Assembly (NCBI GenBank): GCA_024398615.1
Contig: JAKSIU010000007.1
Coordinates: forward strand, 22,449-86,448
DNA: 64,000 bases
Reading direction: 5' to 3'
Source of the DNA: Bacteroidaceae bacterium
GTDB lineage: Bacteria > Bacteroidota > Bacteroidia > Bacteroidales > Bacteroidaceae
The translations under genes were made by a program, and so were the position numbers. The stretch's first letter is position 1; each line of letters begins with the position of its first letter. This document shows positions 1-64,000 of the stretch, piece after piece. A model generated the notes under the pieces. That model did no database searches. It was not told the origin of the DNA and worked only from the letters and a program-made list of their open reading frames with translations.

Positions 1-205
1 CCTTTCCGTACGCTTTGGCCATTTCAAGTCCGCTGCCCACCACAACCACATCAATATCCTTGCTGGGACGTTCCAGGAACAGATCCCTTACATATCCGCC
101 CACGACGTAGCACTCCAGGCCAAGGCTGTCAGCCGTGCTGGAAAGCAGTCTGAATTCCCTCCTGTCCAGCAGTCGGGCAAGTTCCTCATCACTGTAAAGT
201 TTCAC
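1..205 (-). CDS. cca: CCA-adding enzyme / tRNA nucleotidyltransferase, N-terminal part (cut by window edge)
   Basis: Only the first 68 codons lie in the window. They carry the class II nucleotidyltransferase head: YVVGGYVRDLFLERPSKDID, which contains the GG motif, an RD pair and the first catalytic Asp of the DxD, followed by VVVVGSG. This family adds or repairs the CCA end of tRNAs in the cytoplasm. The start taken is GTG at 203-205, 25 nt inside a -7 promoter box, because no ATG fits upstream of the conserved block. It lies downstream of ispF on the same strand but has its own promoter. Poly(A) polymerase I shares this N-terminal domain. CCA enzyme is preferred because Bacteroidota generally carry one such gene. 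Confidence 0.8.
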   Translation of the reverse strand, partial: MKLYSDEELARLLDRREFRLLSSTADSLGLECYVVGGYVRDLFLERPSKDIDVVVVGSGLEMAKAYGK

Positions 206-229
206 GATTACCTTTTGCTATAACCAGCA

Positions 230-237
230 CAAAGGTA
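230..237 (-). promoter_or_regulatory. -7 promoter box (TACCTTTG) for the cca-like gene
   Basis: The minus strand reads TACCTTTG, matching the Bacteroidota -7 consensus TAnnTTTG, about 25 nt before the GTG start. No convincing -33 TTTG is seen at 19-21 nt, so the call rests on the -7 box and position. Confidence 0.45.
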
Positions 238-248
238 AGAAGAAAAAA

Positions 249-722
249 TCACTTTTCTATCAGGCACACGGCATGGGCCGATATACCCTCCTGACGCCCG
301 GTAAACCCAAGACCTTCGGTAGTTGTGGCCTTGATGGAAACGCAGTCATCGTCAACCCCCATAATCCCGGCCAGCACATGCTGCATCTCGGGAATGAACG
401 GATTCAGTTTCGGCTGCTCGGCACAGACAGTTGCATCGACATTCCCGATCCTATACCCCTTTTCGCTGAGCAGAGAGACTGTCCTGGCCAGCAGCAGCTT
501 GCTGTCAATCCCCTTGAAACGCGGATCCTTATCAGGAAAATGGAAACCTATATCGCGCAGCGCAGCAGCACCCAGCAGAGCATCGCAGATGGCATGTATC
601 AGCACATCAGCATCGGAATGTCCCAGCAGTCCCAACTCATAATCAAGACGTATTCCGCCAATCCACAGTTCACGGCCCGGCACCAGGCGGTGTACATCAT
701 ATCCGTATCCTACTCTTATCAT
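249..722 (-). CDS. ispF: 2-C-methyl-D-erythritol 2,4-cyclodiphosphate synthase
   Basis: IspF cyclises CDP-methylerythritol 2-phosphate to MEcPP and releases CMP, in the MEP isoprenoid pathway. It has 157 aa, the normal family length. The metal site is visible: Asp9 and His11 in YDVHRL, and His43 in DVLIHA, with the HSDAD loop just before it. The C-terminal TTTEGLGF motif of the active site is present. Its ATG overlaps the porV stop by 4 nt (ATGA), so the two are translationally coupled. ispH of the same pathway lies near 56 kb in this window. Confidence 0.97.
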   Translation of the reverse strand: MIRVGYGYDVHRLVPGRELWIGGIRLDYELGLLGHSDADVLIHAICDALLGAAALRDIGFHFPDKDPRFKGIDSKLLLARTVSLLSEKGYRIGNVDATVCAEQPKLNPFIPEMQHVLAGIMGVDDDCVSIKATTTEGLGFTGRQEGISAHAVCLIEK

Positions 723-1936
723 CTTCCCAGAATTGCCTGAAGTCCGTCCATATCAAAGGAAAGGGTGAATCTGAGCGTCTGGTCCAGAGGATTGCTCTGA
801 GCTGTCGATACCAGATAGGCCGCATCGAGTGAAAAGACATTCATTCTGAAACCGGCACCGATTGTATAGTACTTGCGGTTGCCCTTGAACTCATCCTCAA
901 AGTGATATCCGCCGCGCAGGAAGAACTGGTCATTGTAATTGTACTCCAGTCCCACACCCCAATATATTTCCCTGAGTTCCTCTTCGAATCCGCCGGGAGC
1001 ATCGTGGAAAGACTTGAATATGCCGGCAATGGGCGACATCTCATTGTATCCCGTCGAAGAAAGCCATTCGACGTAATCCGATGTGTAGCTCAAATCCGAT
1101 GGATCCTCATCCGGATACATCTCCGCCATGAACTGGCTGTACATCGGCCGGGTTGGAACCATGAGCTTGTTGGCATCGGCATTCAGGGAGATTGAATTGT
1201 ATTCGTCAATCGGAACGGTCAGTCCCATACCCAGACGCAGATTGGTCGGCAGGAATTCGCTGGTCTGTCCGCCATCGTACGATATCTTGCTGCCTATGTT
1301 CGAAGCGTTCAGACCAAGTCCCAGAAGACAGTCACGACGTCCCAATCCTATGTAGCTCTGGTGGAACATGGAAATGTCGGCACTGAATGCCTTGCCGGGA
1401 GTGACATCCTCCTCATATTTGTACTGAAGGTCCGAATAGATGAAACGCATGCCCACTGCTGCCGAAAAGTTCGGAGTCAGCTTACGTGAGTAGTCAAAAT
1501 CGACAGCCATTTCGTATGGACGTATTATTACCTGTGTCTGACCGCTGATGGCAATTACCTCACCAAGAGAGAAATACGTAAGAGAACCACTCAGAGCGGC
1601 ATTTTCATCAAGCTTGTAGAATCCGGTAAGGTTGGCAAGGTCAATGTCGGAAACCAGTTTCCTCAACCACGGCGTATAGGCGAGTGACAGACCTGCCCCG
1701 CTCTGTGTGAACGGATATTTGGAAGGATTCCAGAACTGGCTGTTGTTGTCAAAATACGGGTCTGTGGCCACGCCCACATCACCCATGGCACCTGCTCTTG
1801 AGTCCGGAGCTATGGCAAGCGACGTGACACCGGTATATACCGGATTGAACAGGTCCGTCTTTTTCTGAGCGAACGTTTCAGCCCTGAAAAGGACAACGGC
1901 CAGAACGGCCAACATTATTGAATTTACATGTTTCAT
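719..1936 (-). CDS. porV: Type IX secretion outer membrane protein PorV (LptO)
   Basis: A 405-aa protein with an N-terminal signal peptide (hydrophobic stretch at residues 7-20, cleavage near FAQ-K). It has the PorV family head (SLAIAPDSRAGAMGDVGVAT) followed by WNPSKY and amphipathic beta-strand repeats, as expected for a FadL-like outer-membrane barrel. PorV shuttles folded T9SS cargo from the translocon to the PorU sortase and is also linked to LPS deacylation. It sits 36 nt downstream of porU, the partner it binds in the attachment complex. The operon continues into ispF by a 4-nt overlap. Confidence 0.93.
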   Translation of the reverse strand: MKHVNSIMLAVLAVVLFRAETFAQKKTDLFNPVYTGVTSLAIAPDSRAGAMGDVGVATDPYFDNNSQFWNPSKYPFTQSGAGLSLAYTPWLRKLVSDIDLANLTGFYKLDENAALSGSLTYFSLGEVIAISGQTQVIIRPYEMAVDFDYSRKLTPNFSAAVGMRFIYSDLQYKYEEDVTPGKAFSADISMFHQSYIGLGRRDCLLGLGLNASNIGSKISYDGGQTSEFLPTNLRLGMGLTVPIDEYNSISLNADANKLMVPTRPMYSQFMAEMYPDEDPSDLSYTSDYVEWLSSTGYNEMSPIAGIFKSFHDAPGGFEEELREIYWGVGLEYNYNDQFFLRGGYHFEDEFKGNRKYYTIGAGFRMNVFSLDAAYLVSTAQSNPLDQTLRFTLSFDMDGLQAILGR

Positions 1937-1972
1937 CGCCTTAATAACTGAAAATGTGTCTGATTATTGCGT

Positions 1973-4900
1973 TCAAGGAGCGGCAATCACCATTTTGCAT
2001 TGTGCGCTCCGTGTGGAATTGTCATCACTCACCGTCGCACGGACTATATAGAGTCCGGCCGGAAGCCTGTGTCCGCCATTTCCGCACAGATTCCAATCCA
2101 GCATGACCACACCGGTCTCATGACTGTCCCTACCGTCCGATGACCACTGCAACACTCCATGGCTGTCATAGACCTGAACGCCGATACGGACATCCTGCAT
2201 TGGACGGTCATGACTGATGATGAACTTGGTATGTTCCCGTGCTGGACTTTCTGTAACATCGACTGACACACCTGGAGCCAGACCTTCCTCGACCTTGAAT
2301 TCAAGCTGCACGGAATTTGAATTGTTCATGTTGTCCCATGCACGGACAACAAGCTTATGCCGGCCTTCGGACAAGGGCTCCGGTATTCTGAATCTTATTG
2401 TACCGGCAGTCCAGTCTCCAGGCTCCTGTTCAAAATATCCGTTCAGGACCCAGCTCATTGTTCTCTTGCCGTCAATGACAAGCATAATATCATGTCCCAG
2501 ACCGTTACCGGATACATTCAGGCCCGATTCGTCACTCAGACTGACCACCAGTGTCGGCATGGTATTCACTTTGGAACCGTATTGGAATGACGGACTGTTA
2601 AGATACATTCTGATGTCAGGACCCAGCGAGTCACGACCTATGCCACTGTCCGTACCACCCACAATGAAGTCAGTATATGTTCCGGCGGCCTGGCCCATTT
2701 CCGAAACGGCAAACAGGCTTATCAGTCCCGATTCATTTGAATAGTTGATGTCAAGCGGAACCGGGAAAGTGAAACTGAATTCTCCGTTTCGCACTGAATC
2801 GGCACCGGTTGACAGCACCTTGTCCCGATCCGAATAAGTGAACTTGTAGCTGGCAGTCTTCAGGTTGTTGAAACACTCGATTTCACGTTCGCTGTCAAGC
2901 ACCATACTGAAAAGGGTACCATTGAAATCCGGCTGCCTCATGCCATCCAGTTCAATATGGCCGCTCACCGATACCGTACCGCCTGCCTTTGCCGCCAATC
3001 CGGCCGAACCGGCGGGGGCATTGTCGAAGGAATCCACCACGCAGGTGTAGCGGGAGTTCCTCAGTCTGAGCGCAGGATCGCCAAGCAGGACATAATGGAG
3101 CTTGTTCTGCGACATGTCGGTATTGCCGGAACCGGAAGTGACAAGTTCATTCTTGGCCAGGCGCAGGGCATCGCCAAGCGCGTACTGACGGTTATTGCTG
3201 TCATGAGCCAGAACGTATTTGGAGAAACTGCGGTTAACCAGTCTGTTCAGACTTGAATAGACGGTTCTTGTCGTTGAGACAAGCCCGACCGCACCTCCTG
3301 CCGGATTCAGCAGCAGATTACAGCCGAAATTCTCGAGCGGCTGGTCAAACGGAGCAATATCGCACGATGCCAGGAACCAGAATGGCAGATGTGCGGATTC
3401 CAGGCACAGGGCATCGGCCTTTGACATGACAAGTTCGTGAGAAAGGACATCCATGCTGCCATGGCCGGAATAGTTTACCATGAGCACACCATCCTTGAGT
3501 TTCTCCAGCAGTCTGGCACGCAGTGTCGGATAGCCGTTGTATGAAGCCGACACCTCCATGGGATAGGCATCCCAGTACATTTTCTGGATTCTCTTGTCAG
3601 GATATGAAGAAGCCATGAGCGAAGCTACCGCATCGGCATCCTCCATGTGGCTGTTATCGTCACCGTCATCGCCCAGGACAAGAATCTCATTCTGCCATTT
3701 GCCCGATGCCGAACCGTCCATATAGGCAATTATCTTATCTATCACCTTACGGGCCTCCTGTTCGGTTGTGACTGGCAGACGGCCGACACCCAGATCGGTC
3801 TTTTCAGTAAGCAGATTGACTCCCTCTGAATCGTCCAGCAGTCCGAAATAGTCTTCCATCACGTATGACATCGTATGGCTCAGGGAGTTGTCACTCTCAT
3901 AGCAGGGAAGATAATCTTCTGGTCTGCAACCGGCAAAGTCGCTCACATGCATGCGGTTGTCCCATGCGCCGCTACCCATAAGGAGCAGATAACGCGGTGC
4001 ACTGTCCGCATTACCGGCACGGTCATAGAGCATCTTCATGAAACGGCGTATTGCAGTGGCATCGGGGGTGCCTGACGAAAATTCATTGTATATGCAGCCG
4101 GCATTCACGACCAAGACACTGAGTCCGTCAATTTCGCGGTGTGCCTGGGCAAGACGCTGTGCCTGAGCTGTCAGCTGTCCCGACTGCGGAACCACGATGA
4201 CCATATCCACCGGATCCGATGCATGGAGATTCTGGTTTCCAATCTGACCGATTATTGTCGGTTCCGGGAAAGATGCACCGGGATTTACGGCAATGAGGAT
4301 ATCGGACTTCAAAAAGTCGGCCGCGTATGTGATTGTGGTGTCACCCGCCTCCGAATGGACATGGCAGCTTGGAATAATGTCGGCCTTCCCGCTGTCAGAG
4401 ATGCGCCAGACCTGAACAGAAGAGCCGGTTCCCCGAATAGCGAAGCTGACGTTATTGATATTGCCCGATGTCCGGAACCTCAGGAACGGAAGATTCTTCA
4501 TGTCAAGCAGGCGGTCATAGTTGATGCGCAGATAATCCAGATGTCCCGATGCGCCGGAAGTCCTGTCATGAGTCAGTTTCACGTCAATGCGGTCTGTCTC
4601 TGCGCTTCTGAAAGCGAAGGTCTTCTCCACCAGTTGTGCAGCTTCCTGACTGCCTGTCGCCGGAATATAAAGAGTTCCTGTCGTCTGGTCCAGTACACTT
4701 GCCGACAGCCTGTTAGCCGCAGCGTCGTTACTTGTGAAAGCCACTGCCAGTGTGGCGTTTCCCTCAACCATTCCGGGAGTGTCGAAGTGATAGATCCTGC
4801 TCGGCCCTATTGCATAATCGTACTTTTCAAAAAGGCGTCGGCCGGAGCGGTACCAGCTGAACTGATCCTCCTCATGTACCGCACATTCACGGAAGCTGGT

Positions 4901-5806
4901 AACAGCTGTTCCGTATATGCTGTCTGTCGGAAGGGTCCCGAAAGCCGATGGACTGCCGCTGACCGCCGTCTCTCCCCATTGCGGTATATCCTGACGGTCG
5001 GTAAGGAAATAATAACCGGCATCACTGTACGGATTGTTTCTGTGAACTAGCTCCACTCCACTCCATTCCATCGAAACGGGACCTTGAGCATAGAAAAGCA
5101 CATAATCGCCGCCACGCCAGAGCGGCTGTTCCTGAAGGTCATCGGGCAGATTCTGAAGCTTCTGTTCCGGCAACATCGCACCGCCGTATCCAAAGAGTCT
5201 TACCGAATCGGGATTCTGGAATCCCATGCCGCGCAACTTACTGTATGACAGTTTGTAGATACCGCTTTCAGTAATGCCTATCTTTATCCAGCGTCCCCTG
5301 GACAGAACCGATTCATGAGCATATCTGTCCGATGGTCCGGATGTACCATCACGTCCGGGAGCCATTGTCGGAATGGTTTCCGTTATGGTCAGTTTATATG
5401 ATTCTATCTGCCAGATTTTTCCATCACGGTTCAACAGAGGCAGGAATGACACATCCAGACCGGCTTCATGTCGTGATATCCCGACCGATGTATTTATCAC
5501 CGGCCATTCAGGAATGTCACATGCCTGCAGTCCCCATGCCTCAAGACAGGATGAAGGAACTTGAGTCAGCTCCGGGTATTCAATGAATGCAGCATATTCT
5601 CCAAAAGGATTGTAATCAGGAAGCGGCAGACTGTATGTGGCAACAGGCGGCAGACTGTCCTTGCGGCTGCTCTGCAGATCAGTATCCAGAATGACTTCCT
5701 TCAGCCTGACATGAACGGCAGCATCGGACTTCAAGGACACAGCCATGAGCACCGTCAATACAAGCAGTGTGTGAACCAGTGATATGTATCCTTTTCTCCT
5801 TTTCAT
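1973..5806 (-). CDS. porU: Type IX secretion sortase PorU (gingipain-type C25 peptidase)
   Basis: PorU removes the C-terminal signal of T9SS cargo at the cell surface and links the protein to anionic LPS. It has 1277 aa, normal for the family, with an N-terminal signal peptide (residues 12-29). The caspase-like C25 domain spans roughly residues 520-900. The catalytic pair is visible as His782 in YSGHGS and Cys815 in FLASCDIAPFD. The C-terminal end is FlgD/Ig-like and finishes with LPAGLYIVRATVS. It is followed by porV, its binding partner, and preceded 15 nt upstream by a FAH-family gene. The same order, FAH-porU-porV-ispF, is recalled for Porphyromonas gingivalis. Confidence 0.95.
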   Translation of the reverse strand: MKRRKGYISLVHTLLVLTVLMAVSLKSDAAVHVRLKEVILDTDLQSSRKDSLPPVATYSLPLPDYNPFGEYAAFIEYPELTQVPSSCLEAWGLQACDIPEWPVINTSVGISRHEAGLDVSFLPLLNRDGKIWQIESYKLTITETIPTMAPGRDGTSGPSDRYAHESVLSRGRWIKIGITESGIYKLSYSKLRGMGFQNPDSVRLFGYGGAMLPEQKLQNLPDDLQEQPLWRGGDYVLFYAQGPVSMEWSGVELVHRNNPYSDAGYYFLTDRQDIPQWGETAVSGSPSAFGTLPTDSIYGTAVTSFRECAVHEEDQFSWYRSGRRLFEKYDYAIGPSRIYHFDTPGMVEGNATLAVAFTSNDAAANRLSASVLDQTTGTLYIPATGSQEAAQLVEKTFAFRSAETDRIDVKLTHDRTSGASGHLDYLRINYDRLLDMKNLPFLRFRTSGNINNVSFAIRGTGSSVQVWRISDSGKADIIPSCHVHSEAGDTTITYAADFLKSDILIAVNPGASFPEPTIIGQIGNQNLHASDPVDMVIVVPQSGQLTAQAQRLAQAHREIDGLSVLVVNAGCIYNEFSSGTPDATAIRRFMKMLYDRAGNADSAPRYLLLMGSGAWDNRMHVSDFAGCRPEDYLPCYESDNSLSHTMSYVMEDYFGLLDDSEGVNLLTEKTDLGVGRLPVTTEQEARKVIDKIIAYMDGSASGKWQNEILVLGDDGDDNSHMEDADAVASLMASSYPDKRIQKMYWDAYPMEVSASYNGYPTLRARLLEKLKDGVLMVNYSGHGSMDVLSHELVMSKADALCLESAHLPFWFLASCDIAPFDQPLENFGCNLLLNPAGGAVGLVSTTRTVYSSLNRLVNRSFSKYVLAHDSNNRQYALGDALRLAKNELVTSGSGNTDMSQNKLHYVLLGDPALRLRNSRYTCVVDSFDNAPAGSAGLAAKAGGTVSVSGHIELDGMRQPDFNGTLFSMVLDSEREIECFNNLKTASYKFTYSDRDKVLSTGADSVRNGEFSFTFPVPLDINYSNESGLISLFAVSEMGQAAGTYTDFIVGGTDSGIGRDSLGPDIRMYLNSPSFQYGSKVNTMPTLVVSLSDESGLNVSGNGLGHDIMLVIDGKRTMSWVLNGYFEQEPGDWTAGTIRFRIPEPLSEGRHKLVVRAWDNMNNSNSVQLEFKVEEGLAPGVSVDVTESPAREHTKFIISHDRPMQDVRIGVQVYDSHGVLQWSSDGRDSHETGVVMLDWNLCGNGGHRLPAGLYIVRATVSDDNSTRSAQCKMVIAAP

Positions 5807-5821
5807 CGCCAGACTTATTTC

Positions 5822-6439
5822 TCAGCGCACATGGAAATCCAGAACATTCCGACCGTCAATATATCCCTGGACATGCTGGCCTATGCTCACCGGAGCCGCA
5901 CCGGCCATTGTACCGGTAAATATCAGGTCGCCTGTCTTCAAGGTGCAATACCCGCTTATATATTCAATCAGGCGGTCAACGCTGCATACCATATTCCGGG
6001 TATTGTCCGACTGAAGCGGTTTCCCGTCCAGGTCCAGACGAAGATCCAGAGCCTGAATGTCATCAATGTCCTCCTTTTCAATCCAGTCCCCAATAACAGC
6101 CGAACCGTCAAAGCATTTGCTCAGTTCCCAGGGCTGCCCCTGAGCAGCAAGAGCCGCACGGACATCAATTGCAGTAAAGTCCACCCCTAAAGTGACAGCA
6201 TCCCAATATCTGGATGCGAACCTGCCTGCAATAGACTTTCCCAAACGGTTTATGCGTACCACAAGCTGGCTTCCAAGTTCCACCCGGCCCATGTAGTCAG
6301 GCAGGAAGAAAGGCTTGCGGTTACGCAGAATGCTGGAATCGGGCTTCATGAAAATCACAGGATTCCCTGAAGGTAATAACGTATCAGCGTGTCCGTTATT
6401 GTGCGGCATGTAGTTCATGCCAGTGCATACTATCTTCAT
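5822..6439 (-). CDS. Fumarylacetoacetate hydrolase (FAH) family protein
   Basis: A 205-aa single-domain FAH-family enzyme. Family features are the MKPDSSI block near the N-terminus, GVDFTAIDVRA, and the C-terminal GDLIFTGTMAGAAPVSIG that forms the active-site lid. Members hydrolyse or hydrate 2-keto acids, act as oxaloacetate or acylpyruvate decarboxylases, or cleave 2,4-diketo sugar acids. The substrate cannot be read from sequence. The start taken is ATG at 6437-6439; a TTG three codons earlier is less likely. It heads the porU-porV-ispF transcript by position only, with no evident functional link to secretion. Confidence 0.85.
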   Translation of the reverse strand: MKIVCTGMNYMPHNNGHADTLLPSGNPVIFMKPDSSILRNRKPFFLPDYMGRVELGSQLVVRINRLGKSIAGRFASRYWDAVTLGVDFTAIDVRAALAAQGQPWELSKCFDGSAVIGDWIEKEDIDDIQALDLRLDLDGKPLQSDNTRNMVCSVDRLIEYISGYCTLKTGDLIFTGTMAGAAPVSIGQHVQGYIDGRNVLDFHVR

Positions 6440-6445
6440 ACATCG

Positions 6446-6453
6446 CAAAAATA
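6446..6453 (-). promoter_or_regulatory. -7 box (TATTTTTG) upstream of the FAH-porU-porV-ispF operon
   Basis: TATTTTTG on the minus strand fits TAnnTTTG but ends only 6 nt before the ATG at 6439. If used, the transcript would be leaderless or nearly so. No clear -33 element is seen. It lies 14 nt from the plus-strand -7 box at 6467, so the two divergent promoters would compete. Confidence 0.35.
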
Positions 6454-6466
6454 TGAAAAATGTACA

Positions 6467-6474
6467 TACCTTTG
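6467..6474 (+). promoter_or_regulatory. -7 box (TACCTTTG) for the SUI1-like gene
   Basis: TACCTTTG matches the Bacteroidota -7 consensus, 23 nt before the ATG at 6497. It supports that start over longer readings, which would begin upstream of the promoter. The -33 element is not clear. Confidence 0.5.
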
Positions 6475-6496
6475 CGCTGACATAAGGCCAACAATT

Positions 6497-6847
6497 ATGG
6501 GATCAGGTAAAGACAATGACTGGAAAAGCCGTCTTGGCATGGTATATTCGACCAATCCGGATTTTCACTTTGAAACTGATAATGACAGTACTGAACAGGA
6601 ATCACTTCCTGCAAACAGGCAGAAACTGCGGCTCAGAATTGAAAAGAACGGCCGCGGAGGCAAGACCGCGACCGTCATATCGGGATTTGTCGGACCGGAA
6701 AGCGAGCTTGAATCACTGGCCCGTACCCTGAAGACCCATTGCGGCTGCGGAGGCAGCGCCAAGGACGGTCTGATAATCATTCAGGGCGATATGCGTGAAA
6801 AGCTCCTTTCCAAGCTCAAATCAATGGGCTATTCCGATACCAAATAA
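6497..6847 (+). CDS. SUI1/eIF1-like translation factor (YciH family)
   Basis: A 116-aa cytoplasmic protein of the SUI1 fold. The C-terminal 75 residues contain the family pattern: LRIEKNGRGGKTATVISGF, then the CGCGGSAKDG turn and IIIQGD, a putative RNA-binding surface. YciH homologues proofread initiator tRNA and start-codon choice on the 30S subunit, at least in vitro. The start ATG at 6497 is chosen because the promoter box at 6467 lies between it and earlier in-frame ATGs. The gene ends exactly one base before the stop of the convergent M28 peptidase gene. Confidence 0.9.
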   Translation: MGSGKDNDWKSRLGMVYSTNPDFHFETDNDSTEQESLPANRQKLRLRIEKNGRGGKTATVISGFVGPESELESLARTLKTHCGCGGSAKDGLIIIQGDMREKLLSKLKSMGYSDTK

Positions 6848-8323
6848 TCAGAATATCCAACCTATCTTACAGCTGGTAGTACTTAAATTGGCTTTGGGCG
6901 CCGCTTCAGGTCCGTCAAACAGGTTGTTGGCCTGACTGAACCAGCAGTCTTCCAGGAAGAAATGACCAATCTTGATTCCGAACAGGAAGTGTGTCCCCCA
7001 TTGGAAGTCATCGGTCGAATAATCAAGGTTCTCAAGTGACGAGTCTAGAACGAATCTTGCATTGGCACCTATACCGAAATACAGTCTGAATGTCGGATCA
7101 TTGGTTTCAAGCATAAATGTCAGAGGTACATCTATTGCCGACTGTTTATAGCTGAGTGTAGAGCCGAACAGATCGCTTTCATTCGGGAACCGGGCCTTTG
7201 AAGTCTCATAGAATGCGCCTATGCGATATCCCATTGCCTTTCTGTTGTACTGGGCCGTCAGACCGGCTGTCCATCCGAAATCACCGTTCACGTTGAGAGC
7301 CACCTTTGGGAAATCAATGGAAGACACATCAAATCCACCGCTGACAGCTATCTCGAAAGGCTTGTTCTTGCCGGTATGGATAGTCGCTATCTTGCCGCTT
7401 GGACCGAAATCGGGATTGGAAGCCATATCTTCCGTTACTCTGGATATATATCTTGAAATATCTTCCAGACCCTCATAGTCAATGAGTTCGGCATCATCAG
7501 CCGGCTTGTGATACGGCGACTTGAGCCCTGTATAGACATGAAGTGTAGGCACCTTGTAATTCTGTGCGAAACTGCGTGTATCGGTAGCTGTCAGTACAGC
7601 CGTCTCAAAATTGCCAATCTTGAGGTTCAGTCCCTGAGCATTGTCTTCAAGAATCTTCCGGCCGTCCTTCATGGTTCCTGCGCCCAGGAGTTCCAGTTTT
7701 CCATTCTTTGCATACCAGCCGACCATGTCAAGGCTCATCATGCACTTGACTCTGTCAATGAGTCCTTCCTGACTCATTCTGTCAGCCAGATGCTGGGATC
7801 CGTGCAGACCCAGTTCCTCGCCATCGAAGGCTGCTATTATCACGCTTCGTTTCAGGCTGCTCTGGTTCTCCTTGAGCAGACGGGCAATCTCAATCAACGC
7901 GCTTGAGCCCGATGCGTTGTCATCAGCACCATTGCACACCTCATCCCCCTTGAGTCCGATGTGGTCGAAATGTGCCCCAAGCAGAATGTACTCATCCTTC
8001 AGTACCGGATCATTACCCGGAATGACACCCACCAGATTGCACATGCCAAGGCCGACTGCGTAAAATTCGTCCTTAAATCCTCCCTCAAAGAATGGTTCAA
8101 TTCCCATTTCCTCCCATCTGAGCTGTATATAAACACGTGCTCTGCTGTTCTCCGGAGTGCCGGACTTCCGTCCCTGCAATGAATCGCTGGCCAGATAATA
8201 CAGATGCTTTTCCAGGCGGTTTCTCATGCCATCATCCTGTGCATCAGATACGGCTGCTGTAAATAATGCAGCCACAACAAGAAAGAACTTTCTGATATTC
8301 ATATTACTATTTGATTGTTTCAT
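6848..8323 (-). CDS. M28 family zinc peptidase with C-terminal beta-barrel-like domain
   Basis: 491 aa with a signal peptide (hydrophobic NIRKFFLVVAALFTAAVSDA). Residues about 30-300 are an M28 aminopeptidase domain. All five zinc or catalytic blocks are visible: LGAHFDHIG, NGADDNASG, FDGEELGL, SLDMVGW and SPYHKPADD. After about residue 310 the chain changes to alternating hydrophobic and polar strands typical of a porin-like outer-membrane beta-barrel (NVNGDFGWTAGLTAQYNRKA through a terminal CKIGWIF), ending in an aromatic residue. M28 enzymes normally stop near 300-330 aa, so this is a peptidase-barrel fusion that could anchor the peptidase to the outer membrane. ATG at 8302 is an alternative start that gives a shorter n-region. 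Confidence 0.85.
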   Translation of the reverse strand: MKQSNSNMNIRKFFLVVAALFTAAVSDAQDDGMRNRLEKHLYYLASDSLQGRKSGTPENSRARVYIQLRWEEMGIEPFFEGGFKDEFYAVGLGMCNLVGVIPGNDPVLKDEYILLGAHFDHIGLKGDEVCNGADDNASGSSALIEIARLLKENQSSLKRSVIIAAFDGEELGLHGSQHLADRMSQEGLIDRVKCMMSLDMVGWYAKNGKLELLGAGTMKDGRKILEDNAQGLNLKIGNFETAVLTATDTRSFAQNYKVPTLHVYTGLKSPYHKPADDAELIDYEGLEDISRYISRVTEDMASNPDFGPSGKIATIHTGKNKPFEIAVSGGFDVSSIDFPKVALNVNGDFGWTAGLTAQYNRKAMGYRIGAFYETSKARFPNESDLFGSTLSYKQSAIDVPLTFMLETNDPTFRLYFGIGANARFVLDSSLENLDYSTDDFQWGTHFLFGIKIGHFFLEDCWFSQANNLFDGPEAAPKANLSTTSCKIGWIF

Positions 8324-8331
8324 ATATTAGA

Positions 8332-8339
8332 CAAACGTA
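8332..8339 (-). promoter_or_regulatory. -7 box (TACGTTTG) for the M28 peptidase gene
   Basis: Minus-strand TACGTTTG matches TAnnTTTG and ends 8 nt before the first ATG. This spacing would favour either a very short leader or use of the second ATG at 8302. No firm -33 element. Confidence 0.4.
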
Positions 8340-8375
8340 TGCAGCAGAATGCTACAATATTCCGGCACAAATTTA

Positions 8376-8413
8376 CAAAAAAAGAAGGAACCCGCGATTT
8401 GCGGGCTCCTTCC
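8376..8413 (-). terminator. Rho-independent terminator after tsf
   Basis: On the minus strand GGAAGGA and CCCGC pair with GCGGG and TCCTTC around the loop AAATC, with one internal mismatch, followed by a run of Ts. It lies about 25 nt past the tsf stop and closes the rplM-rpsI-rpsB-tsf transcript. Confidence 0.85.
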
Positions 8414-8437
8414 ATATATACTCTCTGATAATCCCGA

Positions 8438-9436
8438 TTATTCTGACTTCAGGGTGAAGCGACGGAAACCGGTAATTGACAGTTCCTTGTCAAGAGCCTT
8501 GATGTATTCGTTAATGGTCTGCTTGCCATCACCGAATGCATAGACCTGATTTACAAGGCAATTCTCCTTGAAGAACTTGCTCATACGGCCCTCGGCAATC
8601 TTGTCGATCATTGCAGCAGGCAGGTTGGCAGCCTTTTCCTCGGCTGTCTTTGCCTTAAGAGCACGGATCTCATCGGCCTGAGCCTCTGTGATGTTACCCT
8701 TCATGATACCTTCCTTGATATGATCCTCATTCTCGGCAATGTAGAGATTGAAGCCAGCCTTACGGAGAGCAGCCTCAACAGCCTTGGCAACCTGCTCCTC
8801 CTTGGTCTTCTCAATGGCAACCTTCATCTCCTCGGCCTTGACAGCCTCAGGAACTTCTGATTCGCTGAGAGCGACAGGATTCTGGACTGCCACCTGAAGA
8901 GCAACCTCATGGATATAATCCTTGTCTGCAACTTCCTTGTTGAATGATACGAGCACGCAGAGGAAGTTCTTGCCCTGATGGTTGTAAGAAGCAATCTCAG
9001 GACCTTCAATGAATGAATATCCGTCAAGTTCAAGCTTTTCGCCAACGATACCGGTACGTTCCAGAACGATGTCGGCAACGGTCTTGCCTTCGAAAGGCAG
9101 AGCCTTGACCTCATCAAGAGACTTGGCCTTTGCAGCAACGGCTGCATCAAGGATTGACTGTGTAAGAGCAACGAAATCCTTGTTGTTGGCAACGAAGTCG
9201 GTTTCGCACTTGAGAGCGATGATGGCACCGAAGTTACCGTCAACCTTTACCAGTACGCAACCTTCAGATGCCTCGCGGTCAGAACGCTTCTGAGCAACGG
9301 CGAGACCCTTCTTACGGATAATCTCAATAGCTTTTTCAAAATCACCCTCGGCTTCGGTCAGAGCCTTCTTGCAGTCTGACATGCCGGCACCGGTCTTGGT
9401 GCGGAGATTTTTGATATCTTCAAGTGTAACAGCCAT
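8438..9436 (-). CDS. tsf: Elongation factor Ts
   Basis: EF-Ts exchanges GDP on EF-Tu during translation. At 332 aa it is longer than the 283-aa E. coli protein but matches the usual length remembered for Bacteroidales. The N-terminal UBA-like domain (IKNLRTKTGAGMSDCKKAL) is followed by the EF-Tu contact motif KCETDFVANN. Its second half is the coiled-coil and core dimerisation region. It lies 29 nt downstream of rpsB, the classic rpsB-tsf pair, and ends at a strong terminator. Confidence 0.98.
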   Translation of the reverse strand: MAVTLEDIKNLRTKTGAGMSDCKKALTEAEGDFEKAIEIIRKKGLAVAQKRSDREASEGCVLVKVDGNFGAIIALKCETDFVANNKDFVALTQSILDAAVAAKAKSLDEVKALPFEGKTVADIVLERTGIVGEKLELDGYSFIEGPEIASYNHQGKNFLCVLVSFNKEVADKDYIHEVALQVAVQNPVALSESEVPEAVKAEEMKVAIEKTKEEQVAKAVEAALRKAGFNLYIAENEDHIKEGIMKGNITEAQADEIRALKAKTAEEKAANLPAAMIDKIAEGRMSKFFKENCLVNQVYAFGDGKQTINEYIKALDKELSITGFRRFTLKSE

Positions 9437-9465
9437 TTTTTCTAATTGTTTAAGAGGTTAAAAAA

Positions 9466-10293
9466 TCAAGCTTCGGGAGCTTCTTCCTGAGCAGGAGCCT
9501 CGTCGATTGAATCAGCCTGCTTTGCAACCTTGCGGATACGTTCGCGACGTGGACGTTCAGCCTTGTCTTCCTGTTCTGCCTCAGCAGCTTCGTCACCCTT
9601 TTCAGCCTTGCGCTCGTCAAGACCTTCCTGGATTGCGGCGCAGCATGCGGTCAGGATAGCGTCAACTGACTTTGTGGCATCGTCATTTGCAGGAATAACG
9701 TAATCGATTTCGTCAGGATTGCTGTTGGTGTCGACAATACCGAATACCGGAATACCCAGACGGTTTGCTTCACGGACTGCAATGTTCTCCTTCAGAACGT
9801 CGATGACGAACAGAGCTGCCGGCAGACGTGAAAGGTCAGCAATTGAACCGAGGTTCTTCTCGAGCTTGGCGCGCTGACGTGTGATCTGCAGGATTTCACG
9901 CTTTGAAAGGTTTGAATATGTACCGTCGCTTGTGAGCTTGTCAATGGTAGCCATCTTCTTGACAGCCTTGCGGATTGTCGGGAAGTTAGTAAGCATACCA
10001 CCGGGCCAGCGCTCGATAACGTAAGGCATGCCAACTTCTGAAACCTTGGCAGCAACCAGGTCCTTGACCTGCTTCTTTGTACCTACGAACAGAATCTTCT
10101 TACCATCGCGGGCCATCTTCTTCAGGACTTCAGCAGCCTGATCGATAGCTTCAACAGTCTTGTTCAGATCAATGATATGAATACCGTTGCGCTCCATGAA
10201 AATATAAGGAGCCATGGCAGGATTCCATTTGCGGCGCAGATGGCCAAAGTGACAACCAGCTTCGAGGAGCTGTTCAAAATTTGTTCTTGACAT
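9466..10293 (-). CDS. rpsB: 30S ribosomal protein S2
   Basis: A 275-aa S2 with the family signature near the N-terminus (EAGCHFGHLRRKWNPAMAPY) and a second block (PDEIDYVIPANDDATKSVD). The C-terminal 45 residues are an acidic and basic tail rich in E, A, K and R, typical of Bacteroidota S2. S2 sits on the back of the 30S subunit next to S1. The upstream 118 nt contain two strong hairpins that may form an autoregulatory leader. Confidence 0.98.
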   Translation of the reverse strand: MSRTNFEQLLEAGCHFGHLRRKWNPAMAPYIFMERNGIHIIDLNKTVEAIDQAAEVLKKMARDGKKILFVGTKKQVKDLVAAKVSEVGMPYVIERWPGGMLTNFPTIRKAVKKMATIDKLTSDGTYSNLSKREILQITRQRAKLEKNLGSIADLSRLPAALFVIDVLKENIAVREANRLGIPVFGIVDTNSNPDEIDYVIPANDDATKSVDAILTACCAAIQEGLDERKAEKGDEAAEAEQEDKAERPRRERIRKVAKQADSIDEAPAQEEAPEA

Positions 10294-10337
10294 AATTGTT
10301 TTTTAATGATTTGTTTACGTTCTTTCTAAAATCAACC

Positions 10338-10388
10338 GTCGGGTAGCCGCCTGATTGTGGGTGGATCCCGACAGTTTAGATACTAAAC
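10338..10388 (-). promoter_or_regulatory. Structured rpsI-rpsB spacer: two hairpins, candidate S2 leader RNA
   Basis: The 118-nt gap between rpsI and rpsB holds two inverted repeats. GTCGGG (10338-10343) pairs with CCCGAC (10367-10372) around an inner CCGCC/GGTGG stem. GTTTAG (10374-10379) pairs perfectly with CTAAAC (10383-10388) around a 3-nt loop. Neither is followed by a T-run in the direction of transcription, so a terminator is unlikely. Ribosomal protein leaders that bind S2 are known in other bacteria; identity with any of them is not shown here. Confidence 0.5.
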
Positions 10389-10411
10389 ACAGAGTTGACA
10401 GACAGGCGATA

Positions 10412-10798
10412 TTAACGCTTGCTGAACTGGAATCTGCGGCGTGCCTTTGGCTGACCCGGCTTCTTACGTTCAACAGAACGTGAGTCGCGTGTCAGGAAGC
10501 CTTCCTGGCGGAGAGCCTTCTTGTCATCAGGATTGATCTTGACAAGAGCGCGTGCAATTGCAAGACGCAGGGCATTTGCCTGGCCATTGTAACCGCCACC
10601 GTTAAGATTTACCTTGATATCATACTTCTCAGCTACTTCAAGCTTGTTCAGAGGCTGGAGAACAACGTACTGAAGAAGTGAAGATGGGAAATAAACGGTA
10701 AGATCTCTCTTGTTGATGGTGATCTTGCCAGTTCCTTCAGTAACGAAAACACGAGCTACGGCGCGCTTGCGACGGCCAACTGCATTTATCATTTCCAT
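10412..10798 (-). CDS. rpsI: 30S ribosomal protein S9
   Basis: 128 aa, normal length. It opens with AVGRRKRAVARVFV and ends with the basic tail KKPGQPKARRRFQFSKR, whose last residues reach the P-site tRNA in the ribosome. A central GGGYNGQANALRLAIARALV block is also typical. It follows rplM by 11 nt, the near-universal L13-S9 pair. Confidence 0.98.
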   Translation of the reverse strand: MEMINAVGRRKRAVARVFVTEGTGKITINKRDLTVYFPSSLLQYVVLQPLNKLEVAEKYDIKVNLNGGGYNGQANALRLAIARALVKINPDDKKALRQEGFLTRDSRSVERKKPGQPKARRRFQFSKR

Positions 10799-10809
10799 TC
10801 TCTTTCAGA

Positions 10810-11271
10810 TTAAATAAGTGAATTGATATCTATTGCCTTCGGGGTCTGTGCCTCATGCTTGTGTTCGCCACCAGCATAAACGTACAGATTGCCAAGCAGC
10901 TGGTCACCCAGCTTGGTCTTTGGCAGCATGCCCTTAACAACCTTCTTCATAAGTCTCTCAGCGCCGTTTGGCTTGGCCATAAGCTGTGCGGGAGTCATCT
11001 CGCGCTGGCCTCCAGGATAACCTGTGTAACGCAGATAAATCTTGTCTGTCCACTTCTTACCGGTCAGAACAACCTTATCGGCATTAATGATAATGACATT
11101 GTCACCGCAGTCAACATGCGGAGTGTAGTTTGGTTTGTACTTACCGCGCAGCAGCTTGGCAACCTTCACGGCGAAGCGGCCCAGAACCTGGTCAGTAGCG
11201 TCAACTACAACCCATTCCTTTGTAGCGGTAGCCTTGTTGGCCGAAACAGTCTTGTAACTTAAAGTATCCAT
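10810..11271 (-). CDS. rplM: 50S ribosomal protein L13
   Basis: 153 aa when started at ATG 11269-11271 (MDTLSYKTVSANK). The reading frame stays open for another 35 codons upstream, but those codons lie in the structured leader and show no L13 features. Core motifs are WVVVDATDQVLGRFA, DCGDNVIIINADKV and the RYTGYPGG block. L13 is an early 50S assembly protein. It begins a transcript running through rpsI, rpsB and tsf, driven by a strong promoter at 11453-11484 and a leader of about 175 nt with several hairpins. Confidence 0.98.
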   Translation of the reverse strand: MDTLSYKTVSANKATATKEWVVVDATDQVLGRFAVKVAKLLRGKYKPNYTPHVDCGDNVIIINADKVVLTGKKWTDKIYLRYTGYPGGQREMTPAQLMAKPNGAERLMKKVVKGMLPKTKLGDQLLGNLYVYAGGEHKHEAQTPKAIDINSLI

Positions 11272-11446
11272 TTTAAACTTTAAATCGTTGTTAATAATTC
11301 CATTTTCCTGCGAAACCAACCCGTTTCCCAACGGAATGGAGAGTTCCCTAACGCTTGTTTCCAAGGATACGCTCATATCCTTGTTCCCGTACTCGGGGAC
11401 TTAACTCGCTCATAATTAACCTTTTATTCAAAGGTTGATAATAATC
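11272..11446 (-). promoter_or_regulatory. Structured 5' leader of the rplM operon (candidate ribosomal-protein autoregulatory RNA)
   Basis: The leader between the predicted transcript start and rplM contains four inverted repeats: AACCTTT/AAAGGTT (11418-11436, 7 bp), a 6-bp stem at 11384-11399 with core CCCG/CGGG, a perfect 8-bp stem CAAGGATA/TATCCTTG (11362-11383), and CCGTT/AACGG nested next to CCATT/AATGG (about 11310-11340). A leader this long and structured before a ribosomal operon suggests feedback control by L13 or S9. None of the stems ends in a T-run. Confidence 0.6.
11348..11413 (-). CDS. Possible 21-codon leader peptide ahead of rplM
   Basis: Within the leader an ATG opens a 21-codon frame (MSELSPRVREQGYERILGNK and one more residue) ending in TAG. 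It covers two of the leader hairpins, so its translation would melt them. The peptide is basic, with four Arg and one Lys among 21 residues. It may instead be chance coding inside a structured RNA; no Shine-Dalgarno site is seen. Confidence 0.22.
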   Translation of the reverse strand: MSELSPRVREQGYERILGNKR

Positions 11447-11452
11447 GGCTCG

Positions 11453-11484
11453 CAAAATTACTTTTTTTGAATAACTTGACAAAA
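11453..11484 (-). promoter_or_regulatory. rplM: Promoter of the rplM-rpsI-rpsB-tsf operon
   Basis: Minus-strand -7 box TAATTTTG (11453-11460) and -33 box TTTTG (11480-11484) separated by exactly 19 nt, the Bacteroidota arrangement. It predicts a start near 11446 and a leader of about 175 nt. Confidence 0.8.
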
Positions 11485-11496
11485 CAATTTTGTAAG

Positions 11497-11532
11497 TTTT
11501 TTGAATTGGCATGCAATGTGTTTGTATCTTTG
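11497..11532 (+). promoter_or_regulatory. Promoter of the YitT-family gene
   Basis: -33 box TTTTTTG (ending 11503), a 21-nt gap, and -7 box TATCTTTG (11525-11532). The predicted start gives a leader of about 20 nt before the ATG at 11558. It is divergent from the rplM promoter about 40 nt away. Confidence 0.7.
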
Positions 11533-11557
11533 CGACACCTTTTAATATAGAGACACA

Positions 11558-12520
11558 ATGGGGGGAATGTATGATAAGGTGTATGGCGCGACACATTCAG
11601 CCATTCACGAACTGGGAACATGGAAATTCTGGAAGGACCTCATGATCATGACTGCGGGAATGCTGATAACAGCCATGGGCACCTACTATTTTCTTTTGCC
11701 AGGCAATCTTATTCTTGGAGGCATTTCAGGTCTGGCCATGATTGTGAGTGGAATTCTTGCCAGCATAGGCATTTCCATGAAAGTATCCACTCTCATCCTG
11801 ATTCTCAACGCGGCCCTCATAATCATGGCAGCCTTCCTCATAAACAAGGAATTTGCCTTGAAAAACGCCTACACGGCTCTGGTATACGGTCCTCTCATGG
11901 ACCTTTGCGAATACATACTGCCTTCATCGGCCCTGATTGCCCCGGGTGAGATTTCAGTCATGAACGATGTCTGGCTTGACCTGTGCTGCTACATTCTCAT
12001 AATAAGCGCTGCCCAGGCCATTCTGTTCAGGATCAACGCCTCGACCGGAGGCCTTGACATTGTCGCAAAGATCCTGAACCACAGGCACAACACCGAGATG
12101 GGAACCGCGCTCACAGTCAGCGGAGCGGTCATCTGCATAGCCGGCATTGCAGTGAATCCATTCAGACTGGTCATGACAGGACTTCTGGGCACATGGATCA
12201 ACGGTGTCGCCGTAGATTATTTCACCGCAAGCCTGAACAAGCGGAAAAGAGTATGCATCATATCTGACAGGCACGAGGAGATTCGCCAATACATACTCTA
12301 CACTCTGGACCGCGGATGCAGCCTAGGACACCTGACAGGCGGTTTCAGCGGAGAGGACAAAGTTGAAATCCAGACACTGCTCACGAAAGACGAATTCGGA
12401 CATCTTATGCAGTACATGAAAGACAAAGACATCAACGCATTCATAACAGCCGGCAACGTAAGCGAAATCTACGGTCTGTGGAAGGAGCACTCACGCCGTC
12501 ACAAAAATGATAAACAATAG
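11558..12520 (+). CDS. YitT family membrane protein (DUF161/DUF2179)
   Basis: 320 aa. Five or six hydrophobic segments fill residues 25-225 (for example IMTAGMLITAMGTYYFLLPG and GLAMIVSGILASIGI). A soluble C-terminal domain of about 80 residues (RVCIISDRHEEIRQYILYTL to the end) matches the DUF2179 fold. This two-part layout is the YitT family of inner-membrane proteins, whose transport role is not established. ATG at 11567 is an alternative start. The next gene begins 3 nt after the stop, so the two are co-transcribed. Confidence 0.85.
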   Translation: MGGMYDKVYGATHSAIHELGTWKFWKDLMIMTAGMLITAMGTYYFLLPGNLILGGISGLAMIVSGILASIGISMKVSTLILILNAALIIMAAFLINKEFALKNAYTALVYGPLMDLCEYILPSSALIAPGEISVMNDVWLDLCCYILIISAAQAILFRINASTGGLDIVAKILNHRHNTEMGTALTVSGAVICIAGIAVNPFRLVMTGLLGTWINGVAVDYFTASLNKRKRVCIISDRHEEIRQYILYTLDRGCSLGHLTGGFSGEDKVEIQTLLTKDEFGHLMQYMKDKDINAFITAGNVSEIYGLWKEHSRRHKNDKQ

Positions 12521-12523
12521 AAT

Positions 12524-13003
12524 ATGGATTTTCTTTCGATAATAGCCCTGTTGTTGGGAGTCATAGGAATCATAGGCGGCTTCCTTCCCGTGCTTCCAGG
12601 CCCTCCCATCAGCTGGTGTGCCATACTCTGCCTGTATTTCAGAAGCAACCCAGAAGACCCGGTAACCATGACCGCCCTGCTGGTATGGCTGGCAGCTGCC
12701 ACAATAATAACGATATTGGACTATGTCCTGCCGGGAATAATGACCAAAGTCGCAGGAGGCCACAAATCAGGCAGCCGCGGCGCCACCGTGGGTATGATCA
12801 TCGGAATCTTCTTTTCTCCCATCGGCATGATAATAGGAAGTTTCCTGGGTGCCTATCTCTGCGAGAAGATAATTGAAGCCCAGGATTCGCACACCGCCCT
12901 GAAAGCGGCTGTCGGTTCATTCCTGGCTTTCCTGCTCTCAAGCGGCATCAAGGTGATTTTCGGCGTCATTGCAATGGGACAGGTAATCCGCTACATTTTC
13001 TGA
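12524..13003 (+). CDS. DUF456 family membrane protein
   Basis: 159 aa with four or five membrane segments and Gly-rich helices. The pattern GIIGGFLPVLPGPPISW near the N-terminus and the central GSRGATVGMIIGIFFSPIGM are hallmarks of DUF456, a small family of unknown function with glycine-zipper-like repeats. It is coupled to the YitT-family gene just upstream. No terminator is obvious after it; the long palindromic element begins 164 nt downstream. Confidence 0.8.
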   Translation: MDFLSIIALLLGVIGIIGGFLPVLPGPPISWCAILCLYFRSNPEDPVTMTALLVWLAAATIITILDYVLPGIMTKVAGGHKSGSRGATVGMIIGIFFSPIGMIIGSFLGAYLCEKIIEAQDSHTALKAAVGSFLAFLLSSGIKVIFGVIAMGQVIRYIF

Positions 13004-13166
13004 CACCGTACTACAGAAGCCACCGGCACACACAGTCGATAACCTCCATGATAGGGAGAGAATCGGGCTCACAGAACGCCTCCACTCCCTATCGTCTACA
13101 AAAACAGTGGGGATTGATTGGATGGGCGAATTTCCTGCAAGTTTGTCATGCTGTTGCCCGCGACAT

Positions 13167-13354
13167 TTTTGCATGATGGAAGGGTGGCTGTGCGGACTTT
13201 CCGTGGAATGGCCGATAAGCGGCAAGGCCTTTCAGGCGTGAAGAAACGCGGCTGTCTGAGCGGCAGAGCCGCGAGTTCCGCGTTTCAGCCTGGAAAGCCG
13301 AAGGAGCGGGCCATGGAGCGGTAGTCCGCACAGCCGCCCTTCCATCATGCAAAA
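13167..13354. repeat. 188-bp long palindromic repeat element (MITE/REP-like)
   Basis: Outer arms 13167-13198 and 13323-13354 are 32-bp inverted repeats with a single mismatch (TTTTGCATGATGGAAGGG as left arm head). Pairing continues inward: ATGGCC/GGCCAT, CTTTC-AGGC/GCCTGGAAAG with one bulge, and GAAACGCGG/CCGCGTTTC. The whole unit would therefore fold into one long hairpin. No transposase is present. A 38-nt segment of its right end recurs 4.6 kb away at 17889-17926 with 33 of 38 identical bases, so it is a dispersed repeat. It sits in the 500-nt gap between two convergent genes; the rest of that gap holds only the asnS terminator and a short tandem repeat. Confidence 0.75.
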
Positions 13355-13424
13355 CCTGCACTCAAAAGCACGACCTGATATCAGCAACCCACACTAACTT
13401 TCGACCGAGCCCATACTGCAGCAC

Positions 13425-13455
13425 AAAAAAAAGTCACCGGTTTTGAGCCAGTGAC
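13425..13455 (-). terminator. Rho-independent terminator after asnS
   Basis: Minus strand: GTCACTGG pairs with CCGGTGAC (one G-U) around the loop CTCAAAA, followed by eight Ts. About 50 nt past the asnS stop. Confidence 0.85.
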
Positions 13456-13482
13456 CTTTATTTCAAATTCCGATGCGAACTT

Positions 13483-13528
13483 TTAGAATTCAGCTGTTCG
13501 CGGAGTTAGAATTCGGCTGTTCTAGGAG
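13483..13528. repeat. 23-bp tandem duplication of the asnS 3' end
   Basis: Two adjacent 23-bp copies beginning TTAGAATTC (13483-13505 and 13506-13528) match at 20 of 23 positions. The second copy contains the last asnS codons and stop; the first lies just past the stop. It looks like a local slippage duplication that left the protein intact. Confidence 0.7.
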
Positions 13529-14951
13529 TTCTTGGGAACGGGATGACATCCCTGATGTTCTGCATTCCGGTAACGAACAGCATGAGGCGCTCGAATCCAA
13601 GGCCGAAACCGGCGTGAGGACATGAGCCGAAACGGCGTGTGTCAAGATACCACCACATGTCCTTCATAGGAATGCCACGACTCTCGATTTCACCCATAAG
13701 CTTGTCGTAGTTCTCCTCGCGGACAGAACCGCCGATGATTTCGCCGATCTGTGGGAACAGAACATCGGTGCCCTGGACGGTCTCCTCCTGCTGACGGCCC
13801 ATGCACATGGGCTTCTCAGCATCGATCTTCATATAGAAGGCCTTGATTGACTTCGGGTAGTTGGTCATGATGACCGGCTTCTTGAAGTACTCTTCAACAA
13901 GGTAACGCTCGTGTTCGCTTGCAAGGTCATCGCCCCAGTTGCATGGGAACTCGAACTTGCGGCCTTTAGCTATGGCTTCCTGCAGGATCTCGATGCCCTT
14001 GCTGTACGGCAGACGCACGAATTCAGTATCGGCAACGCTCTTGAGACGCTCTATGAGGCCCTTGTCAACCATATTGTTCAGGAATTCAAGGTCATCCTGA
14101 CAATGTTCAAGTGCCCAGTTTATGCAGAACTTAAGGAAATCCTCTTCCAGATCCATAAGTTCCACCATATCCATGAATGCCACCTCGGGCTCAATCATCC
14201 AGAACTCGGCCAGATGACGCGGAGTATTCGAGTTCTCTGCACGGAATGTAGGTCCGAAGGTATAGATGGCACCCAGTGCGGTAGCGCCCAGTTCGCCTTC
14301 AAGCTGTCCGGATACAGTCAGGCTTGCAGGTTTCCCGAAGAAATCCTGGTCGTAATCGACCTGACCGGCCTTTGCAATGCGGTTCAGATCCAATGTGGTG
14401 ACCTGGAACATCTGTCCTGCACCCTCACAGTCCGATGCTGTAATAAGAGGTGTATGGAAATAGAAGAAACCGTGATCGTGGAAATACTGATGGATTGCAA
14501 AAGCCATGTTGTGACGGATGCGCATGACGGCACCGAACGTATTGGTGCGCAGACGCATGTGGGCATGCTGGCGCATGTATTCGAAACTCTGTCCCTTCTT
14601 CTGCATGGGATAGTCGTCGGCGCATGTGCCCAGCACCTGGATATCAGTTGCCTGGATTTCAACGCTCTGTCCGGCTCCGATGCTCTCGACCATGGTACCG
14701 GTCACGCTGAGGCATGCTCCGGTGGTAATCTGCTTGATAAGCTCCTCGCTGAACTTCTCAAGATCGGCAACAATCTGCACGTTCTTGATGGTCGAACCGT
14801 CATTGAGTGCTATGAAACTGACTGCCTTGCTGCCACGACGGGTGCGAACCCAACCCTTCACCAGTACCTGCTGACCGTAATCCGTACGTTTCAGAAGGTC
14901 AGCTATTCTTGTTCTTTTAATCTCCATATTCGTTGTATTATCTATGTTCAT
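13506..14951 (-). CDS. asnS: Asparaginyl-tRNA synthetase
   Basis: A 481-aa class IIb synthetase that charges tRNA-Asn. The N-terminal OB-fold anticodon domain ([18 protein letters not shown]) is followed by motif 2 ([16 protein letters not shown]) and motif 3 ([12 protein letters not shown]). The start is fixed by a 4-nt ATGA overlap with the rluB-like stop. It is last in the purB-rluB-asnS run and ends at a terminator. The last codons are duplicated as noncoding DNA just downstream. Confidence 0.97.
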
Positions 14952-16315
14952 TCGTATGCTCCCATGCGCAGCATGTTGACTTCCTTCTCGGTGAGGAAAC
15001 GCCAGTCACCGCGACGCAGACGCTTCTTGGTCAGTCCTGCAAACTGAACGCGGTCCAGTTTCGAAACGTGATAGCCAAGTGCATCGAACATGCGGCGGAC
15101 AACGCGGTTGCGGCCTGAATGGATTTCAATGCCCACCTGGGTCTTGTCATCGTTCACGTAGCTCACCTCATCGGCACGTACAATATCGTTCTCCTCTTCG
15201 CCTATGCATACGCCGTCAAGCAGTTTCTGCATATCCTGCTCGCTGACATTGCGGTCCAGACGGACGTGGTATATCTTCTTCTTGAGGAACTTCGGGTGAG
15301 TCAGACGGGTAGCCATCTCACCGTCATTGGTAAGAAGCAGCACACCGGTCGTGTTGCGGTCCAGACGTCCTACCGGATAAACGCGTTCCTTGCAGGCGCC
15401 CTTGATGTAATCCATCACGGTCTTGCGCTCCTGAGGATCGTCAACCGTTGTGACACAGTCCTTAGGCTTGTTGAGAAGAATGTATATCTTGCGCTCTATG
15501 CTGACAAGCTGATCGTGGAAGAGAACGTTGTCACCTCTCTTGACCTTTGTTCCAAGTTCGGTTACGGTTACTCCGTTCACCTTGACCACTCCGGCCTTGA
15601 TGAAGTCATCGGCCTCACGGCGTGAGCATACCCCGGCATTTGCAAGATACTTGTTCAGGCGGATTTCCTCATCGGGGTTATGAATGACATCGGTAAAGGA
15701 AATACGCTTGCGGCTGTCCTGCTTGCGGGCCGGTTTACGGGGACCGCCGGGACGTGACTGATAACCGCCATCACGCGACTGATAACCACCCTGACGGCCG
15801 TAACCTCCCTCACGCTGCTGGTAACCTCCCTCACGACGATAACCGCCTTCACGCTGGTAGCCACCTTCACGCTGCTGGTAGCCACCTTCACGGCTGTAAT
15901 TATCCTGATCCTGGACGCGCTCCCTGTAGAAGCGCGGCTGGCTCTCCTGATTGTCCTGACTGTAACGCGGTGAACGGCTGTAGCCATTATCACGCTGCTG
16001 ATAACCGCCCTGGCGCTGGTATCCGTTCTGACGCTGATAGCCACCCTGACGGCCATAGCTGCCTTCACGGCTGTAACCGCCTTCGCGCTGCCGGTAACCG
16101 CCCTCACGCGGCTGGTAACCGCCCTCGCGGTCCTCAACCCTGCGCTGGGGACGCTCGACTCTTGAATACTGCGGACGGCTCATTCCATCCTGTCTTACAA
16201 AACGCGGACGTCCTTCGCGACGGTTTCCGTTCTGTCCTGATTCACTGCGGCGTTCACGGCCATAGCCACCGTCTTCGCCATCAAAGAAAAATTCATTACC
16301 TCTTTCAGTTTCCAT
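14948..16315 (-). CDS. RluB/RsuA-family pseudouridine synthase with long GGY/R/Q-rich N-terminal tail
   Basis: 455 aa. Residues about 205-455 are a complete large-subunit-type pseudouridine synthase: an S4 RNA-binding domain ([20 protein letters not shown]) and the catalytic motif GRLDRNTTG with the essential Asp. Residues 1-200 are a disordered low-complexity tail built from dozens of imperfect units such as [12 protein letters not shown] and QQREGGY, rich in Gly, Tyr, Arg and Gln. This resembles the RGG/YGG tails of RNA-binding proteins. RluB modifies 23S rRNA helix 89 in E. coli; the exact target here is inferred. It is co-transcribed with asnS (4-nt overlap). Confidence 0.88.
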
Positions 16316-16377
16316 AATAACATTCCGGCCTCACGGCCTTCTTTTAGTGTTGATAGATTTTATATGTCTGAAAAGTT

Positions 16378-17724
16378 TCAGATTCCTGTGTAATTTCCCG
16401 GTGCGATTGCCCTGAGTTCGTCCTTTACGGAATCGCTCACATTCAGGGTGTCAATGAATCCCATTATCGATTCACGTGTTATTGCGCTGTTCGTACGGGT
16501 AAGTGCCTTGAGGGCCTCGTAAGGATGCGGATACCCTTCGCGGCGAAGGACGGTCTGGATGGCCTCGGCCACAACGCTCCAGCAACCGTCCAGATCCTGT
16601 GCTATCCTGGCCTCGTTGATGAGCAGCTTGCCCAGTCCCTTCATTGAACTTGCAATGGCTATCATCTCATGACCGAACGGAACGCCCACGTTGCGGATAA
16701 CCGTAGAGTCGGTCAGATCGCGCTGCAGACGTGAAATGGGGAGCTTGCGTGAAAGCTGCTCCAGAATTGCGTTTGCCATGCCCAGATTACCTTCGGCATT
16801 CTCAAAGTCAATTGGATTGACCTTATGGGGCATTGCGCTTGAGCCCACCTCACCGGCCTTGATCTGCTGCTTGAAGTACTCCATTGAGATGTACTGCCAG
16901 AAGTCACGGTTCATGTCAATCTGAATGGTGTTCATGCGCTTCATGGCGTCAAACAGGGCAGCCAGGTTGTCATAGTTCGATATCTGGGTGGTGTATTCCT
17001 CACGTTCCAGACCCAGCTTTTCAGAAAGGAACCTTTCAGCAAAGCCCTTCCAGTCAATGTCAGGGAATGCAACATGGTGCGCATTGAAATTTCCGGTTGC
17101 CCCACCGAACTTTGCGCTCATGGGAACGGCCTTGAGCTGACGCAGCTGCTGGCGCAGACGGTATGCGAACACCTCGATCTCCTTGCCCAGACGGGTTGGC
17201 GATGCAGGCTGTCCGTGAGTGCGGGCAAGCATGGGAACATCCTTCCAGCGCTGTGCATATTCCTCCAGCTTTGCAATGAGACTCTCAATAGCCGGATAAT
17301 ATTCGTTTTCAAGTGCCTCCTTGATTGAAAGGGGGACCGATGTATTGTTGATGTCCTGCGATGTCAGTCCGAAATGGATGAATTCCTTATAAGGCACCAG
17401 TTCGGGAACAAGGTCGAACTTTTCCTTGATGAAGTACTCTACGGCCTTGACATCGTGATTGGTCACTTTTTCTATTTCCTTGATGTGAAGGGCATCGGAC
17501 TCCTGGAAGTCCATCCACACCTTCTGAAGCTGCTCCAGAACGGACGGAGTTATTGCCTTGAGCTGTGGCAGTCCCGACTCGCAGAGAGCTGTAAAATACT
17601 GGATTTCAACCCTTACACGATATCTGATAAGGGCAAATTCTGAAAAATAAGATGCAAGATTCTGAGTCTTGCTGCGGTAGCGGCCGTCAATTGGAGACAC
17701 CGCCGTAAGTTCATTGAGTGTCAC
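16378..17724 (-). CDS. purB: Adenylosuccinate lyase
   Basis: 448 aa. It catalyses two steps of purine synthesis, SAICAR to AICAR and adenylosuccinate to AMP. The fumarase-superfamily signature GSSAMPHKVNPIDFENAEGN carries the catalytic Ser loop, and HFGLTSQDINNT and RTHGQPASPT supply the other active-site blocks. The N-terminus (NELTAVSPIDGRYRSKT) matches the E. coli-type subclass. It is first in a run with the rluB-like gene (62-nt gap) and asnS. guaB, another purine gene, is near 37 kb. Confidence 0.97.
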   Translation of the reverse strand: MTLNELTAVSPIDGRYRSKTQNLASYFSEFALIRYRVRVEIQYFTALCESGLPQLKAITPSVLEQLQKVWMDFQESDALHIKEIEKVTNHDVKAVEYFIKEKFDLVPELVPYKEFIHFGLTSQDINNTSVPLSIKEALENEYYPAIESLIAKLEEYAQRWKDVPMLARTHGQPASPTRLGKEIEVFAYRLRQQLRQLKAVPMSAKFGGATGNFNAHHVAFPDIDWKGFAERFLSEKLGLEREEYTTQISNYDNLAALFDAMKRMNTIQIDMNRDFWQYISMEYFKQQIKAGEVGSSAMPHKVNPIDFENAEGNLGMANAILEQLSRKLPISRLQRDLTDSTVIRNVGVPFGHEMIAIASSMKGLGKLLINEARIAQDLDGCWSVVAEAIQTVLRREGYPHPYEALKALTRTNSAITRESIMGFIDTLNVSDSVKDELRAIAPGNYTGI

Positions 17725-17775
17725 TGGTTAAAGATAGTTTGTATGGTTACGTGCATGCTTCTCAGCATGACTCCG

Positions 17776-17783
17776 CAAAGATA
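17776..17783 (-). promoter_or_regulatory. purB: -7 box (TATCTTTG) for purB
   Basis: A perfect TAnnTTTG match on the minus strand, 51 nt before the purB ATG. No clear -33 box. A TAGTGT/ACACTA inverted repeat (17782-17800) lies at the upstream edge and could be an operator. The rest of this 330-nt purB-MFS gap holds a partial palindromic repeat and the MFS promoter. Confidence 0.5.
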
Positions 17784-17888
17784 GTGTTTTTTTCACACTA
17801 CATCAGTCTGGAGGCACCTTTATTATTTTAAAATGGTTCAGGATGGTGGATACAGTCGGGCCGGGTAATCGCTCCATGGCCTGCTCCT

Positions 17889-17926
17889 GCGGCAGTCAGC
17901 ACAGCCCCTCATCCATCATGCAAAAC
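17889..17926. repeat. Partial second copy of the palindromic repeat (right end)
   Basis: Matches 13318-13355 at 33 of 38 positions, ending in the same CCATCATGCAAAAC. Similarity fades to the left (CCATGG just upstream is shared in part), and no clean left arm is found. It appears truncated or diverged. It lies between divergent purB and the MFS gene, just upstream of the latter's promoter. Confidence 0.55.
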
Positions 17927-17975
17927 ACGTATTCAATATTGCGATCAACAAGTATATGGTTCCCACTATTTTGGC

Positions 17976-17983
17976 TATCTTTG
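17976..17983 (+). promoter_or_regulatory. -7 box (TATCTTTG) for the MFS transporter gene
   Basis: Perfect TAnnTTTG match, 71 nt before the ATG at 18055. It supports that start because an earlier in-frame ATG (17956) lies upstream of this box. -33 not clear. Confidence 0.5.
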
Positions 17984-18054
17984 CAAGCTACATTGTTTTT
18001 CTTGAAGCCAGAAATGGTTTTCATGGAACTGGAATACAACAAACTGATAAAGAT

Positions 18055-19425
18055 ATGACTGAAACAATCAAGAAGAAAATCAGCGAAAGCAAGAGCGCAC
18101 GCTGGACAGCGCTTATCATTGTGTCTTTCACCATGATGTGGGGCTACTTCCTTACCGATGCCCTCTCACCGCTCATGACCATGCTGGAGCAGGACCCCAA
18201 CGCGGGCTGGTCCAGTTCTGAATTCGGGCTGTTCAATTCGGCATACAGCTGGTTCAACGTCTATCTGTTCCTGCTGGTATTCGGCGGCATAGTCCTTGAC
18301 AAGAAGGGCGTGCGCTTTACCGGTATCGTAACATGCATCCTCATGCTGGCCGGAGCACTCATCAAGTACTACGCAGTCCAGTACATTGCGCCCGATGCAG
18401 GCACCGTATTCGGCATCCGCACCCAGGTGTTCGTAGCCTGTCTGGGTTACGCCGTCTTTGCCGTCGGTACCGAAAACTGCTGCACCACCATATCCAAGGT
18501 CATTGCCAAGTGGTTTGAAGGCAAGGAGCTTGCAATGGCCATGGGCATCCAGGTGGCAGTATCACGTCTCGGTACAGCATCGGCCCTGATTTTCTGCCCG
18601 ATGATTGCGAACCGCTTCTCGGTTTCCGCACCTCTGCTGCTGTCAGCAATCCTTCTGGCAATAGGCCTTATCGCCTACCTGGTATTCTGTGTCATGGACA
18701 GGAAGTACGATGCCGAAGTCGCCCTGGAACAACCATCGGACGATGACACCTTCAAGATCAAGGACCTGAAGCTCATAATCACGAACCGCGGATTCTGGCT
18801 CATCGCCCTGCTCTGCCTCATGTTCTACAGTGCCGTGTTCCCGTTCATGAAGTACGCCACATCGCTCATGGAGAACAAGTACGGAGTCAGTTCCAATCTG
18901 GCCGGACTCATTCCCAGCCTCATTCCTTTCGGCAACCTTATCATGACACCGTTCTTCGGCGGTATCTATGACAGGAAGGGCAAGGGCGCCACAATCATGA
19001 TCATCGGTTCCATACTGCTCATCCTGGTACATGTGCTGTTCGCACTGCCTCTGCTTAACTACTGGTGGTTCGCAGCATTCATCATGATAATTCTCGGTGT
19101 GGCATTCTCGCTGGTTCCGTCGGCAATGTGGCCAAGTGTTCCCAAGATCATCCCGCAGAAGCTTCTGGGATCGGCCTACGCCCTGATATTCTGGGTACAG
19201 AACATCGGCCTTGGACTTGTCCCGCTGCTCATAGGCAAGATTCTTGACAACTACTGCAAGGTGGGCACACGTCTGGTTGACGGCGCTGAAGTCACCCAGT
19301 ACAACTACACGCTTCCAATGTGCGTTTTCGCACTGTTCGGCATAGCAGCCCTGCTGCTGGCCATGCGTCTGAAGGCCGTTGACAAGAAGGAAGGTTACGG
19401 TCTGGAAGAGCCAAACATCAAGTGA
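18055..19425 (+). CDS. Major facilitator superfamily transporter (MFSD1-like layout)
   Basis: 456 aa with about 12 hydrophobic segments. The first starts at ARWTALIIVSFTMMWGYFLT, and the half-repeat loops GGIVLDKKGVRFTG and GGIYDRKGKGATIM are the MFS loop motif GxxxDrxGrr occurring twice. The overall style resembles the bacterial relatives of animal MFSD1, a carrier of dipeptides, but no substrate can be assigned. The start at 18055 is chosen because it follows the promoter box and gives a charged cytoplasmic N-terminus. A HAD phosphatase begins 1 nt past the stop. Confidence 0.85.
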   Translation: MTETIKKKISESKSARWTALIIVSFTMMWGYFLTDALSPLMTMLEQDPNAGWSSSEFGLFNSAYSWFNVYLFLLVFGGIVLDKKGVRFTGIVTCILMLAGALIKYYAVQYIAPDAGTVFGIRTQVFVACLGYAVFAVGTENCCTTISKVIAKWFEGKELAMAMGIQVAVSRLGTASALIFCPMIANRFSVSAPLLLSAILLAIGLIAYLVFCVMDRKYDAEVALEQPSDDDTFKIKDLKLIITNRGFWLIALLCLMFYSAVFPFMKYATSLMENKYGVSSNLAGLIPSLIPFGNLIMTPFFGGIYDRKGKGATIMIIGSILLILVHVLFALPLLNYWWFAAFIMIILGVAFSLVPSAMWPSVPKIIPQKLLGSAYALIFWVQNIGLGLVPLLIGKILDNYCKVGTRLVDGAEVTQYNYTLPMCVFALFGIAALLLAMRLKAVDKKEGYGLEEPNIK

Positions 19426-19426
19426 A

Positions 19427-20197
19427 TTGATCAAGGCCGCATTCTTTGATATTGACGGAACGCTGGTGAGTCTCGAGACCCACCGCATTCCACAGTCAGC
19501 CCATCGGGCGCTCGAACTGCTCAGGCAGAAGGGCGTCCGGCTGTTCATTTGCAGCGGGCGGCCGTACTGCGCCATAGACAACCTTGAAGGCGAGAAGTTC
19601 GACGGTTTCATAACGGTAAACGGCGGAATCTGTTCCATTGACGGGAAAACCATTCTGAAACGCCCCATCCCACAGTCCGATATGGACAGCTGGAACTCCT
19701 TTCTCAAAAACAGTTCCACAGACTGCTTCTTCATTACCGAGGACCGCGTCTACATGAACCGCAGGTCCAAGGCGGCCGAAAGTTTCATAGACCTGCTGCA
19801 TTTCATAACCCCGAAGGTAGCCGGCCTGGACGAACTTTCCGGCACGCCCATTTACCAGATGGTGGGACTGTTCACGGAAGAATACGATAGCGAAATCATT
19901 CAGGCGCTCCCGGGATGCCGCATGACCCGCTGGCACCCCACATTCTCAGACATCATACCGGCCGACAGCGACAAGAGCCACGGAATGCGTGCCATCCTTG
20001 ATTACCTTGGGATTGGGGCCGATGAATGCATAGCCTTCGGTGACGGCACCAACGACCTGGGCATGCTCCGTTATGCGGGAACCAGCGTGGCTATGGGCGG
20101 ATGCTGCAGGGAGGTGGCACAGGCATCGGACTACATTACCGGCAGCCCCGACGAGGACGGCATACTGAACGCCCTGAAACATTATTCAATCATCTGA
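19427..20197 (+). CDS. HAD-superfamily hydrolase, Cof type (IIB cap)
   Basis: About 257 aa. The N-terminus has the HAD nucleophile motif DIDGTL, followed by motif II FICSGRP, a Lys in DSDKSHGM, and motif IV FGDGTNDLGML. The large middle cap marks the Cof/YidA group, which dephosphorylates sugar phosphates and other small phosphoesters. No ATG fits close to the conserved start. TTG at 19427 gives LIKAAFFDIDGTL and lies 1 nt after the MFS stop. The alternative ATG at 19379 would overlap the MFS gene by 47 nt. Confidence 0.88.
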   Translation: MIKAAFFDIDGTLVSLETHRIPQSAHRALELLRQKGVRLFICSGRPYCAIDNLEGEKFDGFITVNGGICSIDGKTILKRPIPQSDMDSWNSFLKNSSTDCFFITEDRVYMNRRSKAAESFIDLLHFITPKVAGLDELSGTPIYQMVGLFTEEYDSEIIQALPGCRMTRWHPTFSDIIPADSDKSHGMRAILDYLGIGADECIAFGDGTNDLGMLRYAGTSVAMGGCCREVAQASDYITGSPDEDGILNALKHYSII

Positions 20198-20217
20198 CAA
20201 CTTATTACAGGAGATAT

Positions 20218-21162
20218 ATGGAGACCACTTTTGAGCGCATGAAACGGGTTGCAGTCGAAGCCACCCCAAAGGCATTCAAGACCATTCTGTGGATTTTCAG
20301 GATAACCGCGACCGTATCGTTCATAATGTTCGTGCTTCGCGTCCTTGGCATACTGAACTGGATTTCAGTCGCAGTGAGCCCGGTCTTTCTCATTTTCGGT
20401 CTGCCGGGCGAAGCTTCGCTGGCCTACGTGAGCGGTTATTTCATCAACGTTTATTCATGTGTGGCGGTAGTATCCACACTGGAGCTTACCGTCCGTGAGA
20501 TGACCATCCTGGGCACAATGACCCTGGCTGCCCACGCCATGGTACTGGAATGCGCCGTACAGCACAAGACCGGTACATCCAGCATGTACTGCTTCATACT
20601 GCGCACGCTGGCATCACTCGCCCTGGGCATTATCCTCAATCTGATTCTCCCGGGCAGGCCGCACTACGTGGCCAATCTCACACCTCTGTCTGAAGTGCCG
20701 TTCTTCCAGCTGCAGCCCGACATCTGGGGACTGTTCCTTGCCTGGCTGATCAGCCTTCTCAAGCTGGGAGCCTGGATGGTATGCATAATCTGGGGACTGA
20801 ACATCATACAGCGCTGGCTCTACGAGTTCGGGATAATGGAGAAGATTTCCAGATTCTTCAGACCGCTGCTTGCAGTTTTCGGACTTCCCGCCAGCACATC
20901 GTTTCTGTGGATAGTAGCCAATCTGGTAGGACTGTCATACGGTTCGGCCGCCATAATGGATGAAATGGAGCGCAACACCATAAGCCAGCGCGACATCGAC
21001 CTGCTGAACACCCACATAGGAATATCGCACAGCAACCTTGAGGACCTGACCCTGCTGGCCACCTGCGGAGGCATCTGGTACGTCATTCTCCTGTCCCGAT
21101 GGGCCATGGTGACAGTCCTGGTATGGGCCAGAAGACTGTACATGCGTCTGGCCTCACGCTGA
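20218..21162 (+). CDS. Nucleoside-recognition (Gate) domain membrane protein
   Basis: 314 aa with six to eight membrane segments. Two Gate-type blocks are visible: the region SPVFLIFGLPGEASLAYVSG and the later RPLLAVFGLPASTSFLWIVA, each a PxxxxFGLP-like turn in a hydrophobic setting. The Gate domain occurs in concentrative nucleoside transporters, FeoB and SpmA/SpmB proteins; the cargo of this stand-alone form is unknown. The start ATG at 20218 is preceded by AGGAG, one of few clear Shine-Dalgarno sites here. It follows the HAD gene by 20 nt, so the MFS-HAD-Gate run may be one transcript. Confidence 0.8.
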   Translation: METTFERMKRVAVEATPKAFKTILWIFRITATVSFIMFVLRVLGILNWISVAVSPVFLIFGLPGEASLAYVSGYFINVYSCVAVVSTLELTVREMTILGTMTLAAHAMVLECAVQHKTGTSSMYCFILRTLASLALGIILNLILPGRPHYVANLTPLSEVPFFQLQPDIWGLFLAWLISLLKLGAWMVCIIWGLNIIQRWLYEFGIMEKISRFFRPLLAVFGLPASTSFLWIVANLVGLSYGSAAIMDEMERNTISQRDIDLLNTHIGISHSNLEDLTLLATCGGIWYVILLSRWAMVTVLVWARRLYMRLASR

Positions 21163-21213
21163 CCCCGGAACAGCAGGATTCGCGGAAATATGCGGATTCT
21201 TTTCATGCCCTTC

Positions 21214-21243
21214 TTTGATTTCCAATTGTTTTTCCTAAATTAG
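21214..21243 (+). promoter_or_regulatory. Probable promoter of the POT transporter gene
   Basis: TTTG (21214-21217), an 18-nt gap, then TAAATTAG (21236-21243), one base off TAnnTTTG, 34 nt before the ATG. Confidence 0.45.
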
Positions 21244-21277
21244 CGCCTCGGAAAAATCAATTACAAACCAATAGAAT

Positions 21278-22858
21278 ATGTTTAAAGGACAACCAAAAGG
21301 CCTGTTTGCACTGGCACTTGCCAACACAGGCGAACGTTTCGGCTACTACACAATGCTGGCCATCTTCACACTTTACATGAGGGCCAAGTTCGGATGGAGC
21401 GAGGACCAGGCCGGACACGTTTATGCATTATTCCTTGCCGGAGTTTATTTCATGCCGCTTCTTGGCGGTATCCTTGCCGACAGGATAGGTTACGGAAAGT
21501 GCGTGACTCTTGGCGCATGCATCATGATTCTGGGATATCTTGGACTTGCAGTTCCAATGGCAACCCAGGCAATTGACAAGGTTACATTGTTTACCGGTCT
21601 CATTTTCATTGCCGTAGGAACCGGCCTGTTCAAGGGAAACCTGCAGGTCCTGGTGGGCAATCTGTATGACGATCCCAAATATGCGGACAAACGTGACTCG
21701 GCATTCAGTCTGTTCTACATGGCAATCAACATTGGCGCCATGTTCGCACCGGCTATGGCCAAGGCCCTTTACGAGCCCCATATCGCCCAGGCAGGCTTCC
21801 ACTTCGCACCAATCGACAACGCCACCGCAGCATTCGGCGCCCAGGCACCCGCATACCTCCAGTCACTGGCCGAAGGTTACCGTCTGTGCTTCTACGTGGC
21901 ATGCGCATCGCTGGTACTGTCACTCCTTATCTATTTCTTCTGCCGCCCCTGGTTCAAGCACGCCGATGTCAACGCCAAGCAGGCAGCAAAGACCGATGCC
22001 AACTACGTGGAGCTCACTCCCAAGCAGACCAAGGACCGCATCGTGGCACTGGTCCTGGTGTTCGCAGTAGTCATCTTCTTCTGGATGGCATTCCATCAGA
22101 ACGGTTCGGCTCTGACCTTCTTCGCCGACAAGTACACACAGCTTGAAGGCATCCAGGGCACCACACGTATCTGGTTCAACATCTGGTCACTGGCATTCAT
22201 TGCAGTATCAATCTACACGCTGTTCGCCATTTTCCAGAGCGAGACAAAGAAGGCAAGAATCATTGCAGGCATAGCAACACTCGCCCTCTGGGCCGGAGCC
22301 ATTGCATTCTACCTGTCAATGCCCCAGTCATTCAACGCAGCCACATCGGACTTCCAGCAGTTCAACCCGTTCTTCGTGGTTGCCCTGACTCCGGTTTCAG
22401 TAGCCGTATTCGGAGCACTCGGCAAGAAGGGCAAGGAGCCATCAGCTCCAATGAAAATCGGTCTGGGCATGATGCTGGCAGCTGTAGGCTTTGCCGTAAT
22501 CACCGTTGCATCGACTGACCTCATCTCACCAAAGGACCTTGGCGATTCAGCCCAGAGCGTACTGAACCCCCACTGGCTCATAGGCACCTACTTCACCCTG
22601 ACAGTAGCCGAACTGCTGCTCAGCCCAATGGGTATCAGCTTTGTAAGTAAGGTGGCTCCTCCCAAGTACAAGGGTCTCATGATGGGCGGATGGTTCGCAG
22701 CCACAGCAATAGGCAACTACCTGAGCCGCATCCCATCGGCCCTGTGGAAGAAGATTCCTCTCATGGCCAACTGGGCAATCCTGATAGCACTGTGCGTCAT
22801 TGCCGGTCTTATCATGTTCATCTTGAGAAAGAAGCTTGAAGCAGCAACCGAAAGCTAA
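21278..22858 (+). CDS. POT family proton-coupled oligopeptide transporter
   Basis: 526 aa with about 14 membrane segments. The N-terminal helix carries ERFGYYTM, the POT motif region. Later blocks GGILADRIGYGKC and FSLFYMAINIGAMFAP match the PTR2 signatures. These carriers import di- and tripeptides with protons across the inner membrane. The first Glu of the canonical ExxER helix-1 motif is replaced: the sequence reads NTGER. This affects a residue tied to proton coupling in studied members. The gene has its own promoter and is followed 36 nt later by a small membrane protein. Confidence 0.92.
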   Translation: MFKGQPKGLFALALANTGERFGYYTMLAIFTLYMRAKFGWSEDQAGHVYALFLAGVYFMPLLGGILADRIGYGKCVTLGACIMILGYLGLAVPMATQAIDKVTLFTGLIFIAVGTGLFKGNLQVLVGNLYDDPKYADKRDSAFSLFYMAINIGAMFAPAMAKALYEPHIAQAGFHFAPIDNATAAFGAQAPAYLQSLAEGYRLCFYVACASLVLSLLIYFFCRPWFKHADVNAKQAAKTDANYVELTPKQTKDRIVALVLVFAVVIFFWMAFHQNGSALTFFADKYTQLEGIQGTTRIWFNIWSLAFIAVSIYTLFAIFQSETKKARIIAGIATLALWAGAIAFYLSMPQSFNAATSDFQQFNPFFVVALTPVSVAVFGALGKKGKEPSAPMKIGLGMMLAAVGFAVITVASTDLISPKDLGDSAQSVLNPHWLIGTYFTLTVAELLLSPMGISFVSKVAPPKYKGLMMGGWFAATAIGNYLSRIPSALWKKIPLMANWAILIALCVIAGLIMFILRKKLEAATES

Positions 22859-22894
22859 ATCATACCGAATGTAAGTTTAAAAATACTGGACATC

Positions 22895-23098
22895 ATGGCA
22901 AATTCAAAAAGAAACTGGCCCGCAATCATCTGCATAATCCTGCTGGTGTTCTGCGTAGTATTTCTGGTAACAAGACTAATTGTCAACCACAACTACATTG
23001 ACGTAATCCTGGTGCTGGCAATCGTTGCTCTCTCCAAACTGACCGACAGATTCATCAGAATCAACGACAAGGACGAAGAGCCCGATAAGACGGAATAA
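22895..23098 (+). CDS. Small membrane protein, unknown function
   Basis: 67 aa, not recognised. Residues 8-27 (WPAIICIILLVFCVVFLVTR) and 34-46 (YIDVILVLAIVAL) form two hydrophobic segments, followed by a charged tail rich in D, E and K. It lies 36 nt after the POT transporter gene and just before a perfect terminator, so it is probably the last gene of that transcript. A coding call is supported by position and the normal start; no family is assigned. Confidence 0.65.
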   Translation: MANSKRNWPAIICIILLVFCVVFLVTRLIVNHNYIDVILVLAIVALSKLTDRFIRINDKDEEPDKTE

Positions 23099-23106
23099 GG
23101 CACAAA

Positions 23107-23147
23107 AACAACAGGGCGACTCATTTGGAATCGCCCTGTTGTTTTTT
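23107..23147 (+). terminator. Rho-independent terminator, likely bidirectional
   Basis: A perfect 13-bp stem (AACAACAGGGCGA and its complement) with an 11-nt loop, followed by six Ts on the plus strand. On the minus strand a TTGTTTTTG tract follows, so it may also stop transcripts from the Rpn gene side. Confidence 0.92.
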
Positions 23148-23194
23148 ATAACCGTACCCTAAGCCATTTCAACTACCGCCTGGTAACCTGTAAA

Positions 23195-24331
23195 TCACAG
23201 TCCAGCCACTTGCTCCAAAGTCAGACCCGTGCACTTGGCAATGACATCGGCAGGGATGCCTTCAGCCTTCAAGTTCCGCGCTGTCTTCAGTTTAGTCTGC
23301 TCAACGCCCTCTGCCATGCCCTGCTCCAAAGCCTGTGATTGGGCAGCATCAACAGCAACAAGCATCTCGCGTTCCAGCTCTTCACGTTGCCCTTCAAGGG
23401 CTTCCTTGATGGCGCACTGCTTCTCAGTTTCCTTGCGAATGCTGAGGTCTTCAAGGGCTTCCTTGATGGCGTACTGCTTCTCAGTTTCCTTGCGAATGCT
23501 GAGGTCTTCAAGGGCTTCCTTGATGGCGTACTGTTTCTCGGCTTCCTTGCGGATGCTGTAATCATCAAGGGCCTCCTTGATGGCGTAATCCCTTTCGGCC
23601 TTTATCTGTATTTCGTCCCGTACCATCTTGTCGTATATTGATAGTTTGTCTTCCTCTATGTTCCTGCGGTCCGAAGCCTCGAACAGCAAATCGAAGTAAG
23701 GAGCAAGCCCTGCCGGCTTTGTCTCCACTTCGCCCATGGTGCTCACATAGTACGCCCAACGCTCGATAAAGCTTGATTCCGATGTGGGCTCCTTTGCCTC
23801 GGGCAGTTGCAAAAATATGAAATTCAATTTATTTGACAAAACTTTCTGGCTGTCGGCCATCGTGACATGCGCATAGCGCAGCAGACTGTGCCTGAATGAC
23901 TTATCCTCGTCCCTGACAAGCAGGTGGCCGCCAAGTATGCACACCACATACAGCGTGCGTACGTTCCCATAGTCCTCGCCCTTCTTGAGCAGGTGCCTCA
24001 GCGGGTCACCGGAATAGACCATCAGACGGTCCCTGAAATACTCGTACGGTTCTTTCTGCATCTCCACTATGAAACGGTTGCCGGCCTTGTCGGTGCATTG
24101 GATGTCATAGTTGTTGCGGTGGTATTCCTCAGTTGGCGGCTGAACCTCGGGATTGAGAAAGGTGATGGACACGATTTCGCGTTCGGGGATGAGTTCGTTC
24201 AGCAGACGCATCATCAGTTCGGGGTTGTCAGGGTTGGCCATGACAATCTTAAATCCGAAGTCATGTGTCAGGTCGATGAATGGGGGCACACTTACCTGCG
24301 GCTTTTCCTGGTCATTCAGATTCATTTTCAT
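23195..24331 (-). CDS. Rpn family PD-(D/E)XK nuclease / transposase-like protein
   Basis: 378 aa. The N-terminal 230 residues match the PDDEXK_2/Rpn family: DLTHDFGFKIVM at the start, NYDIQCTD with the first acidic residue, and FIVEMQKEP with the ExxK-like second half of the nuclease core, then YSGDPLRH. Rpn proteins are Holliday-junction or DNA nucleases that promote recombination and are often called transposases, though they lack transposon ends. Residues about 249-320 are a charged coiled coil of 19-residue repeats (YAIKEALEDLSIRKETEKQ). The C-terminus has a short helix-rich tail ending in IAKCTGLTLEQVAGL. A second in-frame ATG lies two codons in. Confidence 0.85.
   Translation of the reverse strand: MKMNLNDQEKPQVSVPPFIDLTHDFGFKIVMANPDNPELMMRLLNELIPEREIVSITFLNPEVQPPTEEYHRNNYDIQCTDKAGNRFIVEMQKEPYEYFRDRLMVYSGDPLRHLLKKGEDYGNVRTLYVVCILGGHLLVRDEDKSFRHSLLRYAHVTMADSQKVLSNKLNFIFLQLPEAKEPTSESSFIERWAYYVSTMGEVETKPAGLAPYFDLLFEASDRRNIEEDKLSIYDKMVRDEIQIKAERDYAIKEALDDYSIRKEAEKQYAIKEALEDLSIRKETEKQYAIKEALEDLSIRKETEKQCAIKEALEGQREELEREMLVAVDAAQSQALEQGMAEGVEQTKLKTARNLKAEGIPADVIAKCTGLTLEQVAGL
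23396..23587 (-). repeat. 57-bp in-frame tandem repeats inside the Rpn gene
   Basis: Three full 57-bp units (23531-23587, 23474-23530, 23417-23473) and a partial fourth encode 19-residue coiled-coil repeats. Units two and three give identical peptides, and the DNA is nearly identical, which implies recent expansion. A multiple of three keeps the frame. Confidence 0.85.
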
Positions 24332-24367
24332 TGGTTGATTTTTTCATTGGTTTATTAAAAAATGGAC

Positions 24368-24418
24368 AAAAAAAGAGCCAATGGACCGTCTGCCTTGTGG
24401 CAAGCGGTTCTATGGCTC
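24368..24418 (-). terminator. Terminator after the thioesterase gene
   Basis: Minus strand: GAGCCA pairs with TGGCTC, ACCG with CGGT, and an inner TGCC with GGCA, interrupted by small internal loops. Seven Ts follow. It is 70 nt past the thioesterase stop, in the 154-nt gap before the Rpn gene. Confidence 0.7.
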
Positions 24419-24485
24419 CCTTAATGTTCAATTACAAATGTAATAAAAGCAAGCGGAAAGTCAGTTATCAGAATCAATAAATCTG

Positions 24486-24899
24486 CTACATCAGCGAATC
24501 AAACGCCATGGTATCGGCCTTCCTATAGCCCAGTGACGTGCCCGATGCAATGAGGGTGCCATCGGCATTGGTGATTTCCACACGGCAGAAAGGTATCTTG
24601 CGGTGGTCACAAGTCACGAAAGCCTTGGCTGTCAGACGGTCGCCCACGCGGGCGGGGTGATGGAAAGTCATGGCATTCTCAAGACCCAGAGTGACGTTGC
24701 CGCAGGCGTTCATGGCGGCTGCTATGGCCAGGTCCGCGAAGGTGAAAAGCGCCCCACCCTGGCAGATGCCGGCACCGTTCAGATGGTGCTCGTCGACCGT
24801 CATCTCGGCAATGGAAAAATCCGGGGTAACCTGTGTCAGAAACATGCCGTTGTATGCTGCAAAACGGTCGTTGATATTGAGATAATCCTTCAGTGTCAT
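24486..24899 (-). CDS. PaaI-type hotdog thioesterase
   Basis: 137 aa, the usual length for a single hotdog domain. Family features are HHLNGAGICQGGALFTFAD, covering the helix and active-site loop, and then TFHHPARVGDRL. The typical HGG of PaaI is replaced by QGG here. These enzymes hydrolyse aryl- or acyl-CoA thioesters in the cytoplasm. The substrate is not predictable. It is transcribed alone, away from the DUF1648-like gene, from a -7 box at 24928-24935. Confidence 0.85.
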   Translation of the reverse strand: MTLKDYLNINDRFAAYNGMFLTQVTPDFSIAEMTVDEHHLNGAGICQGGALFTFADLAIAAAMNACGNVTLGLENAMTFHHPARVGDRLTAKAFVTCDHRKIPFCRVEITNADGTLIASGTSLGYRKADTMAFDSLM

Positions 24900-24923
24900 G
24901 TCTTTTACCTGTGAATAAGTCTG

Positions 24924-24955
24924 GTTGCAAAGATATGGAAATTCCGATATCTTTG
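24924..24955 (+). promoter_or_regulatory. Promoter of the translesion-repair operon, predicting a leaderless mRNA
   Basis: GTTG (24924-24927), a 20-nt gap, then TATCTTTG (24948-24955). The -7 box ends only 4 nt before the ATG at 24960, so the transcript should start at or beside the start codon. A minus-strand TATCTTTG (24928-24935) for the thioesterase gene overlaps it, so the two promoters share DNA. Confidence 0.65.
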
Positions 24956-24959
24956 CGAT

Positions 24960-25394
24960 ATGAAAAGAAACACCGTAATATCAATCATCGCGTTAGCGGT
25001 AATTGCAGTGAACACGCTGTGGATTCTTTGCGTCTTGGGCGGGCTGCCGGCCGACCTTCCCCAGCACTATGATCTGAAGGGCAACTACACCTCGACCATG
25101 TCAAAGAACGCACTGCTGTATTTCCCATTGGTCAGTTGTGCCCTGTTCCTGGCGGTACACTTCCTGAAGGCTCTGCTTTTCAGGTTCCGCAGCAAGGCAA
25201 ACGATGCAAAGGGGATACGCAGCACATGCTTTTCAATTGCCCAGCTTTGCCTGGCACTGATAATACTCTGTTCAAGCGGAGTCACCCTAACATTCGGCAA
25301 ATGCCACCTGTTCTTCTTTGCCGAGCCGGTGCTGCTCGCTATCCTGATCATTGCAGTTATCACCAGCGAAATCAAGGCCAGAAAGGCCATCTGA
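24960..25394 (+). CDS. DUF1648-like membrane protein
   Basis: 144 aa with four hydrophobic segments: residues 5-26, 50-70, 90-108 and 116-137. The first is followed by GLPADLPQHYDLKGN, matching the DUF1648 pattern in which a helix is followed by a Pro-rich LPxHxxxxG turn. DUF1648 is found in SdpI-like and other small membrane proteins; function unknown. It is the first gene of the run leading to the Y-family polymerase (7-nt gap) and probably has a leaderless transcript. Confidence 0.7.
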   Translation: MKRNTVISIIALAVIAVNTLWILCVLGGLPADLPQHYDLKGNYTSTMSKNALLYFPLVSCALFLAVHFLKALLFRFRSKANDAKGIRSTCFSIAQLCLALIILCSSGVTLTFGKCHLFFFAEPVLLAILIIAVITSEIKARKAI

Positions 25395-25401
25395 CAGACA
25401 A

Positions 25402-26904
25402 GTGCCTGAACCGGAGAGGACATACATTGCCATTGACCTGAAGTCGTTCTTCGCATCGGTCGAGTGTGTTGAGCGCGGACTGGACCCGCTCACCACAAAT
25501 CTCGTCGTGGCCGATGTCAGCCGCACAGAGAAGACCATCTGCCTGGCGGTATCGCCGTCGCTCAAGGCTTACGGCATTGGCGGCCGTGCGCGTCTGTTCG
25601 AGGTGACGGAACGTCTGCGTCAGGTGAACAGCGACCGTCTGTACAAGACACCGCAGCACCGGTTTACCGGCAAATCCACATCGGACACCGACCTTAAAGC
25701 CCACCCTGACTGGGAGGTCGATTTCATTGCGGCGCCTCCACGCATGTCGTACTACCTGAAATACAGCAACCGCATATACGAGACCTATCTGAAATACGTT
25801 TCGGCCGATGACATACACGTGTATTCCATTGACGAGGTCTTCATTGACGCGACCGGCTATCTGGCAAGCTACAGGATGACAGCACGCGAGCTGGCCATGA
25901 CCATGATCCGCGATGTGCTGCATCAGACCGGCATAACGGCAACCGCCGGCATAGGAACCAACCTGTATCTCTGCAAGGTGGCCATGGACATTGTTGCCAA
26001 GCACATACCGGCCGACAAGGACGGAGTGCGCATAGCCCAGCTGGACGAGATGAGCTACCGCCGCCAGCTGTGGAACCACCGTCCACTGACCAGTTTCTGG
26101 CGGGTGGGCAAAGGCACGGCCCAGAAGCTGGCCTTCTACGGCATTGACACCATGGGCAAGCTGGCCCGCTGCTCCATTGAGCATGAGGAGATGCTGTACA
26201 ACCTGTTCGGAGTGAATGCCGAACTGCTCATTGACCACGCCTGGGGCTGGGAGCCATGCACCATAAGCCAGATCAAGGCATACCGCCCCGAAACGAATTC
26301 GCTCAGCAGCGGACAGGTGCTTACCAGCCCGTACACTTTCAATAAGGCCCGTGTTGTGGTCCATGAAATGGCCGATGCCGCAGCCCTGCGCCTGGTCAGC
26401 AAGCATCTTGTAACTGACCAGCTGACACTTACCATAGGCTATGACGTTGAAAGTCTGACCAACCCCGACATAAGCTATGACGGCAAGATAAAGACCGATT
26501 ACTACGGCCGCAAGGTCCCGGCCCACGCACACGGCACCACGAAGCTGGAACGCCATACGTCATCGGCTACCGTCATTGCCGATGCCATTGTGGCGCTGTT
26601 CGACCGGATAGTGAACCCGGGCCTGCTTATCCGCCGCATGAACATCAGCACCGACAATGTGATGGACGAAAGCCGTGCTGCCGCACGCCAGCCCGAGCAG
26701 CTTGACCTATTCACTGACTACGAGGCGCTGGAACAACGGCGAAATGCCGAACAGAAGGCGCTGGAACGTGAACACCGCATGCAGAAGACCCTGCTCGACA
26801 TAAAGAACAAATACGGCAAGAACGCCATTCTGAAAGGGCTGAACTTCGAGGAAGGTGCGACCGCCATTGAACGCAACAGACAGATAGGAGGACACAAGGC
26901 ATGA
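25402..26904 (+). CDS. Y-family DNA polymerase (UvrX/UmuC-like)
   Basis: 500 aa from GTG 25402 (VPEPERTYIAIDLK). An in-frame ATG at 25351 would overlap the previous gene by 44 nt. Palm motifs are visible: IAIDLKSFFASVE with the first catalytic Asp, and YSIDEVFIDAT with the second Asp and Glu. The fingers (SPSLKAYGIGGRARLFEV), the thumb with helix-hairpin-helix (SFWRVGKGTAQKLAFYGI) and a little-finger domain follow. The insertion between the first two motifs and the long C-terminus resemble UvrX-type polymerases of Firmicutes rather than E. coli DinB. It performs lesion bypass. The tail has a QxxLF-like clamp motif (EQLDLFTDY) that could bind the beta clamp. Confidence 0.9.
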   Translation: MPEPERTYIAIDLKSFFASVECVERGLDPLTTNLVVADVSRTEKTICLAVSPSLKAYGIGGRARLFEVTERLRQVNSDRLYKTPQHRFTGKSTSDTDLKAHPDWEVDFIAAPPRMSYYLKYSNRIYETYLKYVSADDIHVYSIDEVFIDATGYLASYRMTARELAMTMIRDVLHQTGITATAGIGTNLYLCKVAMDIVAKHIPADKDGVRIAQLDEMSYRRQLWNHRPLTSFWRVGKGTAQKLAFYGIDTMGKLARCSIEHEEMLYNLFGVNAELLIDHAWGWEPCTISQIKAYRPETNSLSSGQVLTSPYTFNKARVVVHEMADAAALRLVSKHLVTDQLTLTIGYDVESLTNPDISYDGKIKTDYYGRKVPAHAHGTTKLERHTSSATVIADAIVALFDRIVNPGLLIRRMNISTDNVMDESRAAARQPEQLDLFTDYEALEQRRNAEQKALEREHRMQKTLLDIKNKYGKNAILKGLNFEEGATAIERNRQIGGHKA

Positions 26905-27446
26905 CAGACAATTACGATGACATAATAGACCTTCCGCATCATGTATCGGCCAATCACCCCCAGATGTCAATGCATGACCGTGCCGCACAGTTCGGTGCGT
27001 TCCAGGCACTGACCGGACGTGACACATCGACAATATCAGACCCCACCATGACAGAAAAACCGCATTACAACGTAGTGGCAGCCGTCATTTTCAAGGACGG
27101 CAAGTTCCTTTGCACGCAGAAAGGACAGACCAGATACCCCTACACCACCCTGAAATGGGAGTTTCCCGGCGGCAAGATAGAGGCCGGCGAAACGCCGCAG
27201 CAGGCCCTCCAGCGCGAGTTGCTTGAAGAAATGGACTACCGCATCAAGGTTGACCGACACCTGATAACCGTCAATCACGAATACCCGGATTTCAGCATCA
27301 CCCTGGCCACCTACCTGTGCACCCCCATCAGCCCCGGCTTCAAGCTCAAGGAGCACAACGACTTCCGTTGGCTGCCCAAGGAAGATCTGAGCACCCTTGA
27401 CTGGGCCGCTGCCGACTCCGACATCATCAACCTGCTCACCCAATAA
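26901..27446 (+). CDS. YolD-like motif fused to MutT/Nudix hydrolase
   Basis: 181 aa. Residues 6-40 (DDIIDLPHHVSANHPQMSMH, then DRAAQFGAFQALTG) are the conserved core of YolD-like proteins, which elsewhere are separate small genes next to UvrX-type polymerases. From residue 50 a MutT-type Nudix domain follows; its Nudix box begins GGKIEAGETPQQALQRELLE and ends EEM. It would hydrolyse oxidised nucleotides such as 8-oxo-dGTP, related to the job of the neighbouring polymerase. The start overlaps the polymerase stop by 4 nt (ATGA). An internal ATG at 27048 could yield MutT alone. The usual C-terminal part of YolD proteins is missing. Confidence 0.85.
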   Translation: MTDNYDDIIDLPHHVSANHPQMSMHDRAAQFGAFQALTGRDTSTISDPTMTEKPHYNVVAAVIFKDGKFLCTQKGQTRYPYTTLKWEFPGGKIEAGETPQQALQRELLEEMDYRIKVDRHLITVNHEYPDFSITLATYLCTPISPGFKLKEHNDFRWLPKEDLSTLDWAAADSDIINLLTQ

Positions 27447-27460
27447 CCCGAATAACCGAC

Positions 27461-28126
27461 ATGACCGCGACACTGCCGTTCATACAGGATTCCTTTGACC
27501 GCTTCAATGCGTTGTGCTTTGAAGGGGTCCTTCCACCCATACCAATTGTTCTGACCAAGGCCAGGACATTCCTGGGCAAAGTGGAATACAGGGGCGTCCG
27601 CGGCCTTTTCGGACTGGTGACCGCCAACAAGGACTTCCGCATGAAGATAAGCACCAGTTTCGACCTTCCCCGTGAAGAACTGGAGGACGTGGTGCTGCAC
27701 GAAATGATTCACTACTACATTGCCTGGAAGGGCATCAAGGACAGTTCGGTACACGGAAAGGCGTTCAGGAACATAATGCAGCAACTCAACGCCACATACG
27801 GAAGGCACATCAGCATAAGGCACAAGACCGTGGAGGGCCAGCTGCCGGCAAAGGACACCGGGACCAGCCGGCATTACGTGTGCGTGACCACCTTCCGCGA
27901 TGGAGTCCGATGCGTCACCGTTGCCGCCAGCACCAGGATACCGGAACTGCACCGGTTCTTCTCCCACTGTCCGGATATAGTCAAAACGCAGTGGTTCCGG
28001 TCCACCGACCCATTCTTTGACCGCTACCCGCATTCCAGAACGCCGAAAGTCTACAGGATTGCCCCCGATGACCTGGAAACGCATCTGCGCAATGCCGTAG
28101 CATTCGACCGCCCCATCCTCCCCTGA
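27461..28126 (+). CDS. SprT/Spartan-like zinc metalloprotease
   Basis: 221 aa. The SprT domain spans residues 5-110 with LHEMIHYYIAW (HExxH), and a third zinc ligand in SSVHGKAFRN about 14 residues later. The N-terminus (FDRFNALCFEGVLPPIPIVL) is the typical SprT start. Eukaryotic Spartan cleaves DNA-protein crosslinks during replication; bacterial SprT proteins are little studied. A further 110 residues of unknown fold, with one Cys pair, follow the protease. It lies 14 nt after the YolD-MutT gene and ends the operon. Confidence 0.85.
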   Translation: MTATLPFIQDSFDRFNALCFEGVLPPIPIVLTKARTFLGKVEYRGVRGLFGLVTANKDFRMKISTSFDLPREELEDVVLHEMIHYYIAWKGIKDSSVHGKAFRNIMQQLNATYGRHISIRHKTVEGQLPAKDTGTSRHYVCVTTFRDGVRCVTVAASTRIPELHRFFSHCPDIVKTQWFRSTDPFFDRYPHSRTPKVYRIAPDDLETHLRNAVAFDRPILP

Positions 28127-28131
28127 CAATA

Positions 28132-28176
28132 CGTTCCCTCGCGGTGAGCAATCCCGCGGGATTCACGCACGGAACG
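28132..28176. repeat. Nested palindrome after the SprT-like gene
   Basis: CGTTCC/GGAACG encloses GTG/CAC and a perfect 14-bp palindrome AATCCCGCGGGATT (28150-28163). It sits 6 nt past the SprT-like stop and could form a plus-strand stem that stops or stabilises the transcript. The plus strand is followed by As rather than Ts, so it is not a standard terminator. Confidence 0.5.
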
Positions 28177-28213
28177 AAAAAAAAGGGAAGAAATCATGCG
28201 ACTTCTTCCCTTT
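28177..28213 (-). terminator. Terminator of tRNA-Val
   Basis: Minus strand: a perfect 11-bp stem (AAAGGGAAGAA with its complement) and an 11-nt-scale loop, then eight Ts. It starts one base past the tRNA 3' end. Confidence 0.9.
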
Positions 28214-28214
28214 G

Positions 28215-28289
28215 TGGGCGTTGACGGATTCGAACCGCCGACCCTCTGCTTGTAAGGCAGATGCTCTGAACCAGCTGAGCTAAACGCCC
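28215..28289 (-). tRNA. tRNA-Val (anticodon TAC)
   Basis: The minus strand folds as a cloverleaf. The acceptor stem is GGGCGTT paired with AACGCCC. The D-arm contains AGCTCAGCTGGTT. The anticodon arm TCTGC-CTTACAA-GCAGA gives anticodon TAC. The T-arm carries GGTTCGAATCC, followed by discriminator A. The CCA end is not encoded. It is flanked by its own promoter and terminator. Confidence 0.96.
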
Positions 28290-28309
28290 TTGCTTCCTTA
28301 AAAGCGGTG

Positions 28310-28340
28310 CAAAGATAGGCAGTTTTTATTTACCGCCAAA
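28310..28340 (-). promoter_or_regulatory. Promoter of tRNA-Val
   Basis: Minus-strand -33 TTTG (28337-28340), exactly 19 nt, then -7 TATCTTTG (28310-28317). The start is predicted about 14 nt before the tRNA. This is the best-formed promoter in the window and a good reference for the -33/-7 spacing used elsewhere. Confidence 0.85.
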
Positions 28341-28356
28341 ACATTTCTGCACTTTT

Positions 28357-31364
<3,008 letters not shown>

Positions 31365-31370
31365 TTCCTG

Positions 31371-31664
31371 TCAGAAGAATTTCCCTGTCACTATCCAGTG
31401 AGCCACAAAGATCAAAACGGCAATGAGCACTATTGAAACGCGCAACGGCATTCTCGGGCCGCCGTTCTCCTTGCGGCGTTTGAGATGCTTGGTCGATTCA
31501 ACGAACTTTCCGCGTATGCTTTCCGGGTTGAACCCTTCGGACGGAAGCATGCCGAGTTCGCGCTTGGCGCTTTCCTCTATCTTTTCAAGCTTCTCCTTGC
31601 GCTCATCGTAGTAGATATATTTATGCTCGTACCTGCGAGGCTCCCTTGTTGAAAACATTCCCAT
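31371..31664 (-). CDS. Small single-pass membrane protein, Bacteroidales-type, unknown function
   Basis: 97 aa, not assigned to a named family. A soluble, highly charged N-terminal part (KYIYYDERKEKLEKIEESAK) likely forms a short coiled coil. Residues 75-92 (LRVSIVLIAVLIFVAHWIV) form one membrane segment near the C-terminus, implying a tail-anchored inner-membrane protein. It is set tightly between ostA (5 nt) and mutL (6 nt), so it is surely transcribed with them. Confidence 0.75.
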   Translation of the reverse strand: MGMFSTREPRRYEHKYIYYDERKEKLEKIEESAKRELGMLPSEGFNPESIRGKFVESTKHLKRRKENGGPRMPLRVSIVLIAVLIFVAHWIVTGKFF

Positions 31665-31669
31665 AGTCC

Positions 31670-33307
31670 TTATTTTTTAAGTTTCGGCAGAGGAACGGGC
31701 TTGCTCATGGCATTCTTCTTGAGCTGCTGTTCCACTCTCTTTCCCCGCCATACGAATACGTCTTCACGGCTAAGGGGTCTTATGAAATCGAACCAGTTGT
31801 AGGTGGACAGATACATCTTGTTCCTTTCAAGCTGGCTCATAGGATACATGATACCGTTCGACCGGCCTTCAACCATAATGTGGTCAACTGCGCCCTGAAC
31901 GAAATATATGTTCATCAGATTGGCTGTGGTCGTATTCATTCCCACAAGAGTGGAATCGGCCTCCTGCGCATAGAACACGCACTCCACATTGCCCTGAATC
32001 TGGGTACGGTCAAGTTCTCCCATCTTGAACCAGGCCTTCATTTCACGTCCGGACATCTGGTTGTAGTGGATGGTATCAATCTCCTGGACGTAAAGAGCCT
32101 GTCCCACTATATCGGCCCAGTCCACAGTCTTGTCCTTGATGTAGAGGATAATCTTTTCGCCCAGAATCTGCTGATGCTCGCTCCAGATTATTGGGTCATT
32201 GTACAGGGTTATGCTGGAGTCGCTCATCTGATACTGGAGCGAATCGGCCACGGCCTGGACATCGGGTCTGAACAGACGCACCTTGTTATATGCCTTGACC
32301 AGACGGTCAGTCACGCTATCCCCAGCCTCGTTGTAAATGGTCTGGAGCATGAAGGTGTCAGCATGGGCAAACAGGCTGTCCTCCTGGGAATACTCTATTA
32401 CCAGCGCATTGCCGGTGACAAGTGCTGAATCGATATTGCGGTCATAGAAGACATAATCGCCATACACATCCATCTTGTCCTTCAGGTCATTGACCACAGC
32501 ATTGCCGTAACCGGAAATCAGCATGTCATCCTTTTCATAGATAATGCTGTCGGCCGTAAATACGGCATCGTCCGATTCACGCGTCACTACCGAACGGTCA
32601 AGCAGGACCGCGCTGCCGCTGTCGGTACGGAATGTGCCACGGCTGGAGTTGATTGTGGTTTCGTCCGATACTATCCTGGACGGACATACCAGATACGCCT
32701 CATGCAGACCCGAGTTGTATTCAAGAGTATCGGTCCACAGCTTGTAGTCCGGACTTTCAAGCGTGACGCCGTCAATAAAGGTGGCAAGCTTGGTATTGGT
32801 GTCGAACTCGCCGTACTGTGAGATGAGCGTGCTTTCACCATCCATGAGCGTACCTCCGCGGAAGAACCAGCCCAGACCGAACTCGCGGTCATAATTCAGA
32901 CTGTCCGTGAGCAGGACCATACTGGTGTTCTCCAGACGAACGTTGTCACGGACCTTGAGGAAACGGGTGGTTCCGTCATAGAACAGGCTGTCACCATACA
33001 TGAAAAGCGTGTCGCCCTGCTCCACACGGACATTGTGATATGCATTGAAGGAGTTCCTGTCCTGATAGAAGAGAGCACTGTCACAATACAGATACATGCT
33101 GTCATGACGGAAAATCACATTTCCAATCAGGCGCTGGGCATCGGGATTGATGTACTGGTCAAAGCGTATCTCATCGGCATTCAGCAGATACACGAAATCC
33201 GGCTCCTTTGATTCACCGGAATCATCGGCCTGCGAATATGACTGCTGGACTCCGACAAACAGCAGCAGGAGCAGAGAGTAAAAGAATTTTCTGGTCATTT
33301 TCAGCAT
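31670..33307 (-). CDS. OstA/LptA-like LPS transport protein
   Basis: 545 aa with a signal peptide (LLLLLFVGVQQSYS). The mature chain consists of repeated beta-jellyroll-like strands (for example DSMYLYCDSALFYQD and GDTLFMYGDSLFYDG), the OstA superfamily fold of LptA and of the LptD N-terminus. The protein is about three times longer than E. coli LptA, as in other Bacteroidota. It probably forms part of the periplasmic LPS bridge. The three upstream genes are periplasmic PPIase-like chaperones, which suits an outer-membrane biogenesis operon; lptB lies near 44 kb. Confidence 0.85.
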   Translation of the reverse strand: MLKMTRKFFYSLLLLLFVGVQQSYSQADDSGESKEPDFVYLLNADEIRFDQYINPDAQRLIGNVIFRHDSMYLYCDSALFYQDRNSFNAYHNVRVEQGDTLFMYGDSLFYDGTTRFLKVRDNVRLENTSMVLLTDSLNYDREFGLGWFFRGGTLMDGESTLISQYGEFDTNTKLATFIDGVTLESPDYKLWTDTLEYNSGLHEAYLVCPSRIVSDETTINSSRGTFRTDSGSAVLLDRSVVTRESDDAVFTADSIIYEKDDMLISGYGNAVVNDLKDKMDVYGDYVFYDRNIDSALVTGNALVIEYSQEDSLFAHADTFMLQTIYNEAGDSVTDRLVKAYNKVRLFRPDVQAVADSLQYQMSDSSITLYNDPIIWSEHQQILGEKIILYIKDKTVDWADIVGQALYVQEIDTIHYNQMSGREMKAWFKMGELDRTQIQGNVECVFYAQEADSTLVGMNTTTANLMNIYFVQGAVDHIMVEGRSNGIMYPMSQLERNKMYLSTYNWFDFIRPLSREDVFVWRGKRVEQQLKKNAMSKPVPLPKLKK

Positions 33308-34687
33308 TTATCTTTCACCCCAACCCGGATACTGGAATTCACCCTTGTCCCAACCCGGGGATATCTTGACGTATGTGGTACGCTGTTTCTCGCGAATCCA
33401 TTTCTGAAGATACTCGTTCTGCTTGATGTTGGTCACCATGCTGTTGAGAATCTCAAAATCGTCGGCCATTGTGGCTCTGTGACCCTCCACGCGGCTTTTC
33501 AGCTTGACGACCGCACAGGTGACCTTTCCATTGCGGAGCTGGTATACAAAGGGGTCGGAGATTTCGCCCACGTGCATTCTGTCCACGACCTTGGCAATAT
33601 CCTGAGGCAGATCCTGCATCTGGAATTTTGATACGCCCAATGAACTTGGGTCAGGACGGTTGGTCATGAGTCCCTTGTTGTTCTTTGTCTCCTTATCCTG
33701 CGAATATTCCAGGACAGCCTTTTCAAAGCTGGTCTTGTCATTACGTATGAGCTGCGCCACACTGTCCAGATGTTCAAGACATTCGTTGATGCTGGTCATA
33801 GGCACACGCGGCTTACGCAGTATGTGACGTACGCGGACCCTGTCGCCCAGTCTCTCAATAAGCTGTATGATATGGAAGCCGTATTCGGTCTCCACAATCT
33901 TCGATACCTTGTTGGGGTCAGTCAGATTGAATGCTACAGCCGCAAACTCCGGCACCATCTCACCTCTGCCCATGAATCCGCAGTCACCTCCATCCTTGGC
34001 CGAACCGGGATCCTCAGAATACAGGAGGGCCAGCGTTGAGAACGGGACTTCGCCGGACTGGACACGCTCCGAATATTCACGCAAATCGGCTTTTACCAGA
34101 TCAATCTCTTCCTGCGGTATTACAGGTTCCATTGTGATTATCTGCACCTCGACCTGGGTCGGAATTGGCGGAATCTCATCGGGATCCATTTCCTTGAGGT
34201 AACGGCGGACATCGGCAGGAGTGACCTTGACCCTTTCCAGGATCTTGCTTCTGGTACGGCTTACTATTATTTGCTGATAGAGCTGCTCGTACAGGCGGTC
34301 CTTGATCTGGGCCGCACTCATTCCCCTGTATTCCTCCAGTTTCTCCTCACTTCCAAGCTGGTTGACCATATCCTCATAGTAGTACTTGACCTGTTCCTGG
34401 ACCTCTTCGGGAGTAGCCGTGATACTGTCCAGCTCCGCCTGGTTAAGGAACAGTTTGTTAACGGCAAGCTGCTCGGGTATGATGCTGTACGGATCGCCGT
34501 CAAAACGTTCACCGCGCTGCTGGGCCTCGATTCGGGCCTCTTCCACTTCCGACTTGTATATGGCGGCATCGCCGACGACCCAAACCACCTCGTCTATGAC
34601 ATTATTCTGGGCCGATGACTTCCCTGCCGGCAGAAGCAGAGTCAGTACTGCCAGAATCAGTAATCTATTTCTGTTCATTATCCTCAT
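33308..34687 (-). CDS. SurA-like periplasmic peptidyl-prolyl isomerase
   Basis: 459 aa with a signal peptide (RLLILAVLTLLLPAGKSSA). It has a SurA N-terminal helical region (about residues 30-170) and two parvulin-type domains. The first shows FSTLALLYSEDPGSAKDGGD and MVPEFAAVAF. The second is the more diverged SFEKAVLEYSQDKETKNNKG. SurA escorts outer-membrane proteins across the periplasm. The start overlaps the preceding gene by 23 nt; the ATG three codons in (34678) would leave 14 nt. It is the third of three PPIase-like genes. Confidence 0.88.
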   Translation of the reverse strand: MRIMNRNRLLILAVLTLLLPAGKSSAQNNVIDEVVWVVGDAAIYKSEVEEARIEAQQRGERFDGDPYSIIPEQLAVNKLFLNQAELDSITATPEEVQEQVKYYYEDMVNQLGSEEKLEEYRGMSAAQIKDRLYEQLYQQIIVSRTRSKILERVKVTPADVRRYLKEMDPDEIPPIPTQVEVQIITMEPVIPQEEIDLVKADLREYSERVQSGEVPFSTLALLYSEDPGSAKDGGDCGFMGRGEMVPEFAAVAFNLTDPNKVSKIVETEYGFHIIQLIERLGDRVRVRHILRKPRVPMTSINECLEHLDSVAQLIRNDKTSFEKAVLEYSQDKETKNNKGLMTNRPDPSSLGVSKFQMQDLPQDIAKVVDRMHVGEISDPFVYQLRNGKVTCAVVKLKSRVEGHRATMADDFEILNSMVTNIKQNEYLQKWIREKQRTTYVKISPGWDKGEFQYPGWGER

Positions 34688-35573
34688 TATCCTTTTGGAA
34701 AACTATCAAATCATTATCCAGAGCACGCCGGTAAAGGTCCTCCTTGATTGAACGCATGTACCCGACCTCATTGCTGTTGACCAGCAGACTGCGAATCCTG
34801 TCACTGACGTTATCCAGCGGTGCGATTCCACCCTTGGGAATATACTCGCTGACATTGAGCAGATAGACGAATGCGCTGTCGCTGTACTCGAAATGGCCAG
34901 CTCCGGCCAGTCTCTTTTCAAGCGGGATGTCATGCTGTGGAAGAAGCACTTCAATTTCATTCAGACCGCACCAATAGTCATATCTGAATTCACAACGTGC
35001 CGAATTCCTGATGCTGAGTTTCTCGATTTCCTCAAAACTCGCATCATCCATAAGTGTGTACAGCTTCCTGAACCGGCTCAAGTCGCGCGATGCCGAAGGC
35101 ACCTTCAGGAACAGGCACTTCACCAAAGCCCCCTCAAGTTTGAACAGCTGCTTATTCTCATTGTAGAAGCTCTCTATTTCGTCATCTGAAATATTGGAAG
35201 TGAATTTCTGCTCAATGAGACGTCGCTGATACTCATGCTCGATAAGTGACCTGCGGTAGTTCTCTACCAGGCGGTCAATATCATGAGTATTCGAAATATT
35301 CCTGACCGCATTGCGATAGAACAATATGTCCTGCGCCCAGTTTTTTATGTATTGAGCAGCAAACAGTGCGCTGTCCTCACCGGAAAGTCCTATCGGCATT
35401 GCCTGATCCAGATCCTCTTCATACAGCACGTCATCACCGATACTGACCAATGGTGTCTTGCTGTTGTCAAACCAGACATTAACAGCCTTGTGACATGAAA
35501 CAAGAACTGGCGATAACAGCAATGCTATCGCCATAATGAGCCACGCCGGCCTGCCTAGTTGTCTGAAAACCAT
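34665..35573 (-). CDS. PPIase-related lipoprotein (SurA N-domain-like)
   Basis: 302 aa. The N-terminus is a lipoprotein signal with lipobox LVSC (Cys27). The body is helix-rich, with a SurA/PrsA-like segment (LVSIGDDVLYEEDLDQAMP), but no complete parvulin active site is visible. It therefore looks like a chaperone without catalysis. It lies 2 nt after the previous PPIase gene and overlaps the SurA-like gene by 23 nt, implying strict co-expression. A membrane-tethered helper in outer-membrane protein folding is inferred. Confidence 0.7.
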   Translation of the reverse strand: MVFRQLGRPAWLIMAIALLLSPVLVSCHKAVNVWFDNSKTPLVSIGDDVLYEEDLDQAMPIGLSGEDSALFAAQYIKNWAQDILFYRNAVRNISNTHDIDRLVENYRRSLIEHEYQRRLIEQKFTSNISDDEIESFYNENKQLFKLEGALVKCLFLKVPSASRDLSRFRKLYTLMDDASFEEIEKLSIRNSARCEFRYDYWCGLNEIEVLLPQHDIPLEKRLAGAGHFEYSDSAFVYLLNVSEYIPKGGIAPLDNVSDRIRSLLVNSNEVGYMRSIKEDLYRRALDNDLIVFQKDNEDNEQK

Positions 35574-35575
35574 AA

Positions 35576-36997
35576 TCAGTTACCCAGTTTCCTGAGCTCT
35601 TTCTTATTGATCTTGAATTTGTATTTCTTACGCAGTGATTTCACCCATTCCTTTTCAAGACTGTTCTGGTACTCCTGCGACACCTGGGCAACAACGTCAT
35701 CCATTGATTCCGGCTTGTCAAGGACACGTCCTATGACATTGGTGTAGGGAAAGCCCTTCATGGGTTCGAATTCCCCTTCGCCGAAAACCAGACAGTCCAC
35801 ATAAGCGTTCTGTCCTTTCTGGAAAATCCCGGTTTCCTGATTTCCACGCATGGCACGCACCACTGACTCGCCATGATTGAATGACACGATGGTATCGGAC
35901 CATTCCAGAACCGGCAGACCACTCACAGCCTGCTCTATCCTGTGGAACACATCCTCATCCTTGCAGAAGAATACCATACCCTTGAAGCAGGGCTCCTTGA
36001 AACGGAACAGTTTGAGGTGCTCATTGTAGAAGCGTTCCATTCCAGCTTCATCGTTCATGGCCTTTTCCCAGACTTCACGGTTACTTATCTCAAACAGAAG
36101 CAGTCCGTCATGATATTCACGTGATATGTTACGGAACTCCGGAACATAGTCCTCAAGATTCTCATGCATGAACAGAGTCGCCGAATCAGGGTCGGTTATT
36201 CCCCAGTCAAACTGCTCGGAATAATCCAAAGCCTTGTTGGCCATTGCCTGCATCATGATTTCCTCCCTTGAATTCATCCATTCATAAATATCATCACGGT
36301 TCTCCTCATAGCTTCCAAGTTCCCTATGGGCGAAAACGGCAACAATCATAGGAGCGCCTTCAAAAATGAAAGGTTCGCTGATGGTACCTTCCTCAAGGCT
36401 GAACACGACACGTGCAATATCTTCGGGCAACTGGGAACGTGCCATCCACCCCACATCGCCTCCGTTTTTCGCATAATTGTCATTTGAAAAACGCTGTGCA
36501 AGTTCGTGGAAATTGCCTTCTGTCCTGAGCACGTTGCGTATGGAGTCAATCAGAGCGTTGCATCTGACGAATTCTTCAGGACTGGAGTCCTCAGGAATGC
36601 GTGAGAGCACCGAAACGAATGACAGTCCGTCCGGACCGACTTCCCGCACTGACTGCTCGTAAGAGCCATGCGCAACGGATTCAAGGAATGCGGAATCAAG
36701 CATGTAGTCAATTGCCTGCATGTCCCGGTATTCCGTGAACTCGGAAAGGAAGGATGCTGTTGTATCAATTCCGGCATCAACGGCCGCCTGCACCTTCAGC
36801 TTGAAATTGACATACGTTTCAGCATAGTCCAAGACTGACATCTTTTCTTCCGAATTCCTGTTCTTGTTCAGGAAATACTCGAATTCAGACTGATGGACAT
36901 CAGTACCGGCCACAGTCATCACTACGGGATCAGAATTGTCAGCCAGGACATTTGTCCCCAAAAGGGCCAGAGCCAGAAACGGGACTATCTTATTCAT
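35576..36997 (-). CDS. Parvulin-type periplasmic peptidyl-prolyl isomerase
   Basis: 473 aa with a signal peptide (VPFLALALLGTNVLA). Residues 25-120 are the SurA-like helical domain (MTVAGTDVHQSEFEYFLNKN). A parvulin domain at about 125-235 contains FHELAQRFSNDNYAKNGGDV and the IARVVFSLEEGTISEPF block. The C-terminal half (240-473) is a second helical region without a recognisable catalytic core. First of three PPIase-like genes in a row, 25 nt after guaB. Confidence 0.87.
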   Translation of the reverse strand: MNKIVPFLALALLGTNVLADNSDPVVMTVAGTDVHQSEFEYFLNKNRNSEEKMSVLDYAETYVNFKLKVQAAVDAGIDTTASFLSEFTEYRDMQAIDYMLDSAFLESVAHGSYEQSVREVGPDGLSFVSVLSRIPEDSSPEEFVRCNALIDSIRNVLRTEGNFHELAQRFSNDNYAKNGGDVGWMARSQLPEDIARVVFSLEEGTISEPFIFEGAPMIVAVFAHRELGSYEENRDDIYEWMNSREEIMMQAMANKALDYSEQFDWGITDPDSATLFMHENLEDYVPEFRNISREYHDGLLLFEISNREVWEKAMNDEAGMERFYNEHLKLFRFKEPCFKGMVFFCKDEDVFHRIEQAVSGLPVLEWSDTIVSFNHGESVVRAMRGNQETGIFQKGQNAYVDCLVFGEGEFEPMKGFPYTNVIGRVLDKPESMDDVVAQVSQEYQNSLEKEWVKSLRKKYKFKINKKELRKLGN

Positions 36998-37022
36998 TGA
37001 CGGATTTCAAAAAAAGTTCTTA

Positions 37023-38498
37023 TTATTCACTGCGGCTGTAGTTCGGAGCCTCGCTTGTAATGGCAACATCGTGAGGATGGCTCTCACTCATGCCGGCATT
37101 GGTGATTCTGACAAAACGGGCCTTGTGAAGTTCTTCGATATTCGGAGCTCCGCAGTAACCCATGCCTGAACGGAGACCGCCGGCAAGCTGATATACCACT
37201 TCGTACAGAGTGCCCTTGTACGGTACACGGGCGGCAATGCCTTCCGGAACAAGTTTCCTGGTATCCTTGGTATCGGCCTGGAAATAACGGTCCTTCGAAC
37301 CGTTCTCCATTGCTTCGAGCGATCCCATGCCACGATAAGACTTGAACTTCCTTCCATTGAAGATGATGGTCTCGCCTGGAGACTCCTCGGTTCCTGCCAC
37401 AAGTGAGCCGAACATTACGCTGTCGCCACCTGCGGCAAGTGCCTTGACGACATCGCCCGAATAGCGCAGTCCGCCATCGGCAATGATTGGAACACCGGTA
37501 CCCTTGATTGCCGAATACACGTCATATACTGCGGAAACCTGAGGAACGCCGATACCGGCAATGATGCGGGTCGTGCAGATTGAGCCAGGTCCCATACCGA
37601 CCTTGACGGCATCGGCTCCAGCCTCAACCAGCATTTTTGCTGCAGCGCCCGTGGCAATGTTTCCTACGACAATGTCGATGTCCTTGAAGCTGGCCTTGGC
37701 TTCCTTGAGCTTGGCAATGACTGACTTGGTATGACCGTGTGCGGTGTCAATGACAATGGCATCGGCTCCGGCCTCGACGAGTGCCTCCATGCGGTCAAGC
37801 GTATCGACGGTCACGCCCACACCGGCGGCAACGCGCAGACGGCCCTTGCTGTCCTTGCAGGCCATTGGCTTGTCCTTGGCCTTGGTGATATCCTTGTAGG
37901 TGATAAGGCCGATGAGCTTGCCGTGATTGTCAACCACCGGCAGCTTCTCGATCTTGTTTTCCTGCAGTATCTGAGCTGCAGCCTCCATGTCAACCTGCTG
38001 ATATGTAGTAACCAGATTCTCCTTTGTCATGACGTCTTCAATCCTGACATCAAAGTTACGCTGGAATCTGAGATCACGGTTTGTGACAATACCGCACAGG
38101 GTGCCGTCATCCTCAACGACAGGAATACCTCCAATATGGTATTCGGCCATGAGAGCGAGCGCGTCGCGGATAGTGTTTGCACGATGGATTGTAACCGGAT
38201 CATATATCATTCCGTTCTCGGCACGCTTCACGATTGCCACCTGACGGGCCTGTTCGGCTATGGGCATATTCTTGTGAATGACGCCGATGCCACCCTCGCG
38301 GGCAATGGCAATGGCCATACGTGACTCGGTAACGGTGTCCATGGCGGCCGTCACGAAAGGAATGTTTAGAGTGATGTTGCGTGAAAACCTTGTCTTCAGG
38401 TTGATGTCGCGCGGCAGTACTTCAGAATATGCCGGAATGAGCAGGACATCATCAAATGTAAGGCCTTCCATGGCCACTCTATCTTCAATAAATGACAT
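37023..38498 (-). CDS. guaB: IMP dehydrogenase
   Basis: 491 aa. It oxidises IMP to XMP, the committed step to GMP. The catalytic Cys lies in [10 protein letters not shown] within the TIM barrel. Two CBS domains are inserted at about residues 95-215 (including [20 protein letters not shown]). The MGSLEAM flap precedes the active-site Arg region. It lies 16 nt after recQ and is part of the long recQ-to-trpS run, a mixed group without a single theme. Confidence 0.97.
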
Positions 38499-38514
38499 AA
38501 TATTTGGTTTTTGT

Positions 38515-40698
38515 TTAATTTCCCATTTCTGATATGAACTTGATTCTCACAAGTCTGATTTCCTCTTCAGAATAATCGTCTCCGAGTTCGTCAAGAGCAT
38601 CATCGACAGAATCGCTCTCCGACTCCTTGAAATAGTCATATATATCCATCCAGCGGTCCTCATCCATGACATTTTCCACGAAATAGTCAATGTTGAGCTT
38701 GGTGCCGGAATAGACTATGGCCTCAATTTCCGTGAGCAGTTCGTCAAAGTCAATGCCCTTGCTTATGGCGATGTCATCAAGAGCGACCTTCATGTCAATG
38801 CTCTGGATTATGCTTACCTTGAGCTTGGACTTGTTGGCCACCGTCTTGACACGCATGTCCTCGGGACGTTCAATCTCATTCTCCTCGACATGACGCTTGA
38901 TCAGGTCTATGAACTCCTGACCGTAACGCTTTGCCTTGCCGGCTCCCACTCCCGGTATGTTCTGGAGTTCCTCTATGGTCACAGGATATGTGGTTGCCAT
39001 AGCTTCGAGCGACGGATCCTGGAATATCACATAAGGAGGCAGCTGCAGATGCTTGGAAAGCTTCTTCCTCAGATCCTTGAGCATCGAGTACAGCTCCGGA
39101 TCCACGGCAAACGAACCGCCGCCGCGCATCGGACCTTCAGCCTCTTCATCCTCAAATTCGTTGTCCTTGACAATATAGAACTTGGACGGTTTATCCAGGA
39201 ACTTCTGGCCTTCTGGCGTAACCTTGAGAAGTCCGTAGTTCTCAACATCCTTACGCAGATATCCGGCAATGAGTGCCTGACGGATTACGGCGTTCCATGT
39301 CTTGTCATCCTCGTCACTGCCGGAACCGAACACATCCAGATCATCATGCATATGGTCTGTTATGGCCGATGTCTCCTTGCCCAGAAGCAGGTCGACAATG
39401 TAATCGGACTTGAAGTTCTCCTTCACAGCGAGGATTGCTTCCAATACGGTCTCCAACAGCTGGCCGGCCTCGATCTTCTTCTTGGGATTCAGACAGTTGT
39501 CGCAGTTGCCGCAGTTGTCAGTGTCATAATTCTCGCCGAAATAATGAAGCAGAAGCTTGCGGCGGCATACTGACGATTCACAGTATGCTGTAGTCTCCTG
39601 AAGGAGCTGGCGGCCTATGTCCTGCTCGGCAAGAGGCTTGCCGTCAAGGAACTTCTCCAGCTTCTGCACATCCTTACTGCTGTAGAAGGCAATGCACTGG
39701 CCTTCGCCACCGTCACGGCCCGCACGTCCCGTTTCCTGATAATAGCCCTCAAGACTCTTCGGTATGTCATAGTGGATTACATATCTGACATCGGGCTTGT
39801 CAATACCCATGCCGAATGCGATTGTGGCGACTATGACATCAATTTTCTCCATGATGAAGGCGTCCTGAGTCTTGGAACGAGCGCTTGCCTCCATTCCGGC
39901 ATGATATGCCATTGCCGATATCTCATTGGCCTGAAGTATCTCGGCAAGTTCCTCAACCTTCTTGCGGGCAAGGCAGTAGATGATGCCAGACTTGCCGGGA
40001 TTGGCCTTGATGAAACGGATTATGTCCTTATCTATGCTCTTCGTCTTGGGCCTTACCTCATAATACAGATTGGGGCGGTTGAACGATGATTTGAAATCGA
40101 CCGCATTCGGTATTCCCAGACTCTTCTTGATGTCGTCCCTTACCTTGTTCGTGGCAGTGGCGGTAAGAGCTATGACCGGTGCCTGACCGATTTCATTGAT
40201 TATGGGTCTGATCCTACGATATTCAGGACGGAAGTCATGTCCCCATTCCGAGATGCAGTGGGCTTCGTCTATGGCGTAGAATGATATATTTATCTTTTTG
40301 AGAAACTCGACGTTCTCTTCCTTTGTCAACGATTCGGGGGCTACATAAAGCAGCTTTGTCTTACCTTGAAGAATGTCGTTCTTGACCAGATCAATAGACG
40401 AACGGTTAAGCGATGAGTTTATGAAATGCGCCAGCCCATCCTCTTCACTGAGGTTGCGCATGGCGTCGACCTGATTCTTCATTAGGGCGATGAGAGGGGA
40501 TATCACTATTGCAGTACCCTCCATAAGCAAAGCCGGCAACTGGTAGCACAGGGACTTTCCTCCACCGGTAGGCATAAGGACAAACGTATCCTTCCCGGAC
40601 ATCAGGTTTCGTATAATCGCTTCCTGATCGCCCTTGAAAGTATCAAAGCCGAAATGCTGCTTCAATGCCTCGAACAGATTCATATCACTTTGTGACAT
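38515..40698 (-). CDS. recQ: ATP-dependent DNA helicase RecQ
   Basis: 727 aa from ATG 40698 ([18 protein letters not shown]). Helicase motifs: [16 protein letters not shown] (Walker A), [14 protein letters not shown] (DEAH and the aromatic loop), GRAGRDG (motif VI). The RQC zinc site shows as [10 protein letters not shown] and [10 protein letters not shown]. An HRDC domain ([30 protein letters not shown]) and a helix-rich C-terminal extension of about 100 residues follow; the latter may be an HTH-type module. RecQ unwinds branched DNA in recombination repair. It has a good promoter 50 nt upstream. Confidence 0.97.
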
Positions 40699-40747
40699 AT
40701 TGCTCCATTGAATAAAAAACTTGTTTTCCACCTGTTGGGATAGAAAA

Positions 40748-40779
40748 CAAAGTTAAGTACAAGGAAAGCACTCCTGCAA
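40748..40779 (-). promoter_or_regulatory. recQ: Promoter of the recQ-to-trpS run
   Basis: Minus-strand TTG (40777-40779), a 21-nt gap, then TAACTTTG (40748-40755), 49 nt before the recQ ATG. It separates this run from tig-clpP-clpX. Confidence 0.65.
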
Positions 40780-40817
40780 GTTTTTTTGGTTAAAATAACA
40801 CCTATAACTCAAAAATT

Positions 40818-42047
40818 TCAAGAGTTTTCAAAAACCGCGCCATCGGCCTTGTCCAGTTGGGCGCGGGCATAGTCCAAAGTCACGCGGAATGATTTCCTGG
40901 AAGATGACGGGATTTCAAACATCGCGTCAATCATTATGGTCTCGACAATAGACCTCAGGCCTCTGGCACCCAGTTTGAACTCAATGGCCTTGTCCACTAT
41001 GAAATCAAGCGTTTCAGGAGCGAACGTCAGTTTCACTCCATCTATTGCGAACAGTTTCTCGTACTGTCTGACTATAGAGTTCTTGGGTTCGGTCAGAATA
41101 TTCCTCAATGCGGCTCGGTCAAGCGGCTCAAGACTGGTCACTACCGGCAGACGGCCTATTATTTCCGGAATAAGTCCGAATGATTTCAGATCCTGCGGAG
41201 AAACGTACTTCATCAGGTTCTTCATATCGACCTGCCCGCGGAGTGCGGTAGAATCGAAGCCGACCACCTGCGTATTGAGACGGTTGGCAATCTTGCGCTC
41301 TATGCCGTCAAAGGCTCCGCCGCAGATGAACAGGATATTCTTGGTGTCGACCTGGATGAACTTCTGTTCCGGATGTTTGCGTCCGCCCTGTGGGGGAACA
41401 TTGACCACCGACCCCTCAAGAAGCTTGAGCAGTCCCTGCTGTACGCCCTCGCCTGAAACGTCTCTGGTTATTGAAGGATTGTCGCTCTTACGTGCAATCT
41501 TGTCAATCTCATCAATGAACACGATTCCGCGCTGGGCAGCCTGGACATCGTAATCGGCCACCTGCAGCAGGCGTGACAGTATGCTCTCCACATCCTCGCC
41601 CACGTAACCGGCCTCGGTCAGGACGGTAGCATCGACAATGGTGAAAGGCACCTTGAGCAGACGGGCTATTGTCTTGGCCAGAAGAGTCTTGCCGGTACCT
41701 GTGGCACCCACCAGAATGATATTGCTCTTCTCAATGTCTATATCATCGTCCGATGACTGGCTGATACGCTTGTAGTGGTTGTATACCGCCACTGACAGAT
41801 AGCGTTTTGCCGCATCCTGACCTATCACATAGTCATCCAGATAATCCTTTATCTCTTTAGGCTTGGGAAGCGAATCCAGTTTGAAGTCCTGCTTGTCCGA
41901 TGTGCCCTTGGCGTCATGTACCATCTCCATGGCACGTTCCACGCATTCGTCACAAATGCAGGCCTCTATTCCGGTAAGCAGGAAGCCCACCTCGGAATCA
42001 CTCCGTCCACAGAAACTGCAATATCTTGACTTTTTGCCTGATGCCAT
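40818..42047 (-). CDS. clpX: ATP-dependent Clp protease ATP-binding subunit ClpX
   Basis: 409 aa. The N-terminal zinc-binding domain has Cys10, Cys13, Cys32 and Cys35. The AAA+ module shows Walker A GATGTGKT (114-121), Walker [12 protein letters not shown] and sensor regions. The IGF loop that docks on ClpP is expected in the middle of the protein. ClpX unfolds tagged proteins and feeds them to ClpP. It lies 4 nt after clpP and is last in tig-clpP-clpX. Confidence 0.98.
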
Positions 42048-42051
42048 CGGG

Positions 42052-42717
42052 TTAACTGCGCTTTTCGAGAATCCTGTCTATCATTCCATATTCCAAAGCC
42101 TCAGGAGCCGACATCCAGTGATCGCGGTCACTGTCGGCCCACACCTTATCAAATGGTGTGTGAGAATGCTCTGAAATGATGGTATAAAGTTCCTTCTTCA
42201 TTTTCTGGATTTCACGGGCCGTGATCTCGATGTCACTGGCCTGGCCCTGGACACCGCCCAGCGGCTGGTGTATCATGACACGGCTGTGGGGAAGCGCCGA
42301 ACGCTTGCCTTCCTGACCTGCGACCAGCAGGACCGATGCCATGCTGGCAGCAAGTCCGGTGCATATCGTAGCCACAGGACTGGAAATGAATTGCATGGTA
42401 TCATATATTCCAAGACCTGCCGTAACCGAGCCTCCCGGTGAATTCAGATATATTGAGATATCTTTGGACGAATCGACCGAATCCAGATACAGCAGCTGTG
42501 CCTGAATGGTATTTGCCGTATAGTCGCTGATTTCAGTACCAAGGAAAATGATGCGGTCCATCATGAGACGGCTGAACACATCCATCTGAGTGACATTGAG
42601 CTGACGCTCCTCAAGAATGTAGGGATTCAGATATTCTGACTGGGCTTTGATGACATCGTCCAGAGTCTGGCTGCTCATGCCGAGATGGCGGGTCGCATAT
42701 TTGCGGAATTCGTCCAT
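42052..42717 (-). CDS. clpP: ATP-dependent Clp protease proteolytic subunit ClpP
   Basis: 221 aa from ATG 42717. The catalytic Ser125 is in GLAASMAS and His150 in [12 protein letters not shown], with the usual Asp later. The fold signature [17 protein letters not shown] is present. It forms the tetradecameric protease core with ClpX. The reading frame is open for 15 more codons upstream, but these overlap tig and lack family similarity. 13 nt after tig. Confidence 0.98.
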
Positions 42718-42730
42718 AAAAACAATCTTT

Positions 42731-44083
42731 TTACTTTTCAAACAGTTTGTTGAACTCTTCAACTGAAACCTTCTTCACGTTCAGTTTGACCTGCTCCTTG
42801 AGAGCGGCTGAAAGTTTGGTTTCAACGGCACGGTTGACCAGACCGTCAACGGTTTCGCGCTTCTTGAGCATTTCCTTTGAATAGTTGTCAAGCATTTCAT
42901 CGGGAATGTTCATCATGCCGTACTGTGCGAACTGTGCGCGTGTGGCTTCGCGTGCCATCTGCTTCACATCCTCGTCCTCAACCTTGATTCCGTACTTTTC
43001 AACCAGCTTCTCCTGGATGAGATGCCATGAAAGCTCTTCAAGACTGCGTGCGAATGATTCGTCATCAACGGTCTTGCCCTCACGGTTATTGGTGTTCATG
43101 ATGCGGCGGAGCAGATCCTCGGCGTATTCGAACTTACCGACCTTCTCCATGAAATATGAACGTGCGTCAAGCAGGAAACGGTAGTCGCAGTCTGGCTGGA
43201 AACTTGCAGCCAGTGACTGTTCAACCTTCTGACGGAATTCCTTCTCATCCTTGACGGTGTCCTTTCCGAACACGCGGTCAAACACTTCCTGATTCAGTTC
43301 TGACGGAACGAAACGTGTAATATCCTGAATGGTGTATGAGAAATCACAGGTGATGCCTGCAACCTCTTCCTTCTTGCGGTTAAGAAGAGATGCCATCTCC
43401 ACGTCATTGCCCTGATATGCGACTGAGGGATTGAACTTGATCTCGGCACCCTTTGCAGCACCTGCGAACAGAGCCTTCTGGGCTTCGTCCTTGATATAGT
43501 CGGGCATTATTGCAGCACCTTCCACCACAATACCTTCCTCATTGAGACTTCCGTCAATGTTCAGTTCGACGAGACGGCCCTTGATCATGTCACCGGGCTG
43601 GCAGGTCTCGACCTGCTCATACTTGCCGTTCTGCTGTGCATATGCGTTCACCTGGCTGTCAACCATTTCCGGGGTGACCTTGATCTGGTAATAAGGAATC
43701 TTGTCATCCGAGCTGACCTCAACGCTGAACTGGGGAGCCAGAGCAATGTCAAAATAGAAAGTCTGGTTGTCGTCGTCAATGCTCATTCCGGCTTCCTTCT
43801 CCTCATTGGGCATGGGTTCGCCCAGCATATCTATCTTGTTATCCTTGATGTAACCGAAAACCTTATCCTGCAGAATCTTGTTGATTTCGTCGGCCTTGAT
43901 CTGCTTGCCGTACATCTTCTGCACGAGAGCCATAGGAACCATGCCCGGACGGAAACCCGGCATATTGACCTTCTTCTTGGCATCCTTCAGCGCCTTGTCA
44001 ACATTCTCCTGATAGTCAGCCTTTTCAAGACCGATGGTAAGCAGGCCCTGTACCTTGCTTACATTTTCAAACTTTACGTTCAT
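42731..44083 (-). CDS. tig: Trigger factor
   Basis: 450 aa, a ribosome-bound chaperone. The N-terminal ribosome-binding domain carries MPGFRPGMVPMALVQKMYGK, close to the GFRxGxxP signature. The PPIase (FKBP-like) domain around residues 160-245 is present but shows a diverged active site, as recalled for other Bacteroidota. The C-terminal arm domain is helical. It is first in tig-clpP-clpX, the common arrangement. The Tig sequence ends with NKLFEK. Confidence 0.96.
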   Translation of the reverse strand: MNVKFENVSKVQGLLTIGLEKADYQENVDKALKDAKKKVNMPGFRPGMVPMALVQKMYGKQIKADEINKILQDKVFGYIKDNKIDMLGEPMPNEEKEAGMSIDDDNQTFYFDIALAPQFSVEVSSDDKIPYYQIKVTPEMVDSQVNAYAQQNGKYEQVETCQPGDMIKGRLVELNIDGSLNEEGIVVEGAAIMPDYIKDEAQKALFAGAAKGAEIKFNPSVAYQGNDVEMASLLNRKKEEVAGITCDFSYTIQDITRFVPSELNQEVFDRVFGKDTVKDEKEFRQKVEQSLAASFQPDCDYRFLLDARSYFMEKVGKFEYAEDLLRRIMNTNNREGKTVDDESFARSLEELSWHLIQEKLVEKYGIKVEDEDVKQMAREATRAQFAQYGMMNIPDEMLDNYSKEMLKKRETVDGLVNRAVETKLSAALKEQVKLNVKKVSVEEFNKLFEK

Positions 44084-44179
44084 TTTAGTTTTATCTTAAC
44101 TGTTATATATTCGTTCCGATATTAGTGCGCGAAATTACTCCAATAATCAGAAAAGGGAAAAATTTTTTGTTTTTTTTGC

Positions 44180-44187
44180 TAACTTTG
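44180..44187 (+). promoter_or_regulatory. lptB: -7 box (TAACTTTG) for lptB
   Basis: Matches TAnnTTTG, 29 nt before the lptB ATG, in the 133-nt gap divergent from tig. T-rich DNA precedes it, but no -33 box has correct spacing. Confidence 0.45.
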
Positions 44188-44216
44188 CCCCTCAAAGACA
44201 ACAAAAGGCATAAAGA

Positions 44217-45056
44217 ATGGAAGAAAACGGCAGAATGGTACTGCGTACCGAAGGTCTGGTGAAGCGCTATGGCAAAAGAACTGTGGTCAGCCATGTGTCC
44301 ATCAATGTCAGACAGGGTGAAATCGTCGGTCTGCTGGGACCGAACGGTGCCGGAAAGACCACATCGTTCTATATGACCACCGGTCTCATTACACCGAACG
44401 AAGGTCACATATATCTCAACGACACAGACATCACATCATATCCCGTCTACAAAAGGGCACGCGCCGGCATAGGCTATCTGGCACAGGAAGCCAGCGTCTT
44501 CCGCAAGATGACGGTAGAGGACAACATAGCATCGGTTCTGGAACTGACCGGCAAGCCCCTTGACTACTGCCGCGACAAGCTGGAAAGCCTGATTCAGGAG
44601 TTCAGTCTTCAGAAGGTCCGCAAGAATCTGGGTGACCGTCTGTCCGGCGGTGAGCGCCGCCGTACTGAAATAGCCCGATGCCTGGCCATCGAGCCCAAGT
44701 TCATCATGCTTGACGAACCTTTCGCCGGTGTGGACCCCATTGCCGTTGAAGACATCCAGCAGATAGTATGGAAGCTCAAGGACCGCAACATCGGCATTCT
44801 GATAACTGACCACAACGTGCATGAGACTCTGAGCATCACTGACCGCGCATACCTGCTGTTCGAGGGCCGTATACTGTTCCAGGGTACTCCTGAAGAGCTG
44901 GCCGCCAACCCGACCGTAAGGGAAAAATACCTGAGTCAGAGCTTCGAGCTGAAAAAGAAGAATTTCCAGACCAATGTGCCACAGCCGGCCGATACCGTCA
45001 ATAGCGATGAGACTGAAAGTCTGTCTGACAGCGGCAATTCTGCTGACATTCAGTAA
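44217..45056 (+). CDS. lptB: LPS export ABC transporter ATPase LptB
   Basis: 279 aa. ABC motifs: Walker [10 protein letters not shown]-loop [15 protein letters not shown], signature LSGGERRR, Walker [14 protein letters not shown] and the His switch ITDHNVHE. The AQEASVF form of the Q-loop region is characteristic of LptB. It powers LPS extraction from the inner membrane through LptFG. It has about 35 residues more than E. coli LptB; the Ser/Asp-rich tail overlaps the following M6 peptidase gene by 50 nt. An OstA-like bridge protein is encoded near 32 kb. Confidence 0.94.
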
Positions 45057-46779
45057 ACTGCTTGCCGTACCGGTCAGACCGTCAACTTTCACTGTTGTCC
45101 AGCCCGATGGGAAAAGGCTGGAACTGACGGTCATCGGTGATGAGACAGGACACATGACCGTAACGGCCGACGGCATTGCCGTGGCCGAAGATGCAGGCGG
45201 AGTATGGCGGTATGCAGACAATGTGCTTGACGGCAATCCGGTTCCGGGACGCATCATGGCACATAATCCAAGTGACCGCAGTTTTGCGGAAAAACTGGGC
45301 ATAAGCGTGTCGCGTCAGCGGGAAATCAGAGAAGAAGTCCTTTGCAACCATTCCCGGCAGACAGCCGTAACCAGAGCTGCGGCAGCTCCGGGAGACTATT
45401 CGATGACAGGATTCAACACGAAAGGCAGTCCGCGCGTTCTTGTCGTTCTGGTGGAGTTTCCCGATTTGAAGTTCACAATGGATTCCGCTTCGATTCTACA
45501 GGCTTACGATGACATTTACAATCATAGCTGCGTCAAGGACTCGGCCACATACTCAGGCATCAGGTACGAACGTCCATACGGCAGTGTCAGAGACTATTTT
45601 GAAAAACAGTCATACGGTGTATTCTCACCGTCATTTGACATCATAGGACCATTCACCGCTTCAAAAGGGTATGCCGAATACGGCAGGAATCAGAGTGGAG
45701 GAACCAGTGCCCCCCATGACGCCAACAACGCCAGGAAACTGGTAGAGGAACTGTGCAACACACTTTCATTGCGTGAGGATATCAGTCTTGACGATTACGA
45801 CAGTGACGGCGACGGCTACATTGACATGATGGCGGTCATCTATGCCGGGAACGGTGAGAACTACAGCGGTGCCGATCCCAACACCATCTGGCCTCACAGC
45901 TGGAGCCTGTCAAAAAGATACGGTGAAAAGATAAGCGGAGTCAATTATTTCCTTACCTGCGAACTTTTCTGGGATTCCAGAAGCGAACTGGACGGAATAG
46001 GAACCTTCTGCCACGAGTTCTCACATGTCCTGGGCCTTCCGGACCTATACTACACATCGTACGGCGACGATGTGGGCAATCCCAATTTCGGATACTGGAG
46101 CATCATGGACTACGGAGTCTATGAGAACGAAGGATTCTATCCGGTAGGATATACAGCCATGGAACGTTTTTCCCTTGGCTGGCTTGACCTTGAAGCCATC
46201 ACGCGCGACAGCATCTGTTCCCTGGCCGACATCAACACCGGCAATGGACATGCCATGAGACTGGACACCGATAATGACCACTGCTTCTTCATTCTGGAAA
46301 ATCACAACCGCAGCGGTTGGGACAAATATGAACGGGCATCAGGTCTGATGGTCAGTTGCGTCAGCTACGATTCATTCGCATGGAAGAAGAACATGGTCAA
46401 TCCGTCAGCTGACAACCGCCGCCATTACCTGATTCCTGCCGATGGAGTGTCATCCAGAAAGACATCGGGCGGTGACCTGTTTCCACATCAGGGGAATGAC
46501 AGCATCACCGTTCACAGCGTTATCCCGATTGCCAGTGGCGGTCACAAACCATCTTTGGGAATATATGGCATAACCCGAGACGGAAATGGCAACGTGACAT
46601 TCCATGCATCAGCAGACGGCACAAGCGGAATAGACCTCCCGACAGGAAATGCCACAGAGTCCGATGTCAGGATATTCGACCTGACCGGACGGGAGCAGCA
46701 CTACACCCGCGAAAACCTTCCACGGGGAGTATGGATAGTCTGCAGCGACGGGAAAAGCGTCAAGGTCTCCGTACGCTGA
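45007..46779 (+). CDS. M6-family secreted metalloprotease, possible T9SS cargo
   Basis: 590 aa from ATG 45007, chosen because it opens a clear signal peptide ([19 protein letters not shown]). The catalytic zinc motif [12 protein letters not shown] fits HExxHxxGxxD of M6 (immune-inhibitor A-like) proteases, and a Ca-binding-like [12 protein letters not shown] loop precedes it. The C-terminal 50 residues ([11 protein letters not shown], then [20 protein letters not shown]) resemble short Bacteroidales secretion-sorting ends. Export through the T9SS, whose porU, porV and porQ genes are in this window, is therefore inferred. The gene starts inside lptB. It converges on der with a 7-nt gap. Confidence 0.85.
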
Positions 46780-46786
46780 TTCCAGC

Positions 46787-48100
46787 TTACTTCTGACGGA
46801 TGAAGATATTTATCGGAGTACCCGAGAAATCCCATTTCTCACGAATCTTGTTCTCAAGGAAACGCTTGTAGGGATCCTTCACGTACTGGGGCAGATTCGC
46901 AAAGAACACGAACGACGGGATTGACGGTCCCTGCAGCTGCATGCAGTACTTTATCTTGATGTACTTGCCCTTGGTCGATGGTGGCGGATACGCCTCGATA
47001 AGCGGCAGCATCTCAGCATTCAGCTTGCCGGTCGAGACACGGAAAGTCTTGTGCTGATAAGTTTCCTTTGCACATTCAAGAACCTTGAGAATGCGCTGTT
47101 TTTCAGTAGCCGATGTGAAAATGATGGGGAAATCGACAAAAGGAGCCAGGCGTGAACGTATGGCCTCCGTGTAGTTGCGCATTACCTGAGCGCTGCGGTC
47201 TTCAATAAGGTCCCATTTGTTGACTACAACCACAAGTCCCTTCTGGTTCTTGATGACCAGAGACACGATGTTCATGTCCTGACTTTCAATGCCGCGTGTG
47301 GCATCGAGCATAAGAATGCAGACATCGCTGTTTTCAATGGCGCGGATTGAACGCATCACACTGTAGAACTCCAGGTCCTCTTCAACTTTGCTCTTCTTAC
47401 GTATTCCCGCCGTGTCAACAAGGTAGAAATCAAAACCGAACTTGTTATATCTGGTATAAACCGAATCACGGGTCGTTCCGGCAATGTCAGTCACAATATT
47501 GCGGTCTTCGCCGATGAAAGCATTCACAATGGAGCTCTTTCCCACATTAGGACGGCCCACCACAGCGAAACGGGGAATGTCATCCTCGCTTTCAACGCTT
47601 TCATCCTGAGGCAGTCTGGAGACTATCAGGTCCAGAAGATCGCCGGTGCCGCTTCCGTTCGCAGCAGAAATGCTGACAGGATCGCCAAGACCCAGAGAAT
47701 AGAACTCTGCAGCGGCATACTGGAGGTCAAACGTATCCATCTTGTTGGTCACAAGAATGACCGGACGGCTTGAACGGCGCAGAATGTCTGCCACCTGATC
47801 GTCAAGGTCTGTCAACCCGTTCTTTATATCTACAAGGAATAGAATAAGATCGGCCTCTTCAATGGCAACAGTCACCTGTTTGCGTATCTCCTCTTCAAAG
47901 ACATCGTCCGAATTGACTACCCATCCGCCTGTATCCACTACTGAAAATACACGGTTTCCCCATTCGCACTTGCCGTACTGACGGTCACGGGTTGTACCGG
48001 CCTCGTCATCGACTATTGCCTGACGGGTCTGAGTAAGGCGGTTGAAAAGGGTCGACTTGCCTACATTGGGACGACCCACTATTGCTACCAGACTGCTCAT
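46787..48100 (-). CDS. der: Ribosome-associated GTPase Der (EngA)
   Basis: 437 aa with two tandem GTPase domains, each with a P-loop GRPNVGKS (near residues 8 and 182), DTGG/DTAG switch II and NKxD (NKMDTF, NKWDLI). A C-terminal KH-like domain contains [18 protein letters not shown]. It is needed for 50S subunit maturation. It follows era by 23 nt. Confidence 0.98.
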
Positions 48101-48123
48101 TGTGCTTAAACGGTTTTAGTTCA

Positions 48124-49005
48124 TTAATCCTGTTCGTATCCGAAATTCCGGAGTTCGCGGTCAGAACTGCGCCAGTCCTTATCGACCTTCACGAACAGTT
48201 CCATGAAAATCTTCTTTCCGAAGAACTTCTCAAGGTCAGTGCGTGCTTCTACAGCGACTCTCTTGAGCGCCTGCCCTTCATGACCTATCAGGATACCCTT
48301 CTGAGACTCTCTCTCAACGTATATGACACAATTGATGAGGATCCGACTGCGGTTTTCCTTGAACTGCTCCACCGCCACTTCAACAGAATATGGAATCTCC
48401 TTGTCGTAATGGAGAAGGATCTTCTCCCTGACAATCTCCGAAACGAAGAATCTCGCAGGCTTGTCTGTAAGCTGATCCTTGTCAAAGTACGGAGGACAGT
48501 CGGGCAACAGCTCGTTCACCCTCTTCAGTATGGCATTCACACCGAACTGATTGGCTGCCGATATGGGTATGATTTCGGCCTGCGGCAACTGTTCGTGCCA
48601 CTGCTGGACCAGTTTCTCAAGTGCCGGCTGGTCAGTCAGGTCTATCTTGTTGATGATGAGAAGTACCGGAACCTTAATTTTACGGACCTTATCCAGAAAA
48701 TCCTGATTCTTGTCAGCCTTCTCTATGACATCGGTCATGTAAAGCAGCACATCGGCATCGACCAGAGCCGATTCGGAGAATGCCAGCATTGACTCCTGAA
48801 GCTTGTAGTTGGGTTTCAGCACACCCGGGGTGTCTGAAAACACAATCTGGGAATCTTCAGTATTTACAATACCCATTATCCTGTGACGCGTGGTCTGGGC
48901 TTTGAATGTGGCAATGGAAATGTGCTCCCCAACCAGAAGGTTCATCAGAGTTGACTTGCCTACGTTAGGGTTTCCTACAATGTTAACGAATCCGGCCTTG
49001 TGCAT
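48124..49005 (-). CDS. era: GTPase Era
   Basis: 293 aa. G1 is GNPNVGKS, G3 SDTPG and G4 NKID. A C-terminal KH domain holds the IGHEGQALKRVAVEARTDLE segment that binds the 3' end of 16S rRNA. Era is a checkpoint in 30S maturation. Upstream is rpmF, separated by a strong terminator, so era begins a new transcript with der. A fabH gene that often sits between rpmF and era in Bacteroidales is absent. Confidence 0.98.
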   Translation of the reverse strand: MHKAGFVNIVGNPNVGKSTLMNLLVGEHISIATFKAQTTRHRIMGIVNTEDSQIVFSDTPGVLKPNYKLQESMLAFSESALVDADVLLYMTDVIEKADKNQDFLDKVRKIKVPVLLIINKIDLTDQPALEKLVQQWHEQLPQAEIIPISAANQFGVNAILKRVNELLPDCPPYFDKDQLTDKPARFFVSEIVREKILLHYDKEIPYSVEVAVEQFKENRSRILINCVIYVERESQKGILIGHEGQALKRVAVEARTDLEKFFGKKIFMELFVKVDKDWRSSDRELRNFGYEQD

Positions 49006-49035
49006 TTGAAATCAGTTCTCGAAAGGAAAAGGGTC

Positions 49036-49068
49036 AAAAAAAACGCATCGTTGATTGCCGATGCGTTT
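49036..49068 (-). terminator. Terminator between rpmF and era
   Basis: A perfect 10-bp stem (AAACGCATCG with CGATGCGTTT) around an 8-nt loop, then a run of eight Ts on the minus strand. It sits 15 nt past the rpmF stop and 31 nt before the era start. Confidence 0.88.
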
Positions 49069-49083
49069 TTCCGTAGGTTCTTA

Positions 49084-49272
49084 TTATTCAGCGGCTTCCT
49101 GCTTCACTACTGCAAGCTTGCCTCTGTAATAACCGCATTCAGCGCATACTGTGTGATAAACATGCCATGCTCCACAATTCGGGCAGATTGCAAGTGTCGG
49201 GGCAATTGCCTTATCGTGGGTCCTTCTTTTCGCAGTTCTGGTTTTTGACTGCCTTCTTTTAGGATGTGCCAT
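49084..49272 (-). CDS. rpmF: 50S ribosomal protein L32
   Basis: 62 aa. N-terminal AHPKRRQSKTRTAKRRTHDK is the L32 signature. The four-Cys zinc pair CPNC...CAEC is intact, so this is the zinc-binding C+ form. It lies 12 nt downstream of the yceD-like gene, the classic yceD-rpmF pair, and ends at a terminator. An upstream in-frame start would add only residues that do not belong to the family. Confidence 0.98.
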   Translation of the reverse strand: MAHPKRRQSKTRTAKRRTHDKAIAPTLAICPNCGAWHVYHTVCAECGYYRGKLAVVKQEAAE

Positions 49273-49284
49273 TTTGTTTTGTTT

Positions 49285-49821
49285 TTAATCGTTATCGTTT
49301 TCAATTATATTATTCAATTCATCCCAGCGAGGATCAGTTCCCGACGGTTCCGAACCGTCCTCCGGATCGTTTCCGACCGAGAACTCCTCATATTTGTCCA
49401 TCATTCCCTTGTTGCATTTTCCGGGAGCATGAACATGCTTGATTGGAATTGCCAGAGCAATGAACTCATATATGTACCAGGCCACATTGACAAAACCCTG
49501 CGATTCGGGAACAATCACGACATCGCCGTCATCGCCGAAATCTTCGCCCAGTCTTACTTTGAGTTCGCCGGTATTCTCAATAGGCAAAGTCATGTCATCG
49601 AGACAGCGGTCACAGGTCACTATGACATTACCGGCAACCTGGAATTCCAGTTTGAAAGCCCCTGTCAGACGGGTCACGGTAAGATTCACGTCAACAGAAC
49701 CCTTCTGGACTTCATCGCCGTCAACAATGGCAAAGAACTCCTGATCAACTGTCCACTGATAGCTGGCCTGCTGGTCTTTCAGGTCCTTCAGTTCAACGTT
49801 ATATTTATCCAGTCTGCCCAT
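49285..49821 (-). CDS. yceD: DUF177 / YceD family protein
   Basis: 178 aa from ATG 49821. Family traits: a beta-rich N-terminal half and the VTCDRCLDDMTLPIE segment with the conserved CxRC. The acidic C-terminus is typical. YceD is linked to 23S rRNA accumulation in plants and E. coli and is nearly always found before rpmF. The promoter box lies just upstream. Confidence 0.9.
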   Translation of the reverse strand: MGRLDKYNVELKDLKDQQASYQWTVDQEFFAIVDGDEVQKGSVDVNLTVTRLTGAFKLEFQVAGNVIVTCDRCLDDMTLPIENTGELKVRLGEDFGDDGDVVIVPESQGFVNVAWYIYEFIALAIPIKHVHAPGKCNKGMMDKYEEFSVGNDPEDGSEPSGTDPRWDELNNIIENDND

Positions 49822-49841
49822 CAAACAATTTTTTCGGGGCA

Positions 49842-49849
49842 CAAAGATA
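49842..49849 (-). promoter_or_regulatory. -7 box (TATCTTTG) for yceD-rpmF
   Basis: Perfect TAnnTTTG on the minus strand, 20 nt before the yceD ATG; no clear -33. Confidence 0.5.
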
Positions 49850-49922
49850 GGTAATTATTTTTCAGTATTGAAACTTTTGACGACTCTTTTTTATTTCACG
49901 ATATCAGACAGACATAACGGCA

Positions 49923-51080
49923 TCATTTGAGAAGCGGGATTTCAATACGAAAAGTCGTACCGCGTCCCAATTCGGAATTGAGGACATAGATGCGACCCTT
50001 GTGGTATTCGCACACAATGCGGTGCGCAAGTGACAGGCCGAGTCCCCATCCTCTTTTCTTGGTGGTGAATCCCGGATCGAACACGCTTTTCCATGAGCCT
50101 TTTGCTATTCCCTTGCCCGTATCAGCCACATCAATGATGACCGAATCCTTTGCCTGGGAGAGACCGATGGTAAGAGTTCCCTTTCCGTCCATGGCATCGA
50201 CGGCATTCTTGCACAGATTCTCGATTACCCAGCCGAACAGAGACTGATTCACATTGGCAAGCACCGGTTCAGGCGGATACGAACAGACATAACGGACCGT
50301 TTTCGGCGTTCTGTGACTGGTATATTCCAGAACCGTCTGAAGCAGCGAGCACATGTCAACCGGCTCCGGTTCCGGCATTGAGCCTATCTTCGAGAAACGG
50401 TCCGCCACCATCTGAAGCCTGTCCACATCCTTCTCCATTTCAGATATGAGCGAATCGTCATACTTGTCCTTGAGCAGTTCAGTCCATGCCATAAGAGACG
50501 AAATGGGAGTGCCCAGCTGGTGTGCCGTCTCCTTTGAAAGACCCACCCACACACGGTTCTGCTCCGTCTTCTTGAAACTCAGCAGGGCAAAGATGGCCAG
50601 CAGCACGAACAGCACGACAACGCCAATCTGAATGAACGGATAAACGGTAAGGCGATTCAGAAGCAGGGATTCGTCAAAGCACACCTCATTATAATTGTCC
50701 GGATCATCCTCATCAAACCATATCTTGATTGAATTTCCCTGAGCCCTCATCCGTTCAAGACTCCGGGCCAGGCATGCGGCAGTATCGGCCTTACCTATTT
50801 CTATATTGATGAAGTTCAGCACATTGTCGTCCTGATCAACCACAATTACCGGAATGGTCTTGTTTCCGGATATCACAGACAGGACAAGACTGAGATCCGT
50901 GTTCTCATCGGCCGCATTGAAACTGTGGTATGCCTGAGCGAACAGTTCCATCTTGGCACGTTCTTCACGGGACAGGTCCTTGACCAGAGCCTGAGAAACG
51001 AACAGAGACAGCAACGCAATCACGACTGCCATCACTATCAGGATTGTCCTGACCTTCTTGAATTCCCAGAATTTTGCCAT
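49923..51080 (-). CDS. Sensor histidine kinase (no adjacent response regulator)
   Basis: 385 aa from ATG 51080 (MAKFWEFKKVRTILIVMAVV). Two membrane segments (residues about 12-30 and 148-168) bracket a periplasmic domain of about 115 residues of unknown ligand. The H-box is KETAHQLGTPISSL with the phospho-accepting His. N-box WVIENLCKNAVDAM, G1 DVADTGKGI and G2 GWGLGLSL are intact, so the kinase should be active. The nearest genes are TatD and the DUF177 family, so its partner is elsewhere. Confidence 0.9.
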   Translation of the reverse strand: MAKFWEFKKVRTILIVMAVVIALLSLFVSQALVKDLSREERAKMELFAQAYHSFNAADENTDLSLVLSVISGNKTIPVIVVDQDDNVLNFINIEIGKADTAACLARSLERMRAQGNSIKIWFDEDDPDNYNEVCFDESLLLNRLTVYPFIQIGVVVLFVLLAIFALLSFKKTEQNRVWVGLSKETAHQLGTPISSLMAWTELLKDKYDDSLISEMEKDVDRLQMVADRFSKIGSMPEPEPVDMCSLLQTVLEYTSHRTPKTVRYVCSYPPEPVLANVNQSLFGWVIENLCKNAVDAMDGKGTLTIGLSQAKDSVIIDVADTGKGIAKGSWKSVFDPGFTTKKRGWGLGLSLAHRIVCEYHKGRIYVLNSELGRGTTFRIEIPLLK

Positions 51081-51132
51081 AGTGTGATAATAACGCCGAA
51101 TGACACACAATATTGTACAGCCATCCCATTGT

Positions 51133-51924
51133 TCAAAGATTGAACAGGTGTCTGGCGTTGGCTGTAGTAATCTCTGAAAGCTCTTCAAGGCCGATACCCC
51201 ATACATTGGCCAGGAACTGCGCCGTCAGAGCCAGATATGACGGTTCGTTGCGTTGTCCGCGATGCGGCACAGGCGGCAGGTACGGGCAGTCTGTCTCAAG
51301 TACGACCCGATTTCTTGGAACATCAGCCAGTGCTTCCGGTAAAGGGGACTTCCTGTATGTAAGCACGCCGCCAATTCCCAGCATGAATTCTCCATGCTCC
51401 AGAAGCTGCATTGCCTGCTGCGCATTTCCGGAAAAGCAGTGGAACACCCCCTTGAGCCCAGTGTTCAGGTAAGGCTCCATCACACTGACCATCACGTCAT
51501 GAGCGTCGCGGCAGTGGACTGACACCGGCAGATCATATTCCAAAGCCCATTCCAGTTGGGTGCGGAACGCCTCAATCTGATCGTCAAGACGGCTCCGGTC
51601 CCAATGCAGGTCAATTCCTATCTCGCCCACGGCAACGAAACTCCGCCTGCCGGCACGGTCCTGGTCAAGCATCGATTTCAGCACATCAAGCTGGGCATGA
51701 AAATCCTGTGACAGATCTTCAGGATGCAGTCCTATCATTGGTCGGGTACAGTCCGGCCAACGATTGCATACGTCAATTATGGATGCAGGGCTTTCAGTAT
51801 TGACTGATGGCAACAGCATCAGTCCGACTCCACTTTCCCTGGCACGCGCGACAACCTGATCCAGATCTTCGCTGAATTCAGGTTCATTTATATGACAATG
51901 GGTGTCAATGAAAAACGGATTCAT
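51133..51924 (-). CDS. TatD-family metal-dependent deoxyribonuclease/hydrolase
   Basis: 263 aa. Metal-binding motifs of the amidohydrolase TIM barrel: DTHCHINEPEF at the N-terminus, VGEIGIDLHWDR, PVSVHCRDAH, KGVFHCFSGN and LETDCPYLPP. TatD proteins are 3'-5' exonucleases or nucleotidyl hydrolases; the exact substrate is not known here. The start overlaps the previous unknown gene by 4 nt (ATGA). Confidence 0.93.
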   Translation of the reverse strand: MNPFFIDTHCHINEPEFSEDLDQVVARARESGVGLMLLPSVNTESPASIIDVCNRWPDCTRPMIGLHPEDLSQDFHAQLDVLKSMLDQDRAGRRSFVAVGEIGIDLHWDRSRLDDQIEAFRTQLEWALEYDLPVSVHCRDAHDVMVSVMEPYLNTGLKGVFHCFSGNAQQAMQLLEHGEFMLGIGGVLTYRKSPLPEALADVPRNRVVLETDCPYLPPVPHRGQRNEPSYLALTAQFLANVWGIGLEELSEITTANARHLFNL

Positions 51925-52631
51925 TCCGCAGTCTTCTTCTTTTCTCCCGGACGGTAGTAATAGATTATCCCGTACTTACGGCAGGCCTCCAGTTTCTTTT
52001 CTCCCTGAAGATCCTTGAAATACTCTTCAATGGCGTTCCATGCCTCCAGAATTATGGCATCGGTTTCAGGGCGCAGTACAGCGACGGCGGCAAGTTTCAG
52101 ATCGGTCTCATGACGCAGACTCTGCTGCTGCTCATACATGGAATGAAAAAGATCGTAGTGAACGTTGACCTTGGCAATGGTAGGATTGAAAATCGGCATA
52201 CCACCCTTCTGTGTCCGTGCACGTTCACCCTCAATAGCCGCTTTGCAGCAGTTGATGACCTGGGAATCGGTAAGCAGATCCGGCAGTTCGGCACTATGTT
52301 CCGGAAGTCCGTACAGCAGTCTGTCAGCTTCCTTGATTTCTCCGCGTTTCACACACAGATTCAGGACAATCAGAAAATGCGAGACATACATCCTGGCATT
52401 ATGAAGCTTGTTCTGATATGCCGGCGACTTTGAAAAACCGTTAAGTTTGCTGTTGCTCTGACAATAGAGATCCGATGCAGCCTTGAACTGTCTGAGCTGG
52501 CGGTCCGCCCGGTTGAAGAGTTCCGGTGACAGGACAGGCACATACAGATCATTGTTCCTTATGGCATCAATGACAGTCGAAAGCGAACGGATTCTTGCCT
52601 GGTCTGTATTTGGAAGTCTTCTATATGGCAT
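51921..52631 (-). CDS. Conserved hypothetical protein
   Basis: 236 aa, mostly helical, no signal peptide or membrane segment. It contains repeated Lys/Arg-rich stretches and no motif that I recognise. It lies 15 nt downstream of the prenyl synthase gene and overlaps tatD by 4 nt. The C-terminus (GIIYYYRPGEKKKTAE) is basic. Cytoplasmic location is inferred. Confidence 0.75.
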   Translation of the reverse strand: MPYRRLPNTDQARIRSLSTVIDAIRNNDLYVPVLSPELFNRADRQLRQFKAASDLYCQSNSKLNGFSKSPAYQNKLHNARMYVSHFLIVLNLCVKRGEIKEADRLLYGLPEHSAELPDLLTDSQVINCCKAAIEGERARTQKGGMPIFNPTIAKVNVHYDLFHSMYEQQQSLRHETDLKLAAVAVLRPETDAIILEAWNAIEEYFKDLQGEKKLEACRKYGIIYYYRPGEKKKTAE

Positions 52632-52646
52632 TTTACGACAACGGTT

Positions 52647-53627
52647 TTAAAGTTTGCGTTTCATAAGTCTGCCTGCATATGAAACCAGTTCAGTCTTTCT
52701 TTCATCAGGCAACTCAAGAGAATCGAGTTGCCTCATGGCACTGTCAAAGTACGAATCTATCAGTTTCTGTGAAAGGTCTCCAACCCCCAGCTCGTTGTAA
52801 AGGGCCGTTACGGCTTCAATCTTTGCCTTGGAGTCAGGTCCGGAATAAGCGGCCCAGCGGTCAAAATCCGCCAACTGACGGCTATTGGCCATATTACGCG
52901 CTGTAATGTACAGCCAGGTCTTCTTGTTGCAGAGTATATCCCCGCCTATGTTCTTGCCAAAGACAGCCGGATCACCATAGACGTCAAGATAATCATCCTG
53001 AAGCTGGAAAGCCAGTCCAATCTTTTCGCCGAACCCATAAAGAAGCGAAGCATCCGCCTTCCCGGCACCACCAATGACAGCACCCATCTGCAGCACAGTG
53101 GCAGGAAGAACCGATGTCTTGAGGCGGATCATTTCAATGTACTCTTCCTGCGTGACATCATCCCTGCTCTCGAAATCCATATCATACTGCTGACCCTCCA
53201 TTATCTCCGTAAAACAGCGGGTAGCCAGTCCAAGTATCTCCGGTTTGGATGCACTGCAGGTTTCAAGAAGCTGGGAATAGGCCAGGACAAGCATTTCATC
53301 GCCCGAAAGAATAGCCGTATTGTCATTCCATTTACAGTGGACCGTCGGATTTCCCCTACGCATGGTCGCCTTGTCCATGAGATCATCGTGCAGCAGAGTG
53401 AAATTGTGGAATATCTCCATTCCGGCGGCAACCGGCAGCACTGCATCAAGACTTGAATCCGGCGAGAAGACATCATGGGCAAGCATCATGAGAACAGGCC
53501 TCATTCTCTTGCCGGGAAGAGACAACACGTACTCGATGGGAGCATAAAGATTCATGGGCTGGCGTGAATAGTCCAGTCCATGCAGATAACGCTCGAATAT
53601 GTCCGATAAATCCCTGACAGTTCTCAT
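52647..53627 (-). CDS. Polyprenyl (isoprenyl) diphosphate synthase
   Basis: 326 aa from ATG 53627. The two Asp-rich motifs are HDDLMDKA (first) and QDDYLDVYGD (second), and an RGKRMRP-like block appears as LPGKRMRP. The family condenses isopentenyl diphosphate on allylic diphosphates. The chain length (farnesyl, geranylgeranyl or octaprenyl) cannot be set from the sequence. ispF and ispH of the MEP pathway are also in the window but not adjacent. Confidence 0.93.
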   Translation of the reverse strand: MRTVRDLSDIFERYLHGLDYSRQPMNLYAPIEYVLSLPGKRMRPVLMMLAHDVFSPDSSLDAVLPVAAGMEIFHNFTLLHDDLMDKATMRRGNPTVHCKWNDNTAILSGDEMLVLAYSQLLETCSASKPEILGLATRCFTEIMEGQQYDMDFESRDDVTQEEYIEMIRLKTSVLPATVLQMGAVIGGAGKADASLLYGFGEKIGLAFQLQDDYLDVYGDPAVFGKNIGGDILCNKKTWLYITARNMANSRQLADFDRWAAYSGPDSKAKIEAVTALYNELGVGDLSQKLIDSYFDSAMRQLDSLELPDERKTELVSYAGRLMKRKL

Positions 53628-53643
53628 ACCGAGAATGATATTC

Positions 53644-53672
53644 AAAAAAAAGGGACCTTGTCTGAAGGCCCC
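53644..53672 (-). terminator. Terminator after tonB
   Basis: Minus strand: GGGGCCTT/AAGGTCCC stem (one G-U), loop CAGAC, then eight Ts, 8 nt past the tonB stop. Confidence 0.82.
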
Positions 53673-53680
53673 TTGATTTA

Positions 53681-54370
53681 TCAGTTAAGTCTGAAGTTGA
53701 CAGGCACCGTATACTTTACGCGTACGGGTTTTCCACGCTGTGAACCCGGCTTCCACTTAGGCATGCCTGAGATAACGCGGAGAGCTTCCTTGTCAAGTGA
53801 CGGATTGACGTTCTTCACAACCTCTGCGTCAACGATTGAACCGTCCTTGTTAACGATGAAGCTTACCAGAACACGACCCTGGATGTTGTTCTCGCGGCAG
53901 ATTGCCGGATACTTGATATTCTTCTTGAGGTATTCCAGAAGTGCGGCGGTACCACCCGGGAACTCAGGCATATCCTCAACGACCATGAACGGCGTATCAT
54001 CAATTTCAGGTTCCTCCTCAACGACAACTTCGTCAAGAGCGGACACGTCAATGAACTCAACCTGGTCATCGACTGATGCCAGAACGTCTTCCTCGATTTC
54101 AGCATCATCCTGAACGATTTCAATGATTTCTGCCTTGGTCACCGATGCTGGTGGTGGCGGAACTGTCTTCTTTTCAGGAAGGGTGATAGGAATGATTTCC
54201 TCATCAAGGGTAACATCCCTGACTGCGTAGATTTCAGAATTGTCCTCCTTTTCTCTTTGAGTCCATTCCAATGCTACGAACATTACAGCAAAAGCGAGCA
54301 CGAATCCCATAAGAAGAGAGGTTGACTTTCCTCTTTCAAGATCGGCACTTGGAGACTTTTTGATTTCCAT
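53681..54370 (-). CDS. TonB energy transducer
   Basis: 229 aa from ATG 54370. A single N-terminal membrane segment (STSLLMGFVLAFAVMFVALE) is followed by a Pro/Glu-rich linker that is short and acidic rather than the long Pro-Lys type. The C-terminal TonB domain contains YPAICRENNIQGRVLVSFIV and the NPSLDKEALRVISGMPKWKP region. It transmits proton-motive force to outer-membrane receptors. No exbB or exbD adjoins it. Confidence 0.9.
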   Translation of the reverse strand: MEIKKSPSADLERGKSTSLLMGFVLAFAVMFVALEWTQREKEDNSEIYAVRDVTLDEEIIPITLPEKKTVPPPPASVTKAEIIEIVQDDAEIEEDVLASVDDQVEFIDVSALDEVVVEEEPEIDDTPFMVVEDMPEFPGGTAALLEYLKKNIKYPAICRENNIQGRVLVSFIVNKDGSIVDAEVVKNVNPSLDKEALRVISGMPKWKPGSQRGKPVRVKYTVPVNFRLN

Positions 54371-54409
54371 ATGATATGTTTTTTGTTTTTCCGACAATAT
54401 CGTACGAGG

Positions 54410-54417
54410 CAAAAGTA
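54410..54417 (-). promoter_or_regulatory. -7 box (TACTTTTG) for tonB
   Basis: Matches TAnnTTTG on the minus strand, 39 nt before the tonB ATG. A TTTG lies 24 nt upstream, longer than the usual gap. Confidence 0.45.
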
Positions 54418-54511
54418 ACACTTTTTTCTTTCAATGCTCCACAAAGGTGTGAATTTGTGATTTTTTAGTACATGATTTTTCCATATTAAGGATTTGACGG
54501 CAGAAAACCAT

Positions 54512-54519
54512 TACATTTG
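54512..54519 (+). promoter_or_regulatory. porQ: -7 box (TACATTTG) for porQ
   Basis: Matches TAnnTTTG, 14 nt before the porQ ATG. TTTG at 54493-54496 leaves only a 15-nt gap, shorter than usual. The transcript would have a leader of under 10 nt. Confidence 0.45.
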
Positions 54520-54533
54520 TACACCTTTTAATA

Positions 54534-55526
54534 ATGAAGACACGTTTTAACATATTATTCGCAATATTGCTGTCAGCCCTGTCAGCCGCAACGGAAGTGC
54601 AGGCCCAGAGCACCGGAAGTTCCATGGCTTTTCTGGAATTGCCGGCATCGGCACGCGGAGCGGCACTGGGAGGAAACGCCGTCTCAGTGCAGGCACATGA
54701 TCCGGCGCAGTTCATCCAGAATCCGGCACTGCTTTCACGGGCCGACACATCAGTCATCGGACTCGGAGGCATGAGCTGGCTGGCAGGAACCGTTGTGGCC
54801 GGTGCACAATACTGCAACAGCCTTGGAGAACGTGCACGTTACGGTTTCAGCGCACGCTATGTGGATTACGGCAGTTCCCCTTTGACCATGCCCGACGCCA
54901 CACAGACCGGGACGTTCTCATCGAAAGACATGGCAGCAGGTGTAAGCTGCTCTTACGGTTTCACAGACCATCTTGACGGTGGCGTTACCGGTAATGTGAT
55001 ATGCTCGCACTACTACCAGATGACACAGGTTTCAGTCGGTGTCGATCTGGGACTTCTCTACACTGAAGAAACAAGGGGTCTCAGCATGGGAATTGCAGCC
55101 CGCAATCTGGGAGGTCAGGTCAAGGCATTCGAGAATGAATTCCAGAAACTGCCGTTCAATCTTTGTGCCGGAATAAGCTGGAAAATGGAGCATGCCCCCA
55201 TGCGGTTCACATTATCCATGGACCAGCTCACCCGTTGGGACAGGGATGATTTCCTGTTTGCAGATGACAGTCGGGCCGGATTCGGAGAAATGCTCAAACG
55301 CCATACAGCGATAGGAGCCGAACTGCTTTTGGGAGAATCATTCTACGTGGCTGCGGGATGCAATCTGCGCACACGTGCAGAGCTCTCCAGTCCCGGGAAC
55401 CGCTCTCTTACCGGATTCTCATTCGGCACAGGAGCCAGACTCAACCGTTTCAGCTTCGATGTTGCAATGGGCCGGTACCAGGTTTCAACATCATCAATAT
55501 TAATGAATTTCTCTTTCAGGATATGA
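54534..55526 (+). CDS. porQ: Type IX secretion protein PorQ
   Basis: 330 aa with a signal peptide ([20 protein letters not shown]). The mature N-terminus ([20 protein letters not shown]) is the PorV/PorQ head, and the rest is a predicted outer-membrane barrel with a terminal aromatic (NFSFRI). PorQ is a T9SS component of uncertain detailed role. It overlaps cmk by 4 nt. The order porQ-cmk-ispH is recalled for Porphyromonas and supports the identification. Confidence 0.92.
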
Positions 55527-56209
55527 AGAAAATCATCATAGCCATTGACGGCCATTCATCGTGCGGGAAAAGCACCATGGCCAAGGCACTTGCCAAAAAG
55601 ACCGGATACACGTATATTGACACCGGAGCCATGTACAGGGCCGTGACCCTTTTTGCCCTCAGGCATGGTCTGATTGCTGACGGTGAAATCAAAGCCGATG
55701 AACTTGAGCGCTTCCTGCCACAGGTTTCCATAGGATTCATGTATGACAGCGAAGGCATGCAGCACACTCTGCTTGACGGTGAGGATGTGGAGCGTGAGAT
55801 ACGCGGCATGGAGGTGTCGCAGAACGTCAGCCCCGTATCGGCTCTGCCGTTTGTGCGCGAGGCCATGGTCGCCCAACAGAGAATCATGGGACAGTCTGGA
55901 GCAATAGTCATGGATGGCCGTGACATCGGCACGACAGTATTTCCGAATGCAGAGCTCAAGATATTCGTGACGGCGCGTGACGATGTAAGGGCGCAGCGCC
56001 GCTATGACGAGATGGTCCAGAAAGGCGAGGATCCCGTCTTTGAGGATGTCCTGGAGAACGTCCGCCAGCGCGACTGGATTGATTCGCACCGCGAAGTGTC
56101 CCCTCTGCGTCAGGCCGACGATGCCATTGTACTGGACAACAGCGACATGACCATTCCCCAACAGGACGAATGGCTCATGAATCATTTCATCATGGCTACG
56201 GCTGAATAG
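55523..56209 (+). CDS. cmk: Cytidylate kinase
   Basis: 228 aa from ATG 55523, fixed by the 4-nt overlap with porQ. P-loop [12 protein letters not shown]-binding [11 protein letters not shown] and [20 protein letters not shown] are visible. It phosphorylates CMP and dCMP. The start chosen gives [18 protein letters not shown], the family N-terminus. Confidence 0.97.
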
Positions 56210-56232
56210 ACAGCATGCTTTATCATTCACCG

Positions 56233-57105
56233 ATGAGAGTAGGCATAGACAACGATTCCGGTTTCTGTTTCGGCGTCCTGTCCGCAATAGGCAAGGCCGA
56301 AGAGGAACTTCAGGGAGACGGCACACTGTACTGTCTGGGCGATATTGTCCACAACGGCATTGAGTGCAGACGTCTGTCCGAACTTGGACTCCGCACCATT
56401 GATCATAGCCAGTTCGACAGTCTGCCCAGCGGCTCCAGAGTGCTTCTCCGTGCCCATGGTGAGCCGCCATCGACCTACAGGATTGCCAGGGAACGCGGCA
56501 TAACTCTCATTGACGCAACCTGTCCGGTTGTCCTGAAGCTCCAGCAGCGCATTCTTGCCCAGTACAGGGAGATGGATGCATCAAAGCAGCAGATTGTGAT
56601 TTTCGGGCAGAAGGGACACGCCGAGGTACTTGGCCTTGTAGGACAGACCGACGGTAACGCGCTTGTCATAGAACACGCTGACGAAATCGGTCTGATTGAC
56701 TTTTCAAAAGACGTGTTCCTGTATTCGCAGACGACCAAGTCGGCCGACAGTTACAAAGAACTGGCTGCACTCATAGAGGAACGCCTTCAGCCGGAATGCC
56801 GGCTTGTGACCGCCAATACCGTGTGCGGACAGGTGTCGCACCGCAGCTGCCATATCAGGGAATTCGCCAGCCAGTATGACGCAGTCCTGTTCGTATCGGG
56901 CCGCAAGAGTTCGAACGGCAAGGTTCTGTTCAGCGAATGCCTTGATGTCAATCCGCGGTCATACCATATAGAAAATAAGGATGACATTGACTTCACCATG
57001 TTCGAGGGTGTGGAAAGCGTAGGTATCTGCGGCGCCACATCGACCCCGAAATGGCTCATGGAGGAATGCCGGGATCACATACTCAAACACTTTACTAAAC
57101 AATAA
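56233..57105 (+). CDS. ispH: 4-hydroxy-3-methylbut-2-enyl diphosphate reductase
   Basis: 290 aa from ATG 56233 (RVGIDNDSGFCFGV); an ATG six codons earlier is possible. Three Cys ligands for the 4Fe-4S cluster are seen in SGFCFGV, DATCPVV and NTVCGQ. HGEPPSTY carries a His of the active site. It makes IPP and DMAPP in the last MEP step; ispF is at the other end of the window. Confidence 0.96.
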   Translation: MRVGIDNDSGFCFGVLSAIGKAEEELQGDGTLYCLGDIVHNGIECRRLSELGLRTIDHSQFDSLPSGSRVLLRAHGEPPSTYRIARERGITLIDATCPVVLKLQQRILAQYREMDASKQQIVIFGQKGHAEVLGLVGQTDGNALVIEHADEIGLIDFSKDVFLYSQTTKSADSYKELAALIEERLQPECRLVTANTVCGQVSHRSCHIREFASQYDAVLFVSGRKSSNGKVLFSECLDVNPRSYHIENKDDIDFTMFEGVESVGICGATSTPKWLMEECRDHILKHFTKQ

Positions 57106-57111
57106 CAGCTT

Positions 57112-58065
57112 ATGGGTCTGAAAACGAATGAAATCGGAAAGACAGGAATGAAGGTTGCCAACCTTGCATTCGGTGCATCCTCACTGGGTGGCGTATTCCA
57201 CGACATTGATGAAAGCAGGGCTGTCCGAGCTGTGTTCACAGCCGTTGAGAACGGACTGAATTTCATTGACGTATCACCGTACTACGGACATTACAAAGCC
57301 GAAACCGTGCTGGGAAAGGCTCTGAAGGACATTCCACGTGACAAATACTATCTCTCCACCAAGGTGGGACGATACGGCAAGGACGGGGTAAATACCTGGG
57401 ACTACAGTGCCAAACGTGCCACGGATAGCGTTTATGAGAGCATGGAACGTCTGAACATCGACCATATTGACCTGATCAACGTTCATGACATTGAATTCCA
57501 GGCGGCTCTTCCGGGTGGTCTGCAGAAAGTTGTCGACGAAACGCTTCCCGCTCTTGTCGAACTTCGCGACAAGGGAATCGTGAGCCATGTCGGCATTACC
57601 GACCTTCAGCTGGAAAACCTGAAATGGGTGGTTGACCACGCTCCCGCAGGAACAGTTGAAAGTATCCTGAACTTCTGTCATTTCACACTGAACGACGACA
57701 AGCTGAACGACTATCTGGGATATTTCGAACAGAAGGGAATCGGAGTCATCAACGCATCGCCTCTGTCAATGGGACTTCTCTCGGAACGCGGTGTGCCTGC
57801 CTGGCATCCGGCTCCAGCACCGCTGGTCGAAGCCTGCGCCAAGGCCGCAGCCCACTGCAAGGCCCGCGGTACGAATATCGAGAAACTGGCTGTGCAGTAT
57901 TCGCTCAGCAATCCCCGTATTGCCACGACCCTGTTCTCATCGGCCAACCCTGACAATGTTCTGAGAAACATCAGAGTTGCCGAGGAACCCATTGACTGGG
58001 ATCTGGTATTTGAGGTCCAGGAGATAATAGGCAGTCAGAAACGTGTAAGCTGGTGCAATTCATGA
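57112..58065 (+). CDS. Aldo/keto reductase, L-galactose/L-fucose dehydrogenase type
   Basis: 317 aa. The AKR tetrad is visible: Asp and Tyr in FIDVSPYYGHY, Lys in LSTKVGRYG, and His in INVHDIEFQ. The sequence strongly resembles the plant L-galactose dehydrogenase subgroup (FGASSLGGVF, HDIEF, NASPLSMGLL, AWHPAP). That group oxidises L-galactose, L-fucose or D-arabinose at C1 to the lactone. It is first of three genes joined by 4-nt overlaps with an amidohydrolase that would open the lactone. Substrate is inferred. Confidence 0.85.
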   Translation: MGLKTNEIGKTGMKVANLAFGASSLGGVFHDIDESRAVRAVFTAVENGLNFIDVSPYYGHYKAETVLGKALKDIPRDKYYLSTKVGRYGKDGVNTWDYSAKRATDSVYESMERLNIDHIDLINVHDIEFQAALPGGLQKVVDETLPALVELRDKGIVSHVGITDLQLENLKWVVDHAPAGTVESILNFCHFTLNDDKLNDYLGYFEQKGIGVINASPLSMGLLSERGVPAWHPAPAPLVEACAKAAAHCKARGTNIEKLAVQYSLSNPRIATTLFSSANPDNVLRNIRVAEEPIDWDLVFEVQEIIGSQKRVSWCNS

Positions 58066-58982
58066 AGATAATCGACGCGCATTCACACCTGTGGCTGCGG
58101 CAGGACACCATCGTTGACGGCAAGCCCATCAGGACTCTTGAAAACGGACGTTCCCTTTTCATGGGTGAAGTGAGGCAGATGGTTCCGCCGTTCATCATCG
58201 ACGGCCGCAACACAGCCGAGATATTCCTGTCAAATATGGATTACGCCCAGGTGACTGCAGCAGTCATAGTTCAGGAATTCATTGACGGGCTGCAGAATGA
58301 TTATCTGGAACAGGTACAGAATGCTTATCCGGACCGTTTTCTCTGCTGCGGCATGGCCGAATACCGCAAGCCGGGATACGCAGAGCAGATACGCGGCCTT
58401 CTGGACAGAGGATTCAGGGCCATTGCAATACCCGGGCATCGTCTTGGCACTCCCGATGGAGGACGCATCTCCCTGACCTGCCCTGAAATGATGTCTGTCT
58501 TCCACCTTCTTGAGGACAAGGGAGCCATACTCTCCATCACGCTTGAAGACGGGGCTGTCCAGGTTCCCGAGATGGAGGAGGTCATTCAGGAATGCCCGAA
58601 TCTGAAGATTGCCGTAGGACATTTCGGAATGGTTACCCGTCCCGACTGGAAGGAACAGATAAAACTGGCACGTCACAGGAACGTGATGATTGAATCGGGC
58701 GGCATAACATGGCTTTTCAACGACGAATTCTACCCCTTCAAGGGAGCCGTGAAGGCCATCCTGGAGGCATCGGACCTTGTAGGCATGGACAAGCTCATGT
58801 GGGGTTCGGACTATCCGCGCACCATTACGGCCATAACGTACCGCATGTCATTTGATTTCATTCTGAAGTCCGATGCCATGTCCCTTCGCGACAAGGAACT
58901 GTTCCTTGGAGAGAACGCGGCCCGTTTCTATGGGATTGAAACCGAATTGGATTTACCTTATATTAAAAACATGTCAGAATGA
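58062..58982 (+). CDS. Amidohydrolase family protein (possible sugar lactonase)
   Basis: 306 aa from ATG 58062, which overlaps the AKR stop by 4 nt. Features: IDAHSHLW (HxH metal pair), AVGHFGM, and MWGSDYPRT with the catalytic Asp near the end. COG3618/PF04909 members include L-fucono- and L-rhamnono-lactonases. Placement after an L-fucose/L-galactose dehydrogenase type AKR fits lactone opening. A decarboxylase role is possible. Confidence 0.82.
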   Translation: MKIIDAHSHLWLRQDTIVDGKPIRTLENGRSLFMGEVRQMVPPFIIDGRNTAEIFLSNMDYAQVTAAVIVQEFIDGLQNDYLEQVQNAYPDRFLCCGMAEYRKPGYAEQIRGLLDRGFRAIAIPGHRLGTPDGGRISLTCPEMMSVFHLLEDKGAILSITLEDGAVQVPEMEEVIQECPNLKIAVGHFGMVTRPDWKEQIKLARHRNVMIESGGITWLFNDEFYPFKGAVKAILEASDLVGMDKLMWGSDYPRTITAITYRMSFDFILKSDAMSLRDKELFLGENAARFYGIETELDLPYIKNMSE

Positions 58983-60001
58983 GACTTGTAAGAATACCGT
59001 CTCCCGGGGCCATTACGGTTGAAGAGGCCCCGAAACCCGAAGCACTTGAAGGACAGGTGCTGCTCAAGATCAATTACGTGGGTTTCTGCGGATCGGACCT
59101 GAACACTTTTCTGGGACGTAATCTCATGGCCAAGGAGGCCGTGATTCCCGGACATGAGATTGGAGCGACAATCGAAGATACAGGAGCAGGAGTTCCCGAA
59201 TTCCTCAAACCGGGAATGGTAGTGACCGTCAATCCCTATACCAACTGCGGACATTGCGCCGCATGCCGTTCCGGCCACACCAACGCCTGTGAATTCAACG
59301 AAACTCTGGGCGTACAGCGCGACGGTGCAATGCGCGACTATATGGTTCTTCCATGGGAAAAGATAATTCCGGCCCAAGGCCTCAGTCCGCGTGACTGCGC
59401 TCTTGTCGAGCCCATGAGCGTAGGCTTCCACGCCGTTTCCAGAGCACAGGTGACTGACAGCGATACCGTACTGGTATTCGGCTGCGGCATGATAGGCGTA
59501 GGAGCCATAGTCCGTGCCTCGCTGCGTGGAGCGACGGTGATTGCCGTTGATCTTGACGATGAGAAGCTGGCTCTGGCCCTCAGACTTGGAGCTGCCCACA
59601 CAATCAATTCCGGCAGGGAGAACCTGCATGAGAGACTCATGGAACTGACTTCAGGAATGGGACCTACAGTGGTCGTCGAAGCCGTAGGAAGCATCCCGAC
59701 CTATCAGGCCGCCATCAACGAAGTGGCATTCTCAGGCCGCGTGGTCTGCATAGGATATTCAAAGAACGATGTCACGCTGACCACATCGCTTTTTGTAAAG
59801 AAGGAACTTCACATATTCGGTTCCCGCAACGCCATGCCGGGCGATTTCGAAGCCGTGATACGCTATCTGCTGCGCGGCACCTGCCCGAAGGATGAGCTGG
59901 TATCGGCCTCCGTCACACCTGAAAACGCTTTGGAAGCAATGCAACAGTGGGTTGCCGCTCCAGGAAAAACATTCCGCATTCTTGTTAACTTCAACCAATA
60001 A
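58979..60001 (+). CDS. Zinc-binding alcohol dehydrogenase (MDR family)
   Basis: 340 aa. The catalytic zinc site has Cys in VGFCGSD and His/Glu in PGHEIG. The structural zinc lobe is NCGHCAACRSGHTNAC, four Cys. The Rossmann block VFGCGMIGVGAIV binds NAD(P). It overlaps the amidohydrolase by 4 nt. Relatives oxidise polyols, threonine or 2-keto-3-deoxy sugar acids; the last would complete a non-phosphorylated sugar route, but a dehydratase is missing here. Confidence 0.87.
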   Translation: MRLVRIPSPGAITVEEAPKPEALEGQVLLKINYVGFCGSDLNTFLGRNLMAKEAVIPGHEIGATIEDTGAGVPEFLKPGMVVTVNPYTNCGHCAACRSGHTNACEFNETLGVQRDGAMRDYMVLPWEKIIPAQGLSPRDCALVEPMSVGFHAVSRAQVTDSDTVLVFGCGMIGVGAIVRASLRGATVIAVDLDDEKLALALRLGAAHTINSGRENLHERLMELTSGMGPTVVVEAVGSIPTYQAAINEVAFSGRVVCIGYSKNDVTLTTSLFVKKELHIFGSRNAMPGDFEAVIRYLLRGTCPKDELVSASVTPENALEAMQQWVAAPGKTFRILVNFNQ

Positions 60002-60023
60002 CAATCAAAAAACTTTTAGACAA

Positions 60024-60680
60024 ATGAAAAAAGCGATCATGACTTTTGCAGCCATTCTTGGCTTTTCTGTTATGGCAAACGCCGAAGTAGGTTTCTTCAT
60101 TGGCGGAGATCTGAATTACAAGACCCACACTGTAAAAACCACCCCTTTCAATGACGGCAAGTTCGAAAAAGAAAGGACCACATGGGAATATAAGGATTTT
60201 GCAATAGCACCGACAATAGGTATCAGCATTGATGAAACCTGGGAAATAGGTCTTTCCTTTGGCATTGAGAACTATAATGACAAAACATACGAGGAAAACT
60301 CCAAGGCATACAGTGCAGAGCTTTATGGAAGCCGCTATTTTGACCTGACAGACAAGCTTTCATGGTTCGTTGAAGCAGGTGCGTGTTTCTCACATGCAAT
60401 GGAACTGGAAGAAGAAGAGTACGCCAAGGAAAGAATACTCGAGTTCTACATTGAACCGGGTCTGTGCTACTCTCTGAGCGACCATTGGAGTCTGGAACTT
60501 TCATTCGATTTCCTGGGACTGGGTTATAGTATGTATTGGGACGAAACCCTTGACGATGCAAAGAACCCGATTGATGACAAGAAGTTTTACAAGAACTTCG
60601 ATTTCGGTTGCACCACATCTCCCGGCAACATACATGACTTGAGCGAAGCCGTAGGTCTGTCATTGTACTACGAATTCTGA
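60024..60680 (+). CDS. Outer-membrane beta-barrel protein
   Basis: 218 aa from ATG 60024. The signal peptide is KAIMTFAAILGFSVMANA, and the mature chain alternates hydrophobic and charged residues in strand-like units (GFFIGGDLNYKT, WEIGLSFGIENY), ending in LSLYYEF with a terminal Phe. This matches the small OmpA/OmpW-like barrel group (outer membrane beta-barrel domain). No substrate known. It is 22 nt after the alcohol dehydrogenase gene. Confidence 0.83.
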   Translation: MKKAIMTFAAILGFSVMANAEVGFFIGGDLNYKTHTVKTTPFNDGKFEKERTTWEYKDFAIAPTIGISIDETWEIGLSFGIENYNDKTYEENSKAYSAELYGSRYFDLTDKLSWFVEAGACFSHAMELEEEEYAKERILEFYIEPGLCYSLSDHWSLELSFDFLGLGYSMYWDETLDDAKNPIDDKKFYKNFDFGCTTSPGNIHDLSEAVGLSLYYEF

Positions 60681-60682
60681 TC

Positions 60683-61690
60683 ATGAAGAAAGGCGTATCC
60701 ACAACATTGAAAATAGCACTGCCGCTGCTCATATCGGCGACAGTGCTGTATTTCACGTACCGGAACTACGATTTCTCACTGTTCTGGTCCGACATGAAGC
60801 GCATCAACTGGCTATGGCTGGCCGCAGCACTGTCATTCAGTGCGCTGGGACCTCTGTTCCGAGGTCTCAGGTGGAATCTGCTGCTTGAGCCAATAGGATA
60901 TGACGTGCCCAGAAAGGACACCATCCTGACCGTTTTTACCGGATACGCCGCCAACATCATCATACCACGGGTAGGCGAGATATGCCGCTGCAGCATGCTC
61001 GAGCAGAACGCCCGCGTGCCATTCTCAAAAGGACTCGGCACACTGGTTGCCGAACGCTGCGTTGACGCCGTGTTGCTGGGACTCATTGTTCTTGGCAGCA
61101 TATTGTCGCAACTGGGCCAGTTCCGCCTGCTTCTGACTCCCGATGCCGACATGACAACCGCCGGCCTCACAGAACCGGTACCGTTCTACGCGAACCCGTC
61201 GTTCTGGTACTGGACTGTCGGAATACTGGCGGTCTGCGCCATCGGTTGGTGGCTGTGTGCCAAATTCCATCTCTGGGACAAGATAAAAGGCTTTATCATG
61301 GATTTCTGGGAAGGTTTCCTCTCCCTGAAACAGATCAGGCGCCTGCCTCTGTTCCTTATCTATTCGTTCGGAATCTGGATCTGCTACTATTTTGAACTCT
61401 ATCTGGCATTCTACTGTCTGCCTACCACTGCAGCCGTCGGCCCCGTTGCCGGACTGGCCTGCTTTGCAGCCAGCAGCATTGCCGTCCTCGTGCCAACCCC
61501 GAACGGGGCCGGTCCCTGGAACCTTGCAATAGTCAAGATGCTTGGCATTTACGGCGTACCGGAGTCCGATGCCCAGCCAATGTCATTCGTCCTGCATTTC
61601 TGCCAGACCATGATCTATCTGCTCTGCGGATTCATAGCATGGGTGGCACTTAAAATAATTCATCGCAATGGAACATCCCGAAAACAGTGA
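60683..61690 (+). CDS. UPF0104/flippase-like membrane protein (lysylphosphatidylglycerol synthase TM family)
   Basis: 335 aa with about eight membrane segments. Family features: SALGPLFRGLRWNLLL and GYAANIIIPRVGEICR with a conserved Arg-Gly-Glu region, LVAERCVDAVLLG, and VLVPTPNGAGPWN near the C-terminal segment. These are the TM domain of MprF-like and AglD-like proteins, thought to move lipids across the membrane. The synthase part is missing. 2 nt after the barrel gene. Confidence 0.86.
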   Translation: MKKGVSTTLKIALPLLISATVLYFTYRNYDFSLFWSDMKRINWLWLAAALSFSALGPLFRGLRWNLLLEPIGYDVPRKDTILTVFTGYAANIIIPRVGEICRCSMLEQNARVPFSKGLGTLVAERCVDAVLLGLIVLGSILSQLGQFRLLLTPDADMTTAGLTEPVPFYANPSFWYWTVGILAVCAIGWWLCAKFHLWDKIKGFIMDFWEGFLSLKQIRRLPLFLIYSFGIWICYYFELYLAFYCLPTTAAVGPVAGLACFAASSIAVLVPTPNGAGPWNLAIVKMLGIYGVPESDAQPMSFVLHFCQTMIYLLCGFIAWVALKIIHRNGTSRKQ

Positions 61691-62765
61691 AGAGTATAAA
61701 GGTCTGACAGTCAACAGCGGAGTTGTACAGCCGGACAGCGTAAACCCTTATTTCAAGGCTAACCGGCCGCGTCGTCAGGCACTGCTCACACCCGGACAGT
61801 ACGTCGAGGGCATTGTCAAGGGTGACATCACGGTCCTGAGCCGCGCCGTCACGCTGGTTGAGAGCCTGCGACCCGAGCATCAGGCCATAGCACAGGAAGT
61901 CATTGAGAAATGCCTTCCATTTTCGGGAAATTCCGTCCGCATCGGAATAAGCGGTGTCCCAGGAGCCGGGAAAAGCACATCGATTGACGAATTCGGTCTG
62001 CACGTACTGAAAGACGGCGGCCGGCTGGCAGTGCTTGCCATTGACCCGAGTTCGGAACGCACCAAAGGCAGCATTCTGGGTGACAAGACACGAATGGAGA
62101 AGCTTTCGGTCCACCCCGATGCCTTTATCCGCCCCAGCCCGTCTGCCGGAAGTCTGGGAGGCGTTGCACGGAAGACCCGTGAAACCATAGTCCTTTGCGA
62201 AGCCGCCGGCTTTGACAAGATATTCGTTGAAACCGTAGGCGTAGGCCAGAGCGAGACAGCCGTCCATTCCATGGTCGATTTCTTCCTGCTCATCCAGCTT
62301 GCCGGCACCGGCGACGAACTGCAGGGAATCAAGCGCGGAATCATGGAAATGGCCGACGGAATTGCCATCAACAAAGCCGATGGCGACAATATCCCCAAGG
62401 CTGAACTTGCTGCCCAGAGCTTCCGCAACGCCCTGCACCTGTTCCCTGCCCCCGACAGCGGCTGGACTCCTCAGGTAGTGACCTACTCCGGCTTCTACGG
62501 CCTCAAAATCAAGGAAGTATGGGATATGATCTGGGCGTACATCGACTTTGTAAAGAAGAACGGCTATTTCCAGTTCCGCCGCAATGAGCAGGCCAAGTAC
62601 TGGATGTACGAGTCCATCAACGAATCCCTGAAGAACAGCTTCTACAACAACCCCGAAATAGCAGCCCGTCTGGAACAGGCCGAAAGGAATGTGCTTGGAG
62701 GACAGCAGACATCGTTCACCGCAGCCCAGCAACTGCTCTCTCTGTATATGGATTCTCTGAAATGA
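61668..62765 (+). CDS. meaB: MeaB/ArgK-type GTPase (methylmalonyl-CoA mutase chaperone)
   Basis: 365 aa. P-loop GVPGAGKST, DPSSERTKGSILGDKTRM, ETVGVGQSET (switch region) and INKADG are intact. MeaB loads and protects the B12 cofactor of methylmalonyl-CoA mutase. Mutase genes are not in the window. The start overlaps the flippase-like gene by 23 nt. In Bacteroidales this GTPase usually stands apart from the mutase. Confidence 0.93.
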   Translation: MEHPENSEEYKGLTVNSGVVQPDSVNPYFKANRPRRQALLTPGQYVEGIVKGDITVLSRAVTLVESLRPEHQAIAQEVIEKCLPFSGNSVRIGISGVPGAGKSTSIDEFGLHVLKDGGRLAVLAIDPSSERTKGSILGDKTRMEKLSVHPDAFIRPSPSAGSLGGVARKTRETIVLCEAAGFDKIFVETVGVGQSETAVHSMVDFFLLIQLAGTGDELQGIKRGIMEMADGIAINKADGDNIPKAELAAQSFRNALHLFPAPDSGWTPQVVTYSGFYGLKIKEVWDMIWAYIDFVKKNGYFQFRRNEQAKYWMYESINESLKNSFYNNPEIAARLEQAERNVLGGQQTSFTAAQQLLSLYMDSLK

Positions 62766-62786
62766 ACTTATTGACATTTGACAGAC

Positions 62787-63860
62787 ATGAAAAGACTTTG
62801 TGAAGCCATGGCGGCAATGGCATTGGGAGCCGTTTGCGGAATGAACGGATGCAAGGCCCAGAACAACAACATGAAAAGCGTTGAAGCCAATGAATTCGAG
62901 CAGGCGATTCTGGAACCCGGAGTATTCCTGCTTGATGTACGGACACCGCAGGAATATGCCGAAGGACACATTGCCGGCGCCATCAATGCCGATGTCAGAG
63001 CCGATGGGTTCATGGACAACATTGCCGGAATCCTGCCCAAGGACATGAAGGCAGCAGTCTATTGCCGCACCGGAAACCGCAGCAAGACAGCCGCAGGACA
63101 GCTTGTCAGAGCCGGATACCAGGTCATTGAACTCAATACCGGAATAACCGGCTGGACCGAGGCCGGCAAAGCAGTGACACAGGATGAAGCCGATGCATTC
63201 CTGACCACAAGCGGCAGAAGCGTCCGTATGTACTGCATCAAGCACGGCAGCGTTCGCATGAACATTGACGGCAAATGGCTGTACGTTGACCCCGTGGGAC
63301 GTGGAGCGCAGCCGGTAACCGACTACTCTGTCCTACCGAAAGCCGATGTCATTCTGATAACACACGAACACGGTGACCATCTGGATGCCGATGCCATCAA
63401 TCAGCTGTCAAAAGACGGGACTCTGATTATTGCCAACCCGAACAGCCAGAAGCAGTTGGGCAAGGGCGAGACCATGGTTCCAGGCGATACCCGCACACTT
63501 GACGGGGGGCTTGCAATCAAAGCCGTCCCCGCATACAACAGCACCCAGGGCAGGGAGAACTTCCATCCAAAAGGACGCGACAACGGCTACCTGATAAGCA
63601 TTGACGGATTCACCGTATACGTTGCCGGTGACACCGAAGACATTCCGGAACTTTCCGAGCTGTCAGATCTGAACATTGATGTGGCATTCCTTCCATGTAA
63701 TCAGCCCTATACCATGACCCCGGAACAATTGAAGTCCGCAGCCATGACCATCGGCCCCAAAGTACTGTTTCCATACCATTACGGCAACACCGACATGAAT
63801 CAGGTTACCGGACAGCTTGAAGACAGCGGCATTGACGTGCGCATACGTCGGTATCAGTAG
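62787..63860 (+). CDS. Lipoprotein with rhodanese domain fused to metallo-beta-lactamase-fold hydrolase
   Basis: 357 aa from ATG 62787. A hydrophobic start (AMAAMALGAVCGMNGCKAQ) with Cys at a plausible lipobox suggests an envelope lipoprotein. The rhodanese domain (residues about 30-130) has the active Cys loop VYCRTGNRS. The MBL domain follows with THEHGDHLDAD (HxHxDH), AGDTED and PYHYGN, resembling COG2220/UlaG-type hydrolases. The usual ETHE1-rhodanese order is reversed here. Persulfide or other sulfur chemistry at the envelope is inferred only. Confidence 0.85.
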   Translation: MKRLCEAMAAMALGAVCGMNGCKAQNNNMKSVEANEFEQAILEPGVFLLDVRTPQEYAEGHIAGAINADVRADGFMDNIAGILPKDMKAAVYCRTGNRSKTAAGQLVRAGYQVIELNTGITGWTEAGKAVTQDEADAFLTTSGRSVRMYCIKHGSVRMNIDGKWLYVDPVGRGAQPVTDYSVLPKADVILITHEHGDHLDADAINQLSKDGTLIIANPNSQKQLGKGETMVPGDTRTLDGGLAIKAVPAYNSTQGRENFHPKGRDNGYLISIDGFTVYVAGDTEDIPELSELSDLNIDVAFLPCNQPYTMTPEQLKSAAMTIGPKVLFPYHYGNTDMNQVTGQLEDSGIDVRIRRYQ

Positions 63861-63933
63861 GGACAAGTAATGCCGACAGAGAGCGGCCTGAATTTTTGAG
63901 CCGGTCAAATGACCATCATATTGTCAAAATCCA

Positions 63934-63941
63934 TACCTTTG
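63934..63941 (+). promoter_or_regulatory. -7 box (TACCTTTG) near the window end
   Basis: Matches TAnnTTTG, 30 nt before an ATG at 63972. -33 spacing is unclear. The remaining 63861-63971 gap holds nothing else recognisable. Confidence 0.4.
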
Positions 63942-63971
63942 TTGCCGATAAACGGAAAGATCAACAACTGT

Positions 63972-64000
63972 ATGGATGACAATGCGGACTGTAAAACCCA
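63972..64000 (+). CDS. Possible start of a further gene (cut by window edge)
   Basis: An ATG downstream of a -7 box opens nine codons (MDDNADCKT) to the window edge with no stop. Too short to identify. Confidence 0.25.

Follow-up and report, generated by a model that had tools for sequence, protein, structure and literature searches.

Which genes of a tightly packed repair locus in a Bacteroidaceae bacterium belong together? An earlier note on this DNA had proposed that a translesion polymerase, a nucleotide-sanitising enzyme and a Spartan-like protease form one damage-tolerance module. We analysed the locus within its window, the whole stretch of 64,000 nucleotides, and compared it with related genomes. 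The genome containing the window is 81.74% complete and most of the other genomes are drafts.

Layout of the locus

Four ORFs lie in tandem on the plus strand at 24960-28126 (Table 1). The gene order described previously, and the successive spacing of a 7-nt gap, a 4-nt overlap and a 14-nt gap, were confirmed from the ORFs. By this tight co-directional packing the set is a putative operon. The reading frame of the first gene stood, whilst its DUF1648-like assignment scored 26.6 bits, slightly below the Pfam cut-off of 28.7.

Table 1. Features of the four-gene locus and its borders, in window positions.
Feature	Position	Strand	Remarks
Promoter-like region, divergent	24928..24955	.	TATCTTTG on minus strand 24935-24928 and plus strand 24948-24955; GGAAATTCC in between
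DUF1648-like small membrane protein gene	24960..25394	+	Pfam DUF1648 26.6 bits, under cut-off
UvrX-like Y-family DNA polymerase gene	25402..26904	+	GTG start; Pfam IMS and IMS_C; RecA-N-terminus-like motif, C-terminal tail conserved
Fusion gene: YolD N-terminal arm (~residues 1-46) and MutT/NudG-like NUDIX hydrolase (~residues 55-180)	26901..27446	+	
SprT-like zinc metalloprotease gene	27461..28126	+	HEMIH, candidate third ligand H98; probably horizontally acquired
tRNA-Val (TAC) gene	28214..28289	-	Convergent with operon; context, outside unit

Immediately 5' of 24960, TANNTTTG sites form a divergent pair; we take TANNTTTG to be the Bacteroidetes -7 consensus, TAnnTTTG. Searching 24851-28300 on the plus strand gave no further exact TANNTTTG, and a sigma-70-type scan of the region returned 2 sites against 2.4 expected from shuffles, one of them on the plus strand within the DUF1648 gene. 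A counterpart of the promoter region lies directly 5' of the polymerase in three relatives, as a close match in G166 and G165 and in diverged form in G070. The DUF1648 gene separates promoter from polymerase in the window but not in these three genomes. Beyond the operon, a terminator-like hairpin lies on the tRNA-Val strand at 28182-28213.

The polymerase and its small-subunit arm

The second gene had been read as a Y-family polymerase, and this assignment held, with Pfam IMS (84.8 bits) and IMS_C (45.9 bits) each above cut-off. Its frame contains IDLKSFFASVE and SIDE, presumably the catalytic motifs of the polymerase. A RecA-NT-like motif precedes the C-terminal tail: residues 1-60 of E. coli RecA scored 15.2 bits (E 0.0027) with a profile built from 55 tails, the best of 2000 shuffles reaching 6.8 bits, and RecA was not recovered when a single polymerase tail served as query. 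The label 'UvrX-like' rests on the arm encoded next door, on this motif and on a match to PHROG 1268 'DNA polymerase'. Identity to the window copy is 95% in G165, 93% in G166 and 76% in G070, and polymerase dN/dS was 0.084 (G000 versus G166) and 0.099 (G000 versus G070).

The polymerase gene is overlapped by 4 nt by the gene encoding the arm, the adjacent yolD-type gene. With tblastn we found 52 distinct arm proteins in the loci examined, the window's own included. When the fusion was used as query, many family genomes matched by the arm alone, at or just past the polymerase end. Of two Bacillota plasmid records, one showed a full YolD one gene 3' of the polymerase and the other an arm-only gene adjoining the polymerase. 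Sequence comparison shows polymerase plus arm to be the recurrent unit, joined by DUF1648 and SprT only in particular lineages. The core of polymerase and YolD-type partner is an already-known kind of putative mutasome. Polymerase searches used a single query with E cut-offs of 1e-30, 1e-20 or 1e-60; with single queries for SprT, polymerase and fusion alike, and E cut-offs set on the first two, divergent members were missed.

The arm-NUDIX fusion

The unusual feature of the locus is its third gene. Described earlier as a YolD-MutT fusion, it does combine a YolD arm with a NUDIX domain (Pfam 60.5 bits, cut-off 21.1), but neither the YolD body nor a specific MutT or NudG identity was recovered. 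PF08863, the YolD SH3-like body, gave no match at E up to 1, and YolD homology is confined to the N-terminal arm. In the same search one full-length relative reached 18.9 bits (E 0.0016), which also falls short of the 27.5-bit cut-off. NCBIfam equivalog scores fell below cut-off both for MutT (72.3 versus 97.9 bits) and for pyrimidine NTP diphosphatase, which we take to be NudG (72.9 versus 156 bits). The closest solved NUDIX structure is 3gwy, a putative CTP pyrophosphohydrolase. Judged by eye against the consensus GX5EX7REUXEEXGU, as given in PMC11784022, the fixed positions of the Nudix box are intact except that the final Gly is Asp, as it is in 3gwy. A single-sequence structure model of the fusion was poor (mean pLDDT 41.8).

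Among the matches listed, a fusion-type match that begins at query residue 1 and continues across the NUDIX domain occurs in 3 of 384 family genomes. The three belong to a single genus, and their fused frame is kept at 77-90% identity. The count takes only matches that start at residue 1; about a dozen others among those listed start at residues 33-46, several containing a stop codon. The arm has a dN/dS of 0.084 (G000 versus G166) and 0.289 (G000 versus G070; 50 codons), and the NUDIX part 0.108 and 0.092 in the same comparisons. On these codon comparisons, the arm-NUDIX fusion is maintained in three genomes by purifying selection.

The fusion could also be a neutral read-through of neighbouring genes, the arm alone serving the polymerase and the hydrolase acting free. 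Arm-only subunits are present in many relatives, and in many other genomes a stand-alone NUDIX of this family is encoded at another place, as this explanation would have it. It accounts less well for a frame kept fused in three genomes with a NUDIX-half dN/dS of about 0.1, nor was an unfused NUDIX of this family found adjoining the polymerase in a set of 80 loci that contains redundancy and some short sequences. We regard neutral read-through as rather unlikely.

In a viral-contig scan the fusion query found no relative. Three of the 26 matching phage records were inspected and rejected as fusion relatives: L310 proved to be a full-length YolD of the usual type, L311 is a NUDIX without the arm and in L312 the NUDIX adjoins a helicase.

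Mobile element or defence island

Could the cluster be part of a mobile element or of a defence island, landed by chance beside tRNA-Val? Relatives of the polymerase occur in 1731 of 72,556 plasmid and 87 of 50,697 phage records, and the distribution is patchy. In PADLOC, the candidate family PDC-S07 is matched by the NUDIX half at 152.7 bits. Nearby, a gene for a PD-(D/E)XK nuclease family transposase lies at 23195-24331, about 0.6 kb 5' of the DUF1648 gene, and downstream neighbours differ, G166 having another gene after its SprT remnant. That transposase aside, however, inspection by eye of the translations at 23195-31364 found no phage, integrase or conjugation gene, and the thioesterase gene start and upstream promoter region are common to G166, G165 and G070. 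SprT itself had only one weak phage match and one match in the plasmid collection. A mobile or defence origin is thus improbable.

Family and origin of the SprT-like gene

The fourth gene had been called a SprT-like HExxH protease. The SprT-like Pfam domain (45.2 bits, cut-off 25.6) and the motif bear this out, whilst the NCBIfam SprT equivalog cut-offs were missed (23.2 versus 113 and 13.5 versus 175 bits). H80, E81, H84 and H98 are invariant across 34 aligned homologues, and phmmer matched the protein to Spartan (6mdw, E 4.7e-6). Bacterial SprT has a C-terminal zinc ribbon; by eye, no CxxC was seen in the window protein. Its structure model (pLDDT 87.8, pTM 0.56) had a zincin-like protein as top Foldseek match at a weak E of 0.14, with none at E up to 0.001.

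Homologues were collected with the window SprT as single query (E cut-off 0.001). From 130 loci, 122 were kept for the tree, to which the window copy was added; four duplicates, two fragments of the G166 remnant and two rows with a terminal stop were dropped. The window copy pairs with L189 (support 99/97) and clusters with homologues of other Bacteroidales lineages, apart from 20 of the 21 copies of its own genus. Because of this placement away from its own genus's copies, SprT was probably acquired separately, from another Bacteroidales lineage. In G166, the nearest relative covering the stretch, a SprT remnant has lost its catalytic core and a second, intact copy lies elsewhere in the genome; G070 gave no SprT match, and G165 falls outside the comparison because its sequence ends inside the polymerase. 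SprT neighbours vary: among the best 80 of 528 relatives the largest shared cluster held 11 loci, with mixed frames. Stops flagged in SprT genes of the genus were considered as signs of broken genes and rejected, being the natural C-terminal end of frames of 211-238 aa.

Does the SprT-polymerase pairing recur?

A combined module would have the polymerase bypass lesions and SprT remove crosslinked proteins from those forks, in the way that eukaryotic Spartan works with translesion synthesis. The tight co-directional packing of the two genes, the intact HExxH with its invariant residues and the match to Spartan all speak for it. Yet none of 29 other family loci (flanks of about 1.5 kb) and none of 80 named loci (the best 80 of 528; up to 10 kb each side, many shortened by contig ends) has a UvrX-type polymerase near SprT; four of the 80 coincide with sites in the family or genus sets. 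On viral contigs, 15 polymerase loci lacked SprT and 23 SprT loci lacked the polymerase in the flanking DNA examined, two of the latter giving no SprT match on recheck. The two Bacillota plasmid records, of 1731 polymerase matches, had no SprT within about 9.5 kb. Co-occurrence was at chance level, with both genes in 9 of 37 genomes of the genus (8.5 expected) and 12 of 151 of the family (11.3 expected), in a test that treats genomes without regard to kinship and scores G166 as SprT-positive by its second copy.

The nearest approaches to a pairing are of another kind. In four related genomes of the genus, an SprT of the ordinary type and a polymerase of 61-62% identity are 0.7-7.4 kb apart, never in one tight co-directional operon. 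G170 and G171, where SprT is divergent from the related polymerase at 0.7 and 2.1 kb, lend the module some support, but such proximity is confined to one clade, in which G152 has the same polymerase and intervening gene as G170 with no SprT match, and G024 carries polymerase and SprT on separate contigs. A further case in favour is locus L192, from horse faeces, where SprT and a DinB-like Y-family polymerase (29% identical to the window polymerase) are convergent, with a tRNA_SAD gene and MutT on the opposite strand to SprT; we judged this arrangement compatible with chance given the 80 loci examined.

Recurrence of SprT beside UvrX-type polymerases is thus largely lacking within Bacteroidales. 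With no intact second case found, decay in G166, chance-level co-occurrence and a probable separate acquisition of SprT, a conserved SprT-polymerase module was rejected, and the combined module is very improbable. SprT looks instead like a recent arrival that is readily lost. The SprT-bearing operon could be a working module in this single species. As a caution, two repair genes packed closely in a single genome do not amount to a functional module unless the arrangement recurs. Our search of the open literature, with subscription papers and preprints outside its scope, found nothing joining UvrX with SprT; in the same literature, papers with both YolD and Nudix were off-topic, judged by title only.

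Proposed function and known systems

With moderate confidence we read the locus as a UvrX-like translesion (Pol V-like) mutasome operon of a Bacteroidales genus, in which a MutT/NudG-like NUDIX hydrolase forms part of the small subunit. Of the damage-tolerance module first suggested, this keeps lesion bypass with nucleotide sanitation, in line with the recurrence of polymerase and arm and the purifying selection on the fusion. The YolD body would have been swapped for a NUDIX hydrolase whilst the arm, thought to dock on the polymerase, was retained. The polymerase would bind RecA at stalled forks via its RecA-like motif, the arm would insert into the polymerase, as in the published model for YqjX, and the tethered NUDIX would hydrolyse damaged or non-canonical (d)NTPs beside the low-fidelity active site. 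SprT, if on the same transcript, may degrade protein adducts on DNA and would be dispensable to this machine. More tentatively, the arm may bring the NUDIX to the entrance of the active site, where damaged dNTPs would be broken down ahead of error-prone use, with a species-specific DNA-protein-crosslink protease on the same transcript; we hold this fuller version to be possible but doubtful. Should the fusion function in this way, Pol V-like mutasomes would have a modular socket as their small subunit, a short arm accepting different bodies, an enzyme included. If true, the locus would offer a direct test of the coupling of an error-prone polymerase to precursor sanitation.

Among known systems, the fourth protein resembles SprT/Spartan metalloproteases in its SprT-like domain with HExxH and differs in the missing CxxC cysteines, a distinct C-terminal part and the lack of a significant fold-search match. 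The third resembles MutT/NudG hydrolases, the match to 3gwy spanning the whole NUDIX domain (E 1.6e-40); unlike these it carries a putative polymerase-docking arm, and its gene belongs to a polymerase operon. In PMC6511836, YolD is the UmuD counterpart adjoining UvrX-like polymerases, and PMC12926913 describes small subunits that are an arm alone or an arm joined to an unrelated domain. The window fusion is like the third small-subunit variant, Cohnella abietis YhjD, whose YolD homology is likewise an N-terminal arm fused to another domain; the main text of PMC12926913, where YhjD appears, contains neither 'Nudix' nor 'MutT'. As the two papers present it, the putative YqjW/UvrX-YqjX/YolD-RecA mutasome shares with the window locus a UvrX-like polymerase with the YolD arm directly 3', a RecA-NT-like motif and a conserved C-terminal tail. 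By contrast, the window locus has a NUDIX hydrolase replacing the YolD SH3-like body and adds two lineage-specific genes.

Contents and surroundings of the four-gene cluster

The four plus-strand open reading frames and the tight spacing between them were confirmed in the window. In Pfam, the second gene scores over cut-off for IMS and IMS_C, the domains of a Y-family polymerase, the third for NUDIX and the fourth for SprT-like; the first falls slightly below cut-off for DUF1648. The third protein carries a YolD-type N-terminal arm ahead of its NUDIX domain, without the YolD body. An earlier note had read the set as a combined damage-tolerance module pairing a UvrX-like polymerase and nucleotide sanitation with a Spartan-like protease. 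The window's genome (G000) is a draft. On present evidence this reading is partly supported: the arm-NUDIX fusion is a new form of a known putative mutasome, and the SprT pairing is an accretion in one small group.

Features of the cluster and its surroundings
Feature	Coordinates	Strand	Remark
PD-(D/E)XK nuclease family transposase (PF12784)	23195-24331	-	upstream of cluster
57-bp in-frame tandem repeat in transposase	23392-23587		3.4 copies, 92% matches; encodes repeats of type KEALEDLSIRKETEKQYAI
DUF1648-like gene	24960-25394	+	
Polymerase	25402-26904	+	
YolD arm-NUDIX fusion	26901-27446	+	
SprT-like gene	27461-28126	+	
tRNA-Val		-	downstream of cluster
TrpS (by eye)		-	downstream of cluster
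MutL-like gene (by eye)	29538-31364	-	close downstream, behind TrpS

Both outer genes seem to have joined an older polymerase transcription unit at a late stage, SprT on the evidence given below and DUF1648 on a comparison with three genomes (G166, G165 and G070): in these the polymerase begins shortly after a divergent promoter region adjoining the thioesterase gene, and in the window the DUF1648 gene sits between this promoter region and the polymerase. With just 4 nt between a -7-like element and the start codon of the DUF1648 gene (24948-24960), the mRNA of this gene may be leaderless. The downstream side is not conserved, since the gene after the SprT remnant in G166 differs from that in the window. 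Together with the upstream transposase, this keeps an origin as a piece of a mobile element or island as a rival explanation.

No recurrent pairing of SprT with the polymerase in the genomes searched

As a recurring unit, the SprT-polymerase pairing was not borne out. SprT matches were found in 37/151 and 94/384 family genomes, 21/37 genus genomes and 7/324 order genomes. In a test that ignores kinship between genomes, polymerase and SprT shared a genome at chance level in the genus (9/37; 8.51 expected, P 0.51) and the family (12/151; 11.27 expected, P 0.46); in the order, the single case among 324 was the window's own genome (0.13 expected, P 0.12). None of 29 other family loci, several cut by contig ends, had polymerase or NUDIX within ~1.5 kb either side of SprT. 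Likewise, no UvrX-type polymerase or YolD arm occurred in the flanks examined of 80 SprT loci in named records (the best 80 of 528 relatives, four of which coincide with family or genus loci). One of these, L192, has a DinB-like polymerase and MutT in convergent orientation.

Genus-type SprT does lie near a 61-62% identical polymerase in G170 (~0.67 kb), G171 (~2.1 kb), G176 (~6.6 kb) and G159 (~7.4 kb), whose SprT proteins form one clade (support 100/90). In G170, SprT sits ~40 nt behind an acetyltransferase-like gene (by eye) and is divergent from the polymerase; an additional gene separates the two in G171; and G152 has the polymerase and acetyltransferase-like gene without any SprT match. 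G034 carries polymerase and SprT on one contig, ~21 kb apart. Our reading of these cases is a single proximity within one clade, with chance accounting for the rest; they still count somewhat for the module. Throughout a sister group of the genus (G170, G171, G176, G159 and G152; loci L168-L171 and L185) a nitrilase-like gene (by eye) is the stable neighbour of the polymerase-arm pair, near which SprT comes and goes.

Among the nearest relatives, G166 (polymerase 93% identical) has the same gene order, running on into an SprT remnant of residues 1-45 and ~183-212 in different frames, from which the HExxH-bearing stretch is absent. The G165 sequence (95%) stops within the polymerase, and an SprT match was not found in G070 (76%). 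A phylogeny of 123 SprT proteins joins the copy in the window to L189 from Candidatus Cacconaster scatequi (support 99/97; the two are 63% identical), and this pair belongs to a ten-member set, mostly of Bacteroidales from the horse gut (support 99/86). Of the genus copies, 20 of 21 fall in a separate 100/100 set of 34 rows, also with 10 family and 4 named rows. The likeliest reading of these sequences is transfer of SprT from another Bacteroidales lineage before the G000/G166 split; an old duplication followed by many losses is less likely.

A NUDIX domain fused to a YolD-type arm

Matches spanning the first arm residue through NUDIX were found in 3/384 family genomes, all of the window's genus: G000, G166 (90%) and G070 (77%). 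Selection on the two parts was compared as dN/dS, the arm values being based on 50 codons: arm 0.084 and NUDIX 0.108 for G000 against G166, and arm 0.289 and NUDIX 0.092 against G070. Among solved structures, the NUDIX domain comes closest (E 1.6e-40) to 3gwy, a putative CTP pyrophosphohydrolase. This half scores 152.7 bits against the PADLOC candidate PDC-S07 and stays below NCBIfam equivalog cut-offs. Free-standing relatives in L312, L080 and L090 (weaker in L064 and L078) adjoin a helicase related to the PLD-DEAD-DUF3427 protein of L312, and in L067 and L306 a Vsr-type endonuclease (by eye) adjoins one. This NUDIX family appears to be mobile between defence loci and repair loci.

The sequence comparisons establish the order of the genes, how far they recur, the selection on them and their gain and loss. 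Beyond this, we propose that a RecA-bound polymerase would act at stalled forks, with the arm docking the NUDIX domain onto it and the hydrolase clearing damaged nucleotides locally. Spartan acts on DNA-protein crosslinks in eukaryotes, and SprT, if expressed, would by analogy do the same; joint work with the polymerase is putative only.

Comparison with known putative mutasomes

The polymerase is present in 46/151 family genomes, and a search with the fusion hits just the arm in many genomes, at the polymerase end or at most a few hundred bases beyond it. UvrX-like polymerases carry the label 'DNA methylase' in 9 of 12 listed plasmid records (H48-H53, H55-H57), probably a propagated misannotation. 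From all loci, phage and plasmid included, 52 distinct arm proteins were parsed: 3 with NUDIX fused, 23 with at least 100 residues beyond the arm's RAA motif and without NUDIX, and 26 short, cut or unparsed by the RAA-motif rule. These match the small-subunit kinds described in PMC12926913, namely full YolD, arm only, and arm plus unrelated domain. A profile of 55 polymerase tails scored 15.2 bits against E. coli RecA residues 1-60 (best of 2000 shuffles, 6.8), a resemblance not seen in a single-sequence search with the polymerase tail. The profile match agrees with the RecA-NT motif described for putative mutasome polymerases in PMC6511836 and PMC12926913.
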